Below are positions 1 to 34,820 of a DNA stretch of 34,820 nucleotides, one piece after another. The translations under genes were made by a program, and so were the position numbers. Source of the stretch: a bacterium (GTDB taxonomy: Bacteria; Patescibacteriota; Minisyncoccia; UBA6257; GWB1-50-10); NCBI GenBank assembly GCA_002686365.1, contig NZBZ01000004.1:162752-197571 (forward strand), written 5' to 3'. The stretch's first letter is position 1; every line of letters begins with the position of its first letter. A model generated the notes under the pieces. It saw nothing but the letters and a program-made list of their open reading frames with translations, was not told where the DNA came from and searched no databases.

Positions 1-1
1 T

Positions 2-478
2 AAGGATGCCAGACTTCGTTATTCAAAAGAGAGCTTGGAGGATATTGTATTAGATAAGGAGGTTCGCCTTGCCTTAGATGACCCCGATGAGATAGCGTTG
101 CGCGCATCTAACGGGGCAGGGGATGAGGAGAGTTTTGATGAGGAGGGGAACATTCTTGTGTATGTGTATCAGGATGAGTTATTTGTAAATGAAGAGATGA
201 TAAAGAATGGATATGCGTATCGAAATGCTTCCTCAACGCATGGATTTTCAGGGGAATTTGAAGAGATTGAGAAGGAGGCAAGAGAATCTTTGCTTGGTCT
301 TTGGGACAAAGAGTTTTGTGAGTGGAGTGAGAGGAATTTTATTGCAATGCTTTTTTCTCAAATTTCCAGCTTTGGAGGCTTATCAAGAGGTGTTAAGTTT
401 CTTTTTGTAGTAATTGCTATTTTGGGTATATATATTCTTGGACGGCTTATTCGGCGAGTGCAGAGCCGAGCTGAATAA
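2..478 (+). CDS. Thermonuclease (SNase-like) domain protein, 5'-truncated by window edge, with C-terminal TM helix
   Basis: Frame open to the window start (KDARLRYSKESLEDIVLDKEVRL...LVYVYQDELFVNEEMIKNGYAYRN...EKEARESLLGLWD); SNase-like C-terminal half plus TM segment. Confidence 0.75.
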   Translation, partial: KDARLRYSKESLEDIVLDKEVRLALDDPDEIALRASNGAGDEESFDEEGNILVYVYQDELFVNEEMIKNGYAYRNASSTHGFSGEFEEIEKEARESLLGLWDKEFCEWSERNFIAMLFSQISSFGGLSRGVKFLFVVIAILGIYILGRLIRRVQSRAE

Positions 479-480
479 AA

Positions 481-510
481 ACTGCCCCGCTTGACGGGGC
501 AGTTTTTATT
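481..510. terminator. Bidirectional intrinsic terminator between convergent genes
   Basis: actgccccg/cggggcagt stem followed by a T-run. Confidence 0.85.
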
Positions 511-521
511 TTGAATATTTA

Positions 522-905
522 TTAAGGGAGCATGCTGTATGATCCTGCTCCGAAAGTTAGAATAACGAGCGCTAGGGCAAGGAGGAGCAGGTCGTATGAG
601 TAGTCAGTAAATGGTTTTTTAGCTTTCCTTGCTTTCCAGATTGCGTTTATAAACATTTCAATTGCAATAAGTAGCGCTACAGGACCTGAAAATATTCCAA
701 GGATTATTGCAATTCCTCCGAAGAATTCTATTATTCCAGTGAGTGTTTTCCATACAATACTTGACTCTGATTCTATGTTTTTAGAACCGATGGTATTTTT
801 TCGAAGATTTTTTATCTTTGGATAGCCGTGATAGATTACCACGACTCCTATGATGATTCGAACGAGAAAGAGAATCTCATTCGGATAGATTTCTAAAGGA
901 GTCAT
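522..905 (-). CDS. DoxX family membrane protein
   Basis: RIIIGVVVIYHGYPKI...GIIEFFGGIAIILGIFSGPVALLIAIEM pattern; TATAAT box 6 nt upstream of ATG. Confidence 0.85.
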   Translation of the reverse strand: MTPLEIYPNEILFLVRIIIGVVVIYHGYPKIKNLRKNTIGSKNIESESSIVWKTLTGIIEFFGGIAIILGIFSGPVALLIAIEMFINAIWKARKAKKPFTDYSYDLLLLALALVILTFGAGSYSMLP

Positions 906-955
906 ATGTGTATTATAGCATTTTACGCTCTGATTTCGTTTCTAATGTGTAAAAC

Positions 956-1873
956 TCAACGCACCCTTTTTATTATTTTGCTGAAAGGGAAGAGGAGGAG
1001 TGACCATGGGAGTACTGCGAGGATGACTGGTATGATGATGTTTGGTTCGTTAAAGAACTTATCCGCGAGGTAGATTGCGAGAGTGAAGTTCATATATGTT
1101 AGACAGACTGTGACAGTGATGCGGTCTTTTTTGTTTCTCCAGAAGATTGTGAAGTAGCCAATAAAATGCAGGAGTATGAAAAAAATGAAGAGGGCTGCAA
1201 TGTATAGTATAGATTTTTCTCCTGATATCGCTTCAAAGATTGCGTCTTTTTGTTTTGCAACAATGCCTGCGATAAGAAGGGCAAGGAGAATAATGGAGAT
1301 TGGCTTGATTGCTGGAGTCCAGTGTTTTACTGATTTGTTCCACATGTGCTTTATGATTTCTGCGAGGATGAATGGAATAAATATTACTTTCATAAGAGCA
1401 AGGGACATATCGAGAAAGCTTACAGCGATTTCTGTTCCTGCTGTTAATTGTAGAACAAGGGGGATTGTAAATGGCGCAAGCAGGGAGGTGGAGATTGTAA
1501 GAATGAGGGCTAGTCCCTGTCCTCCGCCGCTAATTTCTGAAAGCAATGGGTCAGTCATGCCGGATGGCATTGCAGCTAGAAGCAAGAGGGCGAGTGCCAG
1601 CTCTGGGATAATAAGTAGTGTTATAACATACGTTGCTACTGGGAAGAGGATTAGCATAAAGATGTTTACTACAAGGAGCATCTTTATGGCTTTTAGATAT
1701 TTTACTGCTTCTCGTAAGTTTATTTTGAGGGCACCGAGAAAGAAGATGGCGCCAAGAAGCAGTGTGCTTATACTGCCCAGTTCTTTTATGCCTGGAATAA
1801 TGAGTCCTGCTGCAAGTGTTACAAGGATGATTGCAAAGTAGGAGTTTGAGAGAGTCTTTAGAATCTGTTTCAT
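956..1873 (-). CDS. Bile acid:sodium symporter-like (BASS/SBF) transporter
   Basis: ~9 hydrophobic segments, GAIFFLGALKINLREAVKYLK and MPSGMTDPLLSEISGG motifs. Confidence 0.75.
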   Translation of the reverse strand: MKQILKTLSNSYFAIILVTLAAGLIIPGIKELGSISTLLLGAIFFLGALKINLREAVKYLKAIKMLLVVNIFMLILFPVATYVITLLIIPELALALLLLAAMPSGMTDPLLSEISGGGQGLALILTISTSLLAPFTIPLVLQLTAGTEIAVSFLDMSLALMKVIFIPFILAEIIKHMWNKSVKHWTPAIKPISIILLALLIAGIVAKQKDAIFEAISGEKSILYIAALFIFFILLHFIGYFTIFWRNKKDRITVTVCLTYMNFTLAIYLADKFFNEPNIIIPVILAVLPWSLLLFPFSKIIKRVR

Positions 1874-2012
1874 GGAGATTATTATATATGATATATGTTT
1901 TGCGGGGATTTGCTATGTTTCTTGACTTGGATGTTTCTTCTGTGTTTCAGTTGTATTAGTTCAGAGGGTCGTTTCATACGCGGCTTAGTCACACGCGGAG
2001 GTCTATCAGATC

Positions 2013-3331
2013 ATGGACATTGTTCCTGCCTCGTCGTGGCTCTTTGATGAGGAACAGATGGCGTTGGTTCAGAGGTTTCTCGAGTGGGGCTTGATCGAGT
2101 GCGATAACGGACGAGGCCTTACTCTTAAGGGGGGAGGCACGACCGACATCTATCTCAAGGAGCGGGATGCTAGGAATCATTCTGAGGCAACTGCTCTTTT
2201 CGCTAAGCTGTACGCCAGACCGCTCAATCTTCTTGGGGTGGATCGATTCGTCGAAGTTCCCGCTGCGGTTTCGGGCATTGCTGGGGCATTGTCTGTGGTG
2301 TCCGGCATTCCCTACCTTACGATTCGAGAGGTTCCTAAGGAGGGTAGGGTTGGCAACAGGGATATCATCGGCAATCCTCGATGGGGCGAGTCAATCGTCA
2401 TCGTCGACGATGTGGTCACTGATGGCGGGTCTAAGGTCATTCCGATTCAGCGATGTGGGCAGCTTGGTCTGCGAACGAAGGCAATAGTCGTTGTTCTGGA
2501 TCGTCAGCAGGGCTGGCAACAGAACTTCGCTCGCCTTGGCATCACAGTTCCGGTCTGGGCCGGTATGACTCTGCACGATATGCGTCGTTGTCTCATCCAG
2601 ATGGGCGCGATGCAGCGATGTGACCCAGAGGTTGAGGCAAAGAATCCTCTCATCGTTGCCTTGGATGGCAAGAGCTGGGAGGAGATTCTTCCTATCATTG
2701 ATGTTCTCCGGACGACTGGGTGCATCCTGAAGGTGAATGATCTTCTCTTGAATAAGGGGATTGAGTGGCTTTTGCCGAACCTTTCGGTCTACGGAAGAGT
2801 CATGGCAGATCTGAAGGCTCATGACATTCCGGAGACGGTTCGGAACATCTGCAAGCATCTTCGTGCTTGTCCGCCGTGGGCTGTGACGGTTCACGCAACA
2901 GGCGGCGGAGAGATGGTCAAGGCCGCAGTCGAGATTCTCGAGGGTCTTCCAACGAAGATCCTTGCTGTTACGGTTCTCACCTCTATCAAGCGGGGGACTT
3001 GCGAGGAAATCTACACGCGTCGTCCTCTTGCGCAGGTGAAGGTTCTGGCCGAGGTCGCCTGGAAAGCAGGTGCGCGTGGATTCGTCTGCTCACCCAAGGA
3101 AGTTGGAGTACTCCGCAAGCTTTATCCTGAAGCAGAGCCGTTGTTCCCGGAGTTCGTTCTCCGGGCGAGGATACTCATGATCAGGCGCGCACTGGTACTC
3201 CTGCGTACGTAATGGAGGAGGCTGAAAATCGTCTCTTCCATCTCGTCATGGGGCGGCAGATCATGAAAGCAGAGGATCCGGTTGCTGAGGCGTATCGGAT
3301 TCTCAGAAAGGAGCTTAGGATCGCGGCCTGA
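2013..3331 (+). CDS. Bifunctional orotate phosphoribosyltransferase / orotidine-5'-phosphate decarboxylase (UMP synthase-like), apparently frameshifted near 3146
   Basis: PRPP motif IVIVDDVVTDGGS; OMPDC motifs VALDGKSW and MADLKAHDIPETV; the C-terminal PGVRSPGEDTHDQARTGTPAYVMEEAENRLFHLVMGRQIMKAEDP is encoded in the -1 frame (3146-3331). GGAGG upstream of ATG. Confidence 0.85.
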
Positions 3332-3363
3332 ACATTACGCACATTCACATACGATTTCGATTG

Positions 3364-3400
3364 GCACAGCTAAGAAAGGAAGTATTAGCTGTGCTTTTTT
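3364..3400 (+). terminator. Intrinsic terminator after UMP synthase-like gene
   Basis: gcacagcta...tagctgtgc followed by TTTTTT. Confidence 0.85.
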
Positions 3401-3499
3401 ATTTCTTGCCCCGTTAGAAAGGACGGGGTTTTTATGTTGTTTCTTCTGTAGGGAAGTAAATTCTTTATTTATATTTTATCCTAGTTATTATACGGCTTT

Positions 3500-3781
3500 C
3501 TAACGGGGCTTGCTCCATCTCCAGCTAGGTTTTTCTCCGGTTTTGAGCGCAATTATTATGAGCAGGGCAGTAAGGAGCCCTACTGGTATAAGAATGTTTT
3601 GTGATTCTGCGTTTGGATTATTTCCTTCTCTTATTCCTATGAATAATAGTGCAGCCATGTAGATTATCGTGACAAGCCAGCCTTCTTTTGAAACAGGTGT
3701 CCATCCCCACCCAAAGCTTCGTGCTTTGAACCAGAGTTTTTTCTCTGCTTTCGCAGACGGGTCGGTCTTTTTGTCTTCCAT
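3500..3781 (-). CDS. Small two-TM membrane protein, hypothetical
   Basis: 93 aa ORF with two hydrophobic segments; TATAAT box 7 nt before ATG. Confidence 0.7.
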   Translation of the reverse strand: MEDKKTDPSAKAEKKLWFKARSFGWGWTPVSKEGWLVTIIYMAALLFIGIREGNNPNAESQNILIPVGLLTALLIIIALKTGEKPSWRWSKPR

Positions 3782-3855
3782 GAGGGTTATTATACGATTT
3801 CTCTTTGTTAATGAGTAGTATTCTAGTTTTGAAGAGGGATTTGTAGAGTAGGATT

Positions 3856-3893
3856 TCTCACTGCCCCCATTCGCGCGAATGGGGGCAGTGAGA
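3856..3893. repeat. 38-bp perfect palindrome
   Basis: tctcactgcccccattcgc|gcgaatgggggcagtgaga, arms 19 bp, no loop. Confidence 0.9.
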
Positions 3894-3977
3894 TTTGTGG
3901 GAATGGGGCAGTAGGGGCGTGATAATAATTTTTTTGGCTTGACCCCGTTAGAGATCTGAAGTCAATGTCTTCGGCAA

Positions 3978-4229
3978 ATGCTTCTCAGTGTTTTATCTCT
4001 AACGGGGTTGACGTTTTGGTTGATACTGTTTTATGGTGTTTTTGGAGGGATTCAAAGGAGTCCTCTTCACAACAGGAAGGAACGAGTCGTGTGGTTTCTT
4101 GTCGCTATTCTTGTGGGCGGGATCGTTGCGATGATCTCTCTGAATCGGAAACATACTGTGCTTGCATGGATTCTGTTCTTGTGCGGTGCTTCACCGCTCA
4201 TTGGCAAGATTCTGGGACAGCACTTTTAA
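3978..4229 (+). CDS. Small membrane protein, hypothetical
   Basis: 83 aa ORF with hydrophobic segments; terminator downstream. Confidence 0.6.
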   Translation: MLLSVLSLTGLTFWLILFYGVFGGIQRSPLHNRKERVVWFLVAILVGGIVAMISLNRKHTVLAWILFLCGASPLIGKILGQHF

Positions 4230-4248
4230 CTGCCTTCTTTGGGAGGGT

Positions 4249-4279
4249 CGTATGCTGGGTTTTTACCCGGCATTTTTTT
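4249..4279 (+). terminator. Intrinsic terminator
   Basis: tgctgggtttttacccggca followed by a T-run. Confidence 0.7.
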
Positions 4280-4289
4280 ATGCAGTTCC

Positions 4290-4967
4290 TTATTCAAAAA
4301 AGACAGGGATTTCTAATGCATTATCAAGCTCTCTGAAGTCAGATGGATTATTTTTTTGTAGGATGAGCGTTCCGCGCTTCATAAAGTCGGGATCTCCTCC
4401 TTTGTATGGGGATTCAAATTCTAGGATACTTTTAAATGGCACAAAGTCTGTGGTCATCCATTCACCATTGGCATTTGCGAAGTGTTCAGCGACAATCTTT
4501 CCATCCCAGTCAGTCAAAATTACAGGAAAGTCAGCTTCAAAAAACCATGTGCCTTTTGCTTCGCCTTTAATAGTAAGGGGGCTTGTGATTACTGATTCTG
4601 GGAGAGGTTTGGTTGTTTTGATAAGATCGGGCAGTTCTGCTGCTGTTTGAGCTGGTTTTTTATATACAAGAATCATGAAGATTATTCCTGTGATTATTAC
4701 CATGAATATAATAGTTGAGAATACGAGCTTGATTGCTTCTTTTTTTGTTCCATTAAGGCACCAGAGTGTGGGCTTTGCAAAGATTATGATACCCATAATT
4801 GCAACAGACAGGACAAAGGTGAGGAGGAATGCAACTGCGGAGAGTGTTCCTTCCATTCTGCCAAAGAGTTCTTCGCCTCTTGAGATAATAGAGGCAGCAA
4901 GTGCTATATATGCAGTTGCGAGTATGGCTTGGACAAGACCGTATTTTATAATTTTTGAGTTTGTCAT
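4290..4967 (-). CDS. Membrane protein with C-terminal Gmad2-like immunoglobulin-like domain
   Basis: SPLTIKGEAKGTWFFEADFPVILTDWDGKIVAEHFANANGEWMTTDFVPF... Gmad2-like pattern; N-terminal TM helices. Confidence 0.75.
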   Translation of the reverse strand: MTNSKIIKYGLVQAILATAYIALAASIISRGEELFGRMEGTLSAVAFLLTFVLSVAIMGIIIFAKPTLWCLNGTKKEAIKLVFSTIIFMVIITGIIFMILVYKKPAQTAAELPDLIKTTKPLPESVITSPLTIKGEAKGTWFFEADFPVILTDWDGKIVAEHFANANGEWMTTDFVPFKSILEFESPYKGGDPDFMKRGTLILQKNNPSDFRELDNALEIPVFFE

Positions 4968-5004
4968 GATGTTTTTACTATACGCTTTGTTTGTTTAAAT
5001 TTAA

Positions 5005-5036
5005 ACACCCCCCGTTTTAGCGGGGAGTGTTTTAAG
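5005..5036. terminator. Intrinsic terminator-like hairpin
   Basis: cacccccc...cggggagtg stem plus T-run. Confidence 0.6.
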
Positions 5037-5052
5037 TATATTAAGGTTTGTT

Positions 5053-6240
5053 TTAGAGTTCTGGGTCAAGTTCTCGTAGCTTCTCGCCGATTTCTTCTTT
5101 TGTGCAGCTTGCTTTTTCTGCACATTCTTCTGCGTGGGGGGTTGAAATTTTAAAACATTCGTCTACACATGCCGGATCTGTTTCTGCGCATGTGGCATTT
5201 GCTTCAGTTCCTGGCGGGCATACAGAAGGAAGGAATGGGCAGGATTCTATGCATCCAACAAGATCGAATTCATCTCTGCATGCAACAAATTCTTCAAAGT
5301 TGCATGCTTTGGGCGTTGGAGGCGGAGGAGGCGGCGTTGGTTCTGGCTCTGGAGTCGGTTCTGGCAAGGGTTCGCTTGGCTCTTCTGCCTCATCTACTGG
5401 CCCACCTTCTATTATATCTTCAGCTGGACATGACCAGCCAAAGCAGGCAATAGAGCACCATACTTCATAGCTTTCTGTAATTTCGTCATCTACTTTCTTT
5501 CCTTTTTGTGCGTCAAGAGATTGTGATTTTATATATAACGGGTAGTAGTCTCCTGCGCCTGTGCCAAGGCATTCATTGTATGGTCCGAGCACATACTCTT
5601 CAAATTCAAAGTTGTTGTATCTCGCGTTTTCTTCAGATGTCCAGTCGTTTCGAACTACTGCTACGTCAAGGCTCCAGTTGTCATGTTGTGTGATGCAGAA
5701 TCTTTCCATTTTTTCAATTGCGCTTCTGCACTCTCTTAGATACTCTGCGCCCGGTGTTTTGAATGCAATTTCAGAGTCGAGTCTTGATATGAGCCCGAGT
5801 ATGCTGAAGTGTTGGATTTTTCCCTCTAGCGTGGCAGTCTTCGTTTCAAAGTTTGGTGTTATTGTTATTTCCTGTATAAGTTCTGGACCTTCATCGCTTA
5901 TGTGATATAGAGCGGGGAAGTCATCTTCTTCCATAGGGATTTCAATGGAGAATTCGACTGGTTTTTTGAGTTCTAGTCCATCTGGTTCAAGGCGATATAC
6001 TTTTTCAGGATTTAGATTTTGTACGCTTTCAGGGAAGTTGTCTGGACTTAGTTCTTCAACTGATACTTCATCCTGCGATATGCTTTTTGGCAGGGCATTT
6101 GCAGGGATTTGAAATGCATAGCTTTCTCCTGTGAAGCTTAGTTCTTCTTGTTTTGATTTGTCTCCGGAGAATATGAAAAAGACAAGTATGCCTAGAGCAA
6201 TGACAGCGATTATGGGAATAATGTAGATCCCTTTATTCAT
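5053..6240 (-). CDS. Membrane-anchored extracellular protein with Pro-rich linker and Cys-rich C-terminus
   Basis: N-terminal TM, PEPTPEPEPTPPPPPPTP linker, then a segment rich in CxxxC/Cx3-7C. Confidence 0.75.
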   Translation of the reverse strand: MNKGIYIIPIIAVIALGILVFFIFSGDKSKQEELSFTGESYAFQIPANALPKSISQDEVSVEELSPDNFPESVQNLNPEKVYRLEPDGLELKKPVEFSIEIPMEEDDFPALYHISDEGPELIQEITITPNFETKTATLEGKIQHFSILGLISRLDSEIAFKTPGAEYLRECRSAIEKMERFCITQHDNWSLDVAVVRNDWTSEENARYNNFEFEEYVLGPYNECLGTGAGDYYPLYIKSQSLDAQKGKKVDDEITESYEVWCSIACFGWSCPAEDIIEGGPVDEAEEPSEPLPEPTPEPEPTPPPPPPTPKACNFEEFVACRDEFDLVGCIESCPFLPSVCPPGTEANATCAETDPACVDECFKISTPHAEECAEKASCTKEEIGEKLRELDPEL

Positions 6241-6286
6241 AAGGAGTACTTTTTATTCTAGCACGCTTGGGTGATTTTTAATGTTT

Positions 6287-6802
6287 TTATGTTAGTTTTT
6301 TGCAGATGACTTTGTCTGCAAAAGCGTGTGCAGGAGATGGGTCGATATCATAGAGGCAGAGTGTGTCAAAAGTTATTTCTGGAAGAGTGAAGTCTTTTAT
6401 CTTTTGCAGGAGCTCGGGCTTTCGGAAAATTGTGAGATGGGGTTTGTAATTTTTTTTGTCCCACTCTGGCCGCTTTGCCACAGATATTGGATTTAGTAGG
6501 GTTGTGATTTTTTCATGCTCTGCGGAGAACTGTTTTTCATTTTTTGCCAAAAGTACGAGTGTGTTTTCTCCCATCTTCTCTACTTTTGAGAATGTTGTTG
6601 TTATTTTTTTCATGGAGAAGCTTTGGATAGCTTTTTTTAATTCAATTTCTGCAATATTAGGACGCATGAAGAAGCTGCGCCGTAGGGTGATATGCGGAGG
6701 GAGTGCGTCAGTAAATTTTTGACCAGTGTATTTGATTCGGAGCTCCTTTACTTCTTTTGCTGCGTTCTTTTCTGGAAGTAGTATGATGGTGTATTTTTTC
6801 AT
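6287..6802 (-). CDS. 2H phosphoesterase / 2'-5' RNA ligase-like (LigT-type) protein
   Basis: Two HxT motifs: PPHITL and KPHLTI. Confidence 0.8.
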   Translation of the reverse strand: MKKYTIILLPEKNAAKEVKELRIKYTGQKFTDALPPHITLRRSFFMRPNIAEIELKKAIQSFSMKKITTTFSKVEKMGENTLVLLAKNEKQFSAEHEKITTLLNPISVAKRPEWDKKNYKPHLTIFRKPELLQKIKDFTLPEITFDTLCLYDIDPSPAHAFADKVICKKLT

Positions 6803-6932
6803 TGGTTTTAGTATATGGTTTTTATTGAAGTGTTTAAGAAGCGGGGGTGGTTGGGGTATTTTTGATTATCTTTCAATAATATGTTATTACATATAGTGGA
6901 TTTTTGAGCTCCTCATTTGCGCCTATGAGGCG

Positions 6933-7721
6933 ATGATCAGAGTCGGGGACCTTCTGCCTAAAGGGAGAAATGACGTGATTTGTAATAGAGTTGCGGTTGT
7001 CGTTAAGGTGGGTGAAGGATATGTGATTGCCATAGACCTTGAAAGGAGCGAGAGTGTCTTTGTGCCTTTTTCTCTCGATAAGGTCTTTGGGTTTCAACCT
7101 GACGATCTCATCCAGTGGCGTGAGGACGAGGACTACTTTCCAAAGCATGGGAAGTCGTCGTTTCGGGCGTCGGCTGCTAGGCTCGCCATTCTGGAACATG
7201 TCAACGGAGCTTCGAGTGATCTTGTTGCTCCGGAATCTGTCCAGAGGTTTCCTGTGCTGGGAGATGTTCTCGAGCGGTGTCTTTTTAAGATGCCGATACG
7301 CCTCGTTGGTCAGTTCGAGGTTATCGAGGGCACGGCTGGTGATCTGAGCAGGGCCTTTACAGAGGTTCCTGTGATTGAGTATGACAGAGGGAATATTGCT
7401 TTGTTCTTTCTTGTCATCTCTAATCCCGAGCGGGATCAGGTGGCTGTTCTGGGGCTGGATTACGACTTCTGGGGCGTGGATGATGCGGGCCATCGCAGCA
7501 AACTTCGTGGAGAGTCTTTGTCAGTCCGTGAGCAGGTTCGTGGATATAGACTCTTCACTTTGCCGAGGAGTCACAATAGGCTTCTTGCGTCGATAGTGAA
7601 GGTGTACATCGGCTACAAGGGGAACGTGCCGTATTGTGAACTGTGTAAGATGCGCGGCGGTACTCCTAACCTCGCGGACCGGGATGCCCAGATAACCGTC
7701 TTCAACTCCTTCGCTCACTAG
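6933..7721 (+). CDS. Hypothetical protein
   Basis: 262 aa ORF; TTGATT-N17-TATTAC upstream; strong terminator downstream. Confidence 0.65.
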   Translation: MIRVGDLLPKGRNDVICNRVAVVVKVGEGYVIAIDLERSESVFVPFSLDKVFGFQPDDLIQWREDEDYFPKHGKSSFRASAARLAILEHVNGASSDLVAPESVQRFPVLGDVLERCLFKMPIRLVGQFEVIEGTAGDLSRAFTEVPVIEYDRGNIALFFLVISNPERDQVAVLGLDYDFWGVDDAGHRSKLRGESLSVREQVRGYRLFTLPRSHNRLLASIVKVYIGYKGNVPYCELCKMRGGTPNLADRDAQITVFNSFAH

Positions 7722-7756
7722 GACGTGATCGAGCAGAACATTAGGGGGAATCATTA

Positions 7757-7787
7757 GGACACGCATGCATTGCGTGTCCGTTTTTTA
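7757..7787 (+). terminator. Intrinsic terminator
   Basis: ggacacgca...tgcgtgtcc followed by TTTTTT. Confidence 0.9.
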
Positions 7788-7793
7788 TTCTAG

Positions 7794-7823
7794 ATGTATC
7801 AGTGTACTAGTACGCTGATACAT
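7794..7823. repeat. Palindromic repeat copy 1
   Basis: atgtatcagtgtactagtacgctgatacat, 30 bp with one mismatched pair; also at 15562 and 16697. Confidence 0.95.
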
Positions 7824-7872
7824 TGAAGAAGGGGCGGATTTGTGGTAAAAATAGTTTGTGATGACGGTTCGT

Positions 7873-7946
7873 TCCGGGATCGTCTAGTGGTAGGACGCCA
7901 GGTTTTGGTCCTGGAAACTGGGGTTCGAATCCCTGTCCCGGAGCCA
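7873..7946 (+). tRNA. tRNA-Gln (anticodon TTG), 3' CCA encoded
   Basis: Acceptor tccggga/tcccgga, anticodon stem ccagg/cctgg with loop ttTTGgt, T-loop ggttcgaatcc, CCA at 7944-7946. Confidence 0.95.
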
Positions 7947-7990
7947 GATGTTTTATTTGGGTTTAAGATGTGAGGTGGTATAATTAGTTT

Positions 7991-8158
7991 ATGGAACAAC
8001 AAACAAAAAAAGTAAATAAGCCAATGTTTTGGGTTGGTCTGGCTATGGTAGTAGTAACAGCGGCACTCTTGTTTGTAGATTTTGGGACATGGTTTATAGC
8101 TATAGGGATATTAGGATTAGTGGCTATGGGCGCTTCTAAATATAGACCAATGAAATAA
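7991..8158 (+). CDS. Small (55 aa) two-TM membrane protein
   Basis: MEQQTKKVNKPMFWVGLAMVVVTAALLFVDFGTWFIAIGILGLVAMGASKYRPMK; TATAAT 6 nt before ATG; below ORF-track cutoff. Confidence 0.7.
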   Translation: MEQQTKKVNKPMFWVGLAMVVVTAALLFVDFGTWFIAIGILGLVAMGASKYRPMK

Positions 8159-8424
8159 TATGCTGAAAAGTCTTCATAATTGACCTTTCCTTAAATTCTT
8201 TTGATGGTTTTAAAACCTGTCTGCGTAGGCAGGGCGTCAAATAGGGGGAGCTAATGAAAATATCGCACAATCATGCGGTGTTTTTTTGCGCTTGTAAAAG
8301 TAATGAGGAGATAGAATTGCTTGACAAAATTAAAGAAATAGAATATAATAAAAAAATCCTTGAGAAAACGTGTAGGGTTCTTGAGCTGATAGATACGAAA
8401 TTTCCTGCACAACCCTACAGTTTT

Positions 8425-9654
8425 ATGAACTCCTCGTATAAGACATACGGCCGAGGCGGCCGATTTAGAAGTGGAAACAAAAGACCCCGAAGGGGCGGTT
8501 TTCGGCATTCTGGAAATTCAGGCGGAGGACAGAGTGGTGGAAGAAAAAAAGAGGAGTTCAACGTATCGCAGTATATAAATAGAAATCCCGTACAAGAGAA
8601 AGCAGTAGAGACGTACATTCCGACACACGCATTCACGGACTTTGGTTTGAGAAAAGAGATTTTAACACGAGTGGAGGCTTGCGGATTTAAGGATCCAACA
8701 CCAATTCAAGATCAAATCATTTCTCTCGTGCTTGAGGGGAGAGATGTGGTAGGTCTTGCAAACACAGGCACGGGAAAGACTGCCGCATTTCTTATTCCGC
8801 TTATTCAGAAAACTCTGGATAATCCGAATAGGGAAACACTTATTATGGCGCCAACTCGTGAGCTAGCTATTCAGATAGAAGAGGAGTTAAAGGCGCTTAC
8901 ACGAGGATGCAGAATATGGTCTACCGTATGTGTTGGAGGAGTGGGAATAGGAATCCAGCTTCGTACTCTTCGGAGAAAAAATAATTTTATAATCGGTACG
9001 CCTGGCCGTCTTCTAGATCTTATTAATAGAAAAGCTTTGCGTCTTCAAAATGTAGAAACAGTAGTTTTGGATGAGGCGGACAGAATGCTTGATATGGGCT
9101 TCATACACGACATGAAAGCAATACTTTCGGAAATTCCAGAGAAACGGCAAACTCTTTTTTTCTCAGCAACAATGCAGAAAGATATAGAATTGCTCATAAA
9201 AAATCACTCAAAAAATTCTACGGCAATTTCTGTGAAGAAGCAGGATGTGGCGGAGAATATTGAACAGGACGTGGTACGCTTCGGCAGTAATGATAAGGTG
9301 GAGGTGTTGTCTGAACTTCTTTCAGGAGAAGAATTCAGAAGGGTTCTTGTATTCGGAAGAACAAAGCATGGAGTTGAGAAGCTTTCAAAAAAACTAGCGA
9401 GGAACAGGCATAGGGCAGAATCAATCCATGGAAATAAATCTCATAATCAAAGACAGAGAGCGCTGAAAAGATTTAAAAATTCCGAAGTGAAGATTCTCGT
9501 GGCGACGGATGTTGCGGCACGTGGGCTTGATATACATAATATAAGCCACGTTATCAACTTTGATTTGCCGACGACCTACGAGGATTATGTCCATCGTATT
9601 GGGAGAACCGGTCGAGGTGAAAAGAGGGGGAAGGCGCTGACTCTAATACCGTAA
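8425..9654 (+). CDS. DEAD-box RNA helicase with RG-rich N-terminus
   Basis: NTGTGKTAAFLIPLI, PTRELAIQIEE, VLDEADRMLD, FFSATM, HRIGRTGR; RG-rich start at 8425, so the annotated 8254 start is probably too early. Confidence 0.93.
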   Translation: MNSSYKTYGRGGRFRSGNKRPRRGGFRHSGNSGGGQSGGRKKEEFNVSQYINRNPVQEKAVETYIPTHAFTDFGLRKEILTRVEACGFKDPTPIQDQIISLVLEGRDVVGLANTGTGKTAAFLIPLIQKTLDNPNRETLIMAPTRELAIQIEEELKALTRGCRIWSTVCVGGVGIGIQLRTLRRKNNFIIGTPGRLLDLINRKALRLQNVETVVLDEADRMLDMGFIHDMKAILSEIPEKRQTLFFSATMQKDIELLIKNHSKNSTAISVKKQDVAENIEQDVVRFGSNDKVEVLSELLSGEEFRRVLVFGRTKHGVEKLSKKLARNRHRAESIHGNKSHNQRQRALKRFKNSEVKILVATDVAARGLDIHNISHVINFDLPTTYEDYVHRIGRTGRGEKRGKALTLIP

Positions 9655-9696
9655 GATTTATTTTAATCTTACTGTCTTATATTTTTTTGTAACTCT

Positions 9697-11484
9697 ATGG
9701 AAATACGAAATATCGCAATTATCGCTCATGTTGACCACGGGAAAACAACGTTAACCGATGCCATAATGAAAAAGGCGGGCGCATCAAAGGGGGAGGCAAG
9801 TATGGATTCTAATGCGCTGGAAATTGAGCGAGGTATTACTATCTACTCAAAAAACGCCGCGATTGAGTACAAGGGAACTAAGATAAATATTGTAGACACT
9901 CCTGGGCACGCGGACTTTGGTTCTGAGGTGGAACGTATTTTGCGGTCTATTGATTCGGTGCTTCTTGTTGTGGATGCGGCAGAGGGTCCTATGCCGCAAA
10001 CGCGCTTCGTGCTGAAGAAATCTCTTGCATTGGGTCTTCGCCCAATTTTAGTTGTTAATAAGATAGATAAGACTGCGGCAAATCCAGCTCGTGTGCATGA
10101 CCAGGTATTTGAATTGTTTATGGAGCTGGGGGCTACGGAGGAACAGCTCGATTTCCCTATGATATATGCAATAGGGAAGGATGGAATCGCAAAGCAGACT
10201 ATTGAGGAGGAGGGTAAGGATATTGTTCCACTTCTTGATTTGATTCTGAAGAGTGTCCCGCCTGCGTCAGGAGATATTGAGGCTCCATTTCGTGCCCAGC
10301 CATTTAATCTTGCATATGATAATTTTCTTGGACGACTCGCTATAGTCCGTGTCTATGATGGAAAAATAAAGCAGGGAGAAACGGTGTATGTAAAAAACGC
10401 GACAGGAAAAAACACAAAACACACGATAGCAAAACTTTTTACATTTAAGGGTGTGGAGCGTATTGAGATACAGGAAGTAGAAGCAGGAGACATCGCTATT
10501 ATTGCAGGAATGGAAGACGTATATATAGGAGATACGATAGGGCAGAGTCCAGAGACAAAACTTTTGGAAGCAATCGCCGTTGATGAGCCAACCGTAGAGC
10601 TGGATTTTTTAGTTAATAACTCTCCATTTGCGGGACGTGAAGGAAAGTTTGTGACTTCAAGGCAGATTCGCGAACGACTTTCGCGTGAGTTAGAGGTGAA
10701 CGTGGGGTTAAAAGTAAATTTAGACACGGGAAACGGAGAGCAGTTTACGGTATACGGAAGGGGAGAGCTGCATATCGCTATTCTTTTGGAAAATATGAGA
10801 AGAGAGGGGTATGAGCTGCAGGTTTCTCAGCCCAAAGTGATTATGAAAGAAATTGAGGGAAAGAAGCATGAACCATTTGAAGAAATCGTAGTGGACGTGC
10901 CGGTTGAATTTCAGGGCATGGTGATAGAGAAGTTGAGCAAGCGCGGAGCAAAGCTGATGAATATGGAAACGAATGAAAATCATGTACTTCTTTTTTTGGA
11001 AGGGCCCTCAAGAGGACTTTTTGGGTATCGAACGCAGTTTGTGGTTGAAACAAAAGGACAGGGGATTCTCGCTGCAAGAACGATAGGGTATCGCGCCTAT
11101 GCTGGGGAGATTGAACGGCGCGAAACCGGCTCCATGATTTCACAGGAAACCGGAAAGTCGCTTGCATTTTCACTGGCAAATTTGCAGACAAGGGGAGTGC
11201 TCTATATTAAGGCGAATACGGAAGTGTATGAAGGGATGGTAATTGGGAATACATCAAAGGGAGAGCAGATGACTGTGAATCCAATAAAAGGAAAGCATCT
11301 AACCAATATGCGCGCATCTGGTTCGGATGACGCGATTCGGCTCACTCCTCCAGCATTATTGAGTATTGAAAAGGGGCTTGAAGTTATGTCGGGAGATGAA
11401 TATTTAGAGATTACGCCTAAAAGCGTACGCTTGAGAAAACAGCACCTTACGGAACTTGACCGAAAACATCAAGGCAGGAAGTAG
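9697..11484 (+). CDS. typA: Ribosome-associated translational GTPase TypA/BipA
   Basis: RNIAIIAHVDHGKTTLTDAIM...ERGITI...DTPGHADFGSEVERI...VNKIDK; full-length TypA pattern. Confidence 0.97.
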   Translation: MEIRNIAIIAHVDHGKTTLTDAIMKKAGASKGEASMDSNALEIERGITIYSKNAAIEYKGTKINIVDTPGHADFGSEVERILRSIDSVLLVVDAAEGPMPQTRFVLKKSLALGLRPILVVNKIDKTAANPARVHDQVFELFMELGATEEQLDFPMIYAIGKDGIAKQTIEEEGKDIVPLLDLILKSVPPASGDIEAPFRAQPFNLAYDNFLGRLAIVRVYDGKIKQGETVYVKNATGKNTKHTIAKLFTFKGVERIEIQEVEAGDIAIIAGMEDVYIGDTIGQSPETKLLEAIAVDEPTVELDFLVNNSPFAGREGKFVTSRQIRERLSRELEVNVGLKVNLDTGNGEQFTVYGRGELHIAILLENMRREGYELQVSQPKVIMKEIEGKKHEPFEEIVVDVPVEFQGMVIEKLSKRGAKLMNMETNENHVLLFLEGPSRGLFGYRTQFVVETKGQGILAARTIGYRAYAGEIERRETGSMISQETGKSLAFSLANLQTRGVLYIKANTEVYEGMVIGNTSKGEQMTVNPIKGKHLTNMRASGSDDAIRLTPPALLSIEKGLEVMSGDEYLEITPKSVRLRKQHLTELDRKHQGRK

Positions 11485-11543
11485 GGCAATTAGGTATTAA
11501 GTATTTACAAGCATGACAATGCTGCGTTATGGTATATAGTACT

Positions 11544-14348
11544 ATGATGCGAAAACGTCCTGCTTTATATATTATTTTCGGCCTGATAGCGCTGTTTGCT
11601 TTTATCGCACCCCGTTTTTTTCAACTTTTGACTGATTGGTACTGGTTTGGAGAAATTGGCTTTAGTAATATTTTTACTACCATACTTTACTCCAAGATTC
11701 TTCTGGGATTAGGGGTTGGTGTCCTGGCCTTTTTTATTATCTACGGCAATCTAAGGCTTACTAGGCGGCTTGTTGTATCAAAGCCGCTTACTATCCATTT
11801 GCCCACTTCAATAAATCTTCAGGGAGGCGAGCGTGAAGGCGAGCATGGAGAAGCTGTCAGGATTAAAGAATTAGACGTAGAGAAGTATATTAATAAGATT
11901 ATCTTACCCGTCTCCATTGTGATTGGATTTTTGACTGGTCTGTTTGGAGCGGGCAGCTGGGAGACTGTGTTGAAGTATTTTAACGCAGTGCCATTTAACA
12001 CGCTCGATCCGATTTTTGGCCGCGATATTGGCTTTTACTTTTTTGATTTGCCGTTTATTCAGTTTTTGGTCGGGCTTGGCTTTTCTCTTATTATTGTTTC
12101 TTTCATAGGAGCTGCTGCAAGCTACGTTTTGCGGGGCGCTATTATTTTAAAACAGCCAGAACCAGGTTCGCCTACGCGGACGGGTATGAGAGTCTTAAAA
12201 TCTTTATTTATAGAAAAGCCGGCTAGGGTCCACCTGTCAATTCTCATCGCTTTTTTGTTTGTTTTAACTAGCTTTAAGATTTACGCCATAAGAATTCCTT
12301 CTCTTCTCTACGGTTCTACTGGGTCGTTTACCGGCGCCGGCTTTACTGATATTAATGCTGTTTTGCCGTTCTTGAAAATATTTATTTTTGTTGCCATTGT
12401 TGCAGCTGTGCTCGTTGTGATAAGTATTTTTAAAACGAGTAATCGTCTCATTGTTTTAGCTGTTGGTATTTATGTTGTAACTTCTTCTTTTGGTGGTTGG
12501 ATATATCCTTCCTTTCTGCAAAAATTCGTGGTTTCGCCAAATGAGTTGATTAAGGAAACTCCCTATATAAAGCATAATATTGCAGCCACGCAAAAGGCAT
12601 ATGCCTTGGACACAGTAACGGAGCGCGATTTAACTGGTGAGGCTGCGTTAACCATGTCTGATATTAATAATAATCGCTCCACCATTAAAAATGTGCGGCT
12701 CTGGGATCGTGAACCCCTGCTTGATACGTTTGGTCAGCTTCAGGAAATCCGCACTTACTATGATTTTGTCTCTATTGATAACGACCGTTATAATCTGAAC
12801 GGCGACTACCGTCAGGTCCTGCTCTCTCCAAGGGAGCTTGATTCTGTGAGTCTTCCTCAGCGTACCTTTATCAACGAGCGTTTGACCTTTACTCATGGCT
12901 TTGGGCTTACTCTAAGTCCGGTCAATGAAGTAACGCCGGAGGGTCTGCCAGTGTTGTTTTTGAAAGATCTGCCGCCCTTCTCCAGCATAGAATCGCTTTC
13001 AGTGAGCAGGCCGGAAATATACTATGGAGAGTTGGTCAGCGACTGGGTTGTGGTTAATACCAAAGCCCAAGAGTTCAATTATCCATCTGGCGAGGAGAAT
13101 GTCTTTGCAAAGTATGAAGGAGTGGGAGGCGTAAAAATTAAATCATTTCTTCGTAAAGTGCTGTTTGCTTTGAAATTTAGGTCATTAAAAATTCTTTTGT
13201 CTGACGACATAACTAAGGAGTCAAGAATAATGTATCATCGCGATATTGAGGAGAGAGTCAAGAAGGCGCTTCCTTTTTTGAGTCTTGATCACGACCCTTA
13301 TATGGTTGTCACTAAGGAAGGTGAGCTGAAATGGATTTATGATGTCTATACAACTTCAGATCGTTATCCGTACGCTGAGCAGGTGAAAGATGCGTTTAGT
13401 TCTTTTCCGCCGGGTAAGAGTCTTAATTATATAAGGAACTCGGTTAAGGTGGTGATTGATGCTTATGACGGTAGGATGACATTTTATATCGCAGATGAGG
13501 ATGATCCGATTATTAAAACCTACGCTAAGGTTTTCAAGGACACATTTTTGCCGCTTGAGCAGATGGATGAGGATCTGATGTCTCATATTAGATATCCCGA
13601 AGATTTGTTTGCTTACCAGACAGCACTTTACGCGGTGTATCACATGGATGAGGCACAGATTTTTTACAACAAAGAAGATCAGTGGCAGATTCCAGTCATT
13701 GCCAGCGGAGGACAGGCCGATCCAATGATGCGGCATATGATCATGAGACTGCCGGCCGAGGAGGAGGAAGAGTTTATTCTGATGATTCCGTTTACGCCTC
13801 GTGGTAAAGACAATCTCTCGGCCTGGATGGTGGCGCGTAATGACGGAGAGTTTTACGGTCAGCTGGTGGTTTACCGCTTCCCTAAACAAAAACTGGTCTT
13901 TGGGCCTAAGCAGATTACTAATCGTATCAATCAGGACACAGAGATTTCTCGGCAGATTTCTCTTTGGGATCAAAGAGGCTCTGAAGTAATAAGAGGAAAC
14001 CTTTTGGTAATCCCGATTGAAGAGTCGCTTATTTATGTCCAGCCCATCTATTTGCGGGCTGAAGGCGGCAGGATTCCAGAACTTAAAAGAGTGATTGTGG
14101 CTTATGAAAACCGAATTGCTATGGAGGAAACTTTGGATTTGGCTTTAGAGATGGTGTTTGGCGGGCGAGTTGAAGCGGGCAGAGGATCGACTACAGTAGT
14201 TCCAAGTAGGCCGGTTATCAGCCAGGATTTGATTAAGCAGGCTAAAGATTATTTTGATCAGGCTATGTCTGCCCAGCGTAATGGGAATTGGGCTTTGTAT
14301 GGCGAGAGAATCAGAAAACTGGGCGAGATATTTGAAAGCGTGAGGTAG
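11544..14348 (+). CDS. UPF0182 family large membrane protein
   Basis: N-terminal TM bundle and long UPF0182-type soluble region (WDREPLLDTFGQLQEIRTYYDF, KPIYLRAEGGRIPELKRVIVAYENR-type motif); ATG at 11544/11547 follows TATAGT. Confidence 0.9.
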   Translation: MMRKRPALYIIFGLIALFAFIAPRFFQLLTDWYWFGEIGFSNIFTTILYSKILLGLGVGVLAFFIIYGNLRLTRRLVVSKPLTIHLPTSINLQGGEREGEHGEAVRIKELDVEKYINKIILPVSIVIGFLTGLFGAGSWETVLKYFNAVPFNTLDPIFGRDIGFYFFDLPFIQFLVGLGFSLIIVSFIGAAASYVLRGAIILKQPEPGSPTRTGMRVLKSLFIEKPARVHLSILIAFLFVLTSFKIYAIRIPSLLYGSTGSFTGAGFTDINAVLPFLKIFIFVAIVAAVLVVISIFKTSNRLIVLAVGIYVVTSSFGGWIYPSFLQKFVVSPNELIKETPYIKHNIAATQKAYALDTVTERDLTGEAALTMSDINNNRSTIKNVRLWDREPLLDTFGQLQEIRTYYDFVSIDNDRYNLNGDYRQVLLSPRELDSVSLPQRTFINERLTFTHGFGLTLSPVNEVTPEGLPVLFLKDLPPFSSIESLSVSRPEIYYGELVSDWVVVNTKAQEFNYPSGEENVFAKYEGVGGVKIKSFLRKVLFALKFRSLKILLSDDITKESRIMYHRDIEERVKKALPFLSLDHDPYMVVTKEGELKWIYDVYTTSDRYPYAEQVKDAFSSFPPGKSLNYIRNSVKVVIDAYDGRMTFYIADEDDPIIKTYAKVFKDTFLPLEQMDEDLMSHIRYPEDLFAYQTALYAVYHMDEAQIFYNKEDQWQIPVIASGGQADPMMRHMIMRLPAEEEEEFILMIPFTPRGKDNLSAWMVARNDGEFYGQLVVYRFPKQKLVFGPKQITNRINQDTEISRQISLWDQRGSEVIRGNLLVIPIEESLIYVQPIYLRAEGGRIPELKRVIVAYENRIAMEETLDLALEMVFGGRVEAGRGSTTVVPSRPVISQDLIKQAKDYFDQAMSAQRNGNWALYGERIRKLGEIFESVR

Positions 14349-14431
14349 GCGATAGAGTTTGCCCAAGAACGGAGTGATTGGGGGCAAACTCATCGCTTCG
14401 CATAATTTATTATGTGAAGCACATTTGTGTC

Positions 14432-14677
14432 ATGAATTATGTAGTTTATATTCTTGAGTGTTCTGACAAAACTCTTTACGTAGGCTGTACTAACAATTTT
14501 GAAAAGCGTCTTGAACAGCACAATGTATCAAAGTGTGGTGCTCACTATACAAAAATCAGACGACCAGTGAAATTAATATATTCTGAAACTTTTAAAACTC
14601 TAACTAAAGCTCGACGTAGAGAAATAGAAATAAAGTCGTGGAAGCGGGAGAAAAAATTGGAGTTGGTTAAAACATGA
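14432..14677 (+). CDS. GIY-YIG domain nuclease
   Basis: MNYVVYILECSDKTLYVGCTNNFEKRLEQHN...KSWKREKKLELVK. Confidence 0.92.
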   Translation: MNYVVYILECSDKTLYVGCTNNFEKRLEQHNVSKCGAHYTKIRRPVKLIYSETFKTLTKARRREIEIKSWKREKKLELVKT

Positions 14678-15540
14678 ATTTTGAGAATAAAACAAAAAAT
14701 TCTAAAGAGCGTTTTTCTGTTGAGCAGATATGCGAGCAGGGCGCTGGGCTTATGAATGAGGATGTTTTTTTTGCGCAGGGCAATGTATTTGGAGTGGCTG
14801 ATGGAGCTTCTAGTTCGAATGACTGGGAGGATCCTGATGGGAAGACAGGAGGATATCGTGCGAGTCATATTGTGGAACATGTTGTGCGTACTTCTGAAGA
14901 TTTATCGCCTCGTGAGCAGCTTCTTAAGGCAAATAAGCGGGTGGATGAGGAAATGCGTGAACATGATGATATTGATATTCAGGATAAGTGTTCTGTGTGG
15001 ACTACTACTGCTGCTCTTGTGCGTGTTGAAGATGAGAGTTTCTTGTGGGCGCAGATAGGGGATAGTCGTATAGTTCTTATATATAAGGACGAAACATTTA
15101 AAACATTGGGAAGTGATCTTGATTGGGATATAGAGATTATTGCGCTTTGGCAGAAGCTTGTGCAAAAGGGAGTTTTTGAGGAGCGTGCTCGTGATAACAG
15201 CGTGATAGATAAGCAGGTAAAAAAAGTTCGAAGCAGAGCAAATGCTGATTATGGGCTTTTGAATGGCGATGAGAGGATGGAGGAGTTTTTGCAGAGTGGG
15301 GAGAAGCCGCTTGAAAATGTATCTGCAATTCTTTTATTTACTGATGGACTTACTATTCCAAAAGAAGATCCTCGTTTAGAAGATGATATTGCTGGTATTG
15401 TTCGATTGTATAACGAGGGAGGGCTTTCAGGCGTAAAAGACCGCATTCGTTCTTTGGAGAAGAGTGACCCGAAGTTTCAGCGCTTCCCCAGATTAAAGCC
15501 CAGTGATGATATTGCTGCTGTTGCAATAAAGTTTTCGTAG
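14674..15540 (+). CDS. PP2C-like protein serine/threonine phosphatase
   Basis: GVADGASSSNDWEDP, WAQIGDSRIVLIY, LLFTDGLTIP, DDIAAVAIKF. Confidence 0.85.
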   Translation: MNFENKTKNSKERFSVEQICEQGAGLMNEDVFFAQGNVFGVADGASSSNDWEDPDGKTGGYRASHIVEHVVRTSEDLSPREQLLKANKRVDEEMREHDDIDIQDKCSVWTTTAALVRVEDESFLWAQIGDSRIVLIYKDETFKTLGSDLDWDIEIIALWQKLVQKGVFEERARDNSVIDKQVKKVRSRANADYGLLNGDERMEEFLQSGEKPLENVSAILLFTDGLTIPKEDPRLEDDIAGIVRLYNEGGLSGVKDRIRSLEKSDPKFQRFPRLKPSDDIAAVAIKFS

Positions 15541-15561
15541 AATTTGATTTTGTATTTTTTA

Positions 15562-15591
15562 ATGTATCAGTGTACTAGTACGCTGATACAT
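15562..15591. repeat. Palindromic repeat copy 2
   Basis: atgtatcagtgtactagtacgctgatacat, identical to copy 1. Confidence 0.95.
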
Positions 15592-15649
15592 AGTTGTGCA
15601 AAAGGCTGTTTTTGCTTTAGACTAAACGCGTAGGAGCGTGTTTTTCTAT

Positions 15650-16660
15650 ATGGCTGATATACAGACAACTGTTATAAAAAGAAGCCCAATTGTGCCCCTT
15701 TGGACGTTTTTGGTTATTGAGGTTTTGGCTATTTTAATCTTTTTTATTGCTGCTCAGTTTGATACTTTGAAATTTCAAGTTTATTCGTTTATTCCAATTT
15801 CTAGTTTTTTGTCTTATGAGATGACGAAGTTTTTTATTCTTTCTATTATTCAATTCGTAATAACCGTGTATGTTTTTTTGCGGTGGTATTATGAGTCGTA
15901 TGCAGTTCGCTCAGGTTCTCTTACGCATCATTGGGGCGTCTTTTTCAAGAAAGAAAAAACATTTTCTCTTAGTCCATCAATGTCAATTGCGATTTCTCGG
16001 GGTCCCTTGGGCAGGCGTCTTCGCTATGGTTCTGTTTCTATAGATAATACGTTGAAGAAGCCGTTGGTTGTTCTGGCCCATGTTTCTCGGCCGGATGATG
16101 TTGTACGTACTTTGAAGCGTTTTCTGCATCAAGGACATGGGGATTTTCGTAAAGAGCCGGACGCAATGAAGCTGCTTCGCGGGGAGGAGCATGAGCTTTT
16201 AGAGTTCAAATCATCTCTTCGTTTTGATTATAAGAGCGGTCAGGTGAATCGTGATTTGGAGAAGTCGATTATGAAGACAATTTCCGCGTTTTTGAATACA
16301 AGAGGGGGTCATTTGGTGATTGGTGTGAATGACAAGCGGGATCCTCTGGGGCTCACGAAAGATTATGGAACGCTGCGGCGGTCTGATAGTGATGGATTTG
16401 AAAATCATTTTACACAGATTTTCAACTCGGCTATTGGGCCGGAATTTCGGCACTTGGTGAAGCTTTGGTTTCCTATTGTGGGGGATAATACTATTTGTGT
16501 TGTTCAGGCTGTTTCAAGTCCTCGTCCGGTCTATCTCAAGCTTGATAATAATGAGCACTTTTATGTTCGCACTGGAAATGTTTCAACTCCTCTTAGGATG
16601 AGTGAGGTGGAGGCATATCGGAAGTCCCGCTGGCCGAGTCGTTTAGTGAGGGGGGCGTGA
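15650..16660 (+). CDS. Membrane protein: two TM + bPH2-like segment fused to a Schlafen AlbA_2-type domain
   Basis: Two TM segments, then RWYYESYAVRSGSLTHHWGVFFKKEKTFSL; C-terminal LLEFKSSL...ISAFLNTRGGHLVIGVNDK...FYVRTGNVSTPL. Confidence 0.82.
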   Translation: MADIQTTVIKRSPIVPLWTFLVIEVLAILIFFIAAQFDTLKFQVYSFIPISSFLSYEMTKFFILSIIQFVITVYVFLRWYYESYAVRSGSLTHHWGVFFKKEKTFSLSPSMSIAISRGPLGRRLRYGSVSIDNTLKKPLVVLAHVSRPDDVVRTLKRFLHQGHGDFRKEPDAMKLLRGEEHELLEFKSSLRFDYKSGQVNRDLEKSIMKTISAFLNTRGGHLVIGVNDKRDPLGLTKDYGTLRRSDSDGFENHFTQIFNSAIGPEFRHLVKLWFPIVGDNTICVVQAVSSPRPVYLKLDNNEHFYVRTGNVSTPLRMSEVEAYRKSRWPSRLVRGA

Positions 16661-16696
16661 TTTTGTTATATTTATTTCTTTACTTCAATTTTTTAG

Positions 16697-16726
16697 ACGT
16701 ATCAGTGTACTAGTACACTGATACAT
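16697..16726. repeat. Palindromic repeat copy 3
   Basis: acgtatcagtgtactagtacactgatacat; inner 26 bp is a perfect palindrome. Confidence 0.95.
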
Positions 16727-16782
16727 TGGCGGCGGAGGATAGTGTGTTTATTTATGGCTGGTAAGTCTGTATAGTTGCAGTA

Positions 16783-17775
16783 ATGATTATTGATGATGTA
16801 AAAATAAATGTTTCCGCAGGCCATGGAGGCAAGGGGTCTGTGGCGTTTCAAAAGACAAAGCAGGCGCTTGGGCCGACTGGCGGCAGTGGGGGCAATGGCG
16901 GGAGTGTTATTTTTAGAGGTGTTTCTGATTTAACCGCGTTAAACCAATTTCGTAATAAGATAGATCGAGTTGCTGAAAACGGAAGAGATGGACGGCCTCA
17001 GTTTCGTGACGGGAATACTGGCAAAGACTTAGTTCTTAATGTGCCTGTTGGTACGGTTATTCATAATTTGAATACTGATGATAAGCAGGAAATTATTAAG
17101 GTGGATGAGCATATTGTTATAGCGCGAGGGGGGAACGGAGGCAAGGGAAATTTTCTATTTCGTTCATCCCGCAATACAACACCAAAGCAGTTTCAGCCGG
17201 GTCTTCCGGGGGAGGGCGCGCGTGTGCGGCTTGAGTTAAAATTTATTGCTGATGTTGGGCTTATTGGATATCCGAATGTTGGAAAATCAAGCTTGCTTAA
17301 TGAGCTTACAAATGCGAATAGTAAGGTTGCGAATTACCATTTTACAACTCTTGAGCCCAATCTTGGTGTGTACTACGGGCTTATTCTCGCGGATATTCCT
17401 GGACTTATTGAGGGCGCCTCTAAGGGAAAGGGATTGGGCATTAAGTTTCTTCGGCATATTGAACGCACAAAAGTACTTTTTCATCTGGTGAGTGCTGAGT
17501 CTCAAGATCTGGCAAAGGACTATAGGTCTATTCGTAAGGAGCTGAGCGCGCACAATAAAGAAATTTTGAAAAAGCCGGAGTATGTATTTTTGAGCAAGAG
17601 CGATATTCTTACAAAAGAAGAAATAAAGGAGAAGATTTCCAGTCTGGAAAAAATTTCAAATCAGAAAAATTCAAGAATAAAATCTGTTATGTCTCTTACG
17701 ATTTATGATGATAAGGATTTAAAGAGAATAGAGAAGATTCTTAATTTACTGAAAAGGGAGAAGGGGCTTGATTAG
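16783..17775 (+). CDS. obgE: Obg family GTPase
   Basis: GGSGGNGGSVIF glycine-rich Obg fold, DVGLIGYPNVGKSSLLNELT, ADIPGLIEGASKGKGLG. Confidence 0.96.
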   Translation: MIIDDVKINVSAGHGGKGSVAFQKTKQALGPTGGSGGNGGSVIFRGVSDLTALNQFRNKIDRVAENGRDGRPQFRDGNTGKDLVLNVPVGTVIHNLNTDDKQEIIKVDEHIVIARGGNGGKGNFLFRSSRNTTPKQFQPGLPGEGARVRLELKFIADVGLIGYPNVGKSSLLNELTNANSKVANYHFTTLEPNLGVYYGLILADIPGLIEGASKGKGLGIKFLRHIERTKVLFHLVSAESQDLAKDYRSIRKELSAHNKEILKKPEYVFLSKSDILTKEEIKEKISSLEKISNQKNSRIKSVMSLTIYDDKDLKRIEKILNLLKREKGLD

Positions 17776-17807
17776 AAAAAAATATCTGAAAGTATCATAA
17801 TAACAGC

Positions 17808-18365
17808 ATGCTAATTTTATATATTATTGTTGTGGGAGTTGTTGTGGGGTATGTGGTGAGTTTTCGAAAATCTATATTTTCCAAAGCTCTTTGTATATTT
17901 GCTTCTTTCCTCGGCTCTCTTATTGGGGCACTTCTTTCGTTAGGAGATTCTGTACTTTACTTGAAATATCCTTTTTTAAATATGTGGACAGTGCCTGTTA
18001 TTTTTTCTGTTGCGCTTGCGTTTATAGCTGTGTTTGCCCACAGGGGAGGTATTAAGAGAATTATTCTCCTTGTTGTTCTTGTGATTGCGGTTATTGCAGG
18101 CGCTTTTTATTTGTACTCCACTTTTTTGAATCGTGCGTTAGAGGATTCTTCAGTTACTAATTCTAGAGCTGTAGACTGCTTGCCAGAGCAGAGAGATGTT
18201 GACGCGTGTATTGAGATATATCAGCCAGTGTGCGGGATTGTAAATGTGCAGTGTGTTACAACGCCATGTTATCCTGTGCAGGAGACATTTGAAAATTCAT
18301 GTAAGGCGTGTAGTAATTCTTTGGTCAGTTCTTATGTAGAGGGTGAGTGTTTGGCTGTTCAGTAG
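17808..18365 (+). CDS. Membrane protein with C-terminal Kazal-like Cys-rich domain
   Basis: Four TM segments then DACIEIYQPVCGIVNVQCVTTPCYPVQETFENSCKACSNSLVSSYVEGEC (Kazal-type spacing). Confidence 0.75.
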   Translation: MLILYIIVVGVVVGYVVSFRKSIFSKALCIFASFLGSLIGALLSLGDSVLYLKYPFLNMWTVPVIFSVALAFIAVFAHRGGIKRIILLVVLVIAVIAGAFYLYSTFLNRALEDSSVTNSRAVDCLPEQRDVDACIEIYQPVCGIVNVQCVTTPCYPVQETFENSCKACSNSLVSSYVEGECLAVQ

Positions 18366-18453
18366 GTTGGGGTTGATATAGTGTTTTGAGAATTGGAAGT
18401 TTTGAGGCGAGTATTATATGCAGCGCGCTCTGCTGTTTTTTTGGTGCGGGTTT

Positions 18454-18480
18454 TATCTGTAACACAGTGTGTTACAGATA
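18454..18480. repeat. 27-nt palindrome (13-bp arms, 1-nt centre)
   Basis: tatctgtaacaca g tgtgttacagata. Confidence 0.9.
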
Positions 18481-18590
18481 TTTAGTTGTGTTATGAAATT
18501 GACGTTTTTTAGGATTTGTTTTATTGTTTCTTTTGGAATGAGGGGTGCGGCTTATATACAATAACAATAAAAGATATAGGGAGGCAGACA

Positions 18591-19193
18591 GTGAAAGAGT
18601 TCCTTGCGATGGTTTCCGCAGTACTTGTTATAGTCATCTACGGCGTTGGTCTTATTCGGTATGTCTTCCAGGTGATTCGTAATCCTGAGGCTAAGGCCTT
18701 TATGCTCTCTACGTGGCTTCTCTTCAGCGTTGCAACTGGATTGAATGTGTTCAGTTTTTTCTGGGGAGGAGATCGGGAGTGGTACAGTGGTATTTTGGGC
18801 ATTTGCGATTTTGCCCTCTGTATCATTGTTTTTCTAATTACTCTCAAATTCGCGTATGGGGGCTTTCATCTCAAGCCGTTCGAGTGCTACTACCTGATCG
18901 GAGCGGCAGCTATCGTTCTGTTCTGGATTTTGTCGGATAGTTCTCTTGTCACGAATCTGCTTGCAGAGGGCTTGCTTGTCGTGGCATATATTCCGACTAT
19001 CCATAACATACTAGTAGAGCGAAAGAGCAGCGAGCCAGTATCTACGTGGTACATACTTCTCTTGGGAACGGTCTTCTCTTTTCACCCTGCGATTGCGGAA
19101 GGGGAATGGCTTTCCGTCATATACTCGTTCCGTGCCTTTGTCTCTATACTTCTCGTTCTTGGGTTCACGTTCAAGTTTCGAGGGGTTGCCTGA
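18591..19193 (+). CDS. PQ-loop/SWEET-like multi-pass membrane protein
   Basis: GTG start with gggaggca SD; TTGACG-N17-TATTGT upstream; ~7 TM segments; YIPTIHNILVERKSSEPVSTWYI resembles a PQ-loop. Confidence 0.6.
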   Translation: MKEFLAMVSAVLVIVIYGVGLIRYVFQVIRNPEAKAFMLSTWLLFSVATGLNVFSFFWGGDREWYSGILGICDFALCIIVFLITLKFAYGGFHLKPFECYYLIGAAAIVLFWILSDSSLVTNLLAEGLLVVAYIPTIHNILVERKSSEPVSTWYILLLGTVFSFHPAIAEGEWLSVIYSFRAFVSILLVLGFTFKFRGVA

Positions 19194-19214
19194 ACTAACC
19201 CGTTTGGACGGGCA

Positions 19215-19250
19215 TTATTCGGCAGCTTTCATTAGTTGCCGATTTTTTAT
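19215..19250 (+). terminator. Intrinsic terminator
   Basis: cggcagc...gttgccg stem followed by TTTTTT. Confidence 0.75.
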
Positions 19251-21062
19251 TCAAAGGAGCGGTCTATTTTTGCCTCTTCTTGGGGGATCTGTTTTATATA
19301 TCCTGCTCCTGAAATTTCCTGTGTGACATTTACTGCCTCGCCTATGTAGGAGAGTTTGCTTGCTCCGGAGAGAATAGTATTGAGCGAGTTCTCTATGTTC
19401 GCAGTAATACTTGATGCTCCTGATGCAGTTATTTTTGCGTCTAAGATTCTAAATTCATATCCGCTTACATGTGATGCTCCGCTTAAATCCATGTCTAGTG
19501 TTTTTGTTTCACCAACGAGTTTTATTTTTGATGCGCCTGATGCCCTGAAAGTTGTTGTGGTATTTTTTAGACTTGCCAATAGGCTTGTTGCTCCGCTTAG
19601 TGATATGTCTATTTTGTCACTTTCAAATTCAGTTACTACTCCCTCAATGTTTCCGCTTAGTTCGAGTTCTTTAAGCAGGGGAGTGGTTATTGTGATTTCC
19701 GCGCCATCTTTTATTGGGCAGAAGAAGAAGCAGAATTTGTATGGCCGTTCGAGTTCCACATTTAGCGTGTTGTCTTCGTCTACTTCTATTTCTGTGCGTT
19801 CGTGTGCCTCTTCAGAGTCGAGCACTGTGATTGTTTGCTTGTCTCCATGATGTATTAGCGCTTTTAAGTTGTATCCTTCTAAGGATGCGATAGAGAACTC
19901 ATCAAGATTTTCGTATTTTACTTCATACTTTTCACTATCGGATAGTTCTATTGACGCGTCATATATGCCCTGCTCGATTCTTGGGATATGAATGGCGCCG
20001 AGCGCGAATGCAAATGTCAGGGCAACTATCCAGACAAAGATTAGTTGCAGCATTACTGGTGTTGTAAATCGATTTTTTTTCTGCAGTATGCTGATGCCCA
20101 TAAGCATAATGACAAGCAAAGGGACGAGTATGACCAGATATGCTGCTATGAATAGAATGATTGAGAGTGTTCCTGAAGATGTTATTGAGTTTAATATGGC
20201 GAGCACTTCGGGCTGCATGCTTATGGCTTCTTTGCTTACAAGAAGGGTTATTGTAGCTGCTGTTATTCCTGCAATGCTGAAGACCGCGCTTATAAATAGG
20301 GCAATGCCTAAGATGATGCGAATTGGTTCGAAGATAATTTTAAATATTAGTCCTATTATCTGAAATATTTTTTGTAGTACTCCGCGTTTTTCTTTTTTTG
20401 GTGCTGGTTCTTTTTCTCCGTCTTCTTCGCGGTCGTGCTTGTTGGCGTTTTTCCTGTTTTTTATTTTTTCTACGCTTTCTTCTACGATTTTGCTGATTTT
20501 CGCAATGGTTACTTCTTCACCACGCATTTCCAGCTTTTGCGCAGTGGTTTCTGCTTTTGGGACTATGAGTGCAAGGATGATGTAGAGGATTACTCCGAAT
20601 CCGCCAAAGAAGATTGAGATTGCAAAGAGTAGGCGGACGATTGTGGTGTCTATGCCAATGTATGCAGCAATGCCTGATGCAACACCTGCGATAATTTTGT
20701 CGTCAGAGTCTCTGTGTAGGCGTCTTGTGTTTTGGGTTTTTGTTTGCGGTTCTTCTGGCGTGCCGTATTCTTCAAAGTCTTCTGGTTTTCCCATGGCGTG
20801 AATTATGTCTTCTACATGAGAGATAGAGATTGCGCTCTTTTCGTTTTTCCTTTTCGTAATTAGTTTTTCTGCAATACTCGTTTCAATATCTTCGATAATT
20901 TCTTCTGACTCTTCTTTTTCCGCAAAGTGTTTTCTAATTGATTCGAGGTAGTTCTCAAAAGTGTTTTCTAATTGATTCGAGGTAGTTCTCAAGTTTTTTG
21001 TATGCGTCTTCTTCTACTGCGAATACTATTCCTCCAATTGTTATGTTAACTATTTTTTTCAT
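19247..21062 (-). CDS. PspC-domain protein with DUF2807/GIN-type C-terminus; 5' end interrupted by a tandem duplication
   Basis: RRLHRDSDDKIIAGVASGIAAYIGIDTTIVRLLFA (PspC); C-terminal LSGASKL/SGASSI repeats. True start appears to be ATG at 21062; frame lost at the 34-bp duplication. Confidence 0.85.
20924..20992. repeat. 34-bp-period tandem duplication within the PspC-domain gene
   Basis: aaagtgttttctaattgattcgaggtagttctcaa twice in tandem. Confidence 0.97.
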
Positions 21063-21405
21063 TATTTTTGATTAGTGCGTTAATTGAATTATTTAGACCT
21101 TTCCACACGCTTTCTAATTGTTTTAAGATTTCTCTTCCTTTGCGTGTGAGTGTGTAGTACTTGCGCGGCGGTCCGCTTTTTGACTCCTCCCAAGTGTATT
21201 CGACGAGCCCCAGATGACGCAGTCGGCTAAGGAGGGGATAGAGAGTGCCCTCAACTATGATGAGGTCGGCCTTTTTCAGCTTTTTTATAATGTCAGAGGC
21301 GTAGCTTCTGCCTTCTGCAATGATAAGGAGGACAGGGAACTCGAGGATTCCTTTTCTAATTTGCGCCTTTGCATTTTCTAAGTCAAATTCTTCTTTTTTG
21401 TTCAT
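21046..21405 (-). CDS. PadR family transcriptional regulator
   Basis: SYASDIIKKLKKADLIIVEGTLYPLLSRLRHLGLVEYTWEESKSGPPRKYYTLTRKGREIL. Confidence 0.93.
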   Translation of the reverse strand: MNKKEEFDLENAKAQIRKGILEFPVLLIIAEGRSYASDIIKKLKKADLIIVEGTLYPLLSRLRHLGLVEYTWEESKSGPPRKYYTLTRKGREILKQLESVWKGLNNSINALIKNNEKNS

Positions 21406-21418
21406 GCTTGAACAGTAT

Positions 21419-21451
21419 CACATAGTACCTTGTAAAGCAAAGTACTATGTG
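21419..21451. promoter_or_regulatory. Inverted repeat upstream of padR-like gene, probable operator
   Basis: cacatagtac...gtactatgtg, 10-bp perfect arms, 13-nt spacer; 14 nt from the PadR start. Confidence 0.7.
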
Positions 21452-21491
21452 GATAACTTTTCCTGTTTATGATTTTATGGAAAAAGAAAAA

Positions 21492-21513
21492 CGATGACAC
21501 CGGTGTATCATCG
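21492..21513 (-). terminator. Intrinsic terminator for minus-strand unit
   Basis: Minus strand: CGATGATACACCGGTGTCATCG TTTTTC. Confidence 0.8.
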
Positions 21514-21556
21514 TTTCACGAATGGGGGCGTGGGGGCATGTTGGGAGTGGTTGGCG

Positions 21557-21814
21557 TTACAGAAGGGGGGTGGTCTTGATGCTCCCGGCCGGTCGAATCT
21601 TGATTCCGGGAATGAAGCTGAACGAGACGGGGGTGGTCTTGATGCTCCCTGTTGGCCAGATCCTTACTCGGCCATGTTCCGTGTGGATCGGGGGGTCCCA
21701 AACCCTGCGCACTTCTCCTTGAGATCTATCCCTGGGTCTTCCAGGACAGAATGGATAGAATGTACCCGTTCCCCACCTTGGGTCTTCCGGGATTTCCGTG
21801 GCTGCTTTTTTCAT
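21557..21814 (-). CDS. Small hypothetical protein with internal repeat (GSIKTTP), or ncRNA locus
   Basis: 85 aa ORF; TTGACA-N17-TAAAGA upstream and terminator downstream on the same strand; duplicated IRPAGSIKTTP/IWPTGSIKTTP. Confidence 0.45.
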   Translation of the reverse strand: MKKAATEIPEDPRWGTGTFYPFCPGRPRDRSQGEVRRVWDPPIHTEHGRVRIWPTGSIKTTPVSFSFIPGIKIRPAGSIKTTPLL

Positions 21815-22045
21815 GGGCCCGTGTCTCGATTCTTTGTATACGCCCTTGTTTCCCCTAGTATGTCTTTAGCACATTATTGTATTTTTGTCAATCCTTTGCT
21901 AAATCATTGAATTATGGTCTGGGATTGACATTTTTATTTGTTTATGCTAGTGTTCATGTATCAAATGGGAACTGTAGTAAAAGCGTAGTCGGGTTTTGTT
22001 CGCAGTCTTTGCATTTGAGTTCTATTCACGTTAATTTCTATAAAA

Positions 22046-22246
22046 ATGGCAGAAGGAACAATTACTCGATTGACTGATCGCGGATTCGGATTCATCGCTC
22101 GTGATGGAGAGGAAAAGGATCTCTTTTTCCACTCTAATGAGTTGAAGGATGTAGAATTCAACGATCTTCAAGAGGGAGACAAGGTTACGTTTGAAGTAGA
22201 GGAAGGTCCGAAAGGACTTAATGCTACCGGCGTTTCCAAGGTCTAA
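22046..22246 (+). CDS. Cold shock domain protein
   Basis: MAEGTITRLTDRGFGFIARDGEEKDLFFHSNEL. Confidence 0.93.
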   Translation: MAEGTITRLTDRGFGFIARDGEEKDLFFHSNELKDVEFNDLQEGDKVTFEVEEGPKGLNATGVSKV

Positions 22247-22256
22247 CTATAAACAA

Positions 22257-22291
22257 AGCTGCCCCCGCTTGCGGGGGTGGTTTTGTTTTTG
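22257..22291 (+). terminator. Intrinsic terminator
   Basis: gcccccgcttgcgggggtggtttt. Confidence 0.8.
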
Positions 22292-22322
22292 GGGTTTTGA
22301 TTCTTGGGATATAATAAGAGTA

Positions 22323-23585
22323 ATGTCTGAACGAGGATTTATAAGCATTATTGTCGTAGCTGTAGTTGCAGTTTTTGTAGTTGGCGTTGGTGGAGTTGCT
22401 TTTTTCGGAACATCTCCTTCAAGAGTAGTTTTAATGGAGACACAGAATATTCAAACGAGGCAGGAGGGTATGCAGAGAGAGGTTTTTGTACCGGATTCCA
22501 GATTAGTTCATGAGCCGCGTCAGAGAGAAGTGTCTGTATCTTATCCTACTCAAATTATAGAAGGGGGCGATGTTAGTTTAGGGAATGTTTTTCCACAGGT
22601 TGATTTGATAAGTAATGCTGTGTCTGGGGTTGATGCAGCAAAGGATGTTGTTCAAGCTGTTTTGCCTCAGGTTGTTTTGGAGGAGCCAATTTACGAAGAG
22701 CCGAGTGTGCATGTAGATAGTCTTGCGGCGCAGTTTTCTATTTTAGAGAGTGAGCTTTTGAATGCGCAGTCCGTAGGGTCAAATCTTTCAGAGTCTCATG
22801 CAGATAGGGTTTTAAAAGATATTGCAGAGTTGGAAGTGCAGGGATATTTGATTAGTGAGGTTGTACGGCTTCGGGAGCTTGTAATACAGCTTAGTCCGCA
22901 CTTGCAGGATTATAGTGAGAGTCAGGTGGTAGAGATGCCTGTTGAGTCAGTATCTTTGCCTCCTCAGCCTCCTCAGGAGACTTGTGTGAGTAATCCGAAT
23001 CCTGTGCTTACTGCAGATATTACTGATATGTGGCGTGTTTCTCAGATTACTCCTCCTGGTGTTCTAATGGGCGGTGTGCAGTTAAAATCACATTCATATA
23101 TTTGGATTGAGGATGGGGGAACGGTTCCAGTGTATGCTCCTGCAGATGTGGAGCTTGTTACAGGCGCGTATTATCTTGAGGGCGGAATTTCGCAGTATAT
23201 ACTTATATTTCGTTTGAGTTGTGAGGTAGATATAAAGTTTGATCATATATTAGAGCCGATTGTTGCGATTCGAGACGCGTTTCCAGATACGCCAAAAGGG
23301 GATACTCGGACAGATCCTGTTGGCCCAATTTCTTTTAAAGCAGGGGATGTTGTTGGATATACTTCCGGCACTCCAGAGGCGCATAACTGGGATTTTGGGC
23401 TGTATAATGATTCAGTTGCGGATCCTGATGCAAATGTTCCAGAGGCAGTTGGTACGGATTTGCGCGCTAACTGTCCGTATGACTACTACTCGTCAGATAG
23501 GCGGCAGACATATTTTGATTTGATGGGCTATTCCTTGCTTGGAGGAGCGGATCCGTACGTTACATATTGTGATTTGCAGCGTTAA
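22323..23585 (+). CDS. Membrane-anchored protein with possible M23/LytM-like C-terminal domain
   Basis: N-terminal TM; VPVYAPADVELVTGAYYLEGGISQYILIFRLSCEVDIKFDHI...FKAGDVVGYTSGTPEAHNWDFGLY resembles a degenerate M23 barrel; TATAAT 7 nt before ATG. Confidence 0.6.
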   Translation: MSERGFISIIVVAVVAVFVVGVGGVAFFGTSPSRVVLMETQNIQTRQEGMQREVFVPDSRLVHEPRQREVSVSYPTQIIEGGDVSLGNVFPQVDLISNAVSGVDAAKDVVQAVLPQVVLEEPIYEEPSVHVDSLAAQFSILESELLNAQSVGSNLSESHADRVLKDIAELEVQGYLISEVVRLRELVIQLSPHLQDYSESQVVEMPVESVSLPPQPPQETCVSNPNPVLTADITDMWRVSQITPPGVLMGGVQLKSHSYIWIEDGGTVPVYAPADVELVTGAYYLEGGISQYILIFRLSCEVDIKFDHILEPIVAIRDAFPDTPKGDTRTDPVGPISFKAGDVVGYTSGTPEAHNWDFGLYNDSVADPDANVPEAVGTDLRANCPYDYYSSDRRQTYFDLMGYSLLGGADPYVTYCDLQR

Positions 23586-23602
23586 TAAGTATTAATTAGA
23601 TA

Positions 23603-24391
23603 ATGCAGGCTAAATTATCTTTATGGCGTTTTAAGAATCTTTCGCGATTTAGCGAGATTCAGCACTTTGTTTCTGCTCGCGTAGGAGGCGCTAGCCACTC
23701 TCCCTATGATTCTTTTAATTTAGGGTTTCATGTTGGAGATGATGCAGAAGCGGTTTTGAATAATAGAGAGGCGCTTGCTCTATCTCTTGGAGTATCTTGT
23801 GATGATTTTGTGATTGGGAAACAGGTGCATGGGAGGAAAGTTGTGGTTGTGAGTGAGGATATGCGAGGCAGAGGAGCAAGAGACTTCGAAACAGCGATTG
23901 ATGCAGCAGATGCATTTGTTACAGATGTTTTGGGCGTTGTTCCTATGGTTCTTGTGGCAGACTGCGTGCCAGTTCTGCTTTTTGATCCTAAGCAAAAGGT
24001 TGTGGGGGTTGCGCACGCTGGGTGGAAGGGAACGCTGAAGCTTATTGCGAAGCATATGGCAGAGGTTTTAATAGAGAAGTTTGAATGTAGTCCAGCAGAT
24101 ATTGTGGTGGGGATTGGTCCATCTCTTGGTCCCTGTCATACAGAAGTTGGACCAGAGGCTCTTCGAGAGATTCGACATGTGTTTGGGGGTGATGATAGTA
24201 TTGTAAAGAATCATTCGTTTTTTGATATGTGGGAGGCGAATAAAAAACAGCTTCTGGACATTGGCATTTTAGAGAAGAATATAGAGATTTCTGGGATTTG
24301 TACGTATTGTAAGAGCGATAGGTTTTTTTCAGCGAGAAAAAGTGAAGGAGACACTGGCAGGTTTGGTGTTGGGATTTTTTTAAGGCACTAA
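23603..24391 (+). CDS. pgeF: YfiH/PgeF-type (laccase-domain, DUF152) protein
   Basis: ADCVPVLLFDPKQKVVGVAHAGWKGTLKLI...GIGPSLGPCHTEVG...ISGICTYC. Confidence 0.93.
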   Translation: MQAKLSLWRFKNLSRFSEIQHFVSARVGGASHSPYDSFNLGFHVGDDAEAVLNNREALALSLGVSCDDFVIGKQVHGRKVVVVSEDMRGRGARDFETAIDAADAFVTDVLGVVPMVLVADCVPVLLFDPKQKVVGVAHAGWKGTLKLIAKHMAEVLIEKFECSPADIVVGIGPSLGPCHTEVGPEALREIRHVFGGDDSIVKNHSFFDMWEANKKQLLDIGILEKNIEISGICTYCKSDRFFSARKSEGDTGRFGVGIFLRH

Positions 24392-24426
24392 TGACAAGTA
24401 GGAAATTTTTTGTATAATGGGTGTAT

Positions 24427-25395
24427 ATGGTACATTTTGAAAAACAAACATATGGTTCTGAGAGTAAGGGTGAGGGGTATGAAGCTAGGCAGATTGAGAA
24501 GTTGTCTGAGTCTTTGGGTGAGGTTGCAGAGCATCTTCAGGAAAATGATGGGTTGCCAGTTAATCCGGTTTCGTGCTGCGTTGATATGGGCGACTCTTCT
24601 TTTGAGAAGAAGAAGACTGAAGATGGAGAGATCGGGGCGCATAGCAAGGACAGAATTCAGGAAGATATTGAGTTTGCGAAAAGGGAAGCTGAGAGAGATG
24701 GGAAGCGTTATGAGTTAGATATAAGTGCTGAGGAGTTTGATGGCAATCTTTTAGATGACAAGAGGGAACAGTTAGAGGTTGCTACTGTTCTGATGTTTTT
24801 TGAATTTTTAAAGAAAGAGTTTATTGTTGTTCGTGCGTCTCCTCATGACAGGCATGAGAATGGTGTTGGTATATTAATTATTCATAGGGATACTGGTAAT
24901 GTTGTTTGCGGTATTACTGAAACAGAAGATAAGAAAGGAGAGGGGGTGGAGGGCTTGGAGAGCAATGTTGTTGAAACAAATGCGGGTGATCGGGGCGTTT
25001 ATATAGATTATGGTTTTCGTCTGGAAAGAAAGGAAGGAGGGAAGAGTCGTTTTGCTCCTGCCGCACTTTCTAATGTGCCTGTATTTTATCTTCCTCTTTC
25101 TTCGGATTATGTTACTCGAGTTAGGAATGCAATGACTGGGTCCAGTGATAAGGCTGCTTTAAGTGAAAGAGATGAGTTTGCTCGTATTTTGTCACTTCTC
25201 TTGGATGAGGAGATTCCAGATGTTGAAGATGGTTTAAGGCAGCAGTTTGGTGTTGTCAGGGGTGGTACAGGAATATCTGAGTTAAACGCAGTTCAGGGGC
25301 GTGTGAATACATTTCGAGATGCTTTAAAGGGAGCAAGAGATAGTCTTGGTCTGTCTGATGTTAGTTTGGGCGCAGAGAAGCGAGAGGCAGCCTAG
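24427..25395 (+). CDS. Hypothetical protein
   Basis: ~322 aa ORF; TATAAT box at 24413 just before the start. Confidence 0.7.
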   Translation: MVHFEKQTYGSESKGEGYEARQIEKLSESLGEVAEHLQENDGLPVNPVSCCVDMGDSSFEKKKTEDGEIGAHSKDRIQEDIEFAKREAERDGKRYELDISAEEFDGNLLDDKREQLEVATVLMFFEFLKKEFIVVRASPHDRHENGVGILIIHRDTGNVVCGITETEDKKGEGVEGLESNVVETNAGDRGVYIDYGFRLERKEGGKSRFAPAALSNVPVFYLPLSSDYVTRVRNAMTGSSDKAALSERDEFARILSLLLDEEIPDVEDGLRQQFGVVRGGTGISELNAVQGRVNTFRDALKGARDSLGLSDVSLGAEKREAA

Positions 25396-26501
25396 CTTTG
25401 GAGGCTTTCTATAATAGCGATTTCTAAAGGAATTTGAGGAAATTGTGAGTACCTCATTTGGGAATAGGCCTTTATGATGTTTTTTAAAAGTTCTAGGTGT
25501 TCGTTTTTATACAGCTCTCTGTGTGATTCAATGGTTTTTATCTGGTCTGCAGGTAGTTCTGTCTCAAATTTTGATTTCATAGTTGGGTTTTTGGCAAGGA
25601 CTGCTACTTTTCGCATATAGAGAATAAGGTCTTTTGTAAGTTCTACAAGATTTTGTCCCTCGTCTGTTATTTCTGAAAGCGCTTGGAGAGCTTCATCAAG
25701 TTTATTTTCTAGAAGAAGAGTTGCAAGACTTGTGACTTTTCTAAAGCCGATTTTTCCGAGCGTGCTTTCTACGGCTTCAGTTGTAATTTTCCCCTCTGTA
25801 AGGGATGCCATCTGGTCTAAGAGAGACTCTGCATCGCGGAAACTTCCCTCGCCTGCTGATGCAATGAGTTCCAGAGCATCACCGTCTATTTGTATTTTTT
25901 CCTCTGTAGCGATTTTCTTGAGTTTTTCAGTGACGAGTTTTAATGGGACGTGTTTGAATTGGAATTTTTGCGCGCGAGAGGCAATTGTTGCTGGTATCTT
26001 TTCCAGCTCTGTAGTTGCTAAGATTATTGTGACGTACTCTGGCGGCTCTTCTAAAGTTTTTAAAAGCGCGTTTGCAGCTTCTTTAGTGAGTTGATGCGCC
26101 TCGTCTATGATGAAGACTTTGTTTTGGAGAACTCCGGGGGCAATGCGTACATTTTCTTTGAGCGCCCGCATCTCATCTATTCCGCGGTTTGATGCAGCGT
26201 CAATTTCAATAACATCTAGAGCTGCGCCTTTGTCTATGCTTTCGCAGGCAAGGCAGGCATTGCAGGGCTCTCCTAATGCTTTGTGATTTTTGTCAGTGTG
26301 TCGGGTTGTGCAGTTTGCGATTTTTGTAATAAGGCGGGCTGTGGTAGTTTTTCCTGTGCCCCTTGGTCCGGAGAGTAGGTAGGCGTGCGCGAGCCGGTCT
26401 TTACGCGCAGCCTCTTTTAAGATTTGCGCGATTATATCCTGTCCAAGCAAATCAGAGAGCGTTGAGGGCCTATATTTTCTATATATAGCAAGGTTGGGCA
26501 T
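25392..26501 (-). CDS. dnaX: DNA polymerase III subunit gamma/tau (short form)
   Basis: MPNLAIYRKYRPSTLSDLLGQD...AYLLSGPRGTGKTTTARL...VFIIDEAHQLTKEAANALLKTLEEPP. Confidence 0.96.
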   Translation of the reverse strand: MPNLAIYRKYRPSTLSDLLGQDIIAQILKEAARKDRLAHAYLLSGPRGTGKTTTARLITKIANCTTRHTDKNHKALGEPCNACLACESIDKGAALDVIEIDAASNRGIDEMRALKENVRIAPGVLQNKVFIIDEAHQLTKEAANALLKTLEEPPEYVTIILATTELEKIPATIASRAQKFQFKHVPLKLVTEKLKKIATEEKIQIDGDALELIASAGEGSFRDAESLLDQMASLTEGKITTEAVESTLGKIGFRKVTSLATLLLENKLDEALQALSEITDEGQNLVELTKDLILYMRKVAVLAKNPTMKSKFETELPADQIKTIESHRELYKNEHLELLKNIIKAYSQMRYSQFPQIPLEIAIIESLQS

Positions 26502-26679
26502 AACATCATCATATTAGACGATGGATATTGTTGTGGCAATGTTGTGGCAATGAGGAGGCGTTTGTCTTATGTACACTTGTTATGCGGTCGTCGTGTTAGT
26601 GTACATATGTGGGTAGATTTTACATTGCTCTACTTGGCTCTACTTATTGTTGGGAGATTTTTGATATAATGTGGGTATT

Positions 26680-27252
26680 ATGAAGTGGGTAATATTTATT
26701 ATTATTGTTGGTCTTATCGTTTTTATTGGTTTTTATGTTTGGCCTCAAAGGGCGAATCATATTTCTCCGGGTACAGAGGAAGTTGATATTATGGGAGATT
26801 TAAAATTAACAAGTTTAGAGTTTGAGGAAGGCAAGAAGATTCCTGCAAAGTATACGTGTGATGGGGAAGATGTAAGTCCTCCGCTTGCGATTGCTGGTGT
26901 GTCTGATGAGGCAAAGAGTCTGGTTCTTATAATGGATGACCCTGATGTGCCTAAGAATTTGCGGCCGGACGGGATGTGGGATCACTGGGTTGTGTTTAAT
27001 ATTTCGCCTGACACAACAGAGATTTCAGAAGGGGAGGAGCCGCAAGGTGTTCATGGAAAGGGCACGAGTGGAAATCTTAAGTATCACGGTCCTTGCCCGC
27101 CGGATAAGGAGCATAGGTATTTCTTTAAGCTGTATGCATTGGATACAGAGCTGGATTTGAATGAGGGCGTGACAAAGGCAGAGGTGGAGAAGGCAATGGA
27201 GGGACATGTTTTGGAGCAGGCAGAGCTCGTTGGGTTGTACGAGAGGGGATAG
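26680..27252 (+). CDS. YbhB/YbcL-type PEBP family protein, membrane-anchored
   Basis: N-terminal TM; PAKYTCDGEDVSPPL...LVLIMDDPDVP...DHWVVFNI...YHGPCPP...HRYFFKLYALD. Confidence 0.93.
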   Translation: MKWVIFIIIVGLIVFIGFYVWPQRANHISPGTEEVDIMGDLKLTSLEFEEGKKIPAKYTCDGEDVSPPLAIAGVSDEAKSLVLIMDDPDVPKNLRPDGMWDHWVVFNISPDTTEISEGEEPQGVHGKGTSGNLKYHGPCPPDKEHRYFFKLYALDTELDLNEGVTKAEVEKAMEGHVLEQAELVGLYERG

Positions 27253-27340
27253 TTTGATTATTTAGTATTTTTTGTCTGCTGATGTGTTGTCTGCTGAGTA
27301 GATTTTGTAACAAGTTATACGATCGTATTGTTTGTTATAA

Positions 27341-27371
27341 AAAATAAAACCGGCGGCTCGGATGCCGTCGG
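27341..27371 (-). terminator. Intrinsic terminator, minus strand
   Basis: Minus strand: CCGACGGCATCCGAGCCGCCGG TTTTATTTTTT. Confidence 0.85.
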
Positions 27372-27488
27372 CTATGTGTTGTATCTTTCTGGGAGGGGTC
27401 TCCTTTGTCTCCAATCCTTTATGAGAACTATGATGGCTATTATGGCCATAAGAAAAGATAGTCCAAAGAGGGCGTATATTCCTATCAT
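27372..27488 (-). CDS. Small (38 aa) membrane protein
   Basis: MIGIYALFGLSFLMAIIAIIVLIKDWRQRRPLPERYNT; terminator immediately downstream; below ORF-track cutoff. Confidence 0.6.
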   Translation of the reverse strand: MIGIYALFGLSFLMAIIAIIVLIKDWRQRRPLPERYNT

Positions 27489-27564
27489 TTGATAGTCTCC
27501 AAGAAAGTTTGAGGCCGAGCTAGTTGCTGCTCGGCCTGCACGTTTCCTTGCTTTGGCTTAGGCG

Positions 27565-27720
27565 TTACATCTTTGGGATGTTTTTTGCCCAACCTTCTGG
27601 CAAGGGGATTCTTGCTTTGCCTACTACGATTCGGCAAAACGTCATGAGTGTCATTGATCCTATAACTATCGTTAGTATGGGGTCTATTGGACCCTCCTTC
27701 CAATCAATGCGGCAGATCAT
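27565..27720 (-). CDS. Small (51 aa) membrane protein (competing 72 aa frame at 27485-27703)
   Basis: MICRIDWKEGPIDPILTIVIGSMTLMTFCRIVVGKARIPLPEGWAKNIPKM, one TM helix; TTGACA promoter upstream on minus strand. Confidence 0.5.
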   Translation of the reverse strand: MICRIDWKEGPIDPILTIVIGSMTLMTFCRIVVGKARIPLPEGWAKNIPKM

Positions 27721-27816
27721 GATTCCATCTTATTATATTATTACATATTTTGGTTGATTTGTCAATCCCTCACATATTTACAAGCTATGTGAGGGACAAG
27801 GTGATAAAATAGGGAA

Positions 27817-28185
27817 ATGAAGCAGTTTTTGGGCATAGATAAATATGAGTGGACAAAGCATGCTCAGTTTAAGATGCGTCAGTATGGGCTTTCGGAACAG
27901 AGAATAAAGAGGGTGATTCGGTATCCGTATCGTTCAGAGGAGGGGATTGCGTCGAGTACTGTTGCGGTGATGCAGCCTGCCTCCGTCCGCAGGACTTCGG
28001 CAGGCAAGCCTGCTTGGAGTCAAGAGATTTGGGCGATGTATAAAGTTGTTTTAAAGAGACGAGGAAATTCCAAGTTAAGAGGAAAGACAATACGGATTAT
28101 CACGGCGTGGCGTTATCCGGGGGTGAGTCCAAAGCGGGATCCTATTCCAGAAGAGGTTTTGATGGAGATTCAATCTTTGTTGTAA
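27817..28185 (+). CDS. Hypothetical 122 aa protein with an in-frame palindromic insertion
   Basis: WTKHAQFKMRQYGLSEQRIKRVIRYPYR...EIWAMYKV...IRIITAWRYPGVSPKRDPIPEEVL. Confidence 0.7.
   Translation: MKQFLGIDKYEWTKHAQFKMRQYGLSEQRIKRVIRYPYRSEEGIASSTVAVMQPASVRRTSAGKPAWSQEIWAMYKVVLKRRGNSKLRGKTIRIITAWRYPGVSPKRDPIPEEVLMEIQSLL
27975..28005. repeat. Palindromic element inside the coding region
   Basis: gcctgcc-tcc-gtcc-gca-ggac-ttc-ggcaggc nested hairpin. Confidence 0.8.
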
Positions 28186-28211
28186 AAAAAGAACCTCGTG
28201 CGTGAGGTTCG
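28183..28211 (-). terminator. Intrinsic terminator, minus strand
   Basis: Minus strand: GAACCTCACGCACGAGGTTC TTTTTTT. Confidence 0.85.
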
Positions 28212-28254
28212 ATAATGGTTGGTTATGTTCGGGTGCGCGAGGCAAGAGGGAGGA

Positions 28255-28455
28255 TTAGTCTAGGAAGTCTTTATTGGAGGTAGCCAAGGTGATGAACAGG
28301 ATAGGCCATAGGCCTATTATGAACCAGTTGAGCCTGCTGTTGTATCCGTGCTCTTTTCTTGTCTGGCTTTGGCTTCGGCGAGCTATTGCCCATCCGATAA
28401 GGAAATGGCCAAGTATTACTGCGGCTGCAACTATGATCCAGAACCATGTTGGCAT
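28255..28455 (-). CDS. Small (66 aa) membrane protein
   Basis: MPTWFWIIVAAAVILGHFLIGWAIARRSQSQTRKEHGYNSRLNWFIIGLWPILFITLATSNKDFLD. Confidence 0.65.
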   Translation of the reverse strand: MPTWFWIIVAAAVILGHFLIGWAIARRSQSQTRKEHGYNSRLNWFIIGLWPILFITLATSNKDFLD

Positions 28456-28466
28456 GGTTTTCTCCG

Positions 28467-28661
28467 TTATGCCTGTTGGAGTTTGTCGTGGATTTGACTC
28501 ATGACTTCGGGGTAGTGTTCTTGAATGACCCTGAGTGCCCTTTTTTGGATTTCGACGGCTAAGTTGTGGAAGTTTCTGTGGAAGGTGGCGCAGACTTCGT
28601 CTCCGGGCAGCGACATGCCTTTTACAAGCATTTCGAATAGGTCTATGAGGCGACATTCCAT
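28467..28661 (-). CDS. Small hypothetical protein, predicted operon with 28255-28455
   Basis: MECRLIDLFEMLVKGMSLPGDEVCATFHRNFHNLAVEIQKRALRVIQEHYPEVMSQIHDKLQQA; shared TTGACA-type promoter and terminator. Confidence 0.6.
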   Translation of the reverse strand: MECRLIDLFEMLVKGMSLPGDEVCATFHRNFHNLAVEIQKRALRVIQEHYPEVMSQIHDKLQQA

Positions 28662-28912
28662 GTGCGTGTATTTCTGTTGGTGTTTGTGAAACGGTTGACG
28701 GGAAGCTGATTAAATTGTATTTATTTTTGGTTGGATGTCAATTTGTTTATCCTTACGACATGTTGATGGAGCATTAAGTGTTTCTTTTTTGTTTGAAAAG
28801 ATCATTTACAGCTGTTGTAGGAAGGAATTTGAGCTTTTTTGAGATCAGATTTCTTCCTATAACTACATGGAAGACCTGCGGCAATGGTGTCGCAAGAAAG
28901 AAGGAGAAGATC

Positions 28913-29257
28913 ATGTCCGAGCGCGTTTTGATTCATACGACTGCCGAGTTTGATGAAGCGGTTGCTGCCGGCATCTCTTTTGTCGGCGCGAGCTTCTTCA
29001 ACGCCGATCTCGATGGCATCACCATCCTTGGTGATGTAGATCTCACCGGTGCAGTCTTCAATGAAGCGACCATCGAGAATGCGGACCTTACGGCCGCGAA
29101 TCTTGATGGCGTGAATTTCAGCGGCGTCATCTACGATACGGAGACTGTTCAGTTCCCTGAAGGCTTCAATCCTGAGGCTGCAGGGATGAGGGGTCGTAAC
29201 TTTTATGTTGTTCGTGCCGGGGCGAGGGCGGACAGAGTGCGACGGATGAGTCATTGA
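28913..29257 (+). CDS. Pentapeptide-repeat-like protein
   Basis: ASFFNADLDGITILGDVDLTGAVFNEATIENADLTAANLDGVNFSGV; SD aaggag upstream of ATG 28913. Confidence 0.75.
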   Translation: MSERVLIHTTAEFDEAVAAGISFVGASFFNADLDGITILGDVDLTGAVFNEATIENADLTAANLDGVNFSGVIYDTETVQFPEGFNPEAAGMRGRNFYVVRAGARADRVRRMSH

Positions 29258-29321
29258 CATCGAGTCGAGCTTCAACCAGCATCGCCTAACATCTTCATAA
29301 AGTGTTGTACAAGCAGCACTG

Positions 29322-29352
29322 GGAACCCCCATACAATGGTGGGTTCTTTTCG
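29322..29352 (+). terminator. Intrinsic terminator
   Basis: gaacccccatacaatggtgggttctttt. Confidence 0.75.
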
Positions 29353-29364
29353 TTTTAGAGAGCA

Positions 29365-29446
29365 TTTTATTTGAATTTTTATCCTTATCAGATACACTTT
29401 GTATTATGAAATTAAGTATTGGTATGGTTGGAACACAATACGACAT
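29365..29446. repeat. 82-bp repeat copy A
   Basis: Matches 32698-32779 with 3 mismatches. Confidence 0.95.
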
Positions 29447-29494
29447 GGTGATATGGTAAAAGGCGTGCCTTTTGAGCTTAGCATTACTGTATAA
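29399..29494 (+). CDS. Micro-ORF A (31 aa, TTG start) of the WNTIRH/GVPF family
   Basis: LYYEIKYWYGWNTIRHGDMVKGVPFELSITV; same frame conserved in B and C. Confidence 0.5.
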   Translation: MYYEIKYWYGWNTIRHGDMVKGVPFELSITV

Positions 29495-29504
29495 TAAAAG
29501 TTAT

Positions 29505-31340
29505 ATGAGGGTTATTTCTTATTTCTTTGGGGCTGTGGCAGTTTTCTTGGTTTCGATTTTTTTATTTTTTGTTTCTACCGTGCAGTCTGTTCAAGAGCCT
29601 ATAATTGTTGTTTCTCCTGTGGCGGGTGAGGTTATTTCGCTTGATTCTGATTATGTGATTCGTTGGAGGGTTGATAAGACTTTTGTTCCCGAATCCTCTT
29701 TTGATGTGCGTGTCGTTGGTGTTGGTGGAGAGACCATTTTTGGGGGAGGTCTTGCGATAAATTACTTTTGTGCGTCGAGCGAATGCAGTTACGTATGGCA
29801 CGCGTCTGTTCCTGTCGGCGTTTCGGACAATGAGTTTCGTATCAAGATTGGTGGAGGAGAGCAACAAGAAGGAGGGAGACAGTTCTACGCTGTTTCTGAT
29901 AGTTTTCAAATAGACATCTCCTCACTTCTTATATTGCGTGAATTGGGGCAACAGATTGATCTTGTAAAAAATGGCGATCCTTCGGAGAAAATAGATTTAC
30001 TTTTTATCCCGCATAACATATCTGATTTTTCTATTCTTAGATCTAAAATAAATGATATGTTATATAAAACTGGGACTAATATTAATGGGGGATCCATGAT
30101 TAGTCTGTTTAGCGTAGAACCATTTAAAAGTTATGGAAGCGAATTTAATGTTGCTTATGTAGATAAAAACATAGATGAAGATTTTTTTGGTTGCTGGAAA
30201 CCTGAACCTGATCCAACCGGACCTTCACGACGACTTCCCTTTCAATGCGATACTTTAAAAATAAGAGAAGGTTATAAAATATTCAATCCCGATTATATAA
30301 TAGTCCTTTTTAACGTATCTGCTGGATATGTCTCTACTGGGGGTGAGATACAATATTTAAATGTGAATTTAGAATCAAGTGATAGAATCGCAACTCTGAG
30401 TCGGACATTTGTTCATGAGTTTGGCCATCAGCTCGGGTTGGCCGATGAGTATACGGACACCTTCTCTCCTTCTTTGTCTTGCGGAGAGGCGACTACTAAT
30501 CAGTGTTTTTCCGACTATGAGAATGCTGTGCAGGTATATCCGAATCTTGATACTTTGGGTTGTCCGAAATGGTGTGGTTCGTATGATAGGATGAAATTGC
30601 TTCAAGAGAATGCGTTTTGTGTCGCATTTCAGGCGGAGGCGGAGTGCGGGAGTGCAAGTGGGGGTGGAATATGCACTTGGTTTGAACTTCCTCACCCTTT
30701 TTTTGGGTCTCGCTGTGTTATGACGTCAGGGTTTGAGGATATTGGCATAGAATGTGAGGGGGGATCGCAGTGCGTGTTTGGAGGTGATCATGGGCAGCTT
30801 GCATTCAATGCGGGGATGGGGAGCATTATGGGCGGCGGGAATATTTTTACTTATCCGTCTCGTGTTCACTTAGAAACTTTTTTACAATGTTTTCGTAATA
30901 AAGACGCATCATCTGGAGAATGCTCTAATTTTATTTCTCAATTTCGGAACGTTTCTTCTAACGTGCATTTCGATCTTCGCAAGTCTTATGAGAAGTTGAT
31001 TGATATTCTGAATTTTTCTACCTGCTCTGAAGATGTAAATGGAGATGGGAATATTAATATTCTTGATCTTGAATCTGTTGCCCGTATTTTTGGAGATACC
31101 GTTGGATTGGACGCTCAGGGCAATCGTCCGCCACAGGATATAAATGGGGATAATGTTATAAATATTATTGATCTTGCAACTGTTGCCAGAAAGTTTGGAC
31201 AGACTTGTGATGATACAGCGTACGCACCGCACAGTCCTCCACAGCGCGTTGTATTTGTTCCTGTTCAGCAACTAGAATCTACAGGAGCATCAAGATTTGC
31301 ATCAGTTCTTAAATCTATTTTTTGGGTGATTGGAGAGTAA
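29505..31340 (+). CDS. Secreted/anchored metallopeptidase (M64-like, HEFGHQLGLADEY) with C-terminal dockerin-type repeat pair
   Basis: FVHEFGHQLGLADEYTDT; DVNGDGNINILDLESVARIFG...DINGDNVINIIDLATVARKFG. Confidence 0.85.
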   Translation: MRVISYFFGAVAVFLVSIFLFFVSTVQSVQEPIIVVSPVAGEVISLDSDYVIRWRVDKTFVPESSFDVRVVGVGGETIFGGGLAINYFCASSECSYVWHASVPVGVSDNEFRIKIGGGEQQEGGRQFYAVSDSFQIDISSLLILRELGQQIDLVKNGDPSEKIDLLFIPHNISDFSILRSKINDMLYKTGTNINGGSMISLFSVEPFKSYGSEFNVAYVDKNIDEDFFGCWKPEPDPTGPSRRLPFQCDTLKIREGYKIFNPDYIIVLFNVSAGYVSTGGEIQYLNVNLESSDRIATLSRTFVHEFGHQLGLADEYTDTFSPSLSCGEATTNQCFSDYENAVQVYPNLDTLGCPKWCGSYDRMKLLQENAFCVAFQAEAECGSASGGGICTWFELPHPFFGSRCVMTSGFEDIGIECEGGSQCVFGGDHGQLAFNAGMGSIMGGGNIFTYPSRVHLETFLQCFRNKDASSGECSNFISQFRNVSSNVHFDLRKSYEKLIDILNFSTCSEDVNGDGNINILDLESVARIFGDTVGLDAQGNRPPQDINGDNVINIIDLATVARKFGQTCDDTAYAPHSPPQRVVFVPVQQLESTGASRFASVLKSIFWVIGE

Positions 31341-31453
31341 TGTTTTGGCATGGTTGGAACACAATACGACATACTGAGTGGGTGAGGGGAGTGCCGTTTG
31401 AGTTTATTATTGATATTCCAAAAAGAAGAAAAGAAAGTAAATTAATAAAATAA
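31340..31453 (+). CDS. Micro-ORF C (37 aa) of the WNTIRH/GVPF family
   Basis: MFWHGWNTIRHTEWVRGVPFEFIIDIPKRRKESKLIK; ATG overlaps the preceding stop (TAATG), ggagag upstream. Confidence 0.6.
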   Translation: MFWHGWNTIRHTEWVRGVPFEFIIDIPKRRKESKLIK

Positions 31454-31485
31454 AAGAGCCAACCAGTTGTCCTAGTTGGCCCTCG
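31454..31485 (-). terminator. Terminator-like hairpin, minus strand
   Basis: Minus strand: GAGGGCCAAC...GTTGGCTC TTTTATTTTATT. Confidence 0.65.
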
Positions 31486-31526
31486 CGGAACTGAAGGTGG
31501 AACAGGAGAGGGGCGGATTGATGTCC

Positions 31527-31757
31527 CTACCATCTATCGCCGTGGAGGTTCTTACTCTCTCCACGTCTTTTTGCCCTCCGACTTCTTTCGGATAGAGCGT
31601 CCTCATACCCCTTGAGTTGTGATTTGGAAGTTGGGGCCGTGCCCATCGGCTGCACGTGAGACGAAGACTTTCTTCGAGGAGCACAGCACTCTCTGACCTC
31701 ATCGCGAGAATCATGCTCAGTATCGCATTTCGAGCAAACGTACACTTTTTCGGCCAT
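31527..31757 (-). CDS. Small zinc-ribbon-like protein
   Basis: MAEKVYVCSKCDTEHDSRDEVRECCAPRRK (CxxC...CC); TTGACA promoter upstream on minus strand. Confidence 0.6.
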   Translation of the reverse strand: MAEKVYVCSKCDTEHDSRDEVRECCAPRRKSSSHVQPMGTAPTSKSQLKGYEDALSERSRRAKRRGESKNLHGDRW

Positions 31758-31827
31758 GATATTCTCACCACCCTTCTGATGTTTTGGGTCTATAGTTAAA
31801 GTAACTATTTATGTGTATATTGTCAAT

Positions 31828-31911
31828 AAGTGTTATTGGAGCACAATGTGACATGGAGAAAGGGCACTAGGAGTGCCTTTTTTATTTGAGGTTGAGTTGG
31901 ATGATATCTAG
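31828..31911 (+). pseudogene. Degenerate micro-ORF D of the WNTIRH/GVPF family
   Basis: KCYWSTM*HGERALGVPFLFEVELDDI*; stop TGA where other copies have CGA (Arg). Confidence 0.5.
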
Positions 31912-32014
31912 TTGTTTATTAGTTATACATTGACACGTGAAAAGAAATGTAGTATCGTACGTCCAGTTCGAAAAGGCCTTATAAGCCTAATTTCTTTCAT
32001 TGGAGGGCCAAAAC

Positions 32015-32653
32015 ATGGCCTTAGTAGATAGAGGTGCGCTTTGTTCGCTCTTGCTAAAGGAAGATCCTCCAAAAGGTCTCGTCACAGATGTGATGGGGCA
32101 CCTCGGACACTTCTTTGTGGCAGCAGAGAGTGGTAAGTACCCTCTTGGGTCCGTAGGAGATGTTGACCTCGAGGCGGTGAAAACAGCCGTAATGGGGGTA
32201 ACGGGGAATAACGTCACAAGGATTATCCCGATCTCCATCAGCAGTCTATTCCCCTGGCCGGAGTGGATGGGTGAGGATGCATACAAAGCTATTCTCAGGG
32301 ACAGTCTCAAGGTCAGCTTCAGGCAAAGCCTCGAGGACATCCTCAGGTACAACTTCTGGGTAAGGGTTGGTGACAGCCTCAAGGACGACCTCAGGAACAA
32401 TCTCTGGGACAGTCTCAAGGTCAGCCTCGAGAGTAGTCTCAGTGTCATCCTCGATGACAGCCTCAGGGACAGCCTCAGGGACAGCCTCGGGGACAGCATC
32501 TGGATCAGCCTATTTTATGCATTAGAGTTCGTCCTAGCAGGGCAGGAGGAGCAAGCGAGAAAGTTCTTTGCCCTTTTGGATGCCTGGAATGGCATTCTCA
32601 TTCTCGGCGAAAAAGGAGACGAGCCAGGAGTTTGGCTCATCCTCGTCGCCTAA
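32015..32653 (+). CDS. Hypothetical protein with short SL-type tandem repeats (DSLRDSLRDSLGDS)
   Basis: TTGACA-N17-TATCGT upstream, SD ggaggg, repeats at ~32290-32520. Confidence 0.75.
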   Translation: MALVDRGALCSLLLKEDPPKGLVTDVMGHLGHFFVAAESGKYPLGSVGDVDLEAVKTAVMGVTGNNVTRIIPISISSLFPWPEWMGEDAYKAILRDSLKVSFRQSLEDILRYNFWVRVGDSLKDDLRNNLWDSLKVSLESSLSVILDDSLRDSLRDSLGDSIWISLFYALEFVLAGQEEQARKFFALLDAWNGILILGEKGDEPGVWLILVA

Positions 32654-32669
32654 TCAAGTGACACGAATT

Positions 32670-32704
32670 CAAAAGCTCACACATACGCGTGTGGGTTTTT
32701 TATT
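32670..32704 (+). terminator. Intrinsic terminator
   Basis: cacac atacgc gtgtg followed by TTTTTT. Confidence 0.75.
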
Positions 32705-32779
32705 TGAATTTATATCTTTATCAGATACACTTTGTATTATGAAATTAAGTATTGGCATGGTTGGAACACAATACGACAT
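32698..32779. repeat. 82-bp repeat copy B
   Basis: Matches 29365-29446 with 3 mismatches. Confidence 0.95.
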
Positions 32780-32845
32780 TCTGATGAGGTGAGGGGGGTG
32801 CCTTTTTTGTTTGAGATTGGGCTTGGTGATATACTGAAAACATGA
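32732..32845 (+). CDS. Micro-ORF B (37 aa, TTG start) of the WNTIRH/GVPF family
   Basis: LYYEIKYWHGWNTIRHSDEVRGVPFLFEIGLGDILKT; TGA overlaps the ATG of the next gene (ATGA). Confidence 0.6.
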   Translation: MYYEIKYWHGWNTIRHSDEVRGVPFLFEIGLGDILKT

Positions 32846-34820
32846 TAGAAAATCCAAATTTTCTAAAAAAGAAGTATGATCTCCACAATGAGCCAGAGGT
32901 GGAGTCTGCAGTAAAAAGAAAGGAAGCAAGAACAGGAGAAAAGGTATCAGGAGCCCCAGAGGCAAAGATCCAAACATATTTGGATAGATTCGGTGAGATA
33001 CTAGAAAGAGAAGATGAGGAGAAGAGAGAGCGTGGATTAGAGGCGATAAAGAAGGTATTACACAAGCAGTTTGTTATCAAGCCGGAAGAGGTGCCGGATG
33101 GATATTTTGAGAATCAAAGACGAATAGCACGGGAGCAGGGACATGGAGATGTAGAGATAAGCGATGAGATTCGTGATCAGTTGACAGAGGTTATCGTAAC
33201 GGATCAGGAAAGTTCACTCGACAAGTGGGTGGACTACTTTGCGTCTCAAGATGCTATGTATCCTGATTGGCTAAAGTATTATGCCACACGAAGTATCCTC
33301 AGCATGGGGGAGTATGACAAGGAGAAGAAGCAGTTTACAAAGCGATCAAAAGGGACTGTAAAACCATTTCCAGACTTAAACCGTGAGGCTCTCGCATACG
33401 TACTTGACGCTATTGAGAAGAAGTACGAGGGAGAGCAGACAAGCCTTGCCGCATTTGAGGCAGAAGACAAGGAGGCGTTCGACAAGTTACTTCAGGGGGA
33501 AAACTTCGGAAAGCTCTACGCTTGGGCAATTGACAAGGTTACTCCGGACTCGGTTGGTCAACTCTCTGTTACCCAAGGCGCATGGGTGATGTATGACCAG
33601 AACTCCGACCATATGCCGCTCGTAGAATCTCTTCAGGGGCATGGTACGGGTTGGTGTACTGTGGGGGAGTCAACCGCCCAAACCCAGCTTGAGACTGGAG
33701 ACTTCCATGTTTATTACTCTCTTGACGAAGACGGTAAACCTACTATTCCTCGAGTTGCTATCCGGATGGAGGAAGGGAGTATTGCCGAAGTTCGTGGCGT
33801 TGCTCCGGAACAGAACCTTGATCCGTATATCACGTCTATCGTTCAGGAGAAGCTTGATGAGTTTCCAGATGGTAAGGAGTATGAGAAAAAGGTAGAAGAT
33901 ATGAAACGACTGACAGAGTTAGAAAAAAGACAGACTGATGGAGAGGTATTTGACGTTGAAGATTTGAAGTTTCTTTATGAGACGGAAGGGCAGGTACAAG
34001 GATTTGGATATGACAAAGATCCAAGAATTAGTGAGATGCAGGGAATAAGAGACGGGAGGCAGGATTATGCCGATATTTTTCAATGTAAGAGAGAGGAGGT
34101 TGCCATAACGCAGGATGAGTTAAGTGATCATACTATTGTTTTTGGCAGAAATTTGGATCTTCGGAATTCCCAGACCCAGGAACTTCCCGCAGGTCTTACT
34201 CATATTAGTGGAGGTCTCTATCTTGAAGGTAGTCAGCTCAAAGAACTTCCCGCAGGTCTTACTCATATTGGTGGAGGTCTCTATCTTGAAGGTAGTCAGC
34301 TCAAAGAACTTCCCGCAGGTCTTACTCATATTGGTGGAGGTTTGGATCTTCAGGATTCCCAGATCCAGGAACTCCCCGCAGGTCTTACTCATATTGGTGG
34401 AAGTTTGGCTCTTCGGAATTCCCAGATCCAGGAATTTCCTGCAGGTCTTACCCATATTGGTGGAGGTCTCTATCTTGAAGGTAGTCAGCTTAAGGGGTTA
34501 CCAGAAGGATTAACGCATATTGGCGGAAGGTTGGATCTTCGGAATTCCCAGATCCAGGAACTTCCCGCAGGTCTTACTCATATTGGTGGAGGTCTCAATC
34601 TTCAAGGTAGTCAGCTCAAAGAACTCCCCGCAGGTCTTACTCATATTGGTGGAGATCTAAGTCTTGAAGGTAGTCGGCTCAAAGAGCTTCCCGCAGGTCT
34701 TACTCATATTGGTCTAGATCTAAATCTTCAAGGTAGTCAGCTCAAAGAGCTTCCCGCAGGTCTTACTCATATTGGTGGAAATTTAAGTCTTGAAGGTAGT
34801 CAGCTCAAAGAACTCCCCGC
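32842..34820 (+). CDS. Large repeat protein (3'-truncated by window edge): N-terminal region with GWCT motif + >=10 LRR-like 21-aa repeats
   Basis: Uninterrupted frame MIENPNFLKKKYDLHNEP...GHGTGWCTVGESTAQTQLETGDFHVYYSLDEDGKPTIPRVAIRMEEGSIAEVRGV...(ELPAGLTHIGGGLYLEGSQLK)n; TATACT before ATG. Confidence 0.9.
   Translation, partial: MIENPNFLKKKYDLHNEPEVESAVKRKEARTGEKVSGAPEAKIQTYLDRFGEILEREDEEKRERGLEAIKKVLHKQFVIKPEEVPDGYFENQRRIAREQGHGDVEISDEIRDQLTEVIVTDQESSLDKWVDYFASQDAMYPDWLKYYATRSILSMGEYDKEKKQFTKRSKGTVKPFPDLNREALAYVLDAIEKKYEGEQTSLAAFEAEDKEAFDKLLQGENFGKLYAWAIDKVTPDSVGQLSVTQGAWVMYDQNSDHMPLVESLQGHGTGWCTVGESTAQTQLETGDFHVYYSLDEDGKPTIPRVAIRMEEGSIAEVRGVAPEQNLDPYITSIVQEKLDEFPDGKEYEKKVEDMKRLTELEKRQTDGEVFDVEDLKFLYETEGQVQGFGYDKDPRISEMQGIRDGRQDYADIFQCKREEVAITQDELSDHTIVFGRNLDLRNSQTQELPAGLTHISGGLYLEGSQLKELPAGLTHIGGGLYLEGSQLKELPAGLTHIGGGLDLQDSQIQELPAGLTHIGGSLALRNSQIQEFPAGLTHIGGGLYLEGSQLKGLPEGLTHIGGRLDLRNSQIQELPAGLTHIGGGLNLQGSQLKELPAGLTHIGGDLSLEGSRLKELPAGLTHIGLDLNLQGSQLKELPAGLTHIGGNLSLEGSQLKELP
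34180..34820. repeat. 63-bp coding tandem repeats, 10 full units plus a partial
   Basis: gaacttcccgcaggtcttactcatattggtggaggtctctatcttgaaggtagtcagctcaaa with small variations. Confidence 0.97.

What the first reader, a model, noticed from the sequence alone, without database searches (positions are those of the whole stretch)
32842..34820. Large CPR-type protein with GWCT-motif region and homogenised LRR-like 21-aa repeats, missing from the ORF track
The frame runs uninterrupted to the window edge, so the track omitted it. The N-terminal ~440 aa contain ESLQGHGTGWCTVGESTAQTQLETGDFHVYYS...PRVAIRMEEGSIAEVRGVAPEQNLDP, which resembles an enzyme- or toxin-like module but is not one I can name. It is followed by at least 10 units of ELPAGLTHIGGGLYLEGSQLK, alternating between YLEGSQLK and DLRNSQIQ types. 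Near-identical nucleotide repeats imply recent expansion and likely copy-number variation, consistent with a variable recognition surface.
Basis: partly seen in the sequence, partly recalled or inferred. Interest (0 to 1): 0.65.

Follow-up and report, generated by a model that had tools for sequence, protein, structure and literature searches.

The report
Repeat-armed twin of retroelement-mutated bacterial receptors
A tiny-genome (CPR) bacterium carries a protein whose conserved front half is the same one that dozens of related bacteria attach to a self-mutating binding domain, but here it is attached to a long shuffled leucine-rich-repeat array, so one protein platform appears to use two unrelated ways of making binding diversity.

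Summary
ORF 32842-34818(+) is open at the contig end. A conserved N-terminal domain of about 434 aa is followed by ten 21-aa leucine-rich repeats (LRRs). Contig C21 of the same genome starts inside the same array, in frame, with ten more units and a stop, so it is very probably the other half.

The N-terminus matches no Pfam model. It is a conserved, mainly CPR family: at least 255 loci in GTDB genomes and about 9% of genomes in the class. It is a platform with exchangeable C-termini. About 50 of 81 loci end in a C-type-lectin-like variable region of a diversity-generating retroelement (DGR), shown by A-specific template repeats (326 of 345 mismatches at template A) and adjacent reverse transcriptases. 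About 23, and the window, end in LRR arrays instead. These have no reverse transcriptase within 4 kb, and the window's genome has none at all. On the N-terminal tree the two endings interchange at least 6 times; the window's nearest relatives are the DGR type.

Amino-acid variation among the 20 LRR units sits on the concave-face positions. The 'variable recognition surface' reading is therefore well supported. 'Enzyme or toxin' is not shown; the GWCT subdomain resembles PcfJ only weakly. Copy-number variation could not be tested.

The parts
32842..34820 (+). Whole gene part present in the window (659 aa, open at the contig end); the probable remainder is C21:3-683 of the same genome
32842..34143 (+). 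Conserved N-terminal platform (residues 1-434), shared with CPR DGR target proteins
   Evidence: AlphaFold2 pLDDT 88.7
32842..33537 (+). Mostly helical N-terminal part of the platform (residues 1-232)
33562..33861 (+). GWCT subdomain (residues 241-340), helices plus strands, weakly PcfJ-like
33643..33660 (+). GTGWCT motif; W271 and C272 invariant in 61 homologues
34000..34029 (+). GFGYDKDPRI motif, nearly invariant helical end of the platform
34141..34182 (+). Module junction: homology to DGR-type relatives stops at about residue 434; first partial LRR follows
34183..34820 (+). LRR array, ten 21-aa (63-nt) units on this contig, consensus LPAGLTHIGGxLxLxxSxLKE
32698..32806 (.). 109-nt element upstream of the gene, repeated upstream of neighbouring genes; probable shared leader or promoter region

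Best explanation
The gene encodes a two-part recognition protein. Part one (residues 1-434) is a conserved platform found across the Candidate Phyla Radiation. It is mostly helical with a GWCT-containing mixed subdomain and shows no signal peptide or membrane helix. Part two is an exchangeable binding module. In most relatives this is a C-type-lectin-like domain whose codons are rewritten by a DGR (template repeat plus reverse transcriptase). In this genome, and in about a quarter of the loci, it is a solenoid of leucine-rich repeats that has expanded as a tandem array and diversifies at its concave face by unit duplication, exchange and substitution. SHOWN here: the architecture, the DGR nature of the sister module, repeated module exchange, and variability confined to the concave face. 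INFERRED: that the LRR face binds changing partners, and that ligand binding is relayed to the platform, making it a sensor or binder, most likely cytoplasmic and in conflict with phages or mobile elements. Interaction with the host or prey cell is the main alternative.
For: Family of at least 255 loci, mostly CPR; 36 of 384 genomes of the class, usually one copy. C-terminal classes in 81 loci, after hand-checking 15 unassigned ones: about 52 DGR type, 23 LRR type, 6 unassigned or truncated. Template repeats in 18 DGR-type loci: 326 of 345 TR/VR mismatches fall at template A and 6 the other way. Adjacent reverse transcriptases, RVT_1 E down to 9e-26. The only widely recurrent neighbour is the reverse transcriptase cluster, in 18 loci, none LRR-type. 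No RVT_1 in the window's genome. N-terminal tree: 11 changes of module by parsimony, at least 6 forced by well-supported branches; the window's nearest relatives are DGR type, the closest at 69% identity. VR module model matches C-type lectins, probability up to 0.97, top hits nearly all C-type lectins. LRR matches solved LRR structures, E 2e-26. Amino-acid difference at unit positions 11, 13, 15, 16 and 18 averages 0.63, against 0.14 elsewhere; 4 of 20349 position sets do as well. No hydrophobic segment in the window protein.
Against: No ligand, localisation or activity data. Some LRR-type genomes do hold reverse transcriptases elsewhere (G064, G087), and some DGR-type ones hold none (G010), so the link between module and DGR is not absolute. 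Overall dS among units (0.54) exceeds dN (0.21), so the array as a whole is under constraint. No defence-database match.
Confidence: 0.62

Rival explanations
1. The protein is exported by an unidentified route and works as an adhesin or effector on the host or prey cell of this episymbiont; the LRR or DGR domain sets partner specificity.
For: CPR bacteria live on other cells (own knowledge; PMC11665869 abstract). Most cellular DGR targets are linked to cell-cell or cell-particle contact (PMC8144416). LRRs of known type III effectors (XopAC, SlrP, YopM) are the nearest named LRR families, though by repeat similarity only and far below family cut-offs.
Against: No signal peptide or membrane helix in the window protein or in the first 60 residues of relatives; no recurrent secretion gene next to the gene.
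Confidence: 0.3
2. The N-terminal platform is an enzyme or toxin of PcfJ-like fold that the binding module aims at a target.
For: GWCT subdomain aligns with PcfJ over most of its length: C, then [QE]xRG...N; domain-only hhalign P 0.0018, 1 of 200 column shuffles as high. PcfJ-like proteins are ranks 1, 5, 6 and 10 of the viral fold search.
Against: Pfam PcfJ does not match; fold hits are weak (E 0.05, probability 0.33) and no PDB fold matches. PcfJ has no known activity (own knowledge), so resemblance does not give an enzyme. The Cys is invariant but no catalytic set is evident.
Confidence: 0.2
3. Ordinary LRR protein with a lineage-specific N-terminus; the repeats are neutral expansion with no recognition role.
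For: Tandem arrays expand readily; dS exceeds dN overall.
Against: Variation is confined to surface positions while framework leucines change only synonymously. The same slot is occupied by DGR domains, whose purpose is diversification, and the swap recurred.
Confidence: 0.12

Closest known systems
DGR target proteins of CPR bacteria (RT clade 2 of Roux et al. 2021, PMC8144416; CPR DGRs first surveyed by Paul et al. 2017)
   Same: Same N-terminal platform as many DGR-type loci found here, with TR, VR and RT present
   Different: The window protein has an LRR array where they have the C-type-lectin variable region, and its genome has no reverse transcriptase. That paper reports that CPR targets typically lack any recognisable conserved domain; here the platform is a shared conserved family
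DGR-diversified putative antigen sensors of multicellular bacteria (PMC10907252)
   Same: Conserved partner part plus a C-terminal variable sensor
   Different: No STAND, MoxR or protease parts; stand-alone gene. [quoted passage not shown]
LRR proteins (CroV588; YopM, SlrP and Xop LRR effectors; lamprey variable lymphocyte receptors)
   Same: LRR solenoid, E 2e-26 to CroV588, 4e-7 to VLR-A; variability on the concave face
   Different: Different N-terminal domain; no E3-ligase part, no signal peptide, no somatic assembly shown
PcfJ family (PF14284) of conjugative plasmids and phages
   Same: GWCT subdomain aligns across about 92 columns with the conserved Cys and [QE]xRG...N
   Different: No Pfam match, about 9-10% identity, different companion domains; relationship only suggested

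Membership tests
Leucine-rich repeat superfamily | Tandem 20-30 aa units with LxxLxLxx[N/S]xL core matching solved LRRs | tested here: met
   20 units of 21 aa over two contigs; PDB LRR hits E 2e-26
DGR target protein (the window gene) | C-terminal variable repeat with a template repeat mutated at A, and a reverse transcriptase | tested here: not met
   LRR array instead; no RVT_1 in the genome, 91.5% complete
DGR target protein (homologues with the same N-terminus) | TR/VR pair with mismatches at template A, plus RT | tested here: met
   326 of 345 mismatches at template A in 18 loci; RVT_1 in adjacent ORFs
C-type lectin fold (homologues' VR module) | Fold match to C-type lectins | tested here: met
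   AlphaFold2 pLDDT 81.4; Foldseek top hits C-type lectins, probability up to 0.97, TM up to 0.51, but no E below 0.03
PcfJ (PF14284) | Profile match above gathering score | tested here: not met
   No PF14284 hit for any of 11 members
PcfJ (PF14284) | Shared fold and motif by profile and structure comparison | tested here: inconclusive
   hhalign P 0.0018, 1 of 200 shuffles; BFVD top hits PcfJ-like but E at least 0.05
IpaH/SlrP/Xop LRR effectors | Family-level match beyond the LRR | tested here: not met
   NCBIfam scores 22-36 bits against cut-offs of 450-1113, LRR region only
Known anti-phage defence proteins | PADLOC model match | tested here: not met
   No hit for the window protein
Secreted or membrane protein | Signal peptide or transmembrane helix | tested here: not met
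   Hydropathy only: window maximum 0.47 over 19 aa; no N-terminal hydrophobic segment in the family
Repeat-number-variable gene | Copy number differs between strains | not testable with these tools
   One genome per species; no metagenome scan available

The most novel reading that the evidence does not exclude
One bacterial receptor platform alternates between two independent diversity engines, DGR-mutated C-type lectins and shuffled LRR arrays, exchanged repeatedly during evolution. It would be a prokaryotic parallel of immunoglobulin versus LRR-based (lamprey VLR) receptors. The LRR form would keep its diversity without a reverse transcriptase.
Probability: 0.4. Interest if true: 0.85.

Novelty: new variant of a known kind. 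Interest (0 to 1): 0.66.

Why it matters
A published survey states that CPR DGR targets typically lack recognisable domains outside the variable region, and that whether they are genuine non-membrane targets 'remains to be established' (PMC8144416, section 9). Here many such targets are shown to hold one conserved 430-aa platform, which recurs with LRR arrays in the variable slot. That gives the platform a second, independent class of binding module, makes recognition the likely shared purpose, and offers a single domain whose ligand relay can be tested. It also marks repeat shuffling as a possible substitute for mutagenic retrohoming.

Tried and rejected
Rejected: housekeeping fold (no PDB match); phage or plasmid origin (no N-terminal match in 50,697 phage and 72,556 plasmid records; 1 of 2.9 million viral contigs); the N-terminal 86 aa as a targeting module shared with other proteins (only this family found in 8 genomes); a conserved partner gene (none except RT); a structured RNA near the gene (no Rfam hit). 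First-pass TR scores used a rule that favours A mismatches, so they were repeated with symmetric scoring. TR scanning was not applied evenly to LRR-type loci, so only the RT absence is claimed there. The Fisher test (21/49 v 0/22) used rough counts and unequal flanks; it is indicative only.

Full report
OBSERVATION. The frame 32842-34818(+) is real: 659 aa, no stop, open at the window end. The window end coincides with the end of contig C4 of an 888-kb, 21-contig genome, so the assembly itself broke inside the array. Ten complete 63-nt units follow residue 447. A search of the genome with the array finds one other place: the left end of contig C21, where the same frame runs through ten more units and a short cap (ELPDNIEDIVKGGIAR, stop) before a YchF-like GTPase gene (the YchF name is from sequence inspection only). 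The contig ends share 13 nt. I infer that they are one gene; the two parts were only compared, not joined.

THE REPEAT. By sequence the array matches solved leucine-rich repeat proteins (CroV588 E 2e-26, YopM, variable lymphocyte receptors). Consensus unit: LPAGLTHIGGxLxLxxSxLKE. Over 20 units, mean pairwise identity is 78% in DNA and 74% in protein. Amino-acid variation is strongly placed: positions 11, 13, 15, 16 and 18, the residues that flank the LxL strand and point from the concave face in LRR folds (established LRR knowledge), differ in 63% of unit pairs on average, against 14% elsewhere. Only 4 of 20349 five-position sets do as well. The framework leucine at position 12 differs only synonymously (77% of pairs), while its neighbours 11 and 13 differ only in amino acid. 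Whole-unit dN is 0.21 and dS 0.54, so the frame is constrained.

THE N-TERMINUS. Residues 1-434 have no Pfam, NCBIfam, PADLOC or convincing PHROG match, and no phage or plasmid match. They belong to a large family: 15 of 99 near relatives, 36 of 384 genomes of the class, usually one copy each, and 255 loci in GTDB genomes, nearly all CPR among the 80 listed, with stray members in bins labelled Melainabacteria, Bacilli and others. W271, C272, P303, R304, E316, R318 and G319 are invariant in 61 sequences. AlphaFold2 gives a confident, mainly helical model (pLDDT 88.7) that matches nothing in the PDB. The window protein has no hydrophobic segment, and no family member shows one in its first 60 residues.

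THE SWAP. Homology between the window protein and most family members ends at about residue 426-440. What follows differs. After hand-checking the 15 loci the script left open, about 52 of 81 loci carry a DGR-type end, 23 an LRR-type end of two main styles, and 6 are truncated or unassigned. The DGR nature was tested. In 18 loci a second copy of the gene's 3' end lies in the flanks, and with symmetric scoring 326 of 345 mismatches sit where the template has A, against 6 in the reverse sense. Neighbouring ORFs are reverse transcriptases (RVT_1 E 3e-16 to 9e-26 in six tested). The variable module's model (pLDDT 81.4) finds C-type lectins almost exclusively among its best PDB matches, probability up to 0.97 though no E below 0.03. 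The only widely recurrent neighbour in the whole set is the reverse transcriptase, in 18 loci, none of them LRR-type. The window's genome contains none, although two other LRR-type genomes (G064, G087) do have reverse transcriptases on other contigs and one DGR-type genome (G010) has none. On the N-terminal tree the module changes 11 times by parsimony, at least 6 of them forced by well-supported branches, and the three nearest relatives of the window by path are of the DGR type, at up to 69% identity.

THE GWCT SUBDOMAIN. From memory its motif order resembled PcfJ. This was tested with an alignment of 11 PcfJ-type proteins. The profiles align in the expected register over about 92 columns (C272 to the PcfJ Cys; EVRG...QN to QARG...N), P 0.0018 on the domain alone, and 1 of 200 column shuffles scored as high. 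The viral fold search independently ranks PcfJ-like proteins first, fifth, sixth and tenth, but with E of 0.05 or more. I call this suggestive, not membership. PcfJ itself has no known activity (own knowledge).

MECHANISM. Shown: a conserved platform, two alternative binding modules in one slot, one of them a true DGR target, recurrent exchange, and LRR variation on the binding face. Inferred: the LRR array binds changing partners and the platform relays or uses that binding. Because no export signal is seen and no partner gene recurs, a cytoplasmic stand-alone sensor is my first choice (about 45% on its own), a host-contact protein exported by an unknown route second (30%).

RELATION TO KNOWN WORK. 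Roux et al. 2021 (PMC8144416) found CPR DGRs to be a separate clade whose targets typically have no recognisable domain, and left open why. PMC10907252 (2024) describes DGR targets as antigen sensors in multicellular bacteria and sets the clade 5F CPR/DPANN ones apart from its conflict systems. Neither passage read here describes this platform or its LRR form. The library holds open-licence papers only, so earlier notice elsewhere is possible; I rate it a new variant of a known kind.

Noticed in passing
window 29365-29473, 31342-31412, about 31870-31907, 32698-32806: A 71-109 nt element (90% identity between the two long copies) occurs four times in this 3.5-kb stretch and nowhere else in the genome, mostly just upstream of genes; possibly a shared promoter or leader.
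   Followed up: partly
window 32000-32653 (+): 217-aa ORF with degenerate 'DSLRDSLRDSL'-like repeats (12-nt period), no Pfam match.
   Followed up: no
window 29472-31340 (+): 622-aa protein with a C-terminal dockerin-type domain (Pfam E 4e-7) and a metallopeptidase-like region around HEFGHQLGLADEY.
   Followed up: no
L035, L037, L051, L052, L060: Five family genes have a single in-frame stop inside otherwise conserved platform sequence (e.g. at a Trp position in L035), at different sites: decay, assembly error or switching.
   Followed up: partly
L034: One homologue carries a third kind of array (helical-looking repeats of about 34 aa with 'IANKLIDxG') in the same slot.
   Followed up: no
L090, L093, L098, L101, L102: A second, unrelated-looking C-terminal variable region (ending RLAVG/RVAVG/RVSVG) with its own A-mutated template repeats in three of the five; L102 is the only IMG/VR hit.
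   Followed up: partly
window 20924-20991: Perfect 34-bp tandem duplication.
   Followed up: no
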